Part shown: positions 1 to 64,000 of the stretch, in pieces | Position numbering within the stretch: the first letter of the stretch is position 1 | Layout of the letters: each line of letters starts with the position of its first letter | DNA from: Cognatundibacterium griseum | GTDB lineage: Bacteria > Pseudomonadota > Gammaproteobacteria > Burkholderiales > Burkholderiaceae_D | Length of the DNA stretch: 64,000 nucleotides | Direction: 5' to 3' | Assembly (NCBI RefSeq): GCF_014284195.1 | Contig: NZ_JACOGC010000002.1 | Location: forward strand, 372,001 to 436,000 | Translations under genes and position numbers: made by a program | Notes under the pieces: model-generated | Database searches by the model: none | Seen by the model: only the letters and a program-made list of their open reading frames with translations | Told to the model about the DNA's origin: nothing

Positions 1-44
1 TTTTGGTCTCTTTCTGAGTTTTTACTGCACTATCCTGGCGGATC

Positions 45-812
45 ATGAAAACAGTGAGAACCTTTTTTTCTGTACTTCTTTTGGGATTGCTGAGTTTTCC
101 GCCGACTTCCGGCGCGGAACAGATTCTGGCTGTGGGTGCAGAGTTTGCGAACATCTTTGAGCAAACCAGGGAAGGAGAATATACCGGGTTTGCGATGGAG
201 ATTCTGAGACTGCTGGCTAAACGGAATGGCGATCAGGTCAGTTTCGGAATCTATCCCTGGAGCCGGGCGCAGTGGATGGTCGAGCACGGGCAGGCACAAA
301 TTCTGATCGGGCCATATAAAAATCCGGAACGCGAAGAGCGCTTCACTTTTGCGAGACGACCGTTTTACCGCGATTTTATGGTGTTCTATGCCCGGCAAAA
401 TGACAGCCGGCGCTGGACCGGAAGTTATGCTGATTTACATGATGCAAAAATTGGCGTGATTCACGGGTGGGCATACGGCGCGCAATTTGAGGTATCTAAA
501 AACACCTTGAAACCTGAGATGGTGAATTCTCTGCTGAATGGCCTCAATATGCTGGAAGCAAAGCATATAGATCTGCTGGCGACCAATTTGAGGAATACGG
601 ATGCCATCATACGCAAGAGCAACGGGCGCTATTCTGGTTTGTTGCCGCTGGAGCCAGTGATTGATATGCAGGACGGTTATCTCGCATACTGCCCACATCA
701 CTGCAAAAAATTGCAGCTGCGTTACGACGAGCTTTTTGAGCAGTTGCTTGCTGAGGAGGATTTTCAACGTCTGGCATACAAATATGGCATCCGTGTTCCG
801 CGTGACCGGTAA
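45..812 (+). CDS. Periplasmic solute-binding protein, family 3
   Basis: Predicted periplasmic binding protein of 255 residues. The N-terminus has a basic start, a hydrophobic stretch and a likely cleavage near SGAEQ, so it should be exported. The mature part looks like the amino-acid type SBP_bac_3 fold (conserved GFAMEILRLLAKR and YPWSRAQ segments, and a KNPEREERFTFARRPFYRD region). No permease or ATPase gene is adjacent. It could therefore be an orphan binding protein of the kind common in betaproteobacteria rather than part of a complete ABC importer. It converges on the sulfur operon. The ligand cannot be told from sequence. Confidence 0.8.
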   Translation: MKTVRTFFSVLLLGLLSFPPTSGAEQILAVGAEFANIFEQTREGEYTGFAMEILRLLAKRNGDQVSFGIYPWSRAQWMVEHGQAQILIGPYKNPEREERFTFARRPFYRDFMVFYARQNDSRRWTGSYADLHDAKIGVIHGWAYGAQFEVSKNTLKPEMVNSLLNGLNMLEAKHIDLLATNLRNTDAIIRKSNGRYSGLLPLEPVIDMQDGYLAYCPHHCKKLQLRYDELFEQLLAEEDFQRLAYKYGIRVPRDR

Positions 813-842
813 GCAGTATTTTTCGCCGTGAAGAGTTGAGAT

Positions 843-1583
843 TTAGCACTGAGAATTTGAAAATCCGGACCTGGCGCGCATGGCTTCTCCCATCATCACC
901 AGCACCGGTCCCTCGCTGACGGGCAGACCCTGAGCCAGTGCAGATAATGTGAGTGAGCGTGATTGCTGATTTGTACGGCTGCAGTTTTCAATCACCATCA
1001 CAGGCAGGTCAGAAGAAAAACCGGCATTCAACATCCTTTGTGCCGTCAGCATCGCCTCGCGGCCGCCCATATACTGCACCAGCGTGTCGCAGTCAGGAAT
1101 GCGGGTATCGGCATTTTCTCCCGGTGCGGTACTGGAAGTGAACAAGGCGACACTGCGGGCGATGCCGCGCTTTGTCAGCGGTTGGCGCACGCTGGAAGCC
1201 GCTGCCAGTGCCGTCGTGATACCTGGCACGACGTCGTAATCAATACCTGCACGTTCCAGCGCAGACATTTCCTCATCGGCGCGGCCAAACAACATCGGAT
1301 CACCACCTTTTAACCTGATGACCAGCCGATACTGATGCGCACATTCAATCATCTTCTGATTGATGTCCTCCTGCGCTGCGGAACGTTGTCCGCTGCGTTT
1401 CCCCACCGGAATTCTGACTGCCTGACTACACAGTTCCAGCATTTCCGGCGTCACCAGCGCATCGTATAGTACCGCTTCTGCCTGCGCTAACAAACGGGCG
1501 CCGCGTACGGTAATCAGATCGGCGGCTCCGGGTCCGGCACCGACCAAATACACTTTTCCGGAAGGTGCCTTGATATCACTCAT
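843..1583 (-). CDS. cobA: Uroporphyrinogen-III C-methyltransferase (siroheme branch)
   Basis: SAM-dependent enzyme of 246 residues that makes precorrin-2 from uroporphyrinogen III, the first step toward siroheme. The start VYLVGAGPGAADLITVRG is the family SAM/substrate loop, and VIRLKGGDPMLFGRADEE is the second signature. Only the methyltransferase domain of CysG is present; no CysG-A (Met8-like dehydrogenase/ferrochelatase) part is visible, so later siroheme steps must be encoded elsewhere. It is the last gene of the minus-strand sulfur operon, 11 bases after cysN, which fits supply of siroheme to the CysI sulfite reductase of the same operon. Confidence 0.93.
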   Translation of the reverse strand: MSDIKAPSGKVYLVGAGPGAADLITVRGARLLAQAEAVLYDALVTPEMLELCSQAVRIPVGKRSGQRSAAQEDINQKMIECAHQYRLVIRLKGGDPMLFGRADEEMSALERAGIDYDVVPGITTALAAASSVRQPLTKRGIARSVALFTSSTAPGENADTRIPDCDTLVQYMGGREAMLTAQRMLNAGFSSDLPVMVIENCSRTNQQSRSLTLSALAQGLPVSEGPVLVMMGEAMRARSGFSNSQC

Positions 1584-1594
1584 CTCGATTCAGT

Positions 1595-2917
1595 TTAGTT
1601 CGTCTCAATCCGGATCATACCTGCTGCAACTGTCTGATGGGTAACTTCATCAATCAGGATAAATGCACCAGTGGAACGCAACTGATCATAAGCATCAGCC
1701 GCCAGCGGTTGCTGGACATTGATGGAGACCGTGGCAATATCATTGAGCTTCAGCGTATCGGCAGGACGTCGTTCCTGTGTGTTGATATCCAGCAGGGATT
1801 CGACTGCGCTCACCCGTGCGGCGACTTGCCGGGTGGTGTGTTTCAGCCAGTATTTACGGCGGCTGTCGAGCGCATCTTCTGACAACCAGCATAAATCGGC
1901 TTTGACGGTTTTCAGCAGGCTGGCAGGCCGTTCGGCACTGACGAGCATATCGCCACGGGAAATATCCAGATACTCGTTCAGCAAGATGGTGACGGACTGG
2001 CCAACGACTGCGCTGTCTAACGAACGATCAAGCGTGAGAATGTCTTTGACGGTCGCGGTCTGCCCACCAGGCTGGACCAGCAACTGATCGCCCTTGCTGA
2101 CTTTACCGGCTTCGATGCGTCCCATATAACCGCGGAAATCATTGGCTTCATGACCATTGTGGCGTGCGACCAGCTGTACCGGAAAGCGGAAGGGCTCATC
2201 ATGACAGGCGTCGTAGACACTGAGGGATTCGAGCAGATCGATCAGTGTCGGTCCCTGGTACCACGGCATGTTATCCGTTGCGCTGACGACGTTGTCGCCT
2301 GCCAGTGCAGACAGCGGCACAGCATGAATATCTTTCAGACCCAGCTGGGCAGCAAATTTCCGGTATTCCGCCACGATCCGGTCATAAACAGTCTGATCAT
2401 AGTCAACCAGATCCATTTTGTTGACAGCGATTACCACATGTTCGATTTGCAGCAGATGCGCAATCGTGGAATGTCGTTTGGTTTGCACCAGCAGATCGAC
2501 GCTGCCGTCGTCATTCAGTTTGACCTTGGAGACATCAATCAGAATAATGACGGCATCGGCAGTGGAGGCACCGGTGACCATGTTGCGGGTATATTGCTCA
2601 TGTCCCGGTGTGTCGGCAATGATGAATTTCCGTTTGGGGGTAGCAAAATAGCGATAGGCCACGTCGATCGTGATGCCTTGCTCACGTTCTGCTTCCAGTC
2701 CGTCTGTCAGCAGCGACAGATCAATCGTATCCCCGACGGTGCGCTTATGCTTGGCGCGTGAGATGGCATCGAGCTGATCTGCAAAAATACCCTTGCTGTC
2801 AAACAGCAGGCGACCGATCAGTGTGCTTTTGCCGTCATCCACGGAACCAGCAGTGATAAAGCGCAATAAGCCGCGTTCCTGGGTGAGTCCAGTATGGGTT
2901 TGTGCTACGGCTGTCAT
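1595..2917 (-). CDS. cysN: Sulfate adenylyltransferase subunit 1 (GTPase)
   Basis: Large GTP-hydrolysing subunit of ATP sulfurylase (440 residues), which with CysD forms APS from sulfate and ATP. It has the EF-Tu-like G domain: a P-loop GSVDDGKSTLIGRLLFDSK, switch II DTPGHEQYTRNM, and NKMD at the nucleotide base site, followed by two beta-barrel domains. Length fits CysN alone; there is no fused CysC APS kinase. This agrees with an APS-reducing pathway that skips PAPS. The start codon overlaps the cysD stop region (2917), indicating translational coupling. Confidence 0.97.
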   Translation of the reverse strand: MTAVAQTHTGLTQERGLLRFITAGSVDDGKSTLIGRLLFDSKGIFADQLDAISRAKHKRTVGDTIDLSLLTDGLEAEREQGITIDVAYRYFATPKRKFIIADTPGHEQYTRNMVTGASTADAVIILIDVSKVKLNDDGSVDLLVQTKRHSTIAHLLQIEHVVIAVNKMDLVDYDQTVYDRIVAEYRKFAAQLGLKDIHAVPLSALAGDNVVSATDNMPWYQGPTLIDLLESLSVYDACHDEPFRFPVQLVARHNGHEANDFRGYMGRIEAGKVSKGDQLLVQPGGQTATVKDILTLDRSLDSAVVGQSVTILLNEYLDISRGDMLVSAERPASLLKTVKADLCWLSEDALDSRRKYWLKHTTRQVAARVSAVESLLDINTQERRPADTLKLNDIATVSINVQQPLAADAYDQLRSTGAFILIDEVTHQTVAAGMIRIETN

Positions 2918-3852
2918 CAGAAATATCCTTCTTTTTTACGTTTTTCCATCGATGCCTCAGAGGTCTGATCATCCATGCGGGTCGCGCCGCGTTCTGTAAT
3001 CTGCGTGATTGCGGTTTCCTCGATAATCGCTTCTACCGTTGCCGCATCAGAGGACACCGGGCAGGTGCAGGAAATATCGCCAACAGTCCGGAAACGCACG
3101 ATCTGCGTTTCTACGGTTTCCCCTTCGCGCGGCGGAGTCAGATCGGTCAGCGGCACCAGCAAGCCATTGCGTGGAATGACCTGACGCTGATGAGCAAAGT
3201 AAATCGATGGCAGTTCGAGTTTTTCGCGGGCGATGTATTGCCAGACATCCAGCTCGGTCCAGTTAGAAATCGGGAACACCCGCATGTTTTCACCCGGATG
3301 AACACGGGTATTGTAGAGATCCCACAATTCCGGACGCTGCGCTTTGGGATTCCATTGACCGAACTCATCACGGAAAGAAAATATTCTCTCCTTCGCACGT
3401 GCTTTTTCTTCATCGCGCCGGGCGCCACCGATACAGGCATCAAACTGATATTCGGCAATCGTCTCCAGAAGGGTGACTGCCTGTGCCGCATTGCGGGAAT
3501 CCGTTGCCGGGTTACGTAAGCGTACCGTGCCGCGTCGGATCGAATCTTCCACCGAGCCAATGATCAGGCGCTCGCCCAGCTCGGCCACCCGCTTGTCGCG
3601 GAAAGCGATAACTTCGGAAAAATTGTGACCAGTATCAATGTGTACCAGAGGAAACGGGAATTTACCCGGACGGAAGGCTTTTTCTGCCAGACGCAACAGG
3701 ACGATGGAGTCTTTGCCGCCGGAAAAAAGCAGTGCCGGATTGCCGCATTCGGCCGCCACTTCGCGCATGATGTGAATCGCTTCCGATTCCAGCCAGTCCA
3801 GATGGCGATTGCTTGCCGCATCAATCGCGGGATGTTCCACAACTGTGTTCAT
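2917..3852 (-). CDS. cysD: Sulfate adenylyltransferase subunit 2
   Basis: Small catalytic subunit of ATP sulfurylase (311 residues), of the PP-loop ATP pyrophosphatase family. The PP-loop LLFSGGKDSIVLLRLAEKAF lies near residues 42-61. The conserved FPLVHIDTGHNFSEVIAFRD and RDEEKARAKERIFSFRDEFG segments are also present. It sits between cysH (8 bases upstream) and cysN (overlap), the normal arrangement for a CysDN heterodimer. Confidence 0.97.
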   Translation of the reverse strand: MNTVVEHPAIDAASNRHLDWLESEAIHIMREVAAECGNPALLFSGGKDSIVLLRLAEKAFRPGKFPFPLVHIDTGHNFSEVIAFRDKRVAELGERLIIGSVEDSIRRGTVRLRNPATDSRNAAQAVTLLETIAEYQFDACIGGARRDEEKARAKERIFSFRDEFGQWNPKAQRPELWDLYNTRVHPGENMRVFPISNWTELDVWQYIAREKLELPSIYFAHQRQVIPRNGLLVPLTDLTPPREGETVETQIVRFRTVGDISCTCPVSSDAATVEAIIEETAITQITERGATRMDDQTSEASMEKRKKEGYF

Positions 3853-3860
3853 AAATTTGC

Positions 3861-4574
3861 TCAGTCTGTTTGTTTAATGCGTACCAGTTTGCCGTCAACA
3901 ACGTGCAAACCACATTCTTTCGATTCAGGGTTTTCCCACCACCAGCGGCCAGCACGGATGTCTTCACCTGGCTGGATGGCACGGGTGCATGGTTCGCAGC
4001 CGATGGACGGATAACCTTTGTCGTGCAGGGGATTGTAGGGCACATTGTTACTGCGGAGATAGTGCCAGACATCATCTTCGGACCAGTCAGCCAGCGGATT
4101 GAATTTTTGCATACCATGTGCAGCGTCATCTTCCTGCATGGCCAGTTCGGTTCTGGTGGCGGATTGCGCCCGGCGCTGGCCGGTAATCCAGGCCTTTTTT
4201 CCGGTCAGCGCCCGCTTCAGCGGCTCTACTTTCCGGATGCGGCAGCATTCTTTGCGCAGTTCCACGCTGTCGTAAAAAGCATTCAGTCCGTGCTGCTGCA
4301 CATAGGTATCGACTGCTGCCGGGTCTGGTTTGTACAACAGGATTTCTGTACCGTAGGTGGCACGGATTTTGTCCAGCATCCCCAGTGTTTCTGCGTGCAG
4401 GCGACCGGTTTCGAGCGAAAAAATACCAATATTTAACTGGCTCTTCAGAATCAGGTCAGTCAGCACCATATCTTCTGCCGCCAGGCTGGAAGCAAACACT
4501 GCCGGCGCGTATTCGCTGGCGATTTTTGCCAGCGTTGACCGGGTTACTGCCAGGCGGCTCTCGAAATCACTCAT
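3861..4574 (-). CDS. cysH: Adenylyl-sulfate (APS) reductase, iron-sulfur type
   Basis: Reduces activated sulfate to sulfite using thioredoxin (237 residues). The sequence decides between PAPS and APS specificity. C110-C111 (KECCRIRK) and C193/C196 (GCEPC) form the four-cysteine [4Fe-4S] site characteristic of assimilatory APS reductases. The catalytic Cys is C221 in KECGLH. The PP-loop-derived SSLAAEDM segment is near residue 29. Absence of a cysC gene in the operon supports APS as substrate. Its ATG overlaps the DUF934 stop (4571-4574), so the two are probably translationally coupled. Confidence 0.96.
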   Translation of the reverse strand: MSDFESRLAVTRSTLAKIASEYAPAVFASSLAAEDMVLTDLILKSQLNIGIFSLETGRLHAETLGMLDKIRATYGTEILLYKPDPAAVDTYVQQHGLNAFYDSVELRKECCRIRKVEPLKRALTGKKAWITGQRRAQSATRTELAMQEDDAAHGMQKFNPLADWSEDDVWHYLRSNNVPYNPLHDKGYPSIGCEPCTRAIQPGEDIRAGRWWWENPESKECGLHVVDGKLVRIKQTD

Positions 4575-5092
4575 ACAGTTGCTCCTGCACGTTCTGCACG
4601 ACGGAACAGGGGATTTTTTTCATCCCAGGAAGTCTGGTATTTTTCAGAAAAAACGCTCAATCCTTTCAGCGCATCTTCGATGCTTTTATCTTCACGGGTT
4701 GCAAAGGCATCAAAACCGACGCGCTGCATGTAAAACAACTGATCGCGCAATACGTCACCAATGGCACGCAACTCACCGGTGAAACCAAAGCGGCTGCGCA
4801 GATTGTAGGCAATCGAATAGCCGCGGCCATCGGCAAATTTGGGGAAATCGACAGCCAGCAAAGCAAAGTGCCGGATATCTTCTTTCAGCTCTTTCGCCTG
4901 TTCGTCGCTGGCAAACCAGACGGCAAGATCGGTTCTGCTTTTTAAGGTTTCCCGCTGCGCCAGCCACACCTTCAGCGGGATAATCACTTTACCTGCCGGC
5001 ACCGTGACGGTTGCCGGATTGTCTTCTGCTGAAGGGCGCAGTACGCTCCAGTCGTCCTGCACAATCACTTTATTTTTAATAATTTGCCGCAT
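4571..5092 (-). CDS. DUF934 family protein of the sulfur operon
   Basis: Uncharacterised 173-residue protein matching the DUF934 family as I recognise it (the conserved segment FPKFADGRGYSIAYNLRSRF near residues 88-107 and the following GELRAIGDVLRDQLFYMQRVG). It has no signal peptide, membrane segment or Cys cluster. In proteobacteria this family is usually found next to the cysI-like reductase, as here, between cysI and cysH. That context suggests an accessory role in sulfite reduction, but the biochemical function is not known to me. Confidence 0.85.
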   Translation of the reverse strand: MRQIIKNKVIVQDDWSVLRPSAEDNPATVTVPAGKVIIPLKVWLAQRETLKSRTDLAVWFASDEQAKELKEDIRHFALLAVDFPKFADGRGYSIAYNLRSRFGFTGELRAIGDVLRDQLFYMQRVGFDAFATREDKSIEDALKGLSVFSEKYQTSWDEKNPLFRRAERAGATV

Positions 5093-5113
5093 GATGTTTT
5101 CTCTGTCATTAGC

Positions 5114-6820
5114 TTAATATGCGACGGCAGAACCGGCGTCTTCGCCGTGATGTTCCGTCGTTTTGATTGGCGTGGCGTAGACGTACTCTTTAAATGGAGC
5201 AATGCCAATCCGTTGCGCGGTATCGATGAATCGCTCATCGTTGTGGCGGTCCCGCACATACACCTGGATGATGCGCTCGATCACTTCCGGCATCTGACCG
5301 GCAGAAAAAGAGGGACCGATGATTTTGCCTATTGCCGCATTGTTACCCTGAGCGCCGCCAATTGAAACCTGATACCACTCACTGCCGTCTTTGTCCACAC
5401 CGAGCACGCCGATATTGCCGACATGGTGATGGCCGCAGGCATTGATGCAACCTGACATATTGAGTTCAATGTCACCGATATCGTACAGATAATCCAGATC
5501 GTTGAAGCGGTCTGTGATGTCCAGTGCAATCGGAATTGATTTTGCGTTTGCCAGTGCGCAGAAATCACCACCGGGGCAGCAGATCATGTCGGTCAGCAAA
5601 CCGATGTTCGGTGTCGCCAGTCCATGTGATTTGGCTTCCTGCCAGAGCGTGAACAAATCGGCGATCCGTACATCGGCCAGCACCAGGTTCTGCTCATGCG
5701 TGACGCGCAATTCGCCGAAGCTGTATTTATCTGCCAGAGCAGCGATGAAATCCATCTGTTCTGCATTGGCATCGCCCGGCGGTACACCCGGTTTTTTCAA
5801 TGACAGAACAACGGAGGCATAGCCACTGACCTTGTGCGGCTTGACGTTGCGTCTGACCCAGTTTCCGAATGCTTTGTTATCAGCCAGGTGTTGTTCATGA
5901 GCCGCATCCGTGGCAGGCAGGGTGACATAGTCAGGCTTGCTGAAGAAGCTGGCAACGCGTTGCAGTTCGGCTTCGGTCAGTGTGGCAGGGCCATCTTTAA
6001 TGTCTTGCCATTCTTCTTCGACCTGCCGGGCAAATTCCTCAGCGCCGAGTGCTTTGACCAGAATTTTGATACGGGCTTTGTAGATGTTGTCGCGGCGGCC
6101 ATACTGGTTGTAAATGCGCAGAATGGCTTCCAGATATGTCATCACATGCTGCCAGGGCAAAAATTCCCGGATGACGCTGCCCAGGATTGGTGTGCGCCCC
6201 ATGCCTCCGCCGACCATGACCTTAAATCCGACATCTCCCTGCTCATTGTGGACGACAGTCAGGCCGATATCGTGGACGGCGATGGCTGCGCGGTCTTCTC
6301 TGGCGCCATTGATGGCAATTTTGAATTTGCGCGGCAGATAGGCAAATTCCGGATGAAAAGTTGTCCACTGGCGCAGGATTTCTGCATAAGGGCGAGGATC
6401 AATGATTTCATCGGCAGCAACCCCTGCAAATTCGTCAGATGTGATGTTGCGCATGCAGTTGCCCGAAGTCTGGACTGCGTGCATTTCGACGGTGGCCAGC
6501 TCGGCCAGAATGTCCGGCGCGTCTTCCAGATTGATCCAGTTGTACTGGATATTCTGACGGGTGGTGAAATGGCCGTAACCCCGGTCATAACGCCGGGCGA
6601 TATGGGCAAATTTGCGGATCTGGGCGGAAGACAGCATGCCATAAGGAACTGCCACCCGCAGCATGTAGGCATGACGCTGCATGTACAGGCCGTTTTGCAG
6701 GCGCAGAATGCGGAATTCATCTTCGCTTAATTCACCTGACAGACGGCGCTGCACCTGATCGCGGAATTGAGCGATCCGCTCCTGAATAATCTGGTGATCA
6801 TGCTGGTCGTAACGATACAT
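5114..6820 (-). CDS. cysI: Sulfite (nitrite/sulfite) reductase hemoprotein
   Basis: Siroheme/[4Fe-4S] reductase of 568 residues that reduces sulfite to sulfide with six electrons. The cluster ligands are visible as C415-x5-C421 (CCPGGDFC) and C458-x3-C462 (SGCINACGHH). The N-terminal half carries GNCMRNITSDEF and the second repeat ferredoxin-like domains of the family. No cysJ flavoprotein is encoded nearby, so electrons may come from ferredoxin or another donor. It lies between the TSUP gene and DUF934 in the operon. Nitrite as a substrate cannot be excluded, but operon context strongly favours sulfite. Confidence 0.94.
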   Translation of the reverse strand: MYRYDQHDHQIIQERIAQFRDQVQRRLSGELSEDEFRILRLQNGLYMQRHAYMLRVAVPYGMLSSAQIRKFAHIARRYDRGYGHFTTRQNIQYNWINLEDAPDILAELATVEMHAVQTSGNCMRNITSDEFAGVAADEIIDPRPYAEILRQWTTFHPEFAYLPRKFKIAINGAREDRAAIAVHDIGLTVVHNEQGDVGFKVMVGGGMGRTPILGSVIREFLPWQHVMTYLEAILRIYNQYGRRDNIYKARIKILVKALGAEEFARQVEEEWQDIKDGPATLTEAELQRVASFFSKPDYVTLPATDAAHEQHLADNKAFGNWVRRNVKPHKVSGYASVVLSLKKPGVPPGDANAEQMDFIAALADKYSFGELRVTHEQNLVLADVRIADLFTLWQEAKSHGLATPNIGLLTDMICCPGGDFCALANAKSIPIALDITDRFNDLDYLYDIGDIELNMSGCINACGHHHVGNIGVLGVDKDGSEWYQVSIGGAQGNNAAIGKIIGPSFSAGQMPEVIERIIQVYVRDRHNDERFIDTAQRIGIAPFKEYVYATPIKTTEHHGEDAGSAVAY

Positions 6821-6881
6821 CTTTTATACCCTCAATAAGCGCTTTTCAGGGCGCTGAACAGACTGATAAGTCGATTAAAAA

Positions 6882-7655
6882 TTAAAGAATCAATTTGGTG
6901 GCAACCAGTGTCAGTGTGGTCGCCAAAATTCCGCGTAAAAATTTTTCCGGAACCGCGCGGGCTGCCATGGAGCCCAGCGTGATTCCCGGCATGGAACCCA
7001 GCAATAACGCCCCCAGCAATGCCCAGTCGATGGAACCCAGCCACCAGTGACCGAATGCGGCAATCGCGGTCAGCGGCACTGCATAGGCAATATCGGTCCC
7101 GGCGATGTGGGCAGCAGACATGCGGGGATACAGCATCACCAGCAAGGTGGCGCCGATTGCTCCGGCACCGATCGACGAAATTGTGACTAAAGTACCTAAT
7201 AACAGTCCGGCAGCAATCGTCGCGATGTCCAGCTGGCGGCCATGCAACTGCTTTTCCGGATGCCGGTTCAGCCAGTCCAGCATTTTACTTTTGAATAGCA
7301 ATGCAATCACTGTCAGCATGACAGAAATCGCAATCGAATAACGGATGATCTGGCCGATTTCCTTATTGAGACTGCCGATATACTTCAGACCCAGCGTTGC
7401 CACCAGCGCCGCAGGCAAAGCCCCGTAACACAATAAGCGGACGACGCGCCATTCGACAGTGCCGCGCAGCCGGTGCGTGAAGGTGCCGGTCGCCTTGGTG
7501 ATGGAGGCGAATGCAAGATCCGTCCCCACTGCAACCGAGGGAGAAACCCCGAACAGTATTGTCAGCAAAGGTGTCATCAGCGAGCCGCCGCCAACACCAG
7601 TCAGCCCGACCAGTGTTCCTACGGCAAAACCTGAGAATATATAAGTTAGGGTCAT
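6882..7655 (-). CDS. TSUP (TauE/SafE) family membrane transporter
   Basis: Polytopic inner-membrane protein of 257 residues with about eight hydrophobic segments and the TSUP repeat motif GLTGVGGGSLMTPLL near residues 17-31, partly mirrored by the second-half ISSIGAGAIGATLLV. The family moves sulfur oxyanions or organosulfur compounds. As first gene of the sulfur assimilation operon it is a candidate for sulfate uptake or sulfite export; direction cannot be decided from sequence. The operon promoter must lie in the AT-rich gap just upstream (7656-7855). Confidence 0.88.
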   Translation of the reverse strand: MTLTYIFSGFAVGTLVGLTGVGGGSLMTPLLTILFGVSPSVAVGTDLAFASITKATGTFTHRLRGTVEWRVVRLLCYGALPAALVATLGLKYIGSLNKEIGQIIRYSIAISVMLTVIALLFKSKMLDWLNRHPEKQLHGRQLDIATIAAGLLLGTLVTISSIGAGAIGATLLVMLYPRMSAAHIAGTDIAYAVPLTAIAAFGHWWLGSIDWALLGALLLGSMPGITLGSMAARAVPEKFLRGILATTLTLVATKLIL

Positions 7656-7894
7656 ATCAGTTCACTTTAAGTAAATGAAATCGTAATGACATCGCCCTAT
7701 ATTCCAAACTACTTAGTATTTATTTGCTTATATGTGTATTTGGTATATGTAAAATTGATGTTCGAGGATGAACCAGGAAGGTGGCAAAGATGTCAGATAG
7801 TTTGACAGAGCTTGTTTAATTTGCATCCCTGTATTTTTGCTAATTTGTTATTTTATTGTATCGGTTTTATTCGATACACGATATTTCCCTGTAT
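7656..7894. promoter_or_regulatory. Divergent AT-rich promoter region of the sulfur operon
   Basis: AT-rich spacer between the minus-strand sulfur operon and a plus-strand small secreted protein. It contains a TATTCCAAAC-like stretch near 7707-7717 and several A/T tracts, compatible with the degenerate sites of CysB-type LysR regulators. This is inference from context only; no clean operator can be defined by eye. Confidence 0.35.
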
Positions 7895-8137
7895 ATGCTG
7901 ACATCTCTGATCCGTAACGTTATTGGCTCTTTGCTGAGTTGCCTGATGATGACGAACGCACTGGCAGAGCCCGCCGCATGGTATCGCTGGAAGAGCCAGA
8001 CTTCCGATGCTGAGGTCTGCTCCCAGACCTCTCCCGGTGATGCCTGGGACAAAGTGGCGGGGCCGTTCAGCGATGCGCATTGTCAGAAACGGAAGAAAGC
8101 AGTTTCTTATCCCGCATTGTCGTCAGGTAAAAACTGA
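7895..8137 (+). CDS. Small predicted exported protein of unknown function
   Basis: The ATG at 7895 gives an 80-residue product; an upstream in-frame ATG at 7856 would add 13 residues that spoil the signal peptide. The N-terminus has a basic residue, a hydrophobic core (IGSLLSCLMM) and a likely signal peptidase site after NALA. The mature part is about 58 residues, with a YRW segment and two Cys (one in EVCSQ, one in AHCQK) that could form a disulfide in the periplasm. I recognise no family. It stands alone between the sulfur operon and the methyltransferase gene. Confidence 0.55.
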   Translation: MLTSLIRNVIGSLLSCLMMTNALAEPAAWYRWKSQTSDAEVCSQTSPGDAWDKVAGPFSDAHCQKRKKAVSYPALSSGKN

Positions 8138-8318
8138 CAATCTCAGCGAACAAAAAAACGCAGACACGGTTCTCCACATTTTCGCAGCCTCTGTGGTTGC
8201 CTGTGTCCGTTGATGTGGCGACAAAAGCCGGAATTGATGGCCAATTGCCGTTTTACTCCCCGCATGATTTTTTCCTCAGGGCAGGATAATCAGACATCGA
8301 TTAACTGAAATCTGTTCA

Positions 8319-9314
8319 GTGGATCGCAATCAAGAAACTCTCCTGCGGGCAGGGGTAAGCGGATCAGGCAGGATCATTCAAGGACAGGCTGTGTTAAACG
8401 AACGCGAAGCAGAGAGTTGTTATCTGGGGCAATTTCTTCCGGTGCAGTACCACCATCATATGCTGGCGAACAACAGCCGCATGGATGGCTTTAAGGCAGC
8501 CATTCAGCGTCAGGTGTTTGAAGGGGCGAAGGTACTGGAGCTCGGTGGCGGTACGGGTGTGTTGTCCTGGTTTGCAGCGCAGAGCGCCGCCAGAGTGTAT
8601 TGCGTCGAGTGGAATTCCGATATGGTCGCCGAAGCAAGGCGTCTGCTGGCGATGAACCGGCACGGAGACAGAGTTGAGGTTATTCATGCGGATGCTTTCG
8701 AGTATCTGCCGCCGGAGCCGGTGGATGTGGTGATTTGTGAAATGCTGCATGTGGCGATGCTGCGCGAAAAACAGGTCGAGCTGATTGAGAATTTCAAGCA
8801 ACGCTATCTGGAAAAATTTGGCGCTCCTTTACCTGTCTTTGTGCCTGAAGCGGTGGTGATGGCAGTGCAGCCTTTGCAGCAGGCTTATGATTTTCTGGGA
8901 TATCAGGCACCGGTAATCCAGTTTCAGCCAGCCGGCGTATTTTCGGCCGATACCCGTGAACTGGCTGAGCCTGCCTTGTACAGTGTCATTGATTTCAGTC
9001 AGCCAAATGCGATGCGGATTCATTGGGAGGGGAGCTTCGTGATCGAACAGACAGCGACCCTCAATGCCCTGCGTTTTGTGACAAAAAGCATTCTGGCGGT
9101 GTTGATGGAAACCTGTTCAACGATTGACTGGCTTCATGATTACATGGTGTTGCCGCTTGCGGAGCCGCTGGCAGTCAGGGCCGGCGATGTGCTGGAAGTC
9201 AGCTTTCAGTACCGGGCTGGTGCTGCGATTACGTCTTTGCAAAATGCACTGCAGGTCAGGCGCCGGTCTCATGCACCGGTTCGTGCCAGACATTTATCGC
9301 TGGTGACCGGATAA
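8319..9314 (+). CDS. Class I SAM-dependent methyltransferase, PRMT-like
   Basis: Predicted methyltransferase of up to 331 residues. Motif I VLELGGGTGVLSWFAAQSAA (about residues 71-90), an acidic strand ending VYCVEWN, and motif EYLPPEPVDVVICEMLH (CEMLH in place of the double-E loop) resemble protein arginine methyltransferase-like proteins of bacteria. A C-terminal beta-rich domain follows (residues about 200-320). The substrate is unknown. The start is uncertain: the annotated GTG at 8319 has no good ribosome site, and GTG at 8392 follows a GGACAGG. Confidence 0.75.
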   Translation: MDRNQETLLRAGVSGSGRIIQGQAVLNEREAESCYLGQFLPVQYHHHMLANNSRMDGFKAAIQRQVFEGAKVLELGGGTGVLSWFAAQSAARVYCVEWNSDMVAEARRLLAMNRHGDRVEVIHADAFEYLPPEPVDVVICEMLHVAMLREKQVELIENFKQRYLEKFGAPLPVFVPEAVVMAVQPLQQAYDFLGYQAPVIQFQPAGVFSADTRELAEPALYSVIDFSQPNAMRIHWEGSFVIEQTATLNALRFVTKSILAVLMETCSTIDWLHDYMVLPLAEPLAVRAGDVLEVSFQYRAGAAITSLQNALQVRRRSHAPVRARHLSLVTG

Positions 9315-9644
9315 ACGCATTTTCCGCAAACTGAGTGCGTCACCGCCAACGGTATCTGAACTGATTGTTACCTGAAACAGCAGATTGGCAACCGCCTTCT
9401 TCATGCTTAGGACTTACGCAAAGTTGCTCCGGCAAGGCATGGTGACGAAGACAGTACGAAAGTACGGCTAGGAGCCATAATGCCGCCGGGGCTGGTTTGC
9501 GTAAGTTCTAATGCTTTAAAAACATGGACAAATGACAAGTCATCACGTATGGTCATATGTCCTTGTTATCGGGGCATCCGCTGATGGGCAGAACTGCTTA
9601 TCACCTGTTCTGTGATTACTTTACATCTGATCTGGAGTCTGAAT
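9315..9644. other. Intergenic gap holding a MITE-like repeat
   Basis: The 330-base gap between the methyltransferase and cyclophilin genes has no convincing coding region. About a third of it is the inverted-repeat element at 9405-9513; the remainder has no clear promoter or terminator by eye. Confidence 0.5.
9405..9513. repeat. MITE-like palindromic repeat element
   Basis: About 107 bases bounded by a near-perfect terminal inverted repeat: TTAGGACTTACGCAAA at 9407-9422 and TTTGCGTAAGTTCTAA at 9496-9511 (15 of 16 pairs). Outer bases GC and GC extend it. The interior is GC-rich with its own small palindromes (GGCTAGGAGCC at 9466-9476; GTACGAAAGTAC at 9454-9465). It has no coding capacity. The structure is that of a non-autonomous mobile repeat (MITE). 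No second copy is present in this window. Confidence 0.7.
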
Positions 9645-10598
9645 ATGTTGCTGTCCCGTACCGTTTCTGTTGTGCCACGTTCTTTGATCCGGTTGTTCGC
9701 GCGTTGTTGCAGTGGTGCGTTGTGTGCCGGAATCATGCTGTCCTCACCGCTCATGGCGAAAGAGCTGCCGGTCAAGTCGAAGCTGATGATGGCCGATATT
9801 CTGAAGGCCTCTTCTGCAACCGACTGGCGCAGCCTGAATCCGGATAACACGCTGTATCTGGAATTACCCAAAGGCCGTGTTGTGATTGAACTGGCTCCGG
9901 ATTTTGCACCAGGGAATATCGCCAATATCAAAGCGCTGGTCAGGGAAAACTATTTCGACGGCCTGGCGATTGTCCGCTCTCAGGAAAATTATGTGGTGCA
10001 ATGGGCTGATCCGGATGAAAAGCGGGAAATTAAGACCGCCAAAAAACTGATCGAGGGTGAATTCACCGTAGCTTATTCCAGTCGTTTGCCATTCACGCGT
10101 TTGCCAGACATGGATGGCTATGCGCCTGAAGTCGGACATGCCAATGGATTTCCGGCTGGCCGCGATCCGAAAAAAGGTACTGCCTGGCTGGCACACTGTT
10201 ATGCCGCCGTCGGCGTGGCGCGCGGTACAGAATCCAACAGCGGTAATGGCAGTTCCCTGTATGTAGTGACCGGACATGCGCCGCGCCAGTTGGACCGGAA
10301 TATCACTCTGGTTGGTCGTGTCGTGGATGGCATGACGTTGCTGACTACCTTGCCGCGTGGTACCGGAGCGCTGGGTTTTTATGAAAAAGCCGAAGAGCGT
10401 ATGCCGATCAGATCGGTACGGCTGGCTGCTGATGTGCCTGAAAGTGAGCGCAGCAAACTGGAAGTGTTCAGAACCGATACGGCGGCATTCAAAGCGCTGG
10501 TGGCTGCGCAGCGTAACCGTGGCGGCGACTGGTATAAAGTGCCGGCAGGGTACATCGATCTGTGCAATGTCCCGATTCCTGTGCGGCCGCAGAAATGA
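9645..10598 (+). CDS. Periplasmic cyclophilin-type peptidyl-prolyl isomerase
   Basis: The ATG at 9645 follows a CTGGAG ribosome site and starts a signal peptide (hydrophobic core about residues 20-35, cleavage likely after MA in SSPLMAKE), giving 317 residues. The mature domain opens with TLYLELPKGRVVIELAPDFA and has cyclophilin hallmarks: NYFDGLAIVRS, AHCYAAVGVAR, and a RNITLVGRVVDGM segment. It should catalyse prolyl isomerisation in the periplasm. It is larger than the usual bacterial cyclophilin of about 190 residues because of an extended C-terminal tail. A rho-independent terminator follows. Confidence 0.9.
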   Translation: MLLSRTVSVVPRSLIRLFARCCSGALCAGIMLSSPLMAKELPVKSKLMMADILKASSATDWRSLNPDNTLYLELPKGRVVIELAPDFAPGNIANIKALVRENYFDGLAIVRSQENYVVQWADPDEKREIKTAKKLIEGEFTVAYSSRLPFTRLPDMDGYAPEVGHANGFPAGRDPKKGTAWLAHCYAAVGVARGTESNSGNGSSLYVVTGHAPRQLDRNITLVGRVVDGMTLLTTLPRGTGALGFYEKAEERMPIRSVRLAADVPESERSKLEVFRTDTAAFKALVAAQRNRGGDWYKVPAGYIDLCNVPIPVRPQK

Positions 10599-10666
10599 AC
10601 AGGGATCTCTTACGGGGCATGATGCCGACTGTCATGCCCGCTGCCATGTGAGAAAGCTGTCAGAAA

Positions 10667-10704
10667 AAAGGGCGCATGCATTTGCGCCCTTTACGTTTTT
10701 TTTT
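10667..10704 (+). terminator. Rho-independent terminator after the cyclophilin gene
   Basis: Ten-pair stem AAAGGGCGCA (10667-10676) with TGCGCCCTTT (10683-10692), then a run of nine T at 10696-10704. It is directed along the plus strand. Confidence 0.9.
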
Positions 10705-10751
10705 GATCAATAGCGATGTCGAATGAGGGCGGCAGCCCGTGTTTACCTGGC

Positions 10752-11171
10752 CTAGCGGATGTAATAACCCGATACATGCCAGCTGCCATCTTTTTCTTTC
10801 ATCGGTGTGATGGTCTCAATTGCGGCTGCTTTATTGGTGTAACGGGTTTCATACTGGATCACGACATATTCACCATCCGGCGCACCCGGCAGGCTTGACT
10901 TGAAATCAGCCGATTTCAGCTTGCGTGAAACGGCGGTGCCGAGGCTGGTTCTGATGCCTGTCATTGCTTCCTGCCATTTACTTTGGGGGACTGACTGTCG
11001 TAACAAAGTTGCAGACTGTTCCCAGCTTTCAGCAAATTGGTCTTTATCCAGCAGAGCCAGCCACTGGCTGACAGCCGCCTGTGCCTGAGGCACCGGGCTG
11101 GTCTCCTGAGCCGCAGCCACCGATTGAGACAATATACCTGTGAGTAACGCGGTGATAGCCAGTAATTTCAT
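10752..11171 (-). CDS. DUF4019 family exported protein
   Basis: Protein of 139 residues with an N-terminal signal peptide (MKLLAITALLTGILSQSVAA) and the DUF4019 fold signature: AQAAVSQWLALLDKDQFAESW, a QSVPQSKWQEAM helix and a YETRYTNKAAAIETITPM strand, ending in a conserved GSWHVSGYYIR. A good AGGAG ribosome site lies 8 bases before the ATG. Function is unknown; the fold is probably NTF2/SnoaL-like with a periplasmic location. It is a single gene. Confidence 0.88.
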   Translation of the reverse strand: MKLLAITALLTGILSQSVAAAQETSPVPQAQAAVSQWLALLDKDQFAESWEQSATLLRQSVPQSKWQEAMTGIRTSLGTAVSRKLKSADFKSSLPGAPDGEYVVIQYETRYTNKAAAIETITPMKEKDGSWHVSGYYIR

Positions 11172-11324
11172 GGGGAGTTCTCCTTTCAGAAAGAGATATT
11201 ATTCTAATATTTATTGCAATATTTATGTTTTTATTAATATTGAAATTACAGGCGTATGTTGTTTTTTGTGAGGATATTTTTTGAAATTTTGAAGGCGTCA
11301 CCGGATTACCGGTGTCGGTGAAAT

Positions 11325-12374
11325 TTACTGCGCCGGGTTGGGATGTTCCGCATGGATCAGTTCGATTTCCCGCAGGATGTCCTCGTTTAACGTCATGTTC
11401 CAGGTATCGATATTTTCCTGCAATTGCGTCAGGTTGGTGGCGCCGATGATTGTGCTGGCGACAAACCAGCGCGAATAGCACCACGCCAGCGCCATCTGGG
11501 CCGGTGTCAGTCCATATCGTCGCGCCAGTGCTGCATAGCGGCGGCTGATGTCGAGTACGGCAGGGCGGGTATAGCGTGGACTCCAGGTCGGCGGGAAAAT
11601 CGTCAGGCGACCCTGCGCAGCAGGGTCATCGGCGTATTTGCCGCTCAGCTGGCCAAATGCCAGCGGGCTGTAGGCGAGCAGGCTGACCTGTTCACGGTAG
11701 CAGGTTTCATCGAGTCCCTGTTCAAATGCGCGGTTCATCAGGTGATAGGGATTCTGGATCGATGCGATGCGTGGCGCCTGCAGGCGGGATGCCTGATGCG
11801 CAAATTCGCTGACGCCCCAGGAGCTCTCGTTCGAAACGCCGAAAGCGCGTATTTTTCCTTCTTTCACCAGCGCCTGCAGCACTTCCAGCGTTTCGGCAAT
11901 CGCCGTATACGGACGCTCCAGCGCGGGGTCGAAACGGGTTTGCCCAAAAACCGGCACGTTCCGGCTTGGCCAGTGCAGCTGGTATAGATCGATGTAATCC
12001 GTTTGCAGTCGTTGCAGGCTGGCGTCGAGCGCCGCACGGATATTTTTTTCATTCAGATCATTGTCGCCGCCGCGGATCCAGTGCATGCCGCGTGACGGCC
12101 CGGCAACTTTGCTGGCCAGTACCACGTTCTGACGCTGCCCTGAATGACGCAGCCAGCTGCCGATATACGCTTCCGTCCGTCCCTGTGTTTCCGCCCGCGG
12201 CATGACGGGATACATTTCGGCAGTGTCGATAAAGTTAATGCCACGGCTGAACGCGTAGTCGAGTTGCTGATGTGCCTCGGCTTCGGAATTCTGTTCGCCG
12301 AAGGTCATGGTGCCGAGGCAGATTTTCGATACCTGCAGGCCGCTGTTACCGAGTGTGGTGGTGGCGATTTTCAT
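11325..12374 (-). CDS. Aldo/keto reductase, Tas-like
   Basis: NADPH-dependent oxidoreductase of 349 residues with a TIM-barrel fold. GINFIDTAEMYPV carries the catalytic Asp/Tyr, LASKVAGPSR the Lys, and LYQLHWPSR the His. The long loop, VPVFGQTRF and a C-terminal IGATNLTQLQENI match the Tas group of potassium-channel-beta-like reductases. An AGGAG ribosome site precedes the ATG. It starts 11 bases after the pyrD stop, so it is likely the last gene of the same transcript. Substrate unknown. Confidence 0.92.
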   Translation of the reverse strand: MKIATTTLGNSGLQVSKICLGTMTFGEQNSEAEAHQQLDYAFSRGINFIDTAEMYPVMPRAETQGRTEAYIGSWLRHSGQRQNVVLASKVAGPSRGMHWIRGGDNDLNEKNIRAALDASLQRLQTDYIDLYQLHWPSRNVPVFGQTRFDPALERPYTAIAETLEVLQALVKEGKIRAFGVSNESSWGVSEFAHQASRLQAPRIASIQNPYHLMNRAFEQGLDETCYREQVSLLAYSPLAFGQLSGKYADDPAAQGRLTIFPPTWSPRYTRPAVLDISRRYAALARRYGLTPAQMALAWCYSRWFVASTIIGATNLTQLQENIDTWNMTLNEDILREIELIHAEHPNPAQ

Positions 12375-12385
12375 CAGGCTGGCTC

Positions 12386-13435
12386 CTAGTAAGGCCGGAC
12401 ATTATGCAGAGCGTTACCGCATTCCCTGACCAGGCCGGGGCCTTGATAAATCAGACCGGAATACAGTTGCACCAATGAGGCGCCTGCCTGCACCTTGGTG
12501 ACGGCATCTGCCCCGGAGAAGATGCCGCCAACGCCGATAATCGGCAACGCATCGCCGACTTCCGCCTTCAGCGCGCGAATGACCCGGTTCGATAATTCAA
12601 ATACAGGTTTACCGGAGAGACCGCCGGCTTCTTCCGCATGGGGCAGCCCCTGCACCGCATCGCGGGTGATGGTGGTGTTGGTGGCAATCACGCCATCTAT
12701 TTTGTGCCGCAGCAGCGCATCGGCAATCGTTTTGATTTGCTCGGCATCGATGTCGGGGGCAATTTTGAGCGCCACCGGAACATAGCGGCGGTGCTGGTCT
12801 GCCAGCCTTTGCTGCGCCTCTTTCAGTTGCGCCAGCAGAGCATCCAGTTCGCTGGCGCCTTGCAGCTGGCGCAGGTTCTTTGTATTCGGAGAAGAAATAT
12901 TGACCGTGACATAGCTGGCATACGGATACACTTTTTCCAGACAATGCAGGTAATCGTCTGCTGCCCGCTCGATCGGCGTATCGGCATTTTTACCGATGTT
13001 CAGTCCTAATACCCCTTGTTTGTCCTGATAAAAGCGGGAGGATTGCACATTGCGCACAAACGCATCCACTCCGCCATTATTGAAACCCATCCGGTTGATG
13101 ATGGCATCTGCTTTGGGCAGGCGGAACATGCGCGGCTGCGGATTGCCGGGTTGGGCGCGTGGTGTGACGGTACCGATTTCGATCGAGCCGAAACCGAGCG
13201 TCGCCAGACCGTCGATATACGCCCCGTCTTTATCCAGTCCTGCAGCCAGTCCGACCGGGTTGGGGAAGGCGATGCCCATGACTGTCCGCACATCATCCGC
13301 AGGCTTGCTGCATAGGCCGCCCAGACCCATTTTGGCAATACGTTGTAAAGCTGGCAGGGCGAAGTGGTGCGCTTTTTCTGGCTCCATCGAAAACAGCAGC
13401 GGACGGGCCAGTGAATAAAGTAATTTATCAGTCAT
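12386..13435 (-). CDS. pyrD: Dihydroorotate dehydrogenase (quinone), class 2
   Basis: FMN enzyme of 349 residues oxidising dihydroorotate to orotate in pyrimidine synthesis, with quinone as acceptor at the inner membrane. The N-terminal helical extension ([20 protein letters not shown]) marks class 2. [13 protein letters not shown], the catalytic Ser region [24 protein letters not shown] and [11 protein letters not shown] bind FMN and substrate. A paired G-tract palindrome (13444-13527) occupies its upstream spacer. Confidence 0.97.
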
Positions 13436-13443
13436 GGTAAACG

Positions 13444-13527
13444 TAAAAATAGGGGGTATAGAAGAAAAAACGTTGATCGTTCAGGTAAATCAAGGGGCTT
13501 TTTATATACTGGGGGGGAGTATATTTA
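13444..13527. promoter_or_regulatory. G-tract palindrome resembling an RcnR/CsoR/FrmR-family operator
   Basis: Seven-base perfect arms ATATACT (13504-13510) and AGTATAT (13518-13524) flank seven G. This matches the TACT-G6-N-AGTA layout described for RcnR-type DUF156 repressors. A second G-tract, ATAGGGGGTATAG, lies about 60 bases away near 13450-13461. The site lies upstream of pyrD and just after the bpt gene. No regulator of this family is encoded in the window, so the assignment is inferred. Confidence 0.4.
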
Positions 13528-13535
13528 ATGCTCCA

Positions 13536-14279
13536 TCAGGATGTCAGTGCCTGCCATTGACCATGCATGAGTGCATCCAGCGGTTTAAAGTTGGTTTTAT
13601 AGGCCATTTTAGGGCTTGCGGCAATCCAGTAGCCCAGATACAGGTAGGGCAGATTCAGCGCGGCGGTCTGTTGTATCTGCCACAGCACATTATAGGTGCC
13701 GTAAGATGCTGTGACGTCATCCGGATCGAAATAGGTGTAAACCGATGACAGGCCATCGGTCAGGATGTCAATGATGCTGACCATTCTGAGCGCCAGATGC
13801 GCATCGCGGAACTCCACCAGCCGGGTGTTCACCCGGCTCTGCAGCAGGAATTGGGCATACTGCTCCCGGCTGTCGTTATCCATGCCGCCACCGGCGTGCC
13901 GGTGCGCCTGATAGCGTTGATACAGCTCATAGTGCTCATGGGAATAGGCCAGCGGAATCACGCGCGCTGTCAGGTCGTCATGCTTTCTGAAAGCGCGGCG
14001 CTGACTGCGGTTCGGCAGAAATTCAGCAACCCGCACGCGGACCGGCGTGCAGGCGCGACAGCTGTCACAGTGTGGCCGGTAAATGAAAATGCCGCTGCGC
14101 CGGAAACCGCTTTTGACCAGTTCGGAATACGTATCTGCATTAATCAGATGCGCTGGCGTGGCAACCTGGGAGCGCGCCTGCAGACCATCCAGATAACTGC
14201 ACGGATATGGCGCTGTCGCGTAAAACTGCACGCTGGCAAAAGGAAGGTCATTAAGCTGCGTCACGAGTGAATCATGCAA
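13536..14279 (-). CDS. bpt: Aspartate/glutamate leucyltransferase (N-end rule)
   Basis: Protein of 247 residues that transfers Leu from leucyl-tRNA to N-terminal Asp or Glu, marking proteins for ClpS/ClpAP. The family Cys-rich start is clear: [14 protein letters not shown] and [21 protein letters not shown]. The ATE C-terminal domain has [12 protein letters not shown] and the acyltransferase core ([17 protein letters not shown]). It lies directly after aat, the matching Leu/Phe transferase, a common bacterial pairing. Confidence 0.95.
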
Positions 14280-14996
14280 TCAGAAGTCAGGGTTAGTCAG
14301 CGGATGCCAGCCGGTGATGGCCGGCATCTGTGTGGCAAGCCGCAAGTGGCGTATAAATTCAGTACGGGAAACCGGATGTGCTCCCAGTGACGCCAGATGC
14401 GAAGTCTCTTGCTGGCAGTCTATCATTTCCACCTGTTGCTCACGCAAGAAAAATACCAGATGCGCCAGAGCGACCTTGGAAGCGTTACTGACCCGGGTAA
14501 ACATGGATTCGCCATAAAACATGCGGCCAATTGCCACGCCGTACGCCCCGCCGACAAGGTCACCGTCGAACCAGACTTCGCTGGAGTGTGCATGTCCCAT
14601 ACGGTGCAGTCCGCAGTATCCTGCAATAATTTCTTCCGAAATCCAGGTTCCTCCACCATCCCTGCGTGGCGCAGCGCAGGCGCGCATCACTCGTTCGAAA
14701 GCCGTATCAAACCGGATCTGCCAGCGCGGGTCATTGCTGATTTGACGCAGATGCTTTCGCAGGCTGAGAGAGATTTTGAATTCCCGGGTATTGAGTACCA
14801 TACGTGGGTCGGTGGACCACCAGAGTATTGGCTGACCTTCTGAAAACCAGGGAAAAATTCCTTGCCGATAAGCCATCAGCAGACGTTCGGGAGACAGATC
14901 TGCTCCCGCCGCCAGCAATCCCGCCGCACCTTGCGCGGCGTTTAATGCCTGCGACACATCGGGGAACGGTGTGTCGGCTTCCAGCCACGGAATCAA
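14280..14996 (-). CDS. aat: Leucyl/phenylalanyl-tRNA--protein transferase
   Basis: N-end rule enzyme adding Leu or Phe to N-terminal Lys/Arg. An ATG-initiated reading frame begins at 15083, but its first 29 residues look non-homologous. A TTG at 14996, six bases after a GGGAG, starts the family N-terminus [17 protein letters not shown], giving 238 residues. [28 protein letters not shown], the [20 protein letters not shown] loop and [15 protein letters not shown] are characteristic. It is cotranscribed with bpt, whose ATG follows immediately. The TTG start is inferred from homology and spacing. Confidence 0.93.
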
Positions 14997-15032
14997 GACG
15001 CACTCCCAGTTTGCGCTAAAAAGGTGAGCTTT

Positions 15033-15141
15033 TTTGGTGCATTGTCCGAAAATAGTGCATATTCTGATTTTAAAATCATGCAATAAATCAATGCCTTACC
15101 GGTTTGCACTATATTGGAATGGTTTTTGCTTGATTGGTGCA
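15033..15141 (+). promoter_or_regulatory. Sigma-54-like promoter with NtrC-like half-sites for amt
   Basis: TTGGAATGGTTTTTGCT (15114-15130) has GG (15116-15117) and GC (15128-15129) exactly ten bases apart, the -24/-12 geometry of sigma-54 promoters, although CAC after GG is replaced by AAT. Upstream are NtrC-like half-sites: TTGGTGCA at 15034-15041, TAGTGCAT at 15053-15060, and TTGCACTATATTGG at 15104-15117, close to the classic glnA site. This fits nitrogen control of the ammonium channel. Confidence 0.55.
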
Positions 15142-15181
15142 TTGTCGATGTGATTTGCACTTTTATTGGGAGAAAATAGTC

Positions 15182-16384
15182 ATGAGTGTTCAAAACAGTG
15201 GCGCGGATGCATTGTTCATCTTGCTGGGCGCCATCATGATTCTGGCAATGCATGCCGGATTTGCTTTTCTGGAGCTCGGTACAGTCCGCAAGAAAAATCA
15301 GGTGAATGCACTGGTCAAGATTTTAGTCGATTTTGCCGTTTCCACGATTGCTTACTTTTTTGTCGGCTACTGGGTGGCGTATGGCGTGCAGTTTTATTCC
15401 GGTGCCGAAGTGCTGGCGGCCAGAAATGGTTTTGAGCTGGTCAAATTCTTTTTTCTGCTGACTTTCGCGGCGGCGATTCCTGCAATTATTTCCGGCGGTA
15501 TTGCGGAGCGTGCAAAGTTTTACCCCCAGATGATCGCGACAGCTTTGCTGGTTGGTCTGGTGTATCCCTTGTTTGAGGGTATGGCCTGGAATCAGCATTT
15601 TGGTATGCAGGCTTGGTTGAAGTCGGCATTTTCTGAAGAATTCCATGATTTCGCCGGTTCGGTGGTGGTGCATGCTTTTGGGGGCTGGGTGGCATTGCCG
15701 GCAGTATTGTTGCTGGGCGCGCGCCGCGGCCGGTATATGAAAAACGGTGCCATTGCTGCGCATCCTCCTTCCAGTATTCCTTTTCTGGCACTGGGCGCAT
15801 GGGTGCTGACGGTTGGCTGGTTTGGCTTTAATGTCATGAGTGCGCAGACGCTGGACAAAATGAATGGACTGGTGGCAATGAACTCACTGATGGCGATGGT
15901 GGGCGGCACGCTGGTGGCGCTGGTGATGGGAAAGAATGACCCCGGATTTGTCTACAACGGTCCGTTGGCAGGACTGGTGGCTGTGTGCGCCGGCTCGGAC
16001 CTGATGCATCCGCTCGGCGCGCTGGTGACGGGTGGTGTGGCAGGCGCTATTTTTGTCCAGATGTTTACCTGGACGCAAAATAAATGGAAGGTGGACGATG
16101 TGCTGGGTGTCTGGCCTTTGCATGGTTTGTGCGGCGCGTGGGGAGGCATTGCAGCTGGCATTTTTGGACTGCGTTCCCTGGGCGGTGTTGGCGGTGTCAG
16201 TTTTGCCTCGCAACTCATTGGCACTTTAATAGGTGTCGTGATTGCGGTTATTGGTGGTGTGGTGATTTATGGCTTGCTGAAAAAGCTGGTGGGAATCCGT
16301 CTCGATCCTGAACAGGAATTTGAGGGAGCCGATTTATCGATTCATAAAATTTCCTCCACGGCGGAGCGGGAAACCAGCTGGTAA
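15182..16384 (+). CDS. amt: Ammonium transporter (Amt family)
   Basis: Inner-membrane ammonium channel of 400 residues; the ATG at 15182 follows GGGAG and a poor 16-residue extension is discarded. About eleven membrane segments are visible. Family signatures: GFAFLELGTVRKKNQVN, HAFGGWVALPAVLLLGARRG with the conserved pore His, and PLHGLCGAWGGIAAGIFG with the second His. No glnK is adjacent, unlike the usual glnK-amtB pair. It is divergent from aat and has its own apparent sigma-54 promoter. Confidence 0.94.
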   Translation: MSVQNSGADALFILLGAIMILAMHAGFAFLELGTVRKKNQVNALVKILVDFAVSTIAYFFVGYWVAYGVQFYSGAEVLAARNGFELVKFFFLLTFAAAIPAIISGGIAERAKFYPQMIATALLVGLVYPLFEGMAWNQHFGMQAWLKSAFSEEFHDFAGSVVVHAFGGWVALPAVLLLGARRGRYMKNGAIAAHPPSSIPFLALGAWVLTVGWFGFNVMSAQTLDKMNGLVAMNSLMAMVGGTLVALVMGKNDPGFVYNGPLAGLVAVCAGSDLMHPLGALVTGGVAGAIFVQMFTWTQNKWKVDDVLGVWPLHGLCGAWGGIAAGIFGLRSLGGVGGVSFASQLIGTLIGVVIAVIGGVVIYGLLKKLVGIRLDPEQEFEGADLSIHKISSTAERETSW

Positions 16385-16476
16385 GGTCGTATCCATGCAG
16401 TCTCCGGCATCGGATGGATGTCAGGGGGGGGCGAGGTCAGATGTCAGAGGTAGTTGCTTTACTGGCTTCAAAATAA

Positions 16477-16509
16477 AAAACGACCGCGATATCTGGCGGT
16501 CGTTTTTTT
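16477..16509. terminator. Bidirectional terminator between amt and the Nudix gene
   Basis: Nine-pair stem AACGACCGC (16479-16487) with GCGGTCGTT (16496-16504), with a T run to 16509 and A run before it, so it can end transcripts from both sides. Confidence 0.88.
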
Positions 16510-16546
16510 GCAGTGCATGTTGTTCCCATGTGCTCTGGCGCGAGCT

Positions 16547-17116
16547 TTATCCGTGACGCATGGGGTGCATGATGTCGTGGGCATGCAGGTTGAATTGGCC
16601 GCCATGACGGACTGCGGCGATATCTGCGAAAAAGAATTTCAGCGTGTGACTAATGGTCGGAAATGCGATCTCATCCCAGGGAATTTCCTGTTCACTGAAT
16701 AATTGCACCTCCAGACTTTCCGTTCCGGCCTGAAAATCCAGATCCAGCAGGGTTGCCCTGTAAAACAGATGCACCTGATGAACGTGGGGAACATTCAGGA
16801 TGGAGAATAATTCATGCAGGGCAATGTGGGCGCCGGCTTCTTCCTCGGTTTCCCGTTTGGCTGCATCGGAGGTGGTTTCATTGTTTTCCATGAATCCGGC
16901 GGGCAGCGTCCAGTATCCGTAGCGCGGTTCAATTGCGCGCCGGCACAGCAGCACTTTGATTTCACCGTTCGTTTCCCAGACTGGTATTGAGCCCACCACC
17001 ATTTTCGGGTTGTGGTAATGAATGGTTCCGCATGATGTGCAGACGTGGCGTTCGCGCGTATCGCCTTCAGGAATTTTGAGCATCACCGGGGCGGCGCATT
17101 CGGGGCAGAATTTCAT
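16547..17116 (-). CDS. Nudix hydrolase with N-terminal zinc ribbon
   Basis: Protein of 189 residues. An N-terminal CPEC...CTSC ribbon (C4, C7, C26, C29) is followed by a Nudix domain whose box GFMENNETTSDAAKRETEEE-AG holds the Mg2+-binding glutamates. The arrangement resembles the ADP-ribose/NADH pyrophosphatase group found widely in proteobacteria, cleaving nucleoside diphosphate derivatives. The exact substrate is not visible. A bidirectional terminator lies just beyond its 3' end. Confidence 0.9.
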   Translation of the reverse strand: MKFCPECAAPVMLKIPEGDTRERHVCTSCGTIHYHNPKMVVGSIPVWETNGEIKVLLCRRAIEPRYGYWTLPAGFMENNETTSDAAKRETEEEAGAHIALHELFSILNVPHVHQVHLFYRATLLDLDFQAGTESLEVQLFSEQEIPWDEIAFPTISHTLKFFFADIAAVRHGGQFNLHAHDIMHPMRHG

Positions 17117-17212
17117 GGTGGGCAGGGCGGTAATCAGCTGGTTATCGGATCAGTCGATAAGTGTAACATCAGCGGCTGGTGGCGTTTCCCTTCCTATGGA
17201 AACAGAAAGAAT

Positions 17213-17241
17213 TTGCGCAGGGCAGCAAAACAGTGTATAGT
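17213..17241 (+). promoter_or_regulatory. Sigma-70 promoter for initiator tRNA
   Basis: TTGCGC (17213-17218), a 17-base spacer and TATAGT (17236-17241) lie 13 bases before the tRNA start, a well-formed housekeeping promoter. Confidence 0.75.
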
Positions 17242-17254
17242 CTCATTCTTCAGA

Positions 17255-17331
<77 letters not shown>

Positions 17332-17611
17332 AGATTTTTAAAAAAGCCACGTTATTACGTGGCTTTTTTATTAGTCCGGAAATTTTTTTTGATTGTCACC
17401 GATATTCTGGAATACAATCCGGTATCTACTGATTTGACAGGCAGGGCCAGTAATCTGCGCCCGCAATCGCCTTGTCCCGCCTTCCGGGCGGATGTTGTCG
17501 CCAGAATGCGGCGAACAACAGAATGATATGCATAACGGCGTGGGCTGAAATGCCGGACATACCCGGCTCTTCCCTCTGTGACATCAATTAAACCCGTGTA
17601 ACTACTATTGC
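17332..17611 (+). other. Spacer between tRNA-fMet and scpB
   Basis: 280 bases with the tRNA terminator at its start. The rest has no convincing gene; a GC-rich inverted run around 17478-17497 (CCCGCC-TTCC-GGGCGG) could form a hairpin. Confidence 0.5.
17340..17370 (+). terminator. Terminator of tRNA-fMet
   Basis: Stem GCCACGT / ACGTGGC with flanking A and T runs (AAAAAA before, TTTTTTA after), directly downstream of the CCA end. Confidence 0.92.
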
Positions 17612-18367
17612 ATGAATACTGCTGAGGCAAAGCGAGTCCTCGAAACAGCCTTGTTGTGCGCAACTGAACCGTTGTCGGTACACACCATGAAAAAGCTGTT
17701 CCAGGATGCGGATGATCAAGACGCGCTGGTTGGTGCGGATACTATCAAAGTCATTTTGGAAGAGCTTCGTCAGGATTGGTCTGGCAAGGGAATTGAGCTG
17801 GTTGGGTTATCAACCGGGTGGCGTTTTCAGAGCCGGCCGGAAATGCGCGCTTATATTGATCGACTGAATCCGGAAAAACCTCCCAGATATTCCAGGGCGA
17901 CTCTGGAGACGCTCGCTATCATCGCATATCGTCAGCCGGTGACCCGCGGTGATATTGAAGAAATCCGCGGCGTGACTGTGGCTTCCCAGATGATTAAAAC
18001 CCTTGAAGACCGGGGGTGGATAGAGACGATCGGTCACAGGGATGTTCCCGGCAGGCCTGCGCTGTTTGCAACGACTCGCCAGTTTTTGAGTGATCTGGGC
18101 CTGGCGTCTCTTGATCAGCTGCCTCCCTTGCAGCAATTGACGAAGGGTGATGTGGATGAGCGCGGACCTGAGCTGGTGGGATTGAATGAAGTCGCCGGGA
18201 TGACGGATGTCATTCCGGTGCATGTCTCCGCAGACAGTGAGACTGAACATGAGGGCTTGATTGCCGGCGTATCGCAAGAAATGGTAGTGGAAGAAACAAG
18301 TCATCTGGCTGCGGAAATCTCTGCGTCAGAGAGTGATCCGGATGCTGAATCTGATCGGCAGCCTTAA
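17612..18367 (+). CDS. scpB: Segregation and condensation protein B
   Basis: Winged-helix subunit (251 residues) of the Smc-ScpAB condensin that organises and segregates chromosomes. The family core [20 protein letters not shown] and [20 protein letters not shown] (residues about 108-152) is clear. An acidic disordered tail of about 70 residues follows. rluB starts 12 bases downstream, the usual partner in betaproteobacteria. scpA is not in the window. Confidence 0.95.
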
Positions 18368-18379
18368 TAGAATAGAAGA

Positions 18380-19960
18380 ATGAATCCAATGAATCCTGAT
18401 GATGTAAGTACAGAGCAAAAAAAAGTGGCTGTCGATGGTGATGGCGGTAAGCCGGTAAAACGTGGTGTCCGCGGTCCGCGTAATATGCGCCGCTCCAGAA
18501 GGCCGGAGGCGGCGGATGGTGCGGAACCGGGTACAGCTCCGTCAGGTAATTTTGCGACTTCCGCTGCAGCACCGACAGGTGAGGCGGCTGTCGGGCGTCC
18601 GGCGAAGGCGGCGCGTCCGCGTCAGCAAAACCCACAGCGCGATGCTGCTCAGGGTGTGGTGCCTCCAGATGGACAAGATCGGGGTGGACGGGGTCCGTAT
18701 GCAAAGCGCAACAATGGAAGTAAGCGTCCTCAGCAGAATAAAGGCGGGCGCCGGGAAGGCCAGGTCGTTGATGATGTATTTTCTTTCGTTACTTCGGATG
18801 CCTTCGATGCTCCGGAGGATGCGAAATTTCAGGGTAAGGGACGTCCGAACAAGGCTGTGCGCCGTGATCTGACGGCGGACGACGATGCGCCTAAATTGCA
18901 TAAGGTGCTGGCTGAAGCCGGGCTGGGTTCCCGGCGTGATATGGAAGAGCTGATCGTTGCCGGACGGGTGTCTGTTAATGGTGAGCCGGCTCACATCGGT
19001 CAGCGTATTTTGCCGACCGACCAGGTTCGTATTAACGGTAAGCCGATTCAGCGCAAGATCAGTAAGAAACCGCCTCGTGTTTTGATTTATCACAAACCGG
19101 CAGGGGAGATCGTCAGTACCAATGATCCGGAGGGGCGTACTTCAGTGTTTGACAGTTTGCCCAATATGAAAGTGGGTAAGTGGCTGGCGGTCGGTCGTCT
19201 GGATTACAACACGGAAGGCTTGCTATTGTTTACAACATCCGGCGATCTGGCAAACCGTCTCATGCATCCGCGCTATGGAATTGAGCGCGAGTATGCGGTA
19301 CGCACACTGGGCGAGCTGGAAGAGGGAATGCGACAGCGTTTGCTGGCCGGCGTTGAGCTGGAAGACGGTCTGGCGCAATTCTCTAAAATATCGGATGGTG
19401 GCGGTGAGGGGGTTAATAAGTGGTATCGCGTGACAATCGGCGAGGGACGCAACCGTGAAGTCCGTCGTATGTTTGAGGCAGTTGGGTTGACTGTGTCCCG
19501 CCTGATCCGTACCCGTTATGGTGCGCTCACTCTGCCGGCCAGTTTGCGGCGTGGTCGCTGGGATGAGCTCGATGAAGATGCTGTCCGCAGCCTGATGAAG
19601 TTGAGCGGGCTTGAAAAAGCGGCTGCTGATAAAGGTGGCAAGGCGTCTGCAAACAAATCGGCGCAAGGACGCGCGCCGATGCCTGTCAGTCCGTTTACCC
19701 AGAAGCAAGTTTCCTTCCCGATGGCTGGTGGTCGTGCCGAGTTTGGTGCTGGACGGGCCGCGGGGAATGGAAATAAGTCTGCAGGATATGGTCAGGGGCA
19801 GGGGGGCGCTGCTAAAAAACGCAGCCGTCAGCCGGATCCTTTGCAAACGGCGCTCGGTTTTCCTGATGTCGGTCAGCAGCGCCGGGGGGCGACCGTGCGT
19901 GGCAGCGGGCAGGCTATTGGCCAGGGAATCGCAGCGCGCCGGCGTGCTCGCGGTGGATAA
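18380..19960 (+). CDS. rluB: 23S rRNA pseudouridine(2605) synthase, long disordered version
   Basis: Pseudouridine synthase of 526 residues, about twice the core length. An S4 RNA-binding domain ([19 protein letters not shown], about residues 174-192) precedes the catalytic domain with the Asp in [14 protein letters not shown] and the REYAVR and [16 protein letters not shown] segments. The first ~170 and last ~120 residues are low-complexity, rich in Gly, Arg, Ala, Lys and Gln, and probably bind RNA non-specifically. Such tails are common in betaproteobacterial RluB. It modifies the large ribosomal subunit. Confidence 0.92.
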
Positions 19961-20000
19961 TTTCAGGATTGAATTGTTGCCCTTTTTCCCGGCTTTTCCA

Positions 20001-20029
20001 TTGCGACCGGGTAAATAATCGTTTATAAT
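20001..20029 (+). promoter_or_regulatory. Strong sigma-70 promoter before rimP
   Basis: TTGCGA (20001-20006), a 17-base spacer and a perfect TATAAT (20024-20029). Transcription should begin near 20036, about 120 bases before the rimP start. Confidence 0.75.
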
Positions 20030-20076
20030 CCTGTAGTTAGCAGATTTTCCTGGTGGCTGCAGGATTGATGCGATAA

Positions 20077-20104
20077 AAGATGGGCTTGGTGCCCATTTTT
20101 TTTT
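20077..20104 (+). terminator. Terminator-like hairpin in the rimP-nusA leader
   Basis: Stem ATGGGC (20080-20085) with GCCCAT (20091-20096), then a run of nine T to 20104. It stands between the 20001-20029 promoter and rimP, so it is either an attenuator for the operon or the end of a ~65-base RNA. Confidence 0.75.
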
Positions 20105-20158
20105 GGTTTTGCTGTCAGGCTTGTGCGCAATCTTTGTGGTTGTGGCGGGCGGTGAAAT

Positions 20159-20662
20159 ATGAGATTGGAGAGTGGTTTGGCTTTGTTGGAATTGATTGAA
20201 AAGACCGTCAATGGCACCGGATATGATCTGGTCGACTTTGAGCAGGCCGAACGCGGTTTGTTCAGGGTTTACATTGATTTTTTGCCTGCGGATCTGGAGA
20301 GGGGCAATATCACAGTCGAGGATTGTGAGAAGGTCAGTCATCAGTTGTCGCATGTGCTGATGGTCGAAAACGTTAATTACAACCGCCTCGAAGTCTCTTC
20401 GCCGGGGCTTGACCGGCCATTGAAAAAAATGGCTGACTATGTGCGTTTTACTGGCGAAAAGGTAATCGTTAAATTGCGTATGCCGATGTCAGGAACACCA
20501 AACCGTAAAAATTTCGAGGGTGTCTTGCACGCGCCGGAAAACGATACGCTGAAGCTCGAATTTGAAGTAAAAGATGGGTCGGCCATGCTGGAGTTTACGC
20601 TCGCCGATGTGGATAAGGCACGCCTGGTGCCGCAAGTGGATTTTAGGAGTCGCAAAGCATGA
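20159..20662 (+). CDS. rimP: Ribosome maturation factor RimP
   Basis: Protein of 167 residues assisting 30S subunit maturation. The [17 protein letters not shown] motif (about residues 74-90) and the N-terminal [20 protein letters not shown] are typical. It is first gene of the rimP-nusA-infB operon and overlaps nusA by four bases (20659-20662), indicating coupled translation. Confidence 0.96.
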
Positions 20663-22218
20663 GTCGTGATTTGTTGTTATTAGTGGATGTGCTGGCACGC
20701 GAAAAAAACGTCGATGAAGAGGTTGTTTTCGGTGCGCTGGAGCATGCTTTGGCGCAGGCGACCAAGAAACGTTTTCCCGGTGAAGTGGATATCCGCGTAG
20801 AGATTGACCGGGATACCGGCGAGTTCCGCTCTTTCCGTCGCTGGCATGTTGTTCCGGATGAGGCAGGTCTGCAGTTGCCGGATCAGGAAATTCTGCACTT
20901 TGAAGCTGTCGAGGATGATCCTGAAATTCAGGTTGGCGACTACATCGAAGAAGAAATTGAGTCGATGGATTTTGGCCGCCGTTTTGCGCAGGATACCAAA
21001 CAGGTGGTTTTGCAGCGTATCCGTGACGCGGAACGCGAGCAGATTCTGGCGGACTTCCTGGCGCGTGGTGACTCCCTCGTGACCGGCACCATCAAACGCA
21101 TGGAGCGTGGTGATGCCATCGTCGAATCCGGCAAGATCGAAGCACGTCTGCCCCGCGATCAGATGATTCCGAAAGAGAATCTGCGTGTTGGTGATCGCGT
21201 GCGTGCCTATATTCTTCGGATTGATCGCAATGCCCGCGGGCCGCAGGTGATTTTATCCCGCACTGCGCCGGAATTCATCATGAAACTGTTTGAGCTGGAA
21301 GTGCCTGAGATTGAGCAGGGCTCCCTGATCATTAAGTCTGCTGCCCGCGACCCTGGTATTCGTGCAAAAATTGCAGTCTACACACATGACAAACGGATTG
21401 ATCCTATCGGTACCTGCGTTGGTATGCGCGGTTCGCGCGTACAGGCTGTGACTGGTGAGCTGGGTGGTGAGCGTGTGGATATCGTGTTGTGGTCTGAAGA
21501 TCCGGCGCAATTCGTGATCGGGGCCTTGGCACCTGCAAATGTCTCATCGATTATGGTCGATGAAGAAAAGCATGGCATGGATGTAGTCGTCGATGAGGAA
21601 AATCTCGCGATTGCGATTGGTCGCAGTGGTCAGAATGTGCGCCTCGCGGCCGAATTGACTGGCTGGCAGATCAATATCATGACGGCGGAAGAATCCGCCA
21701 GCAAAGCCGAGCAGGAAACTGCAGGTATCCGTGCCCTGTTCATGGAAAAACTCGATGTCGATCAGGAAGTGGCTGAAATCCTCGTTGATGAAGGTTTCTC
21801 CAGCCTGGAAGAAATTGCTTATGTGCCTATCACCGAAATGCTTGAAATTGAAGCATTTGATGAAGACACAGTAAATGAATTGCGTAACCGTGCACGCGAT
21901 GCACTTCTGACAGAGGCAATTGCTTCCGAAGAAGGACTGGAAGGCATGGAAGATCAACTGATCAATCTCGAAGGTATGACACGCGTGACTGCTGGCAAAC
22001 TGGGTTTGGCCGGTATTAAAACGCTGGCAGCATTTGCTGCTCTGGCATACGACGAATTTGGCGCGATCCTGGCATTACCAGCCGAACGTTCCCGCCATTT
22101 GATTAAAGAAGCATTTGAAGATGTGACCGATGATGAGATGAAACTCATCGACGCTAAATATGATGATCAGGCCAAGGCTTTGTTAGCCACAGCCTGGAAA
22201 CTCGTAGAAGCTGAATAA
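20659..22218 (+). CDS. nusA: Transcription termination/antitermination factor NusA
   Basis: RNA polymerase-binding elongation factor (519 residues). Domains in order: an N-terminal polymerase-binding domain, an S1 domain ([18 protein letters not shown], about 138-155), two KH domains ([19 protein letters not shown] near 250-268, and [20 protein letters not shown] near 313-332), and two acidic C-terminal repeats with HhH character ([36 protein letters not shown]), as in the E. coli long form. Confidence 0.97.
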
Positions 22219-22264
22219 TTACGGGTTTCATATTCATAACGCGCACATAGAAAAAGAGGACTGA

Positions 22265-25123
22265 ATGGCGAGTAACAACGTTGCCCAATTTGCCACCGAG
22301 CTGAAAATGTCAGCAGATTTACTGCTCACGCAACTGCGCGCTGCAGGTGTAAACAAAAATTCGACATCAGATTCGTTGACAAAGGAAGATAAAGACCGGC
22401 TGCTGGAACATCTGCGTCGTTCCCACGGATCTTCTGTCGACACTGAGAAGAAAAAGATCACTCTGACTCGTAAAGAGACCACGGAGATCAAGCAGGCGGA
22501 TGCTACGGGTAAATCTCGCACCATTCAGGTTGAAGTGCGCAAGAAACGCACTTTTGTCAAACGTGATGAGGCAATGGCGGATGATGCAGCCGGACGCCCT
22601 GCAGCAATAGTCGTGGATGCAGCTGAAATAGCGCGCCAGGAAGAAGAGGCGCGCCGCGAGGCAGAGCTGATGGCACGCCAGGAGGCTGAACTGCGTGAAA
22701 AGCAGGAGCATCTGGCAAAGCTGGAAGCGGAAAAAGAAGCTCAGGCGCAAGCGATGCGTGAGGCAGCTGAAGCTGAGGCTGCCAAAGCAAAGGCGGAAGC
22801 AGAGCGACTGAAGGCTGAACAGGCTGCAGCGGTGGCAAAATCAGTCGAAGCTAAACCTTCTCAGTCTGATGAAGATAAGAAGCGTCTGGACGCGGAAGAA
22901 GCAAAGAAAAAATCTGCCCAGGATGCGAAGGAAGCGGCAGAGCGTGCTGCCGCAACGGAAAAAGCCCGTAAGGCAGTTGCAGATGAAGTCGCTCAGATCA
23001 AAGAGATGATGAATGCAGCCCGTCGTCCGGCGAAGCCGGCACCGGCGCCTGCTGCAGCACCTGCCTCTAAAGTGGCGGAAGGAACTTTGCATAAGCCTGC
23101 GGATAAAAAGCTGGCAGAGAAGAAGCCTGCTGCGGCCGCTGAGAAAAAAGATGATAAAAAAGTTGTTGGTGATAAGAAAGCCATTAAATCGGCTAATGTC
23201 TCCTCAACCTGGCAGGATGATGCAGCAAAGAAGCGCAGTGGCGGCCTGAAAACACGTGGTGATACATCGGGCGGACGCGATGGCTGGAAAGGTGGTCCAA
23301 AAGGCCGCCGGAATGCGCATCACGACGATGCCCGTGAATCCAATTTCCAGGTTCCGGTAGAGGCGATTGTCAAGGATGTGTATGTGCCTGAGACGCTGAC
23401 GGTGGCCGAACTGGCGCACAAAATGTCTGTGAAGGCATCGGAAGTGATTAAGCACCTCATGAAGCTGGGGCAGATGTGCACCATCAATCAGGTGCTGGAT
23501 CAGGAAACGGCGATGATTCTGGTGGAGGAAATGGGGCACAAGGCATTTGCTGCCAAGCTCGATGATCCGGAAGCATTGTTGACGGATACTGCCGAGCATG
23601 CTGACTATGAGTCCTTCCCGCGGGCACCTGTTGTTACAGTCATGGGACACGTTGATCATGGTAAGACTTCGCTGCTCGATTATATCCGCCGTGCCAAAGT
23701 CGCTTCTGGTGAAGCGGGCGGAATTACGCAGCATATCGGCGCCTATCACGTAGAAACGCCGCGCGGCATGATCACTTTCCTGGACACGCCGGGTCACGAA
23801 GCCTTTACGGCAATGCGTGCACGTGGCGCGAAGGCGACCGACATTGTGATTCTGGTGGTGGCTGCTGATGACGGTGTCATGCCGCAAACCAAAGAAGCGA
23901 TTGCGCATGCGAAAGCAGCCGGCGTGCCTCTGGTCGTGGCAATCAATAAAATCGATAAGCCAGCAGCCAATCCTGATCGTGTGACGCAAGAGCTGGTGGC
24001 GGAAAGTGTTGTGCCGGAAGAGTACGGCGGTGATTCTCCGTTCGTTCCTGTTTCTGCGAAAACTGGTCAGGGTATTGATTCCCTGTTGGAAAACGTCCTG
24101 CTGCAGGCTGAAATTCTGGAGCTCACTGCACCGAAAGATGCGCCGGCGAAAGGTCTGGTTGTTGAGGCGCGTCTGGATAAAGGTCGCGGTACGGTGGCGA
24201 CTATTCTGGTGCAGTCCGGTACATTGCGTCGTGGTGATGTTGTTCTGGCGGGTACTTCGTATGGTCGTGTACGTGCGATGCTGGATGAAAACGGCAGCAA
24301 CATTACGGAGGCCGGTCCTTCTATTCCTGTGGAAATTCAAGGTCTGACAGAAGTTCCGTCTGCCGGTGAAGAGGTAATGGTGATGGCCGATGAACGCAAG
24401 GCGCGTGAAATCGCGTTGTTCCGCCAAGGTAAATTCCGTGATGTCAAACTGGCCAAGCAGCAAGCTGCCAAACTCGAAAACATGTTTGAAAACATGGGTG
24501 AGGGCGAAGTCAAAAACCTGCCTATCATCGTCAAGACCGATGTGCAGGGTTCGCAGGAAGCGCTGGTGCAGTCGTTGCAGAAACTCTCTACCAGCGAAGT
24601 GCGCGTACAGGTGGTGCATGCAGCCGTGGGCGGTATTTCCGAGAACGACGTCAATCTGGCGGTTGCTTCGAAAGCAGTCATTATTGGTTTCAACACCCGT
24701 GCGGATGCATCTGCGCGCAAGCTGGCTGAATCAAATGGTGTGGATATCCGTTACTACAACATCATTTATGATGCTGTCGATGAAGTGAAGGCAGCCTTGT
24801 CCGGCATGCTGGCACCAGAGAAGCGTGAGCAGATCATCGGTATGGTTGAAGTGAAGCAGGTCTTCATGGTCAGCAAAGTTGGCGCGATTGCCGGCTGTCT
24901 GGTGACCGATGGCGTGGTCAAGCGCACATCTTCTGTCCGTCTGCTGCGTAATAATGTCGTGACCTGGACCGGTGAGCTGGATTCGCTCAAGCGCTACAAA
25001 GATGATGCGAAAGAAGTGCGCGCCGGTATGGAGTGCGGCTTATCGCTCAAAGGCTACAACGACATTCAGGTTGGCGACAACCTTGAAATATTTGAAGTTC
25101 AGGAAATTGCCCGTACTCTGTAA
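22265..25123 (+). CDS. infB: Translation initiation factor IF-2
   Basis: GTPase of 952 residues that places fMet-tRNA on the 30S subunit. An IF2 N-terminal domain ([20 protein letters not shown]) is followed by a charged Ala/Glu/Lys coiled coil (about 110-260), a second N-domain ([20 protein letters not shown]) and the G domain ([24 protein letters not shown]). The C-terminal C1/C2 domains end [16 protein letters not shown]. It follows nusA, as in most proteobacteria. Confidence 0.98.
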
Positions 25124-25131
25124 TGCAAGCC

Positions 25132-25153
25132 AACCCCGGCCATGGCCGGGGTT
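25132..25153. other. Perfect 22-base palindrome between infB and rbfA
   Basis: AACCCCGGCC (25132-25141) pairs with GGCCGGGGTT (25144-25153). The following CTGATTT is too weak for a full terminator; it may reduce readthrough to rbfA or stabilise the infB transcript end. Confidence 0.5.
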
Positions 25154-25179
25154 CTGATTTATAGAGGGCAAAAGGATTT

Positions 25180-25572
25180 ATGGCAAAACATAGTAAAAAC
25201 ATTCCCGGTCGCGGTTTGCGTGTAGCAGATCAGATTCAGAAAGATCTGGCCGAGATTATCTGGTCCGAACTGAAAGATCCCCGGGTTGGTATGGTGACGC
25301 TGACAGAAGTCCAGCTCACGCCTGATTACGCCCATGCCAAAGTGTATTTCACTACTTTGGCTGATGATATGCAGGCAATTCAGGCAACACTGGATGGTCT
25401 GACCAAAGCAGCGGGCTTTCTGCGTTCTCAGCTGGGTTTGCGCCTGCGCATTCACACTTTGCCGCAATTGCACTTTGTGCATGATACATCCACGATGCGG
25501 GGTATGGCGATGTCGAAACTGATTGACGAAGCCAATGCAACCCGTGCGAAAGACGACGAAGAACCTGTCTGA
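25180..25572 (+). CDS. rbfA: Ribosome-binding factor A
   Basis: Small KH-fold factor of 130 residues for late 30S maturation and cold adaptation. [34 protein letters not shown] and [20 protein letters not shown] are the family conserved blocks. It sits between infB and truB in the standard order. Confidence 0.96.
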
Positions 25573-25611
25573 CCAGGTAGCGCAACTGCCGCATGAGCAT
25601 GCACTGCATGC

Positions 25612-26547
25612 ATGAAGCCGATGAATATTCCACGTGTAAAAAAAATCCGTGTCCCGGTGCACGGAGTGCTGTTGCTGGATAAGCCGGTTGGCTGGTCCAG
25701 CAATGATGCGCTGATCAAGGCCAAGCGTTTGCTGAATGCCATGAAAGCCGGACATACGGGAACGCTTGATCCGTTTGCAACAGGGTTGTTGCCATTGTGC
25801 TTTGGTGAGGCCACCAAATTTTCTCAGGATTTGCTGGAAGCTGATAAAACATACACCACCGTCGTCCATCTGGGTATCACGACCGATACCGGAGACACCG
25901 AAGGGCAGGTAGTCAGTACTCAGCCAGTGCATTGTACGCTGGAGCAGATTCATGCCGTTCTGGCACAATTCCGGGGTGAGATACAGCAGGTTCCGCCGAT
26001 GTATTCTGCGCTGAAGCGTGATGGCAAACCGCTGTATGAATATGCCCGTCAGGGAATCACGCTGGAGCGCGAGGCGCGGCAGGTGCGCATTGCATCGCTG
26101 GAGTTGCTGGATTATCAGGCGCCTTACCTCACTCTGGACGTGCGTTGTAGTAAAGGAACTTACATCCGGGTACTGGGGCAGGATATTGGCGCGGCACTTG
26201 GATGCGGAGCGCATTTGAATGCCTTGCGCAGAACGGGAGTGGCGCATCTGGATTTGCAGCATACCTGTACGCTGGAAACGCTGGAAGCATTGCCGGAAGC
26301 AGAGCGCGCCAGTTTGCTGGCACCGGTTGACAGCCTGCTTTCCACCTTCCCGCCGGTGCAGCTCACGCAGGAGCTGACGCAGCGTTTTTTACAGGGGCAG
26401 CGCCTGCCTTTGTATAAATTCGGGATCAGTGCTCCTGCAGCGGGCAGGGTCCGGGTATATGGCACAGACCATAATCTGCTCGGAACTGGGCAGATGCAGG
26501 AAACGGGCTTGCTGGCGCCGGAGCGGGTGATTGCCAGTACGCTCTGA
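25612..26547 (+). CDS. truB: tRNA pseudouridine(55) synthase
   Basis: Forms pseudouridine 55 in the T loop of tRNAs (311 residues). LLLDKPVGWSSNDALIKAKR, GHTGTLDPFATGLLPLCFG with the catalytic Asp, and DVRCSKGTYIRVLGQDIG are the family motifs. Start may be the ATG at 25612 or 25621; neither has a strong ribosome site. It lies 39 bases after rbfA. Confidence 0.96.
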   Translation: MKPMNIPRVKKIRVPVHGVLLLDKPVGWSSNDALIKAKRLLNAMKAGHTGTLDPFATGLLPLCFGEATKFSQDLLEADKTYTTVVHLGITTDTGDTEGQVVSTQPVHCTLEQIHAVLAQFRGEIQQVPPMYSALKRDGKPLYEYARQGITLEREARQVRIASLELLDYQAPYLTLDVRCSKGTYIRVLGQDIGAALGCGAHLNALRRTGVAHLDLQHTCTLETLEALPEAERASLLAPVDSLLSTFPPVQLTQELTQRFLQGQRLPLYKFGISAPAAGRVRVYGTDHNLLGTGQMQETGLLAPERVIASTL

Positions 26548-26580
26548 TGGCCTATTGCAGTCCCCTCTATAAAAATTCAG

Positions 26581-26670
26581 GATGACGTTTCGCTGCAGAA
26601 CGTCATCAAGCCGTAGCAACTCCTTGAAATAATAGGAGTTTTCTGCTTTTGCGTTGCAGCATGCTATAAT
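26581..26670 (+). promoter_or_regulatory. Hairpins and extended -10 promoter before typA
   Basis: GATGACGTT/AACGTCATC (26581-26607) and AACTCCT/AGGAGTT plus T bases (26618-26642) are two hairpins after truB, the second terminator-like. TGCTATAAT (26662-26670) is an extended -10 box that would drive typA. Confidence 0.6.
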
Positions 26671-26708
26671 CGCAGGTTATCCGATTTACCCCAAAAACAA
26701 ACGTTACC

Positions 26709-28544
26709 ATGTCCAATACAAAACGCGCTATACGCAACATCGCCATTATCGCTCACGTTGATCACGGCAAAACCACGCTGGTTGATCAATTGCTGCGCCA
26801 GTCCGGTACTTTCCGTGAAAACCAGCAGGTCGATACCCGCGTGATGGATTCCAACGACATCGAAAAAGAACGCGGTATCACGATTCTCTCCAAAAACTGC
26901 GCAGTCGAATACAAGGGCACGCATATCAACATCGTTGATACACCGGGCCATGCTGACTTTGGCGGTGAAGTTGAGCGCGTATTGTCGATGGTGGACAGTG
27001 TTTTGCTGCTGGTCGATGCGCAGGAAGGTCCGATGCCGCAAACGCGTTTCGTGACACGTAAAGCCCTGGCACTGGGTCTGAAGCCGATCGTTGTCGTCAA
27101 CAAGATTGACCGCGAAAACGCTGATCCGCAAAAAGCGGTGAATGCTACTTTTGAATTGTTCGACAAACTTGGTGCAACGGATGAGCAGCTCGATTTCCCT
27201 ATCGTGTACGCATCCGGCTTCAAGGGCTATGCAGGTCTGGAAGACACCGTCCGCGAAGGTAATATGGAGCCGCTGTTTGATGCGATTCTGAAGCACGTTC
27301 CGGCACGTGAAGATGATCCGAATGGCCCGCTGCAATTGCAGATCACATCCCTTGAGTATTCTTCCTACGTTGGTAAGATCGGCGTTGGTCGTATCCTGCG
27401 CGGTCGTGTCCGCGGCCTGCAGGATGTTGTCTGGATGAACGGTCCGGAAGACAAACCAACCAAGGCGCGTATCAACCAGGTGCTGACGTTCAAAGGTCTG
27501 GACCGCGTACAGGTTGAAGAAGCACAGGCTGGCGATATCGTTCTGATCAACGGTATCGAAGAAATCGGCATCGGCTCCACCATTTGCGCACCGGATGCGC
27601 CAGAGGCTTTGCCGATGTTGAAGATCGACGAGCCGACACTGACCATGAACTTTATGGTCAACAGCTCGCCGCTGGCCGGCCGTGAAGGTAAGTTTGTGAC
27701 CACCCGTCAGATCCGTGACCGTCTGGAACGCGAACTGAAATCCAATATGGCATTGCGTGTAGTGCAGGCTGAAGGTGATGACTCCTGCTACGAAGTATCT
27801 GGTCGCGGCGAATTGCATCTGACGATTCTGATTGAAAACATGCGCCGCGAAGGTTTCGAGCTGGCGGTTTCCCGTCCGCGCGTAGTATTCAAGATGGTTG
27901 ACGGCGTGCGCCACGAACCGTATGAAAATCTGACTGTCGACGTGGAAGAAACCAACCAGGGCGGCGTGATGGAAGAGCTGGGTCGCCGCCGTGGTGATCT
28001 GCAAAATATGGAACCGGACGGCAAAGGCCGCGTACGTCTCGAATACCGCATTCCTGCGCGTGGTCTGATCGGCTTCCAGGGTGAATTCATGACCCTGACT
28101 CGTGGTACCGGTCTGATGAGTCACGTGTTTGATGACTATGCACCCGTCGATAACAGCAAGGGTGAAATGGCTGGCCGTCGTAATGGCGTACTGATTTCCC
28201 AGGAAGACGGCGCAGCGGTGGCGTATGCAATCTGGAAGCTGCAGGACCGCGGTCGTATGTTCGTCAGCCACAATGATCCTGTCTATGAAGGCATGATCAT
28301 CGGCATTCACTCCCGTGACAACGATCTGGTCGTGAACCCGGTAAAAGGCAAGCAATTGACCAACGTGCGTGCTTCCGGTACTGACGAAGCAGTGCGTCTG
28401 GTTCCGCCGATTCAATTGTCGCTGGAATACGCAGTCGAATTCATTGAGGACGACGAACTGGTTGAAGTCACACCGAAGAGCATCCGTCTGCGCAAGCGCT
28501 TCCTGAAGGAGCATGAGCGTAAGAAAGCTTCCCGCGAAGCGTAA
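26709..28544 (+). CDS. typA: Ribosome-associated GTPase BipA/TypA
   Basis: Elongation-factor-like GTPase of 611 residues acting on ribosome assembly and stress adaptation. G domain motifs: [32 protein letters not shown] and NKIDRE. The BipA-specific C-terminal part has [20 protein letters not shown] and the typical [13 protein letters not shown] and [19 protein letters not shown] terminator follows. Confidence 0.98.
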
Positions 28545-28581
28545 TCGCCTGCATGATTCATGCGCTGCGGCGCATGAAAAC

Positions 28582-28628
28582 GACCCGTTTCGTTCTTGCC
28601 GCCAGGCGGGAGTCAAACGGGTTTTTTA
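28582..28628 (+). terminator. Terminator after typA
   Basis: ACCCGTTT (28583-28590) pairs with AAACGGGT (28615-28622), with an inner GCCGCC/GGCGG hairpin and then a T run. It is a composite stem of good strength. Confidence 0.8.
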
Positions 28629-28730
28629 TTTTTCTGTTGTTCATTTCGCCGGATGTTTATTTTCCGGAGAATTCAGTACTGGCTTTCGGAGCAGGCCTCT
28701 GCCAGAAGGTACAGCGCTACCGGATTTTCT

Positions 28731-29618
28731 ATGTCGAATAAATTAAGTCACCGCCACGCCGTGATATGGATGATTTGTGCTGCCAGTTTATGGAGTATCG
28801 CCGGGGTATTCACGCGTCATCTGGACAGCGCGCGCGGCTTTGAGATTACGTTCTGGCGCAGTTTTTTTGCCGCCGTTTTCGTCGCCGGTGTGATGCTCAG
28901 GCAGTATGGCCGTGCTTTTGTGCCACGTCTGCGCCTCCTCGGGCGGCTGGGTTTTGTGTCCGGCTGCATGTGGGCCACCATGTACAGCTGTTTCATGATC
29001 TCGCTGACGATGACGACCGTTGCCAATACCTCGATCATGGAAAGTCTGTCACCTTTATTCACTGCATTTCTCGCCTGGCTGGTGTTGCGCGAACGGATTG
29101 CAGTGCGCACCTGGTGGGCAATTGCTGCTGCAGCAGTTGGCATGGGATGGATGTTTGCGGGCAGCCTGTCTGCGGTTGATAGTCGCGGGTTATTGGGAAT
29201 GCTGATCGGGCTGGGTGTACCGGTTGCCTCCTCAATCAACACCATTGTGCTCAAGAAGCGTGCGCATACGGTGGATCTGATTCCGGCGGTGCTGGTGGGC
29301 GGAGCAATTTCCGCTCTGGTCATGCTGCCGTTTGCATTTCCGTTTCAGGCGTCCTGGCATGATATGGCGATTCTGGCGATCCTCGGATTTTTTCAGCTGG
29401 GGTTGCCGTGCTCGATGCTGGTCAGGGCATCTGCCAGCCTGAGCGCGCCGGAAATCGCCTTGCTGTCTTTGCTGGAGGTGCTGCTGGCGCCAGTCTGGGC
29501 CTGGCTGGGCGCGGGTGAGGTACCTGGCGGAGCGACATTGACGGGCGGCGCTATCGTGTTAATTTCTTTGATATTCAATGAGTTGAGCATGGAGCGGAAA
29601 GCGCGCCCCCATTCTTGA
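28731..29618 (+). CDS. EamA/DMT-family exporter
   Basis: Inner-membrane protein; the ATG at 28731 gives 295 residues and a first membrane segment close to the N-terminus, while the 45 upstream codons look non-coding. About ten hydrophobic segments form the two EamA repeats (AVIWMICAASLWSIAGVFTR at the start; SLLEVLLAPVWAWLGAGEVP near the end). The family exports amino acids or other metabolites. Substrate unknown. Confidence 0.88.
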   Translation: MSNKLSHRHAVIWMICAASLWSIAGVFTRHLDSARGFEITFWRSFFAAVFVAGVMLRQYGRAFVPRLRLLGRLGFVSGCMWATMYSCFMISLTMTTVANTSIMESLSPLFTAFLAWLVLRERIAVRTWWAIAAAAVGMGWMFAGSLSAVDSRGLLGMLIGLGVPVASSINTIVLKKRAHTVDLIPAVLVGGAISALVMLPFAFPFQASWHDMAILAILGFFQLGLPCSMLVRASASLSAPEIALLSLLEVLLAPVWAWLGAGEVPGGATLTGGAIVLISLIFNELSMERKARPHS

Positions 29619-29707
29619 TCTGGCGCAAAAATCAGCAGCGGAACATTTGCAGTATCTCTTCGTAAATTATAGAATCGCGAACATTTTTCTTTATAGATTG
29701 CCTTGCC

Positions 29708-31084
29708 ATGAGTACTTCCTCCCTTCGATCTCCCGAACTCCTGTTACCAGCCGGATCGCTGGAAAAAATGCATGCTGCGTTCGATTTCGGCGCGGATGCA
29801 GTGTATGCCGGCCAGCCACGCTACAGTCTGCGCGCCCGGAATAATGAATTTTCCACGCTGGACGTTCTGCAGCAGGGGATAGATGGCGCGCATGCGCGCG
29901 GCAAGCTGTTTTTTGTTGCCTCCAATATTTTTCCGCATAACGCCAAGCTGAAAACCTATCTGCGCGATATGGAGCCGGTGATCGCCATGAAACCGGATGC
30001 GCTGATCATGGCCGACCCTGGTCTCATCATGATGGTGCGCGAAAAATGGCCGGAAGTGCCGGTACATCTGTCGGTACAGGCCAATGCAGTGAACTGGGCC
30101 GACGTGAAATTCTGGAGAAAAATGGGTCTGACCCGTGTGATTTTGTCGCGCGAACTGTCACTGGATGAAATTGAGGAAATCCGTCAGGAATGTCCGGACA
30201 TGGAACTCGAAGTCTTCGTCCATGGTGCTTTGTGCATCGCCTATTCCGGTCGCTGTCTGTTGTCCGGCTATTTCAATCACCGTGACCCGAATCAGGGTAC
30301 CTGCACCAATTCCTGCCGCTGGGATTACAAGGTTGAAAATGCGGCCGAAAATGAAACCGGCGACCTGCAGCGCATTCCGGTCGAAACCATCAAGTTTGAT
30401 TTCAATAAAGCGCTGGAAGAGGCGAACCAGTCATTCTCGGCAATGGGCGATATGCCGCGGCATCCGCTGGCCGACCGCCCGTACCTGATTGAAGAAAGCG
30501 GCAAACCCGGTCAGTTCATGCCGATTCTGGAAGATGAGCACGGCACTTACATCATGAATTCCAAGGATTTGCGTGCGGTCGAACACGTCGAACGACTTGC
30601 CAAAATCGGCGTCGATTCGCTGAAGGTGGAAGGCCGCACCAAATCTCTGTACTACGTGGCGCGCACTGCGCAAGTGTATCGCCGTGCCATCGACGACGCG
30701 GTAGCTGGTCGTCCGTTTAACCCGCAATTGCTGGGTGAGTTAAACGGTTTGGCGAATCGTGGTTACACCGATGGTTTCTACCAGCGCCATCACACACAGG
30801 ATCATCAGAATTACATGGAAGGCGTATCGCAGGCGCATCGCAGCCAGTACGTCGGGCAAGTGTTGAACGTTGCCGACGGCTGGGCTGAAGTGGAAGTCAA
30901 AAACCGCTTTGCCGTTGGCGACCGGATTGAAATCATCTCCCCGAACGGCAATGAGATCGTGACGCTCGCCGAAATGCGTAATACCGATAATCAGGCACTG
31001 AATATCATCGGTGGCGCCGGTCACAAAGTTCGCATCCCGCTGGATGCAAAATATGAAAAGGCGTTGCTGGCGCGTATGCTCTGA
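29708..31084 (+). CDS. trhP: Peptidase U32-family tRNA hydroxylation protein, TrhP-like
   Basis: Protein of 458 residues, the length of E. coli YegQ/TrhP, which makes 5-hydroxyuridine at tRNA position 34 using prephenate. The N-terminal ELLLPAGSLEKMHAAFDFGA, the U32 signature EVFVHGALCIAYSGRCLLSG and nearby GTCTNSCRWDY carry the conserved Cys residues proposed to hold an iron-sulfur cluster. Its C-terminal beta domain ends with KVRIPLDAKYEKALLARML. The call against other U32 members rests on length and motif match. Confidence 0.85.
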   Translation: MSTSSLRSPELLLPAGSLEKMHAAFDFGADAVYAGQPRYSLRARNNEFSTLDVLQQGIDGAHARGKLFFVASNIFPHNAKLKTYLRDMEPVIAMKPDALIMADPGLIMMVREKWPEVPVHLSVQANAVNWADVKFWRKMGLTRVILSRELSLDEIEEIRQECPDMELEVFVHGALCIAYSGRCLLSGYFNHRDPNQGTCTNSCRWDYKVENAAENETGDLQRIPVETIKFDFNKALEEANQSFSAMGDMPRHPLADRPYLIEESGKPGQFMPILEDEHGTYIMNSKDLRAVEHVERLAKIGVDSLKVEGRTKSLYYVARTAQVYRRAIDDAVAGRPFNPQLLGELNGLANRGYTDGFYQRHHTQDHQNYMEGVSQAHRSQYVGQVLNVADGWAEVEVKNRFAVGDRIEIISPNGNEIVTLAEMRNTDNQALNIIGGAGHKVRIPLDAKYEKALLARML

Positions 31085-31105
31085 GTTTGTCACGCTGTTT
31101 TTAAA

Positions 31106-31190
31106 CATACTCCCCCTCAATTTTTATAAAAATGAGCTGATGCCCGCGTCAATAATGGGTTTTTATAAATACTGGAGGGGAGTATATTTG
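31106..31190. promoter_or_regulatory. Second paired C/G-tract palindrome, RcnR/CsoR-like
   Basis: ATACTGGAGGGGAGTAT (31169-31185) has five-base arms around GGAGGGG, and CATACTCCCCCTCAA lies 63 bases upstream (31106-31120). Layout and flanks (TTTTTATA before, ATATTT after) match the element at 13444-13527. It overlaps the leader of the DUF1294 gene, so the G-tract could also act as its ribosome site. Confidence 0.4.
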
Positions 31191-31192
31191 GA

Positions 31193-31534
31193 GTGATTGA
31201 GGCGCTGATGCAGATGTTTCCCGGCTGGTTGCTGCTCCTGGGCTGGTACGGCGTGATCAGCACATACTGCTTTCTGGCGTATGTCATCGATAAACGCGCT
31301 GCTGTCCGGCGCCAGTACCGGATCAGTGAGCGCCGCTTGCTGCTGTTGAGTCTGCTGGGCGGCTGGCCGGGCGCATGGCTGGCGCACCGGCTGCTGCGGC
31401 ATAAAATAGCCAAGCCATCTTTTCAGCGGCGCTTTGCCTGGATGCTGGTTCTGCATCTGATGCTGGTATTGCTATTGTTGATGGCGCTGATGGCAGGCAG
31501 CCACCATTTCGGCATGTTGGCCGGCATTTTCTGA
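31193..31534 (+). CDS. DUF1294 family membrane protein
   Basis: Small inner-membrane protein of 113 residues with two to three hydrophobic segments and the DUF1294 core: YVIDKRAAVRRQYRISERRL, LLGGWPGAWLAHRLLRHKI. It starts with GTG (or ATG at 31208). Full-length family members often have an N-terminal cold-shock domain; here only the membrane part exists. Function unknown. Confidence 0.82.
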   Translation: MIEALMQMFPGWLLLLGWYGVISTYCFLAYVIDKRAAVRRQYRISERRLLLLSLLGGWPGAWLAHRLLRHKIAKPSFQRRFAWMLVLHLMLVLLLLMALMAGSHHFGMLAGIF

Positions 31535-31669
31535 GACAGGCTGACCCCGGGACGACATGTCGCCGGTATGGTAATCTGCCAGATTACCCATTTTTCTGAT
31601 TTCCCGGACAGATTCTGCGCGATGCCGCGTTCCGGTGTGGGAAATGTTTTCAATTTCACTTTGCCTGTT

Positions 31670-34600
31670 ATGGATTTGCTTGCCACGGTTTCTGATGACG
31701 AATTGCCTTTGCTGTACGCCGCTGCGTTATTTGATGCGCCGCTGAGTCAGGGGCGCATGCTGGAGCTGATGCAGATACGCTCGCAGAAAACGCTGATGGG
31801 AAATCCTTATGACGTCCGGCTGATCCGTGATTTATCGCTGGATCTGTGCAAGCGGCAGCTGTTACGACAGGAAATCGGGCTCGGATATTTGTTGCGCGAA
31901 GATCTCCGCATGACTTTGTGGCTGCGCCTGCAGCAGAGTGGTGAACTGCGCCAATGGATTGTCCATATCCGCGAGCTGCTGAAAAAACAAGGCGAATACC
32001 AGCACTGGAAATCTTACGATGCGCAGTTTTACCAGCGCGAAATGCTGTTTTCTGTACTGCTCGGCAGAACCGATGAGGCTTTGCTGTGGCGTGAAAAATT
32101 CTTCAGTGTCAGCCAGCATCACCAGTTGATTCCCGGTATGCAGTTTTTTCGCCATGAAGATGGCGTTACCCTGTTTGCGCAACTGCGCCTGATTGATCAG
32201 GGCATGCTGCTGACCGATATTTTTAACCGTGCCAACTGGGATTTGCTGGATTGCCGCCGGGCTTACGATTATGCCTGCGGACAGATTGCGCAGCAGTCGA
32301 ACAGCTGGCCGCAGCTGATGGGTCTGCTGGCATGGCAGGCTCTGCTGCGCGGAGACTTTGCGCAACTGGAGCAGATGCAGCGTCAGCTGCCACCTCAGGC
32401 GCAGGGGGAGATTCTGATCGCACTGGCGGTTTTACAAAACAAAATGCAGGCCGCCGTCGGCATGGCGCAGACCTACGCGCAGATGCAGAAATCCGCAAGC
32501 GGAAGACGAAAGGCGTTTATCCCCGATCTGCTCGGATTATTCTGCACAGTGGCGATGCTGGCGAAGAACGATGCAGCCAGTCTGAAACTGGCCAAAGCCC
32601 AGGTGGATGAAGGCGCGAAGCAGCGTTATGCCTACAGTTATTTTGTATTGCAGACGCTGACCAATCATCTGGCGCAGGGAGTCATGCTGCCGGTATTGCA
32701 CTTTGCGGTACGGATCCCGAATGATATTGATGTGCTGTTTGAGGCGCTTGCCGCATATTGGCAGGATGCGCCGCCGCATCCGCGCTTACAACCTAAGCTG
32801 CATGAAATGCGGGCGGCGATGCTGGAGATGGGATATCACTGGGTGGCAGCCGAGCTGGATGTGCTGCTGGCACAGCAATTCCACGCAGATGCAGTTTGCC
32901 CGGACTGGCACAGACAGCATCAGATTCAGCCGCTGGTGCATGCATTGCAGCGTGAAGAAAGCTGGAAGCGGGCGTTGACGGCGCTGACGCAGCTAAAGCC
33001 CGCCGGGCAGGAAAAACAGGCGCAGCACGAAGAAGAGCTACGCCTGGCATGGCTGCTGGATATGCATTTCAACGAACTCAAACTGGAGCCAAGAGAGCAG
33101 AAGCGCAGCGCAAAAGGCAGCTGGAGCAAAGGGCGGCCGGTCGCCTTGCGCCGTCTGATGCAAGAGCCTGCCAGCATGCCATATCTGACTGAGCAGGACC
33201 GGCAATTGGCTGGCTGTGTGCGCAAATCCGGCGACAGTTATTTCGGCGGCAGCGAATTCGATCTGAATCCGGACAAAGCCATGCTGGCATTGATCGGTCA
33301 CCCGGCTGTGTATTGGTCGGATGCGCCCGACGTCCGTATCGATGTGCTGAAAGGTGAAATGGCGCTGCAATTGAAAGAAAAAGGCGATCAGATCACATTG
33401 CAGCTGGCCCCTTATATTGCTGCCGATGCCGGCATGGTCTGGCAAAAGGAAACGCCAACCCGGGTGCTGGTTTATGCGGCCACACCGGAAATCCGCCAGA
33501 TCACCGGTATTCTTGGTCGTGGCCTGACGGTGCCGGCGACAGCAAAGGGGCAGCTGGTCGATGTGATCGCCGCTATTGCTCCCCATCTGGCAATTCATTC
33601 CGATTTGCCTGAACTCGGTGCCCACCTCAGGACGATTCCTGCCGCCACCTGTTTTTACGCGCATCTACTGCCTTTACAGCAAGGTTTACGTTTGCAGTTT
33701 CTGGTGCGTCCGTTGCCGGAGGGAGGCTGGCTGACGCCGGGAAAAGGTGCAGCGCATGTGTTGGGCGAGCAGGACGGTAAGCCGGTACAGGCCAGCCGCG
33801 ATCTGGCGCGCGAAACTACGCAGCTGCGGCGCATCGTGCAGGCGTGCCCCGCATTGAGCGAGGCTGAGCAGCAGGCGGGGGAATGGCAGATTCCGCACCC
33901 TGAGCAATGCCTAGAGTTGCTCGCGCAACTCAAAGCGATTCCAGCAGAAGAACTGGAGCTGGTGTGGCCGGAGGGAGAACGGTTTCGGTTAAAAGGCAGT
34001 CGTTCCCTGACCGATCTGCGGCTCAGTATCCGCCGGCAGGGCGAATGGTTTGTAGCGGGTGGCGGATTGACTCTGGATGATGGCAGGGTGCTGGCGCTGC
34101 GCGAATTATTGCAGATGGCAGCCAGCGCACGCGGCCGTTTTTTGAAAATTGGCGAAGATGATTATCTGGCGCTTACCAACAGTTTCCGGCAACGGCTGGA
34201 AGAATTGCGCGTGTTGAGCGAAGCGGCGGCGAAGGGCGAACTGCGCCTGAATGCGCTCGCGGCCCCGGCACTGGCTGAGCTGGCAGCCGAAGCCGGTGAA
34301 CTGGAGACGGATGCTGCCTGGCGCGAGCAGTTGCAAAAACTCGAAGAACTGGAAAATTTTCATCCGCAAGTGCCTTCAACTTTACAAGCGGAATTGCGTG
34401 ATTATCAGCTGGCCGGCTATCAGTGGCTGTCCCGATTGGCGCACTGGGGCGTTGGCGCTTGTCTGGCGGACGACATGGGACTGGGAAAAACCATGCAGAC
34501 GCTGGCGTTGCTGTTGCAGCGTGCCCCGGCCGGACCGGCACTGGTCGTCGCGCCGGTCTCGGTGGCAATGAACTGGCAGGCCGAAGCCCTGCGTTTTGCG

Positions 34601-35752
34601 CCGACACTCTCCGTCAGGCTGTATCAGAGCCAGCGCTCTCTGGAGGCGCTGGGGGCATTCGATCTGGTGATCGTCAGTTACGGCATGCTGCAATCGGATG
34701 CCAGGCTGTTTGCTGCGCAGCACTGGCACAGCATCGTACTCGATGAGGCACAGGTCATCAAAAATGCAGCCACCAAGCGTAGTCAGGCAGCCATGGCACT
34801 GCAGGCAGATTTTAAAATGATCGCCAGCGGCACGCCGGTTGAAAATCATCTGGGTGAACTCTGGAATTTATTCCGTTTCATTAATCCTGGCCTGCTGGGT
34901 TCCAGAGAGCGGTTTGCCGAACGGTTCAGCACGCCGATTGAACGTGGCGATTCGCAAGCACGCCAGCATCTGAAGAAGCTGATCCAGCCATTTATTTTGC
35001 GCCGTACCAAGGCGCAGGTGCTGACAGAGCTGCCTCCCCGCACGGAAATCACCTTACAGGTGGAGCTCAGCGATGAAGAGCGTCATCTCTATGAAGCATT
35101 GCGACAGGAAGCCATGGACAGTATTGCCGCGATGAGCCAGCAGGAGGGACAATCTTTAAAAGTACTGGCAGAAATTACGAAGCTGCGCCGCTTCTGCTGC
35201 CACCCGCAACTCGTGTTCCGGCAGTCAGCGATTCATGGCAGCAAACTGGCGGTCTTGCACGACACTATTACTGAATTATTGGATAACCGGCACAAGGCAC
35301 TGGTGTTCAGCCAGTTTGTGGATCATCTGGCGATTGTGCGTGCCAGTCTGGATAGTCAGGGTATTGCTTATCAATATCTGGATGGCAGCATTCCGGCGGC
35401 AGAGCGCAAGAAACGGGTCGATGCCTTTCAGGCAGGCGAGGGGGATATTTTCCTCATCAGCCTCAAAGCTGGCGGCACCGGGCTGAACCTGACAGCAGCA
35501 GACTATGTGATACACCTCGACCCCTGGTGGAATCCTGCTGTGGAAGATCAGGCTTCTGACCGGGCCCACCGCATGGGGCAGCAGCGTCCGGTAACGATCT
35601 ACCGGCTGGTGACGCAAAACACGATCGAAGAAAAAATCCTGGCATTGCATGCAGAAAAACGCGATCTTGCAGACAGCCTGTTGGATGAAGGCGATGTCGC
35701 CGCCCGGCTGGATACTGCAGCGTTGCTGAATCTGCTGAAAACGGGCGTCTGA
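31670..35752 (+). CDS. Very large SNF2-family DEAD-like ATPase
   Basis: Predicted DNA translocase. From the ATG at 31670 it has 1360 residues; an ATG at 31568 would add 34 that look non-coding. The C-terminal ~450 residues form the SNF2 motor: LRDYQLAGYQWLSRLAHWG, Walker A DDMGLGKTMQT, DEAQVIKN, and the second lobe with ISLKAGGTGLNLTAADYVIH and DRAHRMGQQRPVTIYRLVTQ (motif VI). The N-terminal ~900 residues show no recognisable domain or SWIM-type Cys cluster. No restriction or other defence gene is adjacent. Nucleosome-free function may be in DNA repair or recycling of stalled polymerase, but that is inference. Confidence 0.85.
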   Translation: MDLLATVSDDELPLLYAAALFDAPLSQGRMLELMQIRSQKTLMGNPYDVRLIRDLSLDLCKRQLLRQEIGLGYLLREDLRMTLWLRLQQSGELRQWIVHIRELLKKQGEYQHWKSYDAQFYQREMLFSVLLGRTDEALLWREKFFSVSQHHQLIPGMQFFRHEDGVTLFAQLRLIDQGMLLTDIFNRANWDLLDCRRAYDYACGQIAQQSNSWPQLMGLLAWQALLRGDFAQLEQMQRQLPPQAQGEILIALAVLQNKMQAAVGMAQTYAQMQKSASGRRKAFIPDLLGLFCTVAMLAKNDAASLKLAKAQVDEGAKQRYAYSYFVLQTLTNHLAQGVMLPVLHFAVRIPNDIDVLFEALAAYWQDAPPHPRLQPKLHEMRAAMLEMGYHWVAAELDVLLAQQFHADAVCPDWHRQHQIQPLVHALQREESWKRALTALTQLKPAGQEKQAQHEEELRLAWLLDMHFNELKLEPREQKRSAKGSWSKGRPVALRRLMQEPASMPYLTEQDRQLAGCVRKSGDSYFGGSEFDLNPDKAMLALIGHPAVYWSDAPDVRIDVLKGEMALQLKEKGDQITLQLAPYIAADAGMVWQKETPTRVLVYAATPEIRQITGILGRGLTVPATAKGQLVDVIAAIAPHLAIHSDLPELGAHLRTIPAATCFYAHLLPLQQGLRLQFLVRPLPEGGWLTPGKGAAHVLGEQDGKPVQASRDLARETTQLRRIVQACPALSEAEQQAGEWQIPHPEQCLELLAQLKAIPAEELELVWPEGERFRLKGSRSLTDLRLSIRRQGEWFVAGGGLTLDDGRVLALRELLQMAASARGRFLKIGEDDYLALTNSFRQRLEELRVLSEAAAKGELRLNALAAPALAELAAEAGELETDAAWREQLQKLEELENFHPQVPSTLQAELRDYQLAGYQWLSRLAHWGVGACLADDMGLGKTMQTLALLLQRAPAGPALVVAPVSVAMNWQAEALRFAPTLSVRLYQSQRSLEALGAFDLVIVSYGMLQSDARLFAAQHWHSIVLDEAQVIKNAATKRSQAAMALQADFKMIASGTPVENHLGELWNLFRFINPGLLGSRERFAERFSTPIERGDSQARQHLKKLIQPFILRRTKAQVLTELPPRTEITLQVELSDEERHLYEALRQEAMDSIAAMSQQEGQSLKVLAEITKLRRFCCHPQLVFRQSAIHGSKLAVLHDTITELLDNRHKALVFSQFVDHLAIVRASLDSQGIAYQYLDGSIPAAERKKRVDAFQAGEGDIFLISLKAGGTGLNLTAADYVIHLDPWWNPAVEDQASDRAHRMGQQRPVTIYRLVTQNTIEEKILALHAEKRDLADSLLDEGDVAARLDTAALLNLLKTGV

Positions 35753-35853
35753 ACCGATATCTGCAGCCATGCCGGATTGCCGCCGCAGCGGACTGTAACC
35801 GCGACATCAGGTAAGGGTACAATGTCGGGTTACTGAATGTCTGAAAATTGTGT

Positions 35854-36930
35854 ATGAATACCGTTTTACCCTGCGTTGCCGCATCGGATACAGCAACCGC
35901 GCCCCGCATTTTACCGCCGCGCCGCGTCTCTGTGGCCCCGATGCTCGAGTGGAGTGATCGGCACTGCCGTCAGTTCCACCGTCATATTACCCGCCATACT
36001 TGGCTGTATACGGAAATGGTCACTACCGGTTCTCTGCTGCATGGTGATTTGCAGCGGCATCTGGAATTCAATCCGGATGAGCATCCGCTTGCCCTGCAGC
36101 TTGGTGGCAGTGAGCCTGCCGATTTGGCGCATGGCGCCAGACTCGGGGAGCAATGGGGCTATGATGAAATCAATCTGAATTGCGGTTGTCCTTCTGAGCG
36201 GGTGCAGAAGGGGGCCTTTGGCGCCTGCCTGATGGCAGAACCGCAGCTGGTGGCGGATTGCGTGAAAGCGATGAAAGATGTCGTCTCGATTGATGTCACC
36301 GTTAAACACCGGATTGGCATTGATGATGTCGATTCTTATGAATTCATGCGTGATTTTGTCGGCACGGTGGCTGAGGCTGGCTGCCGCACCTTTATCGTCC
36401 ATGCCCGCAATGCAATCTTGAAAGGTCTGACACCACGTGAGAATCGCGAGATTCCCCCGTTGAAGTACGACTACGCCTATCGCCTGAAGAAAGAATTTCC
36501 GGAGCTGGAAATTATTCTTAACGGCGGCATCAAAACGGCAGAGGAAATGGACTTGCATTTGCAGCATGTGGATGGTGTTATGATCGGGCGCGAGGCGTAT
36601 CACAATCCGTATTTCATGGCGACTTTTGACGAGCGGTTTTACGGGGATGCCACGCCAGTCAAAACGCGGGAAGAAATCCTGCATTGCATGATTCCGTATA
36701 TATATCGCCAGCTGGAGCTGTATGGAAACAATGGCAAAGGCCTGCGTTTAAACAGCGTGATCCGTCATATGCTGGGGCTGATGATGGGGCTGGTTGGTGC
36801 GCGGGCATTCCGGCAGACTTTGTCAGATAGTAAAAAGCTGGCGCAGGGTAAGCCGGAAATTTTGCTGGAAGCATTTGAGCGCATGCAAAGTGTGACGACG
36901 TATGACCGCAACCAAGAAGAAGCCCGGTAA
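35854..36930 (+). CDS. dusA: tRNA-dihydrouridine(20/20a) synthase
   Basis: FMN enzyme of 358 residues from the ATG at 35854 (a TTG at 35848 is also possible). It reduces uridine 20/20a in the tRNA D-loop. VAPMLEWSDRHCRQFHRHIT, LQLGGSEPADLAHGA, NLNCGCPSERVQKGAFGACLM (catalytic Cys in the last part) and GVMIGREAYHNPY mark DusA specifically. Confidence 0.96.
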   Translation: MNTVLPCVAASDTATAPRILPPRRVSVAPMLEWSDRHCRQFHRHITRHTWLYTEMVTTGSLLHGDLQRHLEFNPDEHPLALQLGGSEPADLAHGARLGEQWGYDEINLNCGCPSERVQKGAFGACLMAEPQLVADCVKAMKDVVSIDVTVKHRIGIDDVDSYEFMRDFVGTVAEAGCRTFIVHARNAILKGLTPRENREIPPLKYDYAYRLKKEFPELEIILNGGIKTAEEMDLHLQHVDGVMIGREAYHNPYFMATFDERFYGDATPVKTREEILHCMIPYIYRQLELYGNNGKGLRLNSVIRHMLGLMMGLVGARAFRQTLSDSKKLAQGKPEILLEAFERMQSVTTYDRNQEEAR

Positions 36931-36985
36931 ACAGGAAAATTTTTCAACCAGTTCAATCAATTCAATCAATGAATCAAAGGGAGCG

Positions 36986-37438
36986 ATGATGAAGCAATTT
37001 TTGAAGGCAGCAGCGTTAACCTGCATGATGTCAGCCTCGGCCGCATATGCCGATGTCGTGATTAAAGACGCCTGGGTCAGGGCAACTGTGCCGCAGCAGC
37101 AGGCAACCGGTGCTTTCATGCAGATTCAGAGTGCCCGGCATGTCAGGCTGGTTGAGGTGCAGACCGCGGCAGCTGGTGTGGCCGAAGTCCATGAAATGAA
37201 AATGGAAAATAATGTGATGAAAATGCGGGCAATGAACGCATTGGATATCCCTGCCGGAAAAAGCATTGAACTCAAGCCGGGTGCTTACCACATCATGCTG
37301 ATGGATTTAAAAAATCAGGCACGTGCAGGCGAGACTGTGATTCTGAAGCTGACTTTTGAGGATGATGACAAAAAACGTGAAGTGCAGGAAGTGAAAGCAT
37401 CGGTCAAAGAAATGACGATGATGCAGCATAAAATGTAA
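36986..37438 (+). CDS. PCu(A)C copper chaperone, periplasmic
   Basis: The ATG at 36986 (or 36989) after AAAGGGAG gives about 150 residues with a signal peptide ending AAYA. The mature protein has the DUF461/PCu(A)C fold with metal ligands H and M in VHEMKMENNVMKMRAM and AYHIMLMDL, the H-M-x10-M-x21-H-x-M pattern. It should carry Cu(I) to cytochrome oxidase or other copper sites. Met-rich C-terminus (MTMMQHKM) may add binding. An in-frame upstream extension from 36902 is unlikely to be translated. Confidence 0.9.
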   Translation: MMKQFLKAAALTCMMSASAAYADVVIKDAWVRATVPQQQATGAFMQIQSARHVRLVEVQTAAAGVAEVHEMKMENNVMKMRAMNALDIPAGKSIELKPGAYHIMLMDLKNQARAGETVILKLTFEDDDKKREVQEVKASVKEMTMMQHKM

Positions 37439-37572
37439 GTTCACATCAGAATTTGTGACTGTCGGCGGTCAACGGTAAAAAAATGTAATAGCGGATGATG
37501 AAGCGTGTTGGCAAGGTTATATTGCAGGCGTCTCACCGCACGCTCCTCATCTCACGAATATTGTGAGTTCAT

Positions 37573-37597
37573 GCCTACGCTCTGCGTAGGCTTTTTT
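37573..37597 (+). terminator. Terminator downstream of the copper chaperone
   Basis: GCCTACGC (37573-37580) pairs with GCGTAGGC (37584-37591), then TTTTTT. Confidence 0.88.
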
Positions 37598-37660
37598 ATG
37601 CCCGCCTCAGATATGACCAGCCAAAAGCCAATTCAGTTGAAGTTGAAATGCAAAAAACAA

Positions 37661-37697
37661 TAAAAAAAGCCCGTTTTTAAAGCGGGCTTTTTTTATT
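37661..37697. terminator. Strong bidirectional terminator at the island's left edge
   Basis: GCCCG/CGGGC stem flanked by AAAAAAA and TTTTTTT, giving a bidirectional structure. It probably is the native terminator of tRNA-His, now separated from it by the inserted element. Confidence 0.85.
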
Positions 37698-37705
37698 GAA
37701 TCTGA

Positions 37706-37722
37706 TGGGGTGGTCGATGGGA
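37706..37722. repeat. Left attachment site (tRNA-His 3' fragment)
   Basis: The 17 bases TGGGGTGGTCGATGGGA are identical to the 3' end (CCA, discriminator, acceptor stem and start of T-arm) of tRNA-His at 42591-42607, and in the same orientation. Homology stops after them (GTACATC here, CTCGAAC in the tRNA). This is the expected duplicated core of a tRNA-targeting integrase. Confidence 0.9.
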
Positions 37723-37798
37723 GTACATCCATTTTTGCCACAAGCTATTGATTAATATGAGAAGTAACTGTTTTTGTTGTCCCATTTTACACAAAAAA

Positions 37799-37819
37799 GT
37801 GCTACACCAACTGCTACAC
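37799..37819 (+). repeat. Integrase arm-type repeat, left copy
   Basis: A 21-base sequence, GTGCTACACC-AACTGCTACAC, is repeated exactly at 42518-42538, and each copy holds two TGCTACAC units. It lies 77 bases inside the left core, suiting an arm-type site for the integrase. Confidence 0.65.
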
Positions 37820-37985
37820 TAACCCTACTAACAATATAATTATTAGTTCCTGTACCTACTCACTTTGTTCCGTAGGACATGCCAACGGCAGACCCTCCAA
37901 AGAGCCACGCGGCGATTGAGTGATAGAAAGGACACATAGAACCTGCTATCTTTTCACCTGTAAAAACTACTTAAGCAGGAAATTC

Positions 37986-38495
37986 ATGCATAAAAATAAA
38001 CTATTGAGCATGGTTGTTGGAGCTTTTGTTTGCAGTTCAATCGTAGCTGGTTGCAGTAATCAGGACGAAGCTCCTAAATCAATTCGGGATATTAGTTCTG
38101 TAATTACCAAAGTTGAGCAATCACCTGACAACAAAAAAATCACCGTAACCATTAAACAAGATTCGATATTTCAGGGTGGAAATGCCACCAAAGACGTACT
38201 CAATGGGATTATGAGTAATTTCAAATCACTCCCCTTTGATAACGTGGAAGTGATTATGGATGAGGTTCTGGTTGATAAGTATGGAAAAGAATCTATTGAG
38301 CCAATTATCAGCCTCAATTTCCCAAGAAGTGAAATGGAGAAGATCGATTTTAAAAATGTGGTTGGTTGGAATATTCTTAATATTTCCACCCCTCATAGAA
38401 TAGGAACGGTTTCTGCTCATATCGTTGCTCAGGAATGTGCAGAGGAAAATAATGCAAAATATGCCTCTGAATTTTGCAATAATATTACCCAATAG
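37986..38495 (+). CDS. Small lipoprotein of unknown function, island cargo
   Basis: The ATG at 37986 after AGCAGGA gives 169 residues; a GTG at 37920 would spoil the signal. The N-terminus MHKNKLLSMVVGAFVCSSIV-AGC is a lipoprotein signal with Cys23 in lipobox VAGC. The mature part alternates strands (KKITVTIKQDSIF, FDNVEVIMDEVLVDKY, IEPIISLNFPRSEM), with three C-terminal Cys. No family recognised. It is followed two bases later by the next gene. A surface or entry-exclusion role, as in some conjugative elements, is only a guess. Confidence 0.75.
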   Translation: MHKNKLLSMVVGAFVCSSIVAGCSNQDEAPKSIRDISSVITKVEQSPDNKKITVTIKQDSIFQGGNATKDVLNGIMSNFKSLPFDNVEVIMDEVLVDKYGKESIEPIISLNFPRSEMEKIDFKNVVGWNILNISTPHRIGTVSAHIVAQECAEENNAKYASEFCNNITQ

Positions 38496-38497
38496 CC

Positions 38498-38809
38498 ATG
38501 GACCTAAAAATGGAAAAATCAATTGCTGTTTCAAAGGCATTGGAACAACAGGACATTCCTCTATCTGGCCAAACAGTTCTGCACCTTATGAAATTGGCTT
38601 CACTTGTTGAGGAAGCAGAGTACGTTTCCTCAAGTGGTTCAGGTGAGATCAAAAGCTACTCAAGACTGACTCCAAGTGGTTTGAAATATGGTGAAAACAA
38701 GAAAACCATGAGCCCCACAAAAACTGATATAACAATATATCCCAGCAAAATTAAAGAGATCTTGATCGAATGTCACAGTGCATTAGGTGTATATCTATCC
38801 ACACTGTAA
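38498..38809 (+). CDS. Hypothetical 103-residue island protein
   Basis: Cytoplasmic-looking protein starting two bases after the lipoprotein stop, so almost surely cotranscribed. Charged and mostly helical N-terminal half (KSIAVSKALEQQDIPLSGQT) and a Ser-rich middle (YVSSSGSGEIKSYSRLTPSG). No signal, membrane segment or known motif. An ATG at 38510 is an alternative start. Function unknown. Confidence 0.55.
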   Translation: MDLKMEKSIAVSKALEQQDIPLSGQTVLHLMKLASLVEEAEYVSSSGSGEIKSYSRLTPSGLKYGENKKTMSPTKTDITIYPSKIKEILIECHSALGVYLSTL

Positions 38810-38827
38810 AGCACTCCAAAAACAAGA

Positions 38828-38853
38828 AAAGCTCCAATGCAAATTGGAGCTTT
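38828..38853 (+). terminator. Terminator of the island cargo operon
   Basis: Eleven-pair stem AAAGCTCCAAT (38828-38838) and ATTGGAGCTTT (38843-38853) with a GCAA tetraloop; the T tract is short. Confidence 0.7.
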
Positions 38854-39298
38854 ATCCTTTATATTCCCAAAACTTGACAATCCAGAAGAATTTCTTAACT
38901 TGGGAATGACACCCGACCAAAGTGTTAAGATCAATATAATCACCGAATACAATTTGTCAAGATTGAATTGCTCTACACTGGAAGGTGTGGGGCAATTTTT
39001 TTATGCGTCGATTCAGTTCCGCGATTCAGGAAATTGCTCGTGAAGGTATTGGGTAATAAATAGCACAGGTAAAAATAGTCAGGTAGCAACCAAAATTCCA
39101 TAGTTCCCTGATAACTGGAAAAGGTGAAACACCTAATATTGAAACAGACCCAACTAAAATTTTATAGGGTAAGTGGTTAGAATGAGATCCAAGCAAAACC
39201 ACAATGAAGACAATCAGCAGAACCATGCTTGGGGGAGGTTAATTTCCTGAATCTGCAACATAGAAATGATTACACCAATTTCTATTCTGGTATGTAGG

Positions 39299-39380
39299 CA
39301 CTACTAAGCCACAACAGATAACGTCACCAACTCAAATATCAATATTTGGGTAAGGGAAGACTTTTTCTGGCTTAGTAGTG
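39299..39380. repeat. Long inverted repeat with nested palindrome
   Basis: CACTACTAAGCCA (39299-39311) and TGGCTTAGTAGTG (39368-39380) are perfect 13-base complements, 56 bases apart. Between them lies CAAATAT-CA-ATATTTG near 39333-39348. This cruciform-capable arrangement is typical of transfer or replication origins, or recombination control sites. Confidence 0.65.
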
Positions 39381-39535
39381 TAGAGAGTGAAACGAACGAA
39401 ACGAATATGCCAGAAAAAGTACAATACAAACCAGTACAGAGATCCATACAGAAAACCATCTATGGAGAATAGTACCCGTAGGGGTGATATTAACGAAGTT
39501 AATATAAACGGACGAACGCCACTTAAAACACGTTT

Positions 39536-40696
39536 TTATGCAATTTTTGGTTTTGGCAAGACCCCAATAAATTCTCTGGCAATATTGAAGAATTTTTCAA
39601 ATCTCTGTCTGAATCGAGATCTCAATTCAACATTCTTCCTTCTTTCATTTGCCAACTCCTGTTCCATTTTGAGCATTCTTTCCTGATATTGGAATACAAG
39701 ACCAGCATCACCAATCTTCTGGTTAATTGCTTCCTGATAGACCTCTTTCTTGTTTTCCATATCAATTCGCTCCACTTCCATTTCTTTTCGCTCAATTTTT
39801 GCTGCTTTGGTTTCTTTGAAAAATTCCATTTGCAGATTCTGAAAATTGAGCATACTGAATTGCCGATAAATATCTGCCTCATGTTTAATATTTTTTATTA
39901 GTGGCAGAATGCATTCTGAAAATTTTTTCTTGAGTGCATCTTCAGACATTCTTTCTTTCCATGAGAAATCAATCCCGTCTACAAGTTCACGAAATTTTTT
40001 CTCATATGCAGGACTACTTTCTAAAATCTGCTGAACTTTTTGAATGGTGTACTCGTAGTCACTTGCTTCCTGGTGCTTGGCCTTGGACCCTTTTTGACCT
40101 CGTACCAATCCCCACTTTTTATTATTATCAGCAAAACGTGTTTGTAGATCTGCAAGGTACTCTGGATTGATTTTGGCAGAGCTCAAGGACCAAGTTTCTT
40201 TCTCGCACTCCCCATATCGATTCCTGTACCTCTTTATGGTTTTTTGTTCAGTCGTCACAAAGAAATGAATATGAGGTGTTTGTTCGTCCATGTGGAGTAC
40301 GGCAAACTTGAGTTGATCACCAAATTCTTTCCTCATAAATTTAACTTGATCACCTGCCCACTTCCCAATGTCTTCTACTGACTTCCCCACAAAAAAATCT
40401 GGAGAGGCAATAGCAAAATATTCAAAGCAGAGTACGTTGTTTTTCTTTTCTTTAATTCCCAACTTCTGATAGTGCTCAGTTAACTTGACCTGAAAGTCTG
40501 GACCAGATTTCATATCAATGCCAAAGTCGTTGATCAAAATCTGATTCAACTCACTACGTGAAGAATCGATATTTTTTTGGTGCCTCAACCGTAAGTTGTG
40601 TCTAACAGCAGAAGTGAGGTGAGATCGATTTTTGATTTTCTTCGTGCGAAGCACTGCATATTGCGGCTTGACTTTGTTTTTGCTTTTATGTGTCAT
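39536..40696 (-). CDS. MobV-family (Mob/Pre) relaxase
   Basis: DNA-nicking relaxase of 386 residues that would start mobilisation at oriT. Motif I RHNLRLRHQKNIDSSRSELN (residues 32-51) matches the HNxR...NID..RS.LN pattern of MobM, with H33 corresponding to its catalytic His. Motif III HMDEQTPHIHF (H135, D137, E138, H142, H144) is the metal-binding triad. A Lys/Glu-rich coiled-coil C-terminus (about residues 280-370) is usual for the family. Expression is on the minus strand, with no other mobilisation protein nearby. Confidence 0.9.
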   Translation of the reverse strand: MTHKSKNKVKPQYAVLRTKKIKNRSHLTSAVRHNLRLRHQKNIDSSRSELNQILINDFGIDMKSGPDFQVKLTEHYQKLGIKEKKNNVLCFEYFAIASPDFFVGKSVEDIGKWAGDQVKFMRKEFGDQLKFAVLHMDEQTPHIHFFVTTEQKTIKRYRNRYGECEKETWSLSSAKINPEYLADLQTRFADNNKKWGLVRGQKGSKAKHQEASDYEYTIQKVQQILESSPAYEKKFRELVDGIDFSWKERMSEDALKKKFSECILPLIKNIKHEADIYRQFSMLNFQNLQMEFFKETKAAKIERKEMEVERIDMENKKEVYQEAINQKIGDAGLVFQYQERMLKMEQELANERRKNVELRSRFRQRFEKFFNIAREFIGVLPKPKIA

Positions 40697-41023
40697 ATTT
40701 TGTTCTTGTTTTTATTTTGTGCCTACAATAATCGTAACGTACAAATACCGAAAGGCAAGATCAAAACCTTTGACCAACGTAAAACGTTGATCGCCTACTA
40801 TGTCAACCTAGATCGCTTCGCTAACCTAGGTTGGTAGGCCAAAGAGTTTCACTCTCTGGACTCTCAAAAACATAAACCCAACACCTTGAGGACCTGTCCT
40901 CAAACTCCTGTTCCGAATGCCAAAAAAAATCCCACTATAAAGTGGGATTCCTTTTGACACTCGGTCTGTTTTTTCTAATCTGTCACCTATCAAATTTGAT
41001 AGTTGACATTGCTTGAATAGGTG
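40697..41023. other. Hairpin-rich spacer upstream of the relaxase, candidate oriT
   Basis: Dense series of inverted repeats: AAAGG/CCTTT (40751-40771), CAACGT/ACGTTG (40775-40789), a long stem GCCTAC...CAACCTAG with CTAGGTTG-GTAGGC (40793-40839), TTGAGGAC/GTCCTCAA (40886-40903), the int terminator, and the palindrome CTATCAAATTTGATAG (40987-41002). MobV oriT sites usually lie directly 5' of the mob gene, as this does. Confidence 0.55.
40922..40949 (-). terminator. Terminator of the integrase gene
   Basis: On the minus strand AATCCCACT-TTAT-AGTGGGATT is followed by T7 or T8. It lies about 75 bases beyond the int stop. Confidence 0.85.
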
Positions 41024-42481
41024 TTACTCCTTCACCTGCTTTTCTTTCTCTTTGAGAAATTTTTTTCGTTCGTTGATCGATTTTTTGTTGACCAGACCTT
41101 CCAGTATTTTTTCATTTTTAAACTTGAACTGGAATTTTTTGAAGTCCACACCGTGATCAATTTTATCAAGAATTGAACGAATGAACTCAACTGGGTACTC
41201 TTTACCGTACACTGTTTGAGTGACATCACCTTCCATACTGTGACCTAAAATTCGTTTACGAATTGGCAGGTCAATTTGCAGATCCACCAAAGACGCTCCT
41301 ACAGTTTTTCTCAAACTGTGGAACACCTTTTGAGATTGATCTACTGTAATGAGTTGCTTTTTGTACTGGGTCCAATTGTAGGAAATATTTTTAGCATATC
41401 CATTGGAGGCAGTTTTTGTGAGGTAGGGAAACAACAACGAAGTTTCACCATAGGTGTTTTTCACCAACTGATAATATTCCAAAAAGTTGGTCAAAAGTAG
41501 ATCGGAAGTAAAAGGCATTTTACGAACTGCCGAAGGTGTTTTTACTTCCTTATCTTCCCCATTGTCATTAATATCAAAAACCCACACTCCACCTTCCTGA
41601 TAAATATCACTAATGTAGAGTTGAGCAATTTCATCAACTCGCATTCCAGTAGCAAGACTGATCAATGGAGCAAAAAACAAATCTGGTTTTTTGAACCGTT
41701 TCACATATTCTTCGAAATTCTCAACGAACAATCGTTGAATTTCTTCATTGGAATATGGCAACCAAGAATCTGTATGCTTTGCTCGTTCCGATTTTTTCAC
41801 GAGGTGCATATTTGAGAACGGGTTCTCAAATGGATACTTGCCAGCACCAATAGCAAAATCAAAAAAACCTTTGAGGGTTTTTGTGTAATTATCTACTGTG
41901 AGAGGACTATCCTGATCTTTAATGATCAATTCACGGTAATCTCCAGCTTGTGGCTTGTGAATTTCATCAATAAAAATAACACCACGAGATCGATAGTAAT
42001 CGATAAATTTTTCAATTCGTGGGAAGTAGGCAGCTTGAGTAGCTTCTGCAAAAACCTTCTCTTTTGCTATCTTGTACGAACCAAAAAGATCCACAAGGCG
42101 ATAGCGAGAGCTCCCATGGGTAGTAGCTCCAGCACTATTTGAGGCGGTTACAGGCTGTTTTAACAAGCCTATTTGAGAAATGGTATCCTGATATGCAGAT
42201 CGTTCTTCCTCAACCTGCATATTAAAGTCAATCTTCGTGCCATTGGGTAATGTGACAGACAGATCACGGTGATCCCCAATTCCTATTATTTTTTTCATTT
42301 CTGCAACCCATTTCTCAAAGGACAGAGCTACTTGAAGTGACCTCAAGTATGCCAGTTTCCGATCCTTTGTACGAAGACTCTGGATAAGCTTGGGTTGCTG
42401 TACGTGGGGGAGAAGTGCTTGAGGTACGAACAGACGAATGTAGTAGGTACCGTGTCTGTTCTGGTAGGTGTTTTGCAACAT
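41024..42481 (-). CDS. int: Tyrosine-type site-specific integrase
   Basis: Recombinase of 485 residues that inserts and excises the element. The N-terminus NRHGTYYIRLFVPQALLPHV is the DUF6538-like start of many tRNA-targeting integrases. Catalytic residues of the R-H-R-H-Y set are present: R in ATGMRVDEIA (about 280), H-x-x-R in HSLRKT (about 388), H in LGHSME and Y in TVYGKE near 422. It lies beside tRNA-His and reads away from it, the usual position. No excisionase gene recognised. Confidence 0.94.
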   Translation of the reverse strand: MLQNTYQNRHGTYYIRLFVPQALLPHVQQPKLIQSLRTKDRKLAYLRSLQVALSFEKWVAEMKKIIGIGDHRDLSVTLPNGTKIDFNMQVEEERSAYQDTISQIGLLKQPVTASNSAGATTHGSSRYRLVDLFGSYKIAKEKVFAEATQAAYFPRIEKFIDYYRSRGVIFIDEIHKPQAGDYRELIIKDQDSPLTVDNYTKTLKGFFDFAIGAGKYPFENPFSNMHLVKKSERAKHTDSWLPYSNEEIQRLFVENFEEYVKRFKKPDLFFAPLISLATGMRVDEIAQLYISDIYQEGGVWVFDINDNGEDKEVKTPSAVRKMPFTSDLLLTNFLEYYQLVKNTYGETSLLFPYLTKTASNGYAKNISYNWTQYKKQLITVDQSQKVFHSLRKTVGASLVDLQIDLPIRKRILGHSMEGDVTQTVYGKEYPVEFIRSILDKIDHGVDFKKFQFKFKNEKILEGLVNKKSINERKKFLKEKEKQVKE

Positions 42482-42517
42482 GGTGCAGGTTCCAAGTTGA
42501 ACCTGTGGCGCAAAAAT

Positions 42518-42538
42518 GTGCTACACCAACTGCTACAC
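42518..42538 (+). repeat. Integrase arm-type repeat, right copy
   Basis: Exact copy of the left 21-base repeat (37799-37819), 53 bases inside the right core and immediately upstream of the int gene, so binding here could also repress int. Confidence 0.65.
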
Positions 42539-42550
42539 CTTCAATGACAT

Positions 42551-42580
42551 TCTCTTTGTAAGTTACTGATTACAAAGAGA
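42551..42580. repeat. Perfect 10-base inverted repeat between int and tRNA-His
   Basis: TCTCTTTGTA (42551-42560) and TACAAAGAGA (42571-42580) flank a 10-base loop. It is the first hairpin met by transcripts leaving tRNA-His, but has no T tract on that strand, so it is a poor terminator. Confidence 0.7.
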
Positions 42581-42590
42581 AAAAATGTAT

Positions 42591-42667
42591 TGGGGTGGTC
42601 GATGGGACTCGAACCCACGACAACAGGAATCACAATCCTGGACTCTACCAACTGAGCTACGACCACC
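42591..42667 (-). tRNA. tRNA-His (GTG)
   Basis: On the minus strand the sequence folds with acceptor GTGGTCG/CGACCAC, anticodon GTG in loop TTGTGAT, T-arm GTGGGTTCGAGTCCCAT, an encoded CCA and the extra G at position -1 that is specific to tRNA-His. Its 3' end is the integration target and remains intact after insertion. Confidence 0.97.
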
Positions 42668-43099
42668 ACTGTACTATCTGCGGCTTTCGCCGCCAAGTGA
42701 GCTATGCATTATACAAGCTTTGTATACTCCTAGCAAGTCTGCGGCAGCAGATATACGGATTGTTTTCTTGTTGGCTTGCTCAGTGCCAGCCGGATTATCT
42801 TGAAGGCATTGAAGCGCTGCCTGTACTTTATCTGTATGTATCTGTGTAGCGACATGATCTTGTCGGCAATGGCTGATGCTGCTCTAGGAATATATTCAGG
42901 GATTTCCGTTCAGGTAAGCGTGTTAATTCGTGCATATAGTGTGATGTTTAACAATTGTCTGTGTTGACCTTCGGTACAATGACATAGTTGCTAAGCGGTA
43001 AAAATATGCTGACTGACATCGCTTGGTGGGCTGCCGGACTGAGCTGCCTGCCTGGGAACTGCAAATTGGGTTTCTTCATTTCACTGACCTATTTTCACT
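42668..43099. other. Spacer with tRNA-His promoter
   Basis: About 430 bases with no gene supported. Apart from the promoter at 42708-42736 there is only a GCGGC/GCCGC hairpin near 42680-42692. No clear promoter for the sensor kinase gene downstream can be given by eye. Confidence 0.5.
42708..42736 (-). promoter_or_regulatory. Sigma-70 promoter of tRNA-His
   Basis: On the minus strand TTGCTA (42736-42731), 17 bases, TATAAT (42713-42708), about 40 bases before the tRNA 5' end. Confidence 0.7.
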
Positions 43100-46009
43100 A
43101 TGAAACGTGCCAAAAAACATTTCAAGCAACAATTGCTGTTGTTATTTGCATTGTTTCAGGTATTGATCTGGGGAGTGGCATATTACGAGTTAAACCGCAG
43201 TTATCAGTCGGTATTCAATGAGGCAGGTATCCGCACCAGAGAAGAAGCGCAGATGTTTGCGGAATATTCTTCGGCGAATATCAAGCGTATCAATGAGGTA
43301 TTGCTGGATTTGCGGCGGCAATGGCACGGTGACTGGAAGGAGTTTTCTGAGCTGGTGAAATACCGGCAGGAGATTATTGATGATATTTCATTTCAGGTTG
43401 CCGTCATTGATAAGAATGGCATCCTGCAGTTTTCTAATCTGTCCAGGCCAAATGACAGAACGGATCTGAGTGACCGGGAACATTTCAATGTGCACAAGCA
43501 GTCGCCTGGCAGTGACAGACTTTTTATCAGCAAACCTTTGTTGGGAAAAGTTTCCAAGAAATGGTCGATTCAGTTCACCCGGCCCATTTTAAACAAGGGG
43601 GAGTTTGATGGGGTACTGGTGATCTCTGTTAGTCCGGATATGTTCACCAGTTTTGCGAAAAAAATCAACACGAACGGCCTGATTACAGTCACCCGGGATA
43701 ATGGCACCGTTGTAGCCAGATTTCCTGCGACAAATTTTGAGAAAAATAATGCTGTCGACGTCAGTCCGTTTCTAGGAGAGGGCAAGCCTCTTTCTGGAAA
43801 TTATCAGCGATTCTCACACATTGACGGCGTTGAACGATTGCTTGGGTATCAGCGTCTGCCGGAATATGAAATGATCTTTTTCAATGGTGAGACATTGGAC
43901 AATATTCTGTCTCCGTACCGGCAAAATAAAAAAAACATCCTTATTTTTTCCATTTTGCTGACAGCGGTCAGTATCTTTCTGTTTCTGACATTACTTCGCA
44001 CATTCCTTGCGAAACATCAGATGCAGGAACGCTTAATTGAGCGTGATGAAATTCTCCGGCAGTCTCAAGAGGCGGGGAGGATTGGTGGTTTTGTGTTTGA
44101 CTTTGAGACTGGCAGTTTTAATAACTCCACCAATATCAACAGCATTTTTGGCATACCGCCGGAATATAAGCAGGATTATGAGAACTGGCTGTCGCTGGTT
44201 CATCCTGCTGATCAGCTGAGAGAGTTCGAAGAAATGCGTGAAGTTGTGCAACATGGTTCGACTTTCAGGTCCGAGTACCGGATTATCCGCCCTGTTGATG
44301 GCAAAGTGTGCTGGGTGAATGCGATTGGCAAGATAGAGCGCTCGCAGGACGGCAGGGCAAGACGCATGATCGGTATCGTTCAGGATATCAGCGACAGGAA
44401 AAACTACGAGGCAGAGCTGACCAAGGCAAAGGAAGAAGCGGAAGCTGCCAGTGTGGCAAAGAGCCTGTTCCTTGCCTCGATGTCCCATGAAATCAGGACG
44501 CCGATGAATGGTGTGATCGGCATGACCGACCTGGTGCTCGATACCGAGCTGACACCGGAACAGCGCGACTATATTCATACGATCAAAGTATCGGCCGATT
44601 CGTTGCTGATCATCATTAATGACATTCTGGATTCATCCAAAATTGAAGCCGGAAAAATGGATCTTGAAAACCTCAGCTTTGATTTATCACTGGCGTTGAA
44701 CGAAGTGATCAAACCGTTTGGTGTGCAGGCAGAGAAAAAAGGATTAGAGCTGATCATGGATACCTGGGCTGACAGGTATCGTTTTGTGATCGGTGATGCT
44801 GGCCGGCTGAAACAGATTTTGCTGAACATTATTGGTAATGCGATCAAGTTTACCGAGCATGGTGAAATCCGGATCCATTTACATTGCGAGCCGGCACCGG
44901 ATCAGAAAGTCCGTTTGCTGTTCCGGATCACCGATACTGGAATTGGTATTCCTGAAGAAAAAATGCACAGTATTTTCGGTCTGTTTTCGCAGGCAGATAA
45001 TTCGATTACCCGGAAATTCGGCGGCACCGGGCTCGGTTTGTCTATCTCTTCACGCTTGGTAGAGTTAATGGGAGGGCGCCTGCTTGTCGAGAGCAGTGTT
45101 GGTGTTGGCAGCACTTTTTCGTTTGACCTGTTATTGCAGCAAAGTGCGGATAACAGGATGCCGCTGGCAGATCAGGCCTTACCGGCAGTCCGTGTCCTGA
45201 TTGCGGATGACAATGCGTCCCAGCGTCAGGTGCTGGCGCTGGCTATGCAGAAATGGCAATTACCTTACCTGGAAACCGGGAGCAGCAATGAGATGCTGAC
45301 GGTCTTAAAGCAATCAAGTGAGAGCGGAGAACCGATTGACCTGATCCTGCTGGATGCGCATATGGCCGATATCAGCGGTTTTCAGCTGATCGAATCACTG
45401 CGGGCAGAAGGAACTGTATTGCCAAAACTGATTTTGATGATCTCCGGTAGTGCGATGGATGATATTGAAACCTGTCGCCGGATGAACTTGTCACATCTGA
45501 GCAAACCTTTCTCCATGGTGGAATTGAAACGAGCCATGCAAAACGCACTGGAGGTAAAACGGGTAGCGGCAGAAAATGGGAATGCAGATGAGGGCACTGC
45601 GCAAAAGGCGGGCACCGCTGCGCAGCACGGCCTCGAGATATTGCTGGTTGAGGATAATAAAATCAATCAGCGGATTGCCATCATGATTCTGGAAAAAGCC
45701 GGACACCGGGTGCAGGTTTGTGAAAATGGCGCACTGGCGCTGGAAACCCTTGAGGCGCAGACATTTGACCTGATCCTGATGGATATGCAAATGCCAGTGA
45801 TGGGCGGAGTGGAGGCGACAATCAATATCCGGCACCGCGAAGAGCAGACCGGCCTGCATATTCCGATCATCGCCATGACAGCGAATGCCATGGATGATGA
45901 CCGCGAACTCTGTCTCAGCTCCGGTATGGATGGCTATGTCTCTAAGCCGGTCAAATCCGCAGTTCTGCTGCATACTATTGCCGAAGTTATGCAGATGAAA
46001 AGTGTCTGA
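43100..46009 (+). CDS. Hybrid sensor histidine kinase with two receiver domains
   Basis: Inner-membrane sensor of 969 residues. Layout: first membrane segment (LLLLFALFQVLIWGVAYY), a periplasmic dCache-like sensor (about 35-270), second membrane segment (LIFSILLTAVSIFLFLTLLR), a PAS/PAC domain (about 330-445), HisKA with phosphorylated H463 (SMSHEIRTPMNG), HATPase_c with DTGIGIPEEK and FGGTGLGLSIS, then two receivers with D752 (LLDAHMAD) and D895 (LILMDMQMPVMGG). No HPt or output regulator is adjacent. Signal unknown. Confidence 0.93.
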   Translation: MKRAKKHFKQQLLLLFALFQVLIWGVAYYELNRSYQSVFNEAGIRTREEAQMFAEYSSANIKRINEVLLDLRRQWHGDWKEFSELVKYRQEIIDDISFQVAVIDKNGILQFSNLSRPNDRTDLSDREHFNVHKQSPGSDRLFISKPLLGKVSKKWSIQFTRPILNKGEFDGVLVISVSPDMFTSFAKKINTNGLITVTRDNGTVVARFPATNFEKNNAVDVSPFLGEGKPLSGNYQRFSHIDGVERLLGYQRLPEYEMIFFNGETLDNILSPYRQNKKNILIFSILLTAVSIFLFLTLLRTFLAKHQMQERLIERDEILRQSQEAGRIGGFVFDFETGSFNNSTNINSIFGIPPEYKQDYENWLSLVHPADQLREFEEMREVVQHGSTFRSEYRIIRPVDGKVCWVNAIGKIERSQDGRARRMIGIVQDISDRKNYEAELTKAKEEAEAASVAKSLFLASMSHEIRTPMNGVIGMTDLVLDTELTPEQRDYIHTIKVSADSLLIIINDILDSSKIEAGKMDLENLSFDLSLALNEVIKPFGVQAEKKGLELIMDTWADRYRFVIGDAGRLKQILLNIIGNAIKFTEHGEIRIHLHCEPAPDQKVRLLFRITDTGIGIPEEKMHSIFGLFSQADNSITRKFGGTGLGLSISSRLVELMGGRLLVESSVGVGSTFSFDLLLQQSADNRMPLADQALPAVRVLIADDNASQRQVLALAMQKWQLPYLETGSSNEMLTVLKQSSESGEPIDLILLDAHMADISGFQLIESLRAEGTVLPKLILMISGSAMDDIETCRRMNLSHLSKPFSMVELKRAMQNALEVKRVAAENGNADEGTAQKAGTAAQHGLEILLVEDNKINQRIAIMILEKAGHRVQVCENGALALETLEAQTFDLILMDMQMPVMGGVEATINIRHREEQTGLHIPIIAMTANAMDDDRELCLSSGMDGYVSKPVKSAVLLHTIAEVMQMKSV

Positions 46010-46296
46010 CTGTCGCCTGATGCTGAGCTGGCTTTATCAGGCTAAGCCTGCGACCGTGGCGAGGGGGCGGATTCAGGGGCACTGACGGAGACTCCTACGG
46101 ATACGGTTTGCGCGCTGCACTGCGCATGAGGTTCTATCTTGTAGCCCACCCTTATTCAAAAACTGCCTGACCGGACTAGTTCTTTCAGCCAGATTCCCCA
46201 TCCTTTTGCCGTTCCCTTGACGTCCGTCAGGAGAATTTTTAAATAACCCCACACTCCTTAAGCTGATATCACTGATAAAAGCAAAGGGAGTTTGTC
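46010..46296 (+). promoter_or_regulatory. narK1 upstream region with a CTAGTYC palindrome
   Basis: No gene is seen. GGACTAGTTC at 46173-46182 combines both orientations of a CTAGTYC heptamer that also occurs before narG and the Crp/Fnr gene. A TTGACG -35-like box is near 46216. The AAAGGGAG at 46283-46290 is the narK1 ribosome site. Confidence 0.45.
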
Positions 46297-47547
46297 ATGG
46301 CAGGCGAAGGCAGGGCTTATTCCGTACTGGGTTCCAGTACGCTGGCATTTACCGTGTGTTTCACGATCTGGATGATGTTTGGTGTGATCGGTATTCCGAT
46401 TAAAAATAACCTGCATCTGAACGAAACCGAATTTGGTCTGCTGACGGCCATGCCCGTGCTGACCGGTTCGCTGATCCGCGTTCCGCTGGGCATCTGGACT
46501 GACCGTTTTGGCGGTCGCATCGTGCTGTTCCTGTTGATGTTGTCCACCGTGATTCCTATTTACCTGATCAGCTACGCGACGGTTTACTGGCATTTTCTGG
46601 TGCTGGGACTGTTTGTTGGTCTGGCTGGCGGCTCTTTTTCGGTTGGCACACCTTATGTCGCCCGTTGGTTCAAAAAAGAACGGCAGGGACTGGCAATGGG
46701 AATTTTTGGGGCAGGAAACTCCGGTGCTGCAGTGAATAAATTTATTGCTCCGGCATTGATTGCAGCCGCAGGATGGACATTCGTACCCAAAGTCTATGCG
46801 GGCATGATGCTGGCTGCAGCATTGATTTTCTGGGTATTTTCTGCAACCGACCCTGCCCATAACGTTAAATCTAATGTCAGCTTTCTGGCACAGCTCAAGA
46901 TGCTGAAAGAGCCTAAGGTCTGGCGCTATTGCCAGTACTACTCCGTGGTGTTTGGCGGTTATGTCGGCCTGAGCTTGTGGATGGTCAAATACTATGTGTC
47001 GGAATATGGTTTCGATATCAAGACTGCAGCTTTGCTGGCTGCCTGTTTTTCGCTGCCAGGCGGTGTACTGCGCGCATTCGGTGGCTGGTTGTCGGATAAA
47101 TACGGCGCCTACAAAGTCACCTGGTGGGTGATGTGGGTATGCTGGGTAGCTTTTTTCCTGTTGTCCTATCCGCAAACAGAATTCACGATTAAGACAGTTT
47201 CCGGTTTGCAGACATTTCATATCGGCCTCACCCCGACCGCATTCACACTGATTCTGTTCGTCGTCGGTATTTCCATGGCTGTCGGCAAGGCATCGGTCTT
47301 TAAATTTATCTCTGATGATTACTCAAGCAATATCGGCGCGGTATCCGGCATCGTCGGCCTGGCGGGTGGATTGGGGGGATTTGTGTTGCCGATTTTATTT
47401 GGTGCTGTGGTGGATGTGACGGGTGTTCGCAGTTCCTGTTTCATGTTGCTGTACGGCACCGTGTGCGTGTCGCTGGTCTGGATGCATTTCCAGTTCCGCA
47501 GAGAGAGCATGCTGGCCGCGCAGGCTGCGTTGCCCGCTTCGGCATGA
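46297..47547 (+). CDS. narK1: Nitrate/nitrite transporter, NarK1-type
   Basis: Major facilitator superfamily protein of 416 residues with about 12 membrane segments. The NarK signature appears twice: GLFVGLAGGSFSVGTPYVARWF and GIVGLAGGLGGFVLPILF. Conserved Arg in ALIRVPLG/TGSLIRVPLGIW is expected for nitrate binding. It is paired with a second NarK directly downstream. In other bacteria type 1 is thought to be a nitrate/proton symporter and type 2 an antiporter; assignment by order and length only. Confidence 0.9.
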   Translation: MAGEGRAYSVLGSSTLAFTVCFTIWMMFGVIGIPIKNNLHLNETEFGLLTAMPVLTGSLIRVPLGIWTDRFGGRIVLFLLMLSTVIPIYLISYATVYWHFLVLGLFVGLAGGSFSVGTPYVARWFKKERQGLAMGIFGAGNSGAAVNKFIAPALIAAAGWTFVPKVYAGMMLAAALIFWVFSATDPAHNVKSNVSFLAQLKMLKEPKVWRYCQYYSVVFGGYVGLSLWMVKYYVSEYGFDIKTAALLAACFSLPGGVLRAFGGWLSDKYGAYKVTWWVMWVCWVAFFLLSYPQTEFTIKTVSGLQTFHIGLTPTAFTLILFVVGISMAVGKASVFKFISDDYSSNIGAVSGIVGLAGGLGGFVLPILFGAVVDVTGVRSSCFMLLYGTVCVSLVWMHFQFRRESMLAAQAALPASA

Positions 47548-47605
47548 GTTGCCATACAGGGTACGGAATCAGATTGAATTCATAACGGAAAAACGGGAGT
47601 AAGTG

Positions 47606-48988
47606 ATGAGTTACGTATTAAGCCGGTGGGAGCCGGAAAACACTGAGTTCTGGGCTAAAGAGGGGAGTGGCATCGCCAATCGTAATCTGTGGATTTCGAT
47701 TCCTTGTCTCATGCTGGCGTTCTCGGTCTGGATGTTATGGAGTGTCGTGGCGGCCAATCTGGATAAGGCAGGTTTTCAGTTCACCAAGGATCAGCTGTTT
47801 TTTCTGACGGCGTTGCCAGCCTTGTCCGGCGCCACATTACGGATTTTTTATTCCTTTCTGGTACCGGTTTTCGGCGGCCGGAAATGGACGGCCATTTCCA
47901 CGGCAACCTTGCTGATCCCGGCCATTGGGATGGGATTTGCGCTGAAAGATCCGGCCACCAGCTATTCGACCTTACTGGTGCTGGCATTGCTGTGTGGTTT
48001 CGGTGGTGGTAATTTCAGTTCCAGTATGGCGAATATCAGTTTCTTTTTTCCAAAGGCCCGTAAAGGTTACGCGACCGGTATGAATGCAGGCATTGGCAAT
48101 CTCGGTGTTTCGGTCGTGCAGTTTCTGACACCGCTGGTGATTTCTTCTGCGATGTTCGGCGCAGCAGTTTCGGGCGACGGCTTTCTGTTTCATAACGCCA
48201 AAACCGGCGCAGATAAAATGTTCTGGCTGGCAAATGCCGGATTCATCTGGGTTCCGTTTATTACCGTGGCCACACTGGCGGCCTGGTTCGGCATGAATGA
48301 CATCGCCTCGGCAAAAGCGTCTTTTGCTGATCAGGCGGTGATTTTCAAACGTAAGCACAACTGGCTGATGTGCTGGTTATATATTGGTACCTTCGGTTCA
48401 TTTATCGGTTTTTCGGCTGGCTTTGCCATGCTGATCAAAGCACAGTTTCCTGAGATCGATGTCGCCAAATTTGCGTTTCTCGGCCCGTTGGCCGGTGCGC
48501 TGGCACGGCCCGTCGGCGGTATGATTTCCGACAAGATCGGTGGCGCACGGCTGACATTCTGGGTTTTTGTGGCAATGGCTGCGACGATTGTGCTGGGCAT
48601 TCTGCCTGCTTTGCATGCGCATCAGTTCATGGTGTTCCTGGCTTCGTTTATCGGCATGTTCATTCTGACCGGTCTTGGCAACGGCTCTACTTTCTGCATG
48701 ATTCCGCTGATTTTTCAGATGGAAAGGGAGCGTGCTGTGAATGGCAAGGGGGAAGCCGCATTGAAGCAGGCACGTCTGGATGCAGCCAAAGAGTCTGCTG
48801 CCGTGCTGGGTTTTTCCGGCGCGATTGGTGCATATGGTGGATTTTTTATTCCCCAGAGTTTTGGTACCTCAATCAAAATGACTGGCGCACCGGATATGGC
48901 GCTGTACACTTTCGTCGCTTTTTATGTCAGCTGCATGGTGATTACCTGGTGGTATTACTCCCGCAAAGGTGCGGAAATGCCTTGCTAG
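47606..48988 (+). CDS. narK2: Nitrate/nitrite transporter, NarK2-type
   Basis: MFS transporter of 460 residues; ATG at 47606 with GGGAG six bases upstream (a GTG at 47603 is possible). The LCGFGGGNFSSSMANISFFFP and GFSGAIGAYGGFFIPQSF nitrate signatures are present, along with LSGATLRIFYSF carrying the substrate-binding Arg. It likely exchanges nitrate for nitrite across the inner membrane and feeds NarGHI. A strong terminator follows, separating it from narG. Confidence 0.93.
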   Translation: MSYVLSRWEPENTEFWAKEGSGIANRNLWISIPCLMLAFSVWMLWSVVAANLDKAGFQFTKDQLFFLTALPALSGATLRIFYSFLVPVFGGRKWTAISTATLLIPAIGMGFALKDPATSYSTLLVLALLCGFGGGNFSSSMANISFFFPKARKGYATGMNAGIGNLGVSVVQFLTPLVISSAMFGAAVSGDGFLFHNAKTGADKMFWLANAGFIWVPFITVATLAAWFGMNDIASAKASFADQAVIFKRKHNWLMCWLYIGTFGSFIGFSAGFAMLIKAQFPEIDVAKFAFLGPLAGALARPVGGMISDKIGGARLTFWVFVAMAATIVLGILPALHAHQFMVFLASFIGMFILTGLGNGSTFCMIPLIFQMERERAVNGKGEAALKQARLDAAKESAAVLGFSGAIGAYGGFFIPQSFGTSIKMTGAPDMALYTFVAFYVSCMVITWWYYSRKGAEMPC

Positions 48989-49010
48989 GCGGATTCTGTT
49001 GTGAACAAAA

Positions 49011-49043
49011 AACCTCCGCAATGATCGCGGAGGTTTTTTTTTT
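49011..49043 (+). terminator. Terminator after narK2
   Basis: AACCTCCGC (49011-49019) pairs with GCGGAGGTT (49027-49035), then a long T run. narGHJI must therefore have its own promoter or depend on readthrough. Confidence 0.92.
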
Positions 49044-49237
49044 GCAGACAGCAACTCATCTGCGTTGTATCGCATCCTGCGGTAAACACCTAGTTCAAAA
49101 GGACTAGCCAGGCTAGTGCCAATGCAGATGCGGATACACCGCACTGAAGAATGTCAGAAGCAGCGCTGAATTCATACACTCTACCTGTAGAGAAATCGAT
49201 GATGCGGACAATTTGTCCGCCTGATATGGAGTGTACG
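49044..49237 (+). promoter_or_regulatory. narG promoter/leader with palindromes
   Basis: Three structured sites: CTAGTTC-AAAA-GGACTAG (49090-49107, a 7-4-7 inverted repeat with one T:G), CTCTAC-CT-GTAGAG (49179-49192), and a perfect 17-base palindrome GCGGACAA-T-TTGTCCGC (49204-49220) ending 17 bases before the narG ATG. They are candidates for NarL or other anaerobic regulators; no canonical FNR box is seen. Confidence 0.5.
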
Positions 49238-52200
49238 ATGAGTCATTTTCTGGATAGATTGAAGTTCATGTCGAAGGTGAAATCCACCTATGCCAATGGA
49301 CATGGCGCGGTCGTTGATGAAGACCGCAAATGGGAGAACGCCTACCGCAGCCGCTGGCAGCATGACAAAATTGTCCGCTCCACCCACGGCGTGAACTGCA
49401 CCGGTTCCTGTTCCTGGAAGGTCTATGTCAAAAACGGCCTGATCACCTGGGAAACCCAGCAGACCGATTACCCGCGCACCCGTCCCGACCTGCCGAATCA
49501 CGAGCCACGAGGCTGTCCGCGCGGTGCGTCTTACAGCTGGTATGTGTATTCGGCTCAGCGCGTCAAATATCCGATGATCCGTGGCCGTCTGATGGAAATG
49601 TGGCAGGAAGCGCGCAAAACCATGGGGCCTGTTGAAGCCTGGGAATCCATCAGTCAGAATCCGGAAAAAGCCAAACGTTACAAATCGGTGCGTGGCCTCG
49701 GTGGCTTTGTGCGCGCCGACTGGGATACGGCACAGGAAATCATCGCGGCAGCAAATGCGTTCACGATCAAGAAATTCGGCCCTGACCGTGTGGTCGGCTT
49801 CTCGCCGATTCCGGCCATGTCCATGGTGTCGTATGCTGCCGGCGCCCGTTACCTGAGTCTGATCGGCGGTGCTTGCCTGTCTTTTTATGACTGGTATTGC
49901 GACTTGCCACCAGCCAGCCCGCAAATCTGGGGTGAGCAGACAGACGTACCGGAATCTGCTGACTGGTACAACTCCACTTACCTGATGGTCTGGGGCTCCA
50001 ATGTGCCGCAAACCCGCACGCCGGATGCGCATTTCTACACGGAAGTCCGCTACAAAGGTACCAAGACCGTAGCGGTTTCTTCTGATTTCGGCGAAATGGT
50101 GAAGTTTGGCGATATCTGGATGGCGCCAAAACAGGGAACAGATGCTGCGCTGGCGATGGCAATGGGGCACGTGATCCTGAAAGAATTTCATCTGAACGGA
50201 AAATCGGATTATTTCCGCCGCTATGTCAAACAATATACTGACATGCCAATGCTGGTGCGGCTGGTGGAGCGCAACGGCGCTTATGTGCCGGATCAGATGC
50301 TGCGTGCTTCGCAATTGCCCGGCAATCTGAATGAAGCGAATAATCCGGACTGGAAAACACTGGCGATCGATGAAACCACAGGCGATATCGTGGCACCGAA
50401 TGGCTCGGTTGGCTTCCGCTGGGGAGAAAATACATTCAACGATGGCGAGAAAGTCGGACGCTGGAATCTGGAGCCGAAAGACGGTGGATCTGGCCGCGCT
50501 ATCGATCCGCAACTGAGCCTGATCGCAGGCCATGATGAAGTTGTCGCTGTAGGTTTTAACTATTTTGGCGGTAACGATGCCAACGATCTGGTGTTGCGGA
50601 ATGTGCCGGCGAAAAAGATTGCGCTCGCCGATGGCAGCATCGCTCTGGTGGCAACGGTTTATGACCTGTCGATGGCGAATTACGGTGTCGATCAGGGGCT
50701 GGGCGGTGCAGTGGCGCATTCGTATGACGATGATATCCCTTACACCCCGGCCTGGCAGGAAAAGCATACCGGTGTCAAACGTGATCTGGTGATTCAGGTG
50801 GCGCGTGAGTTTGCCCAGAATGCCCATGATACGCAAGGCAAGAGCATGGTGATTGTCGGTGCGGCGCTGAATCACTGGTACCACAACGATATGATTTATC
50901 GCGGCATCATCAATATGCTGATGATGTGCGGCTGTATCGGCCAGTCTGGCGGCGGCTGGGCGCATTATGTGGGGCAGGAAAAACTGCGTCCTCAATTCGG
51001 CTGGGCACCACTGGCGTTTGCCAGTGACTGGACCCGTCCGCCACGCCAGATGAACGGCACCAGTTTCTTCTATGCGCACACCAGCCAGTGGCGCCATGAA
51101 AAACTGCATATCGATGAAATTCTGGCGCCGACTGCGGATAAATCCAAGATCAGTCACATGAGTATGATTGATATGAATGCCAAGTCTGAACGTCTGGGCT
51201 GGCTGCCATCCGTGCCGCAGCTGGAAACGAATCCGCTGGATGTCTGCGATGCGGCAGCGGCAGCAGGAATGGAGCCGCAGGAATATCTGAAAAACAGCCT
51301 GAAATCCGGCACGGTGAATATGAGCTGCGATGACCCGGATAATCCGAAAAACTTCCCGCGCAATATGTTTGTCTGGCGCTCCAATATTCTGGGCAGCTCC
51401 GGCAAAGGCCATGAATATTTCCTGAAATATCTGCTCGGTACACAAAATGCGCTGTTTGATGATCCTGACGAAGCGGTCAAACCTTCCGAAGTGAAATTCC
51501 GTGCAGAAGCCGCCGAAGGCAAGCTCGACCTGCTGACTGTGCTGGACTTCCGCATGAGCACCACTTGCCTGTATGGCGACATCGTGCTGCCGACAGCGAC
51601 CTGGTATGAAAAAGATGATCTGAACACCTCGGATATGCATCCTTTCATTCATCCATTGAGTGAAGCCGTACAACCTTTGTGGGAGAGCAAGACCGACTGG
51701 GAAATCTATAAGGGTATCGCCAAAAAATTTACCGAAATCGGTGGCGATTATCTGGGCACACGCAAAGACATCGTGCTGCAGCCGCTGATGCACGACACGC
51801 CGGGCGAGCTCGGTCAGGCATTTGAGCCTAAGGACTGGAAAAAAGGCGAATGCGATCTGATTCCCGGAAAAACTGCGCCAAGCTTCATTGTGGTTGAACG
51901 CAATTACAAAGAGATTTATAAGAAATTTACCTCTATCGGACCTTTGCTCGACAAGCTGGGCAACGGTGGTAAAGGGATTAACTGGAATACCGAACATGAA
52001 GTGCATGAAATCGGCGGCATTACCAAGGTCGTGACCGAAGAGGGCGTCAGCAAAGGACGGCCACGTCTGGAAACCGCGATCGATGCAGCTGAAATGATCC
52101 TGACCTTCGCACCGGAAACCAATGGTCATGTGTCCGTCAAGGCCTGGGAGGCACTGAGCAAAATCACCGGCCGTGACCACACCCATCTGGCCGTTGGCCG

Positions 52201-52972
52201 TGAACATGACAAGATTCGTTTCCGCGACGTGCAGGCACAGCCGCGCAAGATCATTTCGGCACCGACCTGGTCTGGTCTGGAATCAGAAGAAGTCAGCTAC
52301 AACGCCGGTTATACCAATGTGCATGAACTGATTCCATGGCGCACGCTGACCGGTCGCCAGCAGTTCTATCAGGATCACCGCTGGATGCTGGACTTTGGCG
52401 AAGGTTTCTGCGTCTATAAACCGGCGATCGATACCAAAACCGTGGCGCCCATGCTGAACAAACATCCGAACGGTGAAAAAGAGATCGTGCTGAACTGGAT
52501 TACACCGCATCAGAAATGGGGCATCCACTCCACCTATTCGGACAACCTGCGCATGTTGACGTTGTCCCGTGGTGGCCCGCATGTCTGGGTTTCCGAAGTT
52601 GAGGCCAAAGAGGCCGGGCTGGTGGACAACGACTGGGTGGAAGTGTTTAACAGCAACGGCACGCTGACTGCCCGTGTGGTGGTCAGCCAGCGCGTGCCCA
52701 AAGGCATGTGCCTGATGTACCACGCCCAGGAAAAAATCGTGAATACACCGGGCGCCGAATTATCCGGCAAACGCGGTGGCATCCATAACTCCGTGACCCG
52801 TGCAGTGCTGAAGCCAACCCATATGATCGGTGGCTATGCCCAGCTGGCGTATGGCTTTAACTATTACGGTACGGTCGGTAGTAACCGCGATGAGTTCGTG
52901 GTTCTGCGCAAGATGAAGAAAGTCGACTGGCTGGAAGGCAAATTAGAAGAATCCGAAGGAGCTGCATCATGA
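49238..52972 (+). CDS. narG: Respiratory nitrate reductase alpha subunit
   Basis: Catalytic molybdenum subunit of 1244 residues. The ATG at 49238, after GGAG, gives the family start MSHFLDRLKF; an upstream in-frame ATG at 49151 is not homologous. H50, C54, C58 and C93 are the ligands of the FS0 cluster (STHGVNCTGSCSWKVYV ... EPRGCPRGASYSWYVYS). The bis-MGD-binding regions follow. It reduces nitrate to nitrite at the cytoplasmic face and is coupled to NarH and NarI. Confidence 0.98.
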   Translation: MSHFLDRLKFMSKVKSTYANGHGAVVDEDRKWENAYRSRWQHDKIVRSTHGVNCTGSCSWKVYVKNGLITWETQQTDYPRTRPDLPNHEPRGCPRGASYSWYVYSAQRVKYPMIRGRLMEMWQEARKTMGPVEAWESISQNPEKAKRYKSVRGLGGFVRADWDTAQEIIAAANAFTIKKFGPDRVVGFSPIPAMSMVSYAAGARYLSLIGGACLSFYDWYCDLPPASPQIWGEQTDVPESADWYNSTYLMVWGSNVPQTRTPDAHFYTEVRYKGTKTVAVSSDFGEMVKFGDIWMAPKQGTDAALAMAMGHVILKEFHLNGKSDYFRRYVKQYTDMPMLVRLVERNGAYVPDQMLRASQLPGNLNEANNPDWKTLAIDETTGDIVAPNGSVGFRWGENTFNDGEKVGRWNLEPKDGGSGRAIDPQLSLIAGHDEVVAVGFNYFGGNDANDLVLRNVPAKKIALADGSIALVATVYDLSMANYGVDQGLGGAVAHSYDDDIPYTPAWQEKHTGVKRDLVIQVAREFAQNAHDTQGKSMVIVGAALNHWYHNDMIYRGIINMLMMCGCIGQSGGGWAHYVGQEKLRPQFGWAPLAFASDWTRPPRQMNGTSFFYAHTSQWRHEKLHIDEILAPTADKSKISHMSMIDMNAKSERLGWLPSVPQLETNPLDVCDAAAAAGMEPQEYLKNSLKSGTVNMSCDDPDNPKNFPRNMFVWRSNILGSSGKGHEYFLKYLLGTQNALFDDPDEAVKPSEVKFRAEAAEGKLDLLTVLDFRMSTTCLYGDIVLPTATWYEKDDLNTSDMHPFIHPLSEAVQPLWESKTDWEIYKGIAKKFTEIGGDYLGTRKDIVLQPLMHDTPGELGQAFEPKDWKKGECDLIPGKTAPSFIVVERNYKEIYKKFTSIGPLLDKLGNGGKGINWNTEHEVHEIGGITKVVTEEGVSKGRPRLETAIDAAEMILTFAPETNGHVSVKAWEALSKITGRDHTHLAVGREHDKIRFRDVQAQPRKIISAPTWSGLESEEVSYNAGYTNVHELIPWRTLTGRQQFYQDHRWMLDFGEGFCVYKPAIDTKTVAPMLNKHPNGEKEIVLNWITPHQKWGIHSTYSDNLRMLTLSRGGPHVWVSEVEAKEAGLVDNDWVEVFNSNGTLTARVVVSQRVPKGMCLMYHAQEKIVNTPGAELSGKRGGIHNSVTRAVLKPTHMIGGYAQLAYGFNYYGTVGSNRDEFVVLRKMKKVDWLEGKLEESEGAAS

Positions 52973-54522
52973 GAATTCGCGCACAAGTAGGCATGGTGCT
53001 GAATCTGGATAAATGTATTGGCTGCCATACCTGTTCCGTGACCTGTAAAAACGTCTGGACCAGCCGTGACGGCGTGGAATATGCGTGGTTCAACAACGTC
53101 GAAACCAAGCCCGGTATCGGTTATCCGAAAGAATGGGAAAACCAGAATAAATGGAAAGGCGGCTGGCAGCGCAATGCAGCAGGCAAGCTGGAACCAAAGC
53201 AGGGCGGGAAGCTGAAGATTCTGGCCAATATTTTTGCGAACCCGAATCTGCCGTCGATTGATGATTATTACGAGCCATTCACCTACGATTACGAACATCT
53301 GCAGAATGCACCGCTGTCACAAACTCCGCCGACAGCCCGCCCTGTTTCTGTGATTACCGGTAAAAAGATGGACAAGATCGTCTGGGGGCCAAACTGGGAA
53401 GACGATCTGGGCGGCGAGTTCAGCGCCCGCAGCAAAGACGCGCTGTTTGAAGGCATACAGAAAGAGATGTACAGCACTTTCGAGTCGACATTCATGATGT
53501 ATCTGCCGCGCTTGTGCGAACACTGCTTAAATCCGGCTTGCGTGGCTTCCTGCCCGTCCGGCTCGATTTACAAGCGTGAAGACGACGGTATTGTGCTGGT
53601 CGATCAGGATAAGTGCCGTGGTTGGCGCATGTGTATTTCCGGTTGTCCGTACAAGAAAATTTATTACAACTGGAGTTCCGGCAAGGCAGAAAAATGCACT
53701 TTCTGTTATCCGCGTATCGAAGCAGGGCAACCGACCGTTTGTTCGGAAACCTGTGTCGGCCGTATCCGTTATCTCGGCGTGTTGCTGTATGACGCCGATA
53801 AAATCGAGGCCGCTGCATCGGTGGAAAATGAGCAGGATTTATATGAGGCGCAGTTAGGCTGTTTCCTCAATCCGCATGATCCTGCAGTGATTGCGGAAGC
53901 GCGCAAGCACGGCATTCCTGACAGCTGGATTGAGTCGGCGCAGAAATCGCCGGTCTACAAAATGGCGATGGAATGGAAAGTCGCCTTCCCGCTGCACCCT
54001 GAATACCGTACGCTGCCGATGGTCTGGTATATCCCGCCGCTGTCGCCGATTCAGAAAGTGGCAGAAGCGGGACACATGGGCATGAACGGCATTATTCCTG
54101 ATGTGAAATCCCTGCGCATCCCGGTGCGCTATCTGGCGAATCTGCTGACTGCCGGTAAAGAGGAGCCCGTGTTGCGGGCATTGGATCGCATGCTGGCGAT
54201 GCGTGCTTACAAGCGGGCCGAGGTGGTGCATGGTGAAAAAGACAGCGCCGTACTGCAGCAGGTTGGACTGACTGAGGCGCAGGTGGAAGATATGTATCAG
54301 ATCATGGCGATCGCGAATTATGAAGACCGCTTTGTGATTCCATCCTCACACAAGGAAATGGTCGAAGACAGTTTCAATGAGAAAGGCAGTTGCGGATTTA
54401 CCTTTGGCAATGGCTGTTCCGGTGGTACTTCGGATGGTTCATTGTTTGGCAAAAAACCACAGGGCAGTGTGATTTTCGTCGAAATGCCGAAATCGCGAAG
54501 AAAAATGTCCACTGTGGATTAA
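52969..54522 (+). CDS. narH: Respiratory nitrate reductase beta subunit
   Basis: Electron-transfer subunit of 517 residues with four cluster motifs: CIGCHTCSVTCKNVW, CEHCLNPACVASCPSGSIYK, CRGWRMCISGCPYKKI (Trp in place of one Cys, the mark of the [3Fe-4S] site) and CTFCYPRIEAGQPTVCSETC. It carries electrons from the NarI hemes to NarG. Its ATG overlaps the narG stop by four bases, so translation is coupled. Confidence 0.98.
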   Translation: MRIRAQVGMVLNLDKCIGCHTCSVTCKNVWTSRDGVEYAWFNNVETKPGIGYPKEWENQNKWKGGWQRNAAGKLEPKQGGKLKILANIFANPNLPSIDDYYEPFTYDYEHLQNAPLSQTPPTARPVSVITGKKMDKIVWGPNWEDDLGGEFSARSKDALFEGIQKEMYSTFESTFMMYLPRLCEHCLNPACVASCPSGSIYKREDDGIVLVDQDKCRGWRMCISGCPYKKIYYNWSSGKAEKCTFCYPRIEAGQPTVCSETCVGRIRYLGVLLYDADKIEAAASVENEQDLYEAQLGCFLNPHDPAVIAEARKHGIPDSWIESAQKSPVYKMAMEWKVAFPLHPEYRTLPMVWYIPPLSPIQKVAEAGHMGMNGIIPDVKSLRIPVRYLANLLTAGKEEPVLRALDRMLAMRAYKRAEVVHGEKDSAVLQQVGLTEAQVEDMYQIMAIANYEDRFVIPSSHKEMVEDSFNEKGSCGFTFGNGCSGGTSDGSLFGKKPQGSVIFVEMPKSRRKMSTVD

Positions 54523-54577
54523 GTATTCCGGGCGGTATGGTATGCACCATGCCGCCGGTATTCAATAAGGAAATCGT

Positions 54578-55252
54578 ATGCAAATTTACCGCATTTTATC
54601 GGCGCTGCTGAGTTACCCGCAGGCTGATCTGATTGCCGCCTTGCCGGAGATTGAGCAGGCATTGGCGGATGACCCCGACTCTCTGGAAAACCTGCAGACC
54701 CTGACCGGTTATCTGAAACAGCATGACTTGATCAGCCTGCAGGAAAACTACGTGGGAACCTTTGACCGCACGCCGTCTGTGGCGCTGCATTTGTTTGAGC
54801 ATATTCATGGCGAAAGCCGTGACCGCGGTCAGGCGATGGTGGATCTGATCGAAGAGTACCGCCGTTATGGCTTTGAGCCGGAAGCCAGCGAGTTACCGGA
54901 TTACGTGCCTTTATTTCTGGAGTTTTTAAGCCTGGTCGATGAGGAGACTGCAGAAAAGCTGCTGGGCGAAGCGATTCATGTTCTGGCTGCCATCGGCATT
55001 CGCCTGCAACGCAAGGAGAGCCCTTATGCCAATGCTTTCCTGATGCTGACCGGTTTTACCGATGTCGTGCCGCAGGAACAGGGTGAGCCGCCAGTAAGGG
55101 ATATGGACGATGCCATGGAAACCTTCGGCCCCGGCGCCGATGGCGTTGAACCTTTGCTCAAGCCCAATCTGTCTGCAACCCAGACTTTACATTTTTATCC
55201 TAAGCAGTCTCAGGCTGGCGCCGCACAGGGTGCTGCGGGGCGTTGTTCATAA
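54578..55252 (+). CDS. narJ: Nitrate reductase assembly chaperone NarJ
   Basis: Cytoplasmic chaperone of 224 residues needed to insert molybdenum cofactor into NarG. Helical TorD/NarJ fold with the family pattern ALLSYPQADLIAALPEIEQA, LQENYVGTFDRTPSVALHLF-EHIHG and LPDYVPLFLEFLSLVDEE. It lies between narH and narI as usual. Confidence 0.96.
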   Translation: MQIYRILSALLSYPQADLIAALPEIEQALADDPDSLENLQTLTGYLKQHDLISLQENYVGTFDRTPSVALHLFEHIHGESRDRGQAMVDLIEEYRRYGFEPEASELPDYVPLFLEFLSLVDEETAEKLLGEAIHVLAAIGIRLQRKESPYANAFLMLTGFTDVVPQEQGEPPVRDMDDAMETFGPGADGVEPLLKPNLSATQTLHFYPKQSQAGAAQGAAGRCS

Positions 55253-55263
55253 GGGAGATCATC

Positions 55264-55947
55264 ATGACTTATCTGCATCAATTCATTTACGGAATTTATC
55301 CGTATATCGCACTGGCGATTTTCCTGTTTGGCAGCCTGGCACGTTTTGAGCGTGAGCAGTACACCTGGAAAAGCGATTCCTCCCAGATGCTGCACCGGGG
55401 GAATCTGCGTACCGGAAATATCCTGTTCCATTTAGGAATTCTCGGACTGTTTTTCGGGCATCTGGTCGGATTACTGACCCCTGTCATCGTATGGGACACC
55501 ATCGGTATTACACACAGCGTCAAGCAAATGATTGCGATGGTGGCCGGTGGCATATTTGGCACGCTGTGCATGCTGGGGCTGCTGATCCTGTTGCACCGCC
55601 GTCTGACGGATCCGCGCATTTCTGCGGTCACCAAAACCGGTGACAAGGTGTTGTTGCTGTGGATTTTTATCACGCTGGGTCTGGGCCTGTCGACCATTTT
55701 TGAATCTGCCAACCACAGCGATGGTCACATGATGGTGTTGTTGATGACATGGGCGCAGCATATCGTGACTTTCCGTGGCGATGCCGCAGAATTTATCGTG
55801 GCAGCTCCCTTGCTGTTCAAACTGCATCTGTTCATGGGTCTGAGCCTGTTTGTGATTTTCCCTTTCACCCGTCTGGTGCATGTCTGGAGCGGTTTCGCTT
55901 CAGTCACTTACATCAGCCGTGCGTGGCAGCTGGTTCGCCCACGCTGA
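55264..55947 (+). CDS. narI: Respiratory nitrate reductase gamma subunit
   Basis: Membrane di-heme cytochrome b of 227 residues; ATG at 55264 after AAGGGAG (an upstream in-frame ATG at 55243 is rejected). Five membrane segments with the heme His in FHLGILGLFFGHLVGLL and in the later LFMGLSLFVIFPFTRLVHVW. It oxidises quinol at the periplasmic side and passes electrons to NarH. Confidence 0.97.
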   Translation: MTYLHQFIYGIYPYIALAIFLFGSLARFEREQYTWKSDSSQMLHRGNLRTGNILFHLGILGLFFGHLVGLLTPVIVWDTIGITHSVKQMIAMVAGGIFGTLCMLGLLILLHRRLTDPRISAVTKTGDKVLLLWIFITLGLGLSTIFESANHSDGHMMVLLMTWAQHIVTFRGDAAEFIVAAPLLFKLHLFMGLSLFVIFPFTRLVHVWSGFASVTYISRAWQLVRPR

Positions 55948-55966
55948 AACGGACAGGAGAAAAATC

Positions 55967-56713
55967 ATGCCAGTGATTGTGAATGGAGTTGAATTCACCG
56001 ATGCCGATATGGAACGTGAATTGCCGGATCATCAGGAGGCGCCCGATCCCGTCAAAAGTGCAATGACTGCATTAGTGTTGCGCCGGGTGCTGCTGGATGA
56101 AGCAAAGCAGCTTGCTTTAACAGCGGAAGATGACGAAGCGCTGATTGATGCCTTGTTGCAGCAGGAAGTCAAGGTGCCGGTGCCGGGGCGGGAAGAATGC
56201 CTCCGCCAGTATCAGGCACATCCTGAGCGGTTTACCGTCGGCGAGCTGACGGAAGCAAGCCATATTTTGTTCCAGGTCACACCCGGTGTTGATCTGGACG
56301 GTCTGCGTCAGCACGCGTCCGGCATTCTGACGCATCTGCTGGAGCATCCCCAGGAGTTTGCAGAGATGGCAAAGGCGAATTCAAATTGCCCATCCAGTGA
56401 GGTCGGCGGCAGTCTGGGGCAGATCGGCAGAGGGCAGACGGTACCGGAATTCGAGCGCCCGCTGTTTGCTGCGACTGCGGGCAGCGTGATTCCACGACTG
56501 GTGGAAACCCGTTTCGGATTTCACATTATCCAGGTTGGGCGCAAGGCAGAAGGTCGCTTGTTACCATTTGATGAGATACAGCATGACATCGCTGACATGA
56601 TGCAGAGTGCCAGCCGCGATCATGCCATACGCCAGTATCTGCAGTTGCTAGTCGGGCGTGCCAGCATTTCCGGGATTGATCTGCAAGGTGCAGACAGCCC
56701 ATTGGTACAGTAA
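55967..56713 (+). CDS. Parvulin-type peptidyl-prolyl isomerase of the nar operon
   Basis: The ATG at 55967 with AGGAG gives 248 residues without a signal peptide, so it is cytoplasmic. An N-terminal helical part precedes a PpiC/rotamase domain (about 110-225): ASHILFQVTPGVD, FAEMAKANSNCPSSEVGGSL-G and VETRFGFHIIQVGRKAEG. NifM-like proteins of this type help fold metalloenzymes. Its position 19 bases after narI suggests a role in Nar maturation; this is inferred. Confidence 0.9.
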   Translation: MPVIVNGVEFTDADMERELPDHQEAPDPVKSAMTALVLRRVLLDEAKQLALTAEDDEALIDALLQQEVKVPVPGREECLRQYQAHPERFTVGELTEASHILFQVTPGVDLDGLRQHASGILTHLLEHPQEFAEMAKANSNCPSSEVGGSLGQIGRGQTVPEFERPLFAATAGSVIPRLVETRFGFHIIQVGRKAEGRLLPFDEIQHDIADMMQSASRDHAIRQYLQLLVGRASISGIDLQGADSPLVQ

Positions 56714-56809
56714 AGCGTATTTCGCAGCCGATGCCTGGATGGCAAAGGCGGCCGGCAGGCAGCATCAGCTTGTTTGCCGGATTTTTTAACAGAAAAAGAT
56801 AGGTTAATT

Positions 56810-57262
56810 ATGTCTCAGGCAGTGAAAGAACTGGTGCGTCAGCACCGTGAGTGTGATGATCAGCTGAATCGCGTGGAAGCAGCTCTGCAAAAAAATGACC
56901 TTGCTTCCGCCGGAAGAAATTTCCGTTTGTTCCATGAGGAACTGGAAGGTCATTTTACGCTGGAAGAAAAAAAGCTGTTTCCGGCATTTGAAGAGGCAAC
57001 CGGCATGAACAGTGGTCCGACCGTGGTCATGCGCAATGAACATGCAGAAATCCGTTCGCTGAGCGATGAGGTGAATGCTGCTATCGAAGCCGGACAGACG
57101 GCGCAGGCGCTGGCTGCCATCGATACGCTGAATGTGCTGATTCAGCAGCATAATGTGAAGGAAGAAAATGTGCTGTACCCGATGTGCGGCAACAGTATCC
57201 AGAATCTCGAAGGCAAGCTCGGCATGGGCAGCGCCTGTTGCGGTGCCTGTTCCTGCGGTTGA
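56810..57262 (+). CDS. Hemerythrin-like domain protein with Cys-rich tail
   Basis: The ATG at 56810 gives 150 residues. The four-helix hemerythrin HHE pattern is clear: VRQHRECDDQLNRV, FRLFHEELEGHFTLEEKKLF, RNEHAEIRSLSDEV and IQQHNVKEENVLYPM, a full di-iron ligand set. A unique C-terminal tail carries GSACCGACSCG, four Cys that could bind an additional metal or form disulfides. Related proteins sense or handle nitric oxide or repair iron-sulfur clusters. The operon position fits nitrosative defence. Confidence 0.85.
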   Translation: MSQAVKELVRQHRECDDQLNRVEAALQKNDLASAGRNFRLFHEELEGHFTLEEKKLFPAFEEATGMNSGPTVVMRNEHAEIRSLSDEVNAAIEAGQTAQALAAIDTLNVLIQQHNVKEENVLYPMCGNSIQNLEGKLGMGSACCGACSCG

Positions 57263-57297
57263 TGCTGATCTCAGCCTGATTTTTTGCGGAGCCCGTT

Positions 57298-58611
57298 TTG
57301 GCGGCAGCCCAAATCCTGAATTATGAGCTGGCGCCGTCGCCAGCCACTATCTTCGGCTGTTTGATGCCAGCGCCCTGGCTGGGTGCGCTGGCCGGAGTGC
57401 TGTTGGCCTGCGGACCGGCGGCAGGACTGCCGGATCGTTTTTCTCCCCTGACTCTGGCGGTAACGCATGTGCTGGTGCTGGGGATGCTGGCGCCGGTCAT
57501 GATTGGCGCCCTGTTTCAGCTGATGCCGGTGGTGGCCGGGCAGACGGTCAGTGCCGCGCGTTTTATCTCTCCTTTTGTGGCGGCAGGTTCCGCGCTGATT
57601 GCTGCCGGTCTGGCAGCCGGATTTTTATCCGGTCATCCGCATGGCTTTGCACTGGCGGCAGGCGTCGCGATCCTGCTGTATGGCGCAATAGTGCTGGCGC
57701 TGGGACGCACTGCATGGAAAATCATTGCGCTGGATGCCACGACACGTACTTTGCGCTGGATTCCCCTGGCATTACTGGCAGTCATCGGTTTCGGTGTCAC
57801 GATGGCAGGGAATTTCGCCGGCTGGTGGCAATCGGATATTGCTTACTGGCTTGATCTGCATGTGGCCTGGGGACTGGTCGGCTGGATTGCCGCGCTGGTG
57901 CTGGGAATTGCTTCAACGACGGTGCCGATGTTCTGGCAATCGCGCCGCCCCGGTGATCGCTGGCAGGCTGCGTTGCCTGTTGCTTTGTGGTTGCCGCTGC
58001 TGGCGGCATTCTGGCCGCAATGGCGTTCGCTGGCGATTGGCGGCGGTTGTCTGAGCATTGGGCTATTCGCTGCCGCCGCAGCGCATGCGGTCTGGCATGC
58101 CAGACGCCGTTTTGACCCTTCCTGGGCTTTGTGGCTGTGCAGCGCAGTGAGCTGGCTGGCCGCGGCGGTGCTGGTTGCGATAGCCGTGTTCGCACAGCAG
58201 GTTCCGGGGATGTTTCCGGCATGGCTGTTGTCTGGGATCCCCTGGTGGACTGGTGTGCTGGCACTGGTTGGCGGTGCGGTCATGCCGGTGAATGCAATGC
58301 TGGGGAAGATCATTCCTTTTTTGGTGTTTCTGCATTTGCGGCGCCAGCTCCCACCCCGGCAGCGGGTGCCTACCATGCAGGCAGTCTTGCCGCCTGCACG
58401 TCTGTTGTGGCAGGCGCGTCTGTTATTGCTGGCCTATGTCGCTCTGCTGTTGCTGCCGCTGGCGCCGCGAGAACTGGCGCTGGCGGCGGGAATATTGTTT
58501 GCGGCTTCTCAGGCCCTGATCGGGGTTTTGCTGCTGCAGACGTTGCTGCGTTACCGGCATGAATTACGCAGCCTGTTGTTTAACAAGACGGTTCTCCCCC
58601 AAAAGAACTAG
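57298..58611 (+). CDS. Polytopic membrane protein, NnrS/heme-copper-like
   Basis: Inner-membrane protein of 437 residues beginning TTG after GCGGAGC. Twelve hydrophobic segments are visible, with His residues in LAVTHVLVLGMLAPVMIGAL and WLDLHVAWGLVGWIAALVLG that recall NnrS and heme-copper oxidase subunit I. NnrS-like proteins occur in nitrate and denitrification clusters and relieve nitric oxide stress. Family identity is tentative; no catalytic evidence exists. Confidence 0.6.
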   Translation: MAAAQILNYELAPSPATIFGCLMPAPWLGALAGVLLACGPAAGLPDRFSPLTLAVTHVLVLGMLAPVMIGALFQLMPVVAGQTVSAARFISPFVAAGSALIAAGLAAGFLSGHPHGFALAAGVAILLYGAIVLALGRTAWKIIALDATTRTLRWIPLALLAVIGFGVTMAGNFAGWWQSDIAYWLDLHVAWGLVGWIAALVLGIASTTVPMFWQSRRPGDRWQAALPVALWLPLLAAFWPQWRSLAIGGGCLSIGLFAAAAAHAVWHARRRFDPSWALWLCSAVSWLAAAVLVAIAVFAQQVPGMFPAWLLSGIPWWTGVLALVGGAVMPVNAMLGKIIPFLVFLHLRRQLPPRQRVPTMQAVLPPARLLWQARLLLLAYVALLLLPLAPRELALAAGILFAASQALIGVLLLQTLLRYRHELRSLLFNKTVLPQKN

Positions 58612-58668
58612 CGGCGCATGGCTTGGCGGCGAATTGCCATCAGCAGCGCTGACCACCACAATGCAGTC

Positions 58669-59682
58669 ATGGATACGACTGCACCTCACTCTCAGAATCA
58701 TGTTTCCGCATTGACTGACCGCTTTGGCCGGCGCGTGAGCTATTTGCGGCTGTCGGTCACAGACCGGTGCGACCTGCGTTGCAGCTACTGCATGCCGAAA
58801 GGGTTTTCGGGATTTGAGGAGCCGGAAAACTGGCTCCGTTTCGATGAGATTGAACGTGTCGTAGCGGCATTTTCCCGTATGGGTGTCGCGCGGGTACGCC
58901 TGACCGGCGGTGAGCCTTTATTGCGCCGCAATCTGCCGCAACTGGTGTCCCGGCTGTCGCAGTTACCCGGCTTACAGGATATTTCTCTTTCCACCAATGC
59001 GACCCAGTTGCACAAGCATGCCCGCGCTTTGCGCGATGCCGGGGTGAGCCGCATCAACGTGAGTCTCGATAGTCTGGACAAAGCCTGTATGCAGCAGATT
59101 ACCGGACGCGACAGTTTCGGCAGCATCATGGCGGGGCTGCAGGCAGGAAAACAGGCGGGCTTTATGCCGATCAAGCTGAACATGGTGGTGATGCGTGGCG
59201 TGAATGATCATGAAATCAGCCGCATGGCCCGGTTTTGCTTCGAGGAAGGGTTTATCCTGCGCCTGATTGAAACCATGCCGATGGGCGCGACCGGACGTGA
59301 CAGTCAGTATCTGGATATCGGGCCGGTCCGTGAGCAACTGGTGCGTGAATTTGACCTGGTGCCGGCGGCAGCCGAACTCGGCGGCGGTCCGGCGCGTTAC
59401 TGGAGCACCCGCGACGGACGTGGCACGATAGGCTTTATTTCCCCGATCAGCCAGCATTTCTGCGCTACCTGCAACCGCGTGCGCTTGTCGGTGGATGGCA
59501 CTTTGTATATGTGTCTGGGACAGGATGAAAAGTTTGCATTACGCCCCTTGCTGCGCGCCGGAATCAGCGATGCCGGTCTGGATGCCGCAATCCGGAGTGC
59601 GATAGAATTGAAACCCGAACGGCATGAATTCACAGAACAGCCGCTGAAAATCGTTCGCTTCATGTCACAGACCGGCGGTTGA
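58669..59682 (+). CDS. moaA: GTP 3',8-cyclase for molybdenum cofactor
   Basis: Radical-SAM enzyme of the first Moco step. The ATG at 58669 gives 337 residues; 58618 would add 17. The N-terminal cluster CDLRCSYCMP binds the SAM [4Fe-4S], and the C-terminal cluster lies in FCATCNRVRLSVDGTLYMCLG. The chain ends in the functional Gly-Gly. It supplies cofactor for NarG, which explains its position next to the nar genes. Confidence 0.97.
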   Translation: MDTTAPHSQNHVSALTDRFGRRVSYLRLSVTDRCDLRCSYCMPKGFSGFEEPENWLRFDEIERVVAAFSRMGVARVRLTGGEPLLRRNLPQLVSRLSQLPGLQDISLSTNATQLHKHARALRDAGVSRINVSLDSLDKACMQQITGRDSFGSIMAGLQAGKQAGFMPIKLNMVVMRGVNDHEISRMARFCFEEGFILRLIETMPMGATGRDSQYLDIGPVREQLVREFDLVPAAAELGGGPARYWSTRDGRGTIGFISPISQHFCATCNRVRLSVDGTLYMCLGQDEKFALRPLLRAGISDAGLDAAIRSAIELKPERHEFTEQPLKIVRFMSQTGG

Positions 59683-59704
59683 TGGTATCGCCACGGAGAA
59701 GGTA

Positions 59705-60427
59705 ATGGAAGTTAGAAACATTGATCAGTTTATTGAGGGATTTCAACGTTTTCAAAGTAAATATTTCGCCGGTGATGACCCATTGTTCGATAAACTGAAC
59801 CACGGTCAGAACCCGACCACGCTGCTGATCGGTTGCTGCGATTCCCGGGTTGACCCGGCATTGCTGCTCGATTGTGATCCCGGCGATATTTTTGTAGTCC
59901 GCAATGTCGCTAATCTGGTGCCGCCCTGTAATGAATCCGAGTTTCAGCATGGTGTCAGCGCGGCGATTCAGTTTGCGGTTGAGGCGCTGAACGTCAAGCG
60001 GGTCATCGTCATGGGGCATGAAAAATGCGGCGGCATCCGCGCTCTGATGCAGGGTTACCAGCCGAGCCGCAAGATCGATTTCATTGCTGGCTGGATGCGG
60101 ATTGTCGAGCCGGTCAAGCGCCAGGTGCTGCAACAGCTGGGGCAGTATCCGCAGGCAGAGCAGGTCAGGGCGTGCGAATTGGGCGCAATCATTATGTCGC
60201 TCAATAACCTGCGGACTTTTCCATGGATCTCTGAGCGTGAGGCGCGTGGCGAGCTGGCGTTGCATGGCTGGTATTTTGATATGACAAACGGTGCCTTACT
60301 GGCGTATTCTGAGCGTTCTGATAATTTTCTGCCGATGGTCTGCCCACTGGGAATTCCTCATGAAACCGCAGACAATGCAGTCGTTCAGCATGCTGCAGCC
60401 GCCGCACAAAACAGTCCGGCAGAATAA
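59705..60427 (+). CDS. Beta-class carbonic anhydrase
   Basis: Zinc enzyme of 240 residues converting CO2 to bicarbonate. Ligands appear in IGCCDSRVDPALLL (Cys, Asp-Arg pair) and MGHEKCGGIRALM (His, Cys). The GDIFVVRNVANLVPP loop is typical. It starts 22 bases after moaA, likely in the same transcript. Its link to nitrate respiration is not obvious. Confidence 0.96.
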   Translation: MEVRNIDQFIEGFQRFQSKYFAGDDPLFDKLNHGQNPTTLLIGCCDSRVDPALLLDCDPGDIFVVRNVANLVPPCNESEFQHGVSAAIQFAVEALNVKRVIVMGHEKCGGIRALMQGYQPSRKIDFIAGWMRIVEPVKRQVLQQLGQYPQAEQVRACELGAIIMSLNNLRTFPWISEREARGELALHGWYFDMTNGALLAYSERSDNFLPMVCPLGIPHETADNAVVQHAAAAAQNSPAE

Positions 60428-60490
60428 TTTTCTGAAACGATGGCATCACAATTGATGAAACAATTTCACCCGTAACCTACTGTTGCCGAT

Positions 60491-62416
60491 ATGACCTCTG
60501 CGAACAGCCTGCCCATGGGCAAGCGGCTGACTTTCCGGATTCTCCTGACCACACTCATCGGTCTGGGGCTGACGCTGGCTGCGATCGGCTATACCTTGCT
60601 GCTTTCCTGGCAGCTGGAAGGTGGTGGTGCGGCGATTAACGAAGCAGGCAGCCTGCGGATGCGTTCTTACAAGCTCGCGGTCGAACTGGAGTATGCCGCC
60701 AGCAGTACTTCAGTCGAGCAGCAACTGAGCGAATTTAACCGCACACTGGCAGATCTGCAGGCCGGTGATGCCAAGCGGCCATTGTTCTTACCCGTTACGC
60801 CCAGCATCCGCGCACAGATGCGCAAAGTCCAGGATGCGTGGCAAAAGCGCGTACAGGGCAATGCGCGCCGGATATTGCAGATGACCTCGCCCGAGGAAAG
60901 GCAGGTTGCGATCCGCGTTTACCGCGAAGAGTTACCGGAGTTCGTCAGCCAGATCAATGTGCTGGTATCGCTGGTGGAGGTGGAACTGGCAGAAAAAACC
61001 ACCTGGTTGCGCTTGTGCCAGACTGCGCTGATTTTTATGTCGCTGGCGGCCAGCGTTGCCTTACTATATTTATTGTATTTATGGATTGTCGGTCCGGTGA
61101 CGCGGATGCAGGCAGGTATCGCACGGATGTCGAAAGACGACCTCAGCGTACGCTTGCCGATCGAAACCGAGGATGAGTTCGGCGTGCTGGCGCAGGCATT
61201 CAATCAGATGGCCGATCACGTGCAGTCAGTGCACCGTACGCTGGAAGTCCGGGTGCTGGAAAAAACTGCCAGATTGCAGGCGCAGAATCACGAAGTCAGC
61301 ACGCTGTATGAAATTGCCGGTTTCCTGTCCGGGCCGCATGCGATTGAAGAGCTGTGCCGCGGTTTTTTACACCGCATCATGCAAAGAATCGGAGCCGATG
61401 GCGGCACCGTCCGTATTCTCGACAGCCATAGCGACAATCTGCATATTACTGTGCATGAGGGAATGTCGGAACACATGATTGAAGAAGAGCACTGCATCAA
61501 AAAAGATGAGTGCCTGTGCGGTGCTGCAACCCAGCAGGGCATCGTCATCGTGCGCGACTTCAGGCAGCTGAATCAGGAAAAACGCTACCGCTGCCAGGAA
61601 GAAGGTTTCGTCTCGCTGGCGGTATTTCAAATACTGGCACGGGATCAGGTGATTGGCAGTTTTTCGCTGCATTTTTCAGCAGAGCGTTCGATCTCTGGTG
61701 AAGAGCGCCGGTTGCTGGAAACGCTGGGGAAAAATCTGGGCGCCGCGATTGAAAATCAGCGTCTGATTGCCAAAGAAAAAGAGTTTGCCGTTTCTCAGGA
61801 ACGTAACCTGCTGGCGCAGGGGTTGCATGACAGCATTGCGCAGGGGCTCAATTTCCTGAACCTGCAGGTACAGATGCTGGAAGATTCATTGCGGCGCAAT
61901 GATATGGAAGAAATCAGCGATATTGCGCCTTTGCTGCGTGCCGGTGTGCAGGAAAGCTATGAAGATGTCAGGGAGTTGCTGCTGAATTTCCGCACCCGCC
62001 TGCAAGACAGTAATCTGGAGTCGGAAATGCGCAATGTGGTGGCCAAATTTCAGCGCCAGACTGGTGTCCACGGTGAAATTGCGTTTGAAGGAAATGGCGC
62101 GCCATTAGCGCCGGAGCAGCAGTTGCAGGTCTTGTTTATCCTGCAGGAAGCCTTATCGAATGTACGCAAACATGCGCAGGCGAGTGAAGTCCGTGTGCTG
62201 GTTCATAATGAGCGGGATTTTTCCATGACCGTGACAGATGACGGCACCGGCTTCAATCTGGAGCAGGTGCATGAAAAAGGCGAAGAGCATGTCGGCCTGC
62301 GGATTATGAAAGAAAGGGCTGAGCGACTGGCTGCCCGTTTCACTATTGAGAGCGCGCCAGGCGCGGGAACCAGCATTGCATTGCATTTGCTGCGCCAGGA
62401 ACGGCTGGTTGCCTGA
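60491..62416 (+). CDS. narX: Nitrate/nitrite sensor histidine kinase
   Basis: Inner-membrane sensor of 641 residues. The P-box-like INEAGSLRMRSYKLAVELEY (about 46-65) is the nitrate-binding helix of NarX/NarQ. Two membrane segments (about 16-38 and 180-200), HAMP, a GAF domain with Cys-rich HCIKKDECLCGAA, HisKA_3 with H446 (LHDSIAQGLNFLN), and HATPase_c (DDGTGFNLEQVHEKG). It phosphorylates NarL, encoded just downstream. Confidence 0.95.
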   Translation: MTSANSLPMGKRLTFRILLTTLIGLGLTLAAIGYTLLLSWQLEGGGAAINEAGSLRMRSYKLAVELEYAASSTSVEQQLSEFNRTLADLQAGDAKRPLFLPVTPSIRAQMRKVQDAWQKRVQGNARRILQMTSPEERQVAIRVYREELPEFVSQINVLVSLVEVELAEKTTWLRLCQTALIFMSLAASVALLYLLYLWIVGPVTRMQAGIARMSKDDLSVRLPIETEDEFGVLAQAFNQMADHVQSVHRTLEVRVLEKTARLQAQNHEVSTLYEIAGFLSGPHAIEELCRGFLHRIMQRIGADGGTVRILDSHSDNLHITVHEGMSEHMIEEEHCIKKDECLCGAATQQGIVIVRDFRQLNQEKRYRCQEEGFVSLAVFQILARDQVIGSFSLHFSAERSISGEERRLLETLGKNLGAAIENQRLIAKEKEFAVSQERNLLAQGLHDSIAQGLNFLNLQVQMLEDSLRRNDMEEISDIAPLLRAGVQESYEDVRELLLNFRTRLQDSNLESEMRNVVAKFQRQTGVHGEIAFEGNGAPLAPEQQLQVLFILQEALSNVRKHAQASEVRVLVHNERDFSMTVTDDGTGFNLEQVHEKGEEHVGLRIMKERAERLAARFTIESAPGAGTSIALHLLRQERLVA

Positions 62417-62504
62417 CGGTGCTGGTCTGCCTGTGCTAAAGACAATCCGGCGATGACGGACTAATGATATTAAACTGATTCAGAAAACAGAAATAGAGAG
62501 ACGC

Positions 62505-63149
62505 ATGCCCATCAAGATTTTACTGGTCGATGATCACACCCTGTTTCGCAGCGGCATTCGTTTGCTGTTGCAACGCAACCCGGAATTTGAGATTGTCGGC
62601 GAAGCCTCGGATGGACTCGAAGGGGTGAAAAGGGCGAAGCAATTGCGTCCCGATGTAGTGTTGATGGATTTGAACATGGCAGGCCTGTCCGGCCTGGAAG
62701 CCATGCAGCTGATCGTCGAAGACTTGCCCGATACCGCCGTGCTGATGCTGACTGTGTCGGAGGAAGCAGAAGATCTCAGCACTGCGCTGAAAAATGGTGC
62801 GCGCGGTTATTTGCTGAAAAATATTGAAGCGGAATATCTGACGCAGGCGATTAAACGTGCCGCCGCCGGAGAGCCCGTGATTGCCGAATCCATGACGGCA
62901 AAACTCGTGATGCAGTTCCGCGCTGGCCAGAATCAGGCTGCAGCACCGGAGCGCGAAAAACTGACTCCGCGTGAGCGCGAAACGATGATCTGCCTTGCCA
63001 GAGGTGAGAGCAATAAGGAAATCGCCCGGAATCTGGATGTGGCAGAGAGCACCGTCAAAATCCATGTTCAGAATATCCTGAAAAAACTCAATCTGACCAG
63101 CCGGGTGCAGATTGCTGTCTATGCGGTAGAGCACGGGCTGGATAAATAA
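62505..63149 (+). CDS. narL: Nitrate/nitrite response regulator
   Basis: Response regulator of 214 residues: receiver domain with D9, D10 and phosphoacceptor D55 (VVLMDLNMAGLSG), then a LuxR-type HTH (LTPRERETMICLARGESNKE, TVKIHVQNILKKLNL). It should control nar operon transcription in response to nitrate via NarX. Confidence 0.96.
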   Translation: MPIKILLVDDHTLFRSGIRLLLQRNPEFEIVGEASDGLEGVKRAKQLRPDVVLMDLNMAGLSGLEAMQLIVEDLPDTAVLMLTVSEEAEDLSTALKNGARGYLLKNIEAEYLTQAIKRAAAGEPVIAESMTAKLVMQFRAGQNQAAAPEREKLTPRERETMICLARGESNKEIARNLDVAESTVKIHVQNILKKLNLTSRVQIAVYAVEHGLDK

Positions 63150-63292
63150 CTAGCCTTTCACAAAAGCCATTCTCCCGGGCAGAATACTAAAGAGATGTTG
63201 CGATGCGGCCATGTTGCTGTATGCGTCAGATATTGTGCAGATGTTTGTGATAAATCCATGCGGCAATAAAAAATTCTTCCTCATCCAATAAC

Positions 63293-63309
63293 ATGCATTT
63301 ATAATGCAT
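63293..63309. promoter_or_regulatory. NsrR-like operator
   Basis: ATGCATTTATAATGCAT has perfect 7-base arms and matches 16 of 17 positions of the known ATGCATTT-n-AAATGCAT core of NsrR, the nitric-oxide-sensing repressor. It lies about 100 bases before the Crp/Fnr-family start. Confidence 0.5.
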
Positions 63310-63410
63310 CATATTGTTCATTTGCATCAGCAGACTAGTCCGGTTGGCGGATAGGCATAGTCTCTTGACGCTTCTACACTTGATCTCTATCAGTTGGCCG
63401 GAGACATGAG

Positions 63411-64000
63411 ATGACGAAATTGAATTTATTGGGTTTGCTCGAAAATCATGCGCTGTTTCGCAATATTTCACCAATTGATTTGGGCGAGTTGCAAAAAGAA
63501 GTGGTGAAAATCGAGCTGGAAAAAGGGCTGATGCTGTTTCGCAAAGGCGATATCGCGGAAGGAACGTATATCGTGGTGTATGGTTTGCTGAAGCTCAGCA
63601 TTCCTTCTTCCCAGGGTAACGACAAGGTGCTGGAGCTGATCCGTGCCGGACAGAGTTTTGGCGAAGCCATGATGTTTCTGGACGAGCCTTATCCGTTCTA
63701 CGCCGAAGCGCTGGAAAACACCTTGCTGCTGAAAATTCCGCGGACAGCCTTATTGCAGTTGCTGGACAGGTCGCCGCTGTTGTCGCGGCAGATGATGGCT
63801 GGGTTGTCGTACCGGCTGCTGGGCTTTATCCGGAATGTCGAACGCTATTCGCTGCAAAACGCGACACAACGCGTGATTGACTATTTGCTGCAGACCTCCG
63901 CCATACAGTGCACCAACGAAGTCAGGCTGGAACTGAAAAAGCACTTGCTGGCCTCGCTATTGAATTTATCTCCGGAAACCTTATCCCGCGTGTTACACCA
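63411..64000 (+). CDS. Crp/Fnr-family transcription regulator (partial)
   Basis: The gene starts at an ATG at 63411, seven bases after GGAG, and is cut by the window end after about 196 residues. A cyclic-nucleotide-binding-like domain (GLMLFRKGDIAEGTYIVVYG) is followed by a long dimer helix and an HTH with SPETLSRVL, where E-x-x-S-R suggests FNR-type DNA recognition of TTGAT/ATCAA. The N-terminal Cys cluster of true FNR is absent; only one Cys (IQCTNE) is seen. It is likely Dnr-like or another anaerobic regulator of nitrogen oxide genes. Confidence 0.9.
   Translation, partial: MTKLNLLGLLENHALFRNISPIDLGELQKEVVKIELEKGLMLFRKGDIAEGTYIVVYGLLKLSIPSSQGNDKVLELIRAGQSFGEAMMFLDEPYPFYAEALENTLLLKIPRTALLQLLDRSPLLSRQMMAGLSYRLLGFIRNVERYSLQNATQRVIDYLLQTSAIQCTNEVRLELKKHLLASLLNLSPETLSRVLH

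Follow-up and report, generated by a model that had tools for sequence, protein, structure and literature searches.

The window, the whole 64,000-nucleotide stretch of Cognatundibacterium griseum DNA that was analysed, carries at its tRNA-His gene a segment of about 4.9 kb that we interpret, with a probability of roughly 0.85, as a relaxase-bearing integrative and mobilizable element (IME) working like Tn5520 or IMESag-rpsI. Three properties of a canonical IME were found: site-specific integration by an integrase and attachment sites of its own, a relaxase of its own scoring above the cut-offs of PF01076 and NF041497, and no T4SS, coupling-protein or mating-pore gene among the six element ORFs scanned with Pfam. 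We infer that the element is excised and transferred.

Insertion borders and integrase

The following features delimit the insertion:

37706–37722, plus strand: distal attachment core, duplicating the 3′ end of tRNA-His (exact 17-bp repeat; one copy in the empty site)
42591–42607, plus strand: attachment core within tRNA-His (exact 17-bp repeat)
42591–42666, minus strand: intact tRNA-His gene, the integration target (ARAGORN; Rfam tRNA, 64.2 bits)
37792–37819, plus strand: probable integrase arm repeat, distal side (28-bp direct repeat D1)
42511–42538, plus strand: probable integrase arm repeat, tRNA side (28-bp direct repeat D1)
41024–42481, minus strand: tyrosine integrase gene (485 aa; DUF6538 and Phage_integrase in Pfam; relatives at tRNA-His)

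An earlier, sequence-only reading had described an AT-rich 4.9-kb segment with a duplication of the tRNA-His 3′ end at both borders. Indeed, the 17-bp core TGGGGTGGTCGATGGGA corresponds to the 3′ end of tRNA-His and is present in two exact copies; no third copy was found when both strands of the 64-kb window were searched. The GC content of the segment is 0.384 as compared to 0.534 for the remainder of the window, and the lowest-GC stretch of 4885 bp in the window coincides with the element. That reading had also proposed to look for a precise empty site in a relative, and one was found in the congener G265, where flanking sequences 90% and 87% identical are joined over one core, without element DNA. 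Therefore, the exact core repeat exceeds what chance would give. A 20-bp part of the arm repeats is identical at both ends of the element and in a related element of Pandoraea nosoerga; binding of the integrase to these repeats is predicted. Structured RNAs were also considered and discarded: Rfam gave 12 matches at E ≤1 and only the tRNA exceeded its gathering score. Eight of the 11 other matches lie on or beside a host terminator-like hairpin to the left of the element.

The integrase scores 40.6 bits with PF00589 (cut-off 27.1) and 44 bits with DUF6538 (cut-off 27). Its frame is open and its catalytic residues R281, H388-xx-R391, H414 and Y425 are invariant across three aligned homologues, an alignment showing no inactivating change. 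The sequence-only reading had likewise described a complete integrase beside the intact tRNA. Relatives occur at tRNA-His in Pandoraea and in genomes G128 and G246. A plasmid home for the integrase was rejected, since all 44 matching plasmid records are below 60% identity (22.7–32.1% for the 15 listed).

Relaxase and probable origin of transfer

The transfer functions are ascribed to two features, with a palindrome close by:

39536–40696, minus strand: MobV-type relaxase gene, mob (386 aa; PF01076, NF041497; motifs I and III; match to 4lvi)
40793–40839, minus strand: probable oriT hairpin (stem–bulge–stem plan, 96 bp upstream of mob, as in the published description of pMV158)
40981–41008, strand not assigned: 28-bp near-perfect palindrome, identical in the Pandoraea element

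The relaxase matches PF01076 with 96.8 bits (cut-off 25.5) and passes the curated MobV model NF041497 narrowly, by 0.6 bits (100.6 as compared to a cut-off of 100). It also matches the solved structure 4lvi of a plasmid recombination enzyme (E = 2.4e-8), which we take to be MobM; the fold thus resembles that of the pMV158 relaxase. The sequence-only reading had credited the protein with all residues of motifs I and III. Both are there, motif I (HxxR) as H33 and R36 and motif III (HxDExxPHUH) as HMDEQTPHIH, following the definitions of PMC5090054, and no inactivating change appeared in the alignment. In those definitions, MOBV1 relaxases also carry a motif II, NYD/EL. This motif is not conserved here, the aligned stretch being NQIL, and the relaxase is therefore not placed in the MOBV1 subfamily of MobM and MobSag. 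MobM is described as cleaving DNA through a histidine (PMC5863519).

The hairpin upstream of mob lies in the position expected for an oriT and follows the published description of the pMV158 oriT, with a stem, an ATA bulge, a second stem and a nick where the right arm ends (PMC5863519). On this model, the nick is predicted within 40792–40794 on the minus strand, at TAGTAGGCGAT as compared to TAGTGTG/TTA in pMV158 (PMC5090054). Of 49 mob rows, 7 have the strict plan upstream (6 of 48 distinct elements, Pandoraea being counted twice in the rows), versus 8 of 1500 random stretches; it is not present at the other 42 rows. When the hairpins of seven elements were compared, with G-T pairs allowed and those of L082 and L087 added by eye, the stems varied on both sides of the pairs while pairing was kept. 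Comparing own with swapped arms favours structure by construction, because the stem arms were picked for pairing. The Pandoraea hairpin folded no better than many shuffled sequences (z = –0.83; 42/200). As for the 28-bp palindrome, a role as a genome-wide operator was discarded: even with up to three mismatches it has a single site in the genome.

Probable mobility, helper and cargo

Excision and transfer can be pictured as follows. The integrase would attach to both cores and to the arm repeat on each side, and recombination between the cores would release a circle with one core and leave the tRNA intact. The MobV relaxase would then cut the minus strand at the hairpin, near 40793, and remain on the 5′ end. 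A co-resident conjugative plasmid or ICE may supply the coupling protein and mating pore through which the relaxase–DNA complex passes. On arrival in the recipient, closure of the circle would precede integration at tRNA-His.

The element had been proposed to be helper-dependent. In keeping with the ORF scan, PF03135 (VirB4) has zero matches in the genome and the only match to PF02534 (coupling protein) contains internal stops; an intact conjugative helper was thus not found in the genome with these two families. This agrees with helper dependence. It also counts in favour of a non-mobile relic, in which the integrase once brought in DNA whose mob gene and hairpin would be remnants from a MobV plasmid, no longer able to support transfer. 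A related copy in G128 has indeed decayed, a 47-residue mob match remaining beside transposase-like ORFs, and MobV is common on plasmids, with 1053 plasmid records matched. However, each of these 1053 matches is below 60% identity, both the int and mob frames are open with their conserved residues kept, and the hairpin stems vary among elements yet still pair. Moreover, the P. nosoerga element at tRNA-His has the same gene pair, with 77% (mob) and 72% (int) identity over the full or nearly full length, which fits continued selection. We therefore consider a relic unlikely and favour a mobilizable element.

Two cargo ORFs lie near the distal core:

37986–38495, plus strand: 169-aa cargo ORF, judged by eye to encode a predicted lipoprotein (phrog_25219)
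38498–38809, plus strand: 103-aa cargo ORF (weak phrog_129 match)

The start of the first is an ATG chosen by hand, the mechanical ORF starting at 37920. It matches phrog_25219, of unknown function (E = 2.4e-18), matches nothing in Pfam above cut-off and was seen in its own genome alone among 225 of the family. The second matches weakly a phrog_129 transcriptional regulator (22.3 bits) and nothing in Pfam; it was found in two of the 225 genomes, its own and one with a partial 52% match. A defence island was rejected, neither window ORF having a PADLOC match; among ten cargo ORFs submitted to PADLOC, only that of L163 matched, weakly (E = 0.0016). No excisionase or directionality factor was recognised among the element ORFs with Pfam or PHROGs. 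Together with the outcome of the helper search, the narrow MobV score, the lack of motif II, the 42 mob rows without the strict oriT plan and the result for the Pandoraea hairpin, this weighs against the favoured reading of a mobilizable element.

The phage family matched by the lipoprotein-like cargo could point to a phage satellite, packaged by a helper phage and carrying its relaxase incidentally. The Pandoraea relative fits such a picture in being present in IMG/VR and stacked with a 6.4-kb phage-like stretch ahead of the intact tRNA. However, that stretch carries a different integrase of its own, a core copy sets it off from the element, and mob has no PHROG match at E 0.01. Neither Pfam (six ORFs) nor PHROGs (four ORFs) revealed a packaging, capsid-remodelling or phage-hijacking gene, and a satellite appears very improbable as compared to an IME.

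Relatives and known counterparts

Close relatives of the relaxase were also sought further out: at E 1e-20, 1 of 399 order genomes had one, its own. Among 32 loci from genome contigs only Pandoraea was close, the others reaching at most 33%, and viral contigs gave a single close match, which is this Pandoraea DNA again (100% identity). The element of P. nosoerga LMG 31109 (L048/L170) shares the tRNA-His core, the 20-bp arms, the oriT plan and the palindrome, and differs in its small ORFs (94 and 126 aa).

A wider census comprised 48 distinct MobV loci; of 53 MobV places, six weak ones (G190, G184, G202, G010, G224 and G065) were left out of the wide-flank set. Repeats of tRNA sequence of at least 17 bp bracket at least 14 of the 48 loci, L153 with its 14-bp repeat being excluded, and 17–19 bp tRNA repeats bracket at least 8 of the ten distinct elements that pair MobV with a window-type integrase; these counts are lower bounds because the flank was mostly at most 8 kb per locus. 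The integrase class, built from a profile with three iteration rounds, is loose, as the integrases of L088, L133 and L163 have no DUF6538 in Pfam and the Phage_integrase score of L088 (24.8) is below cut-off. It is an even call whether these AT-rich, relaxase-bearing mobilizable elements of 4–6 kb, with a window-type integrase and MobV, at tRNA 3′ ends (His, Asp, Ser) with different 17–19 bp cores and in part with a pMV158-plan oriT, form an undescribed lineage in this bacterial family.

Three known systems were compared through their published descriptions. Tn5520 of Bacteroides fragilis, the "smallest mobilizable transposon" according to a reference title, likewise pairs one tyrosine integrase with one MobV relaxase, with no accessory factor listed in the entry of PMC5704250, and is mobilized by IncP plasmids; it belongs to another phylum and has low target specificity, preferring AT-rich sites and using no tRNA (PMC5704250). 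IMESag-rpsI of Streptococcus agalactiae combines a Phage_integrase and a MobV relaxase with att sites and an inverted-repeat oriT upstream of mob, and its circular form was demonstrated by its authors. In contrast to our element, it spans 9.1–9.5 kb, has 13 ORFs, some of them for replication and toxin-antitoxin functions, and encodes a MOBV1 relaxase with motif II, in another phylum (PMC5090054). pMV158 is a replicating plasmid without integrase (PMC5863519).

The sequence-only reading had suggested that such a compact MobV/int combination may be undescribed. With ten elements in the census the pairing is not unique, and MobV integrative elements are already known in other phyla (PMC5704250); the apparently new point is the host class. 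According to a 2017 review, no IME described in Proteobacteria has its own canonical relaxase while lacking any coupling or mating-pore protein; Table 2 of the review does contain an island of Burkholderia glumae whose MobP relaxase is accompanied by some Trb proteins (PMC5704250). Overall, the element is of a known kind in an apparently new host class.

The element would help to close this gap. The shared hairpin offers a testable nick site, and with one integrase and one relaxase the element is a convenient minimal system for finding out which helpers mobilize it. The elements found suggest that very small relaxase-bearing hitchhikers exist in Proteobacteria and recur at several tRNA genes.

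Borders, gene content and empty site

The last 17 bases of the tRNA-His gene occur a second time, exactly, at 37706-37722, and a search of both strands of the 64-kb window returned these two copies only. The DNA between them has a GC content of 38.4%, against 53.4% in the remaining window. Both the exact border duplication and the AT-rich composition described in the sequence-only reading were recovered.

Features of the element (window positions)
42591-42666, minus strand: tRNA-His gene
41024-42481: integrase (int), between the two 17-base copies
40793-40839, mob strand: probable oriT, 96 bp upstream of mob
39536-40696: relaxase (mob), between the two 17-base copies
38498-38809: 103-aa ORF, between the two 17-base copies
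37986-38495: 169-aa ORF, lipoprotein-like by eye

A precise empty site had been named as the check to make in relatives. The left flank of the element has matches in 34 of the 43 genus genomes, and its full 793 bases are matched in the own genome and one congener, G265, only. In G265, the flanks (left, 90.1% over 1226 columns; right, 86.9% over 1214) join at a single 17-base copy, with tRNA-His intact and the element DNA absent. Fourteen further left-flank loci also carry tRNA-His; the empty-site count covers aligned junctions and leaves these loci aside. Overall, the element is real and precisely bounded, with an integrase, a relaxase and a probable oriT.

Pfam assigns DUF6538 and Phage_integrase domains to the integrase. 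Residues R281, H388-xx-R391, H414 and Y425, which we take to be the catalytic residues of tyrosine recombinases, are unchanged in three aligned homologues. A 28-bp direct repeat (27/28 identical) lies inside both element ends, at 37792-37819 and 42511-42538. A 20-bp part of it, TGCTACACCAACTGCTACAC, is found unaltered at each end of a related element in Pandoraea nosoerga LMG 31109, and near-copies with 2-4 mismatches adjoin the int gene in loci L087 and L169 (the latter from genome G246). We infer that the 28-bp repeats are putative arm sites of the integrase.

Relaxase and probable oriT

The relaxase clears the cut-off of the MobV model by a small margin (100.6 bits against 100) and matches a solved plasmid recombination enzyme, 4lvi (E 2.4e-8), presumably MobM of pMV158. 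H33-xx-R36 and the HxDExxPHxH stretch are retained, which agrees with the earlier description of a MobV relaxase with its motif I and III residues. MOBV1 motif II is not conserved in the alignment; this loss need not inactivate the enzyme, because MobM is reported to cleave via a histidine, not a tyrosine (PMC5863519).

The probable oriT has a basal stem of 6 bp and an apical one of 8 bp, with an ACATA bulge in its right arm; GAT and another hairpin follow. It resembles IR3 of pMV158, for which a 12-bp stem is reported, bulged by 3 nt in its right arm and nicked where that arm ends (PMC5863519); the bulge is ATA in pMV158 and ACATA here. The pMV158 nick is given as TAGTGTG/TTA (PMC5090054) and the window reads TAGTAGGCGAT; by analogy, the nick is predicted within 40792-40794.

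A strict search for this plan gave a hit upstream of mob in 7 of 49 rows (6 of 48 distinct elements), compared with 8 of 1500 random stretches from the same loci, which may contain the hairpins themselves. The plan is missing upstream of the other 42 rows and is therefore no general feature of MobV in this set. The hairpin comparison took in seven cases (window, L048 from Pandoraea, and loci L081, L082, L087, L089 and L167). Every stem position pairs in six, and 13/14 in L082. Inner apical arms pair at 6/6 positions with their own partner versus a mean of 2.86/6 after swapping, a comparison biased towards structure because the arms were selected for pairing. DNA fold z-scores were -4.51 (window), -0.83 (L048), -2.95 (L081) and -1.91 (L082).

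Two other structures were observed. An imperfect long hairpin downstream of mob (39299-39380), apparently matched by one seen by eye in L048 near 9330-9395, is possibly a lagging-strand origin. A near-perfect 28-bp palindrome, TGTCAcCTATCAAATTTGATAGtTGACA, at 40981-41008 recurs unchanged in the Pandoraea element despite a different adjoining ORF.

Relatives and MobV loci in the family

The Pandoraea element carries the same int/mob pair (mob 77%, int 72% identity to the window). This kinship, like the sequence-only reading, suggests a betaproteobacterial host for the window element. The intact tRNA-His of Pandoraea lies 6.4 kb past the element, beyond a phage-like stretch (L170:6846-13325) that carries an integrase of its own and genes for a reverse transcriptase, a GH108 lysozyme-type protein and an SNF2-type helicase; an additional tRNA-end copy separates element and stretch.

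Close relatives of the window relaxase are rare: at E below 1e-20 they occur in 2 of 294 family genomes, the own genome and G292 (matched twice, at 51% and 43%), and in 1 of 399 order genomes, the own. Integrase relatives (E 1e-40) are present in 3 of 392 family genomes, namely the own, G128 (72%) and G246 (66%), and all adjoin tRNA-His. In G128, mob is reduced to a 47-residue match near ORFs that are transposase-like by eye, and the hairpin is retained. In G246, a core copy with one mismatch to that genome's tRNA lies at a distance of 7.6 kb; the profile search of family genomes found no MobV there, and five ORFs scanned between the core copies gave no Pfam match to a relaxase. This tRNA-His stretch (L169:2848-10480) holds mostly ORFs without Pfam matches.

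MobV was detected at E 0.001 in 51 of 392 family genomes, with 9 above the cut-off. Among 48 distinct MobV loci, mob is flanked by a tRNA and a repeat of at least 17 bp of its 3' end in 14, and one further locus is bracketed by a 14-bp tRNA repeat. An iterated profile built from the window integrase identified 10 distinct elements pairing MobV with a window-type integrase, 8 of them bracketed by 17-19 bp tRNA repeats.

MobV/window-type elements with 17-19 bp repeats, by tRNA
tRNA-His: window, Pandoraea
tRNA-Asp: L083, L089, L090
tRNA-Ser: L088, L133, L163

As for the remaining two, L081 has no tRNA in the stretch taken, and in L082 tRNA-Asp adjoins int and no tRNA repeat was found. Leaving aside the window and the Pandoraea stack, the six bracketed elements measure 4.0-6.1 kb including the tRNA, at 34-46% GC; surroundings are 50-65% GC for five, L090 being almost without surroundings. 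On the MobV model the L088 and L089 relaxases reach 53 bits, below its cut-off; both pass the Pfam cut-off. The L090 contig (L090:1-4981, from a congener) consists almost exactly of a single tRNA-Asp MobV element: it opens 4 bases ahead of the tRNA and stops at the second core. An assembly break at the repeat or a circular copy may account for this.

In the other six bracketed loci (L137, L140, L145, L146, L148, L154), the repeats measure 28-50 bp and the integrases are of the Arm-DNA-bind_3 type. Two of these, L140:7057-11757 and L146:4583-11807, show tRNA-His repeats (50 and 31 bp) around MobV and represent a second integrase type at the tRNA-His target.

Cargo, helper functions and known elements

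The 169-aa ORF matches phrog_25219 (function not assigned in PHROG) and, among 225 family genomes, is present in the own one only; the 103-aa ORF, whose PHROG regulator match is weak, is present in 2 of the 225, once as a partial match. Neither has a PADLOC match. Across the 19 contigs of the own genome, PF03135, the VirB4-type family searched, gave no match, and PF02534 (coupling protein) gave one, with 3 internal stops. Ten ORFs scanned in its neighbourhood include a fragment of the same gene and a Tn3-type transposase; no other T4SS genes were found among them. This broken VirD4/TraG-type gene near the transposase (L173:2293-8442, contig C10) is perhaps a relic of a conjugative element.

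A 2017 review (PMC5704250) assigns the canonical integrative mobilizable elements to Bacteroidetes, Actinobacteria and Firmicutes, states that no element described in Proteobacteria is of that category, and includes Tn5520, ATE-1, Tn6215, Tn4451 and IMESag-rpsI among MobV elements. Our literature search, with subscription journals thinly covered and absence thus unproven, turned up no integrative MobV element from betaproteobacteria. The sequence-only suggestion was that such a compact int/MobV combination may be undescribed in this host group; the pairing is shared by the 10 elements, and the kind is known from that review. The best explanation is an integrative mobilizable element that functions like Tn5520 and IMESag-rpsI and is one of a set of such compact elements in its bacterial family. 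The kind is already known; these members are new, and so, apparently, is the host class.
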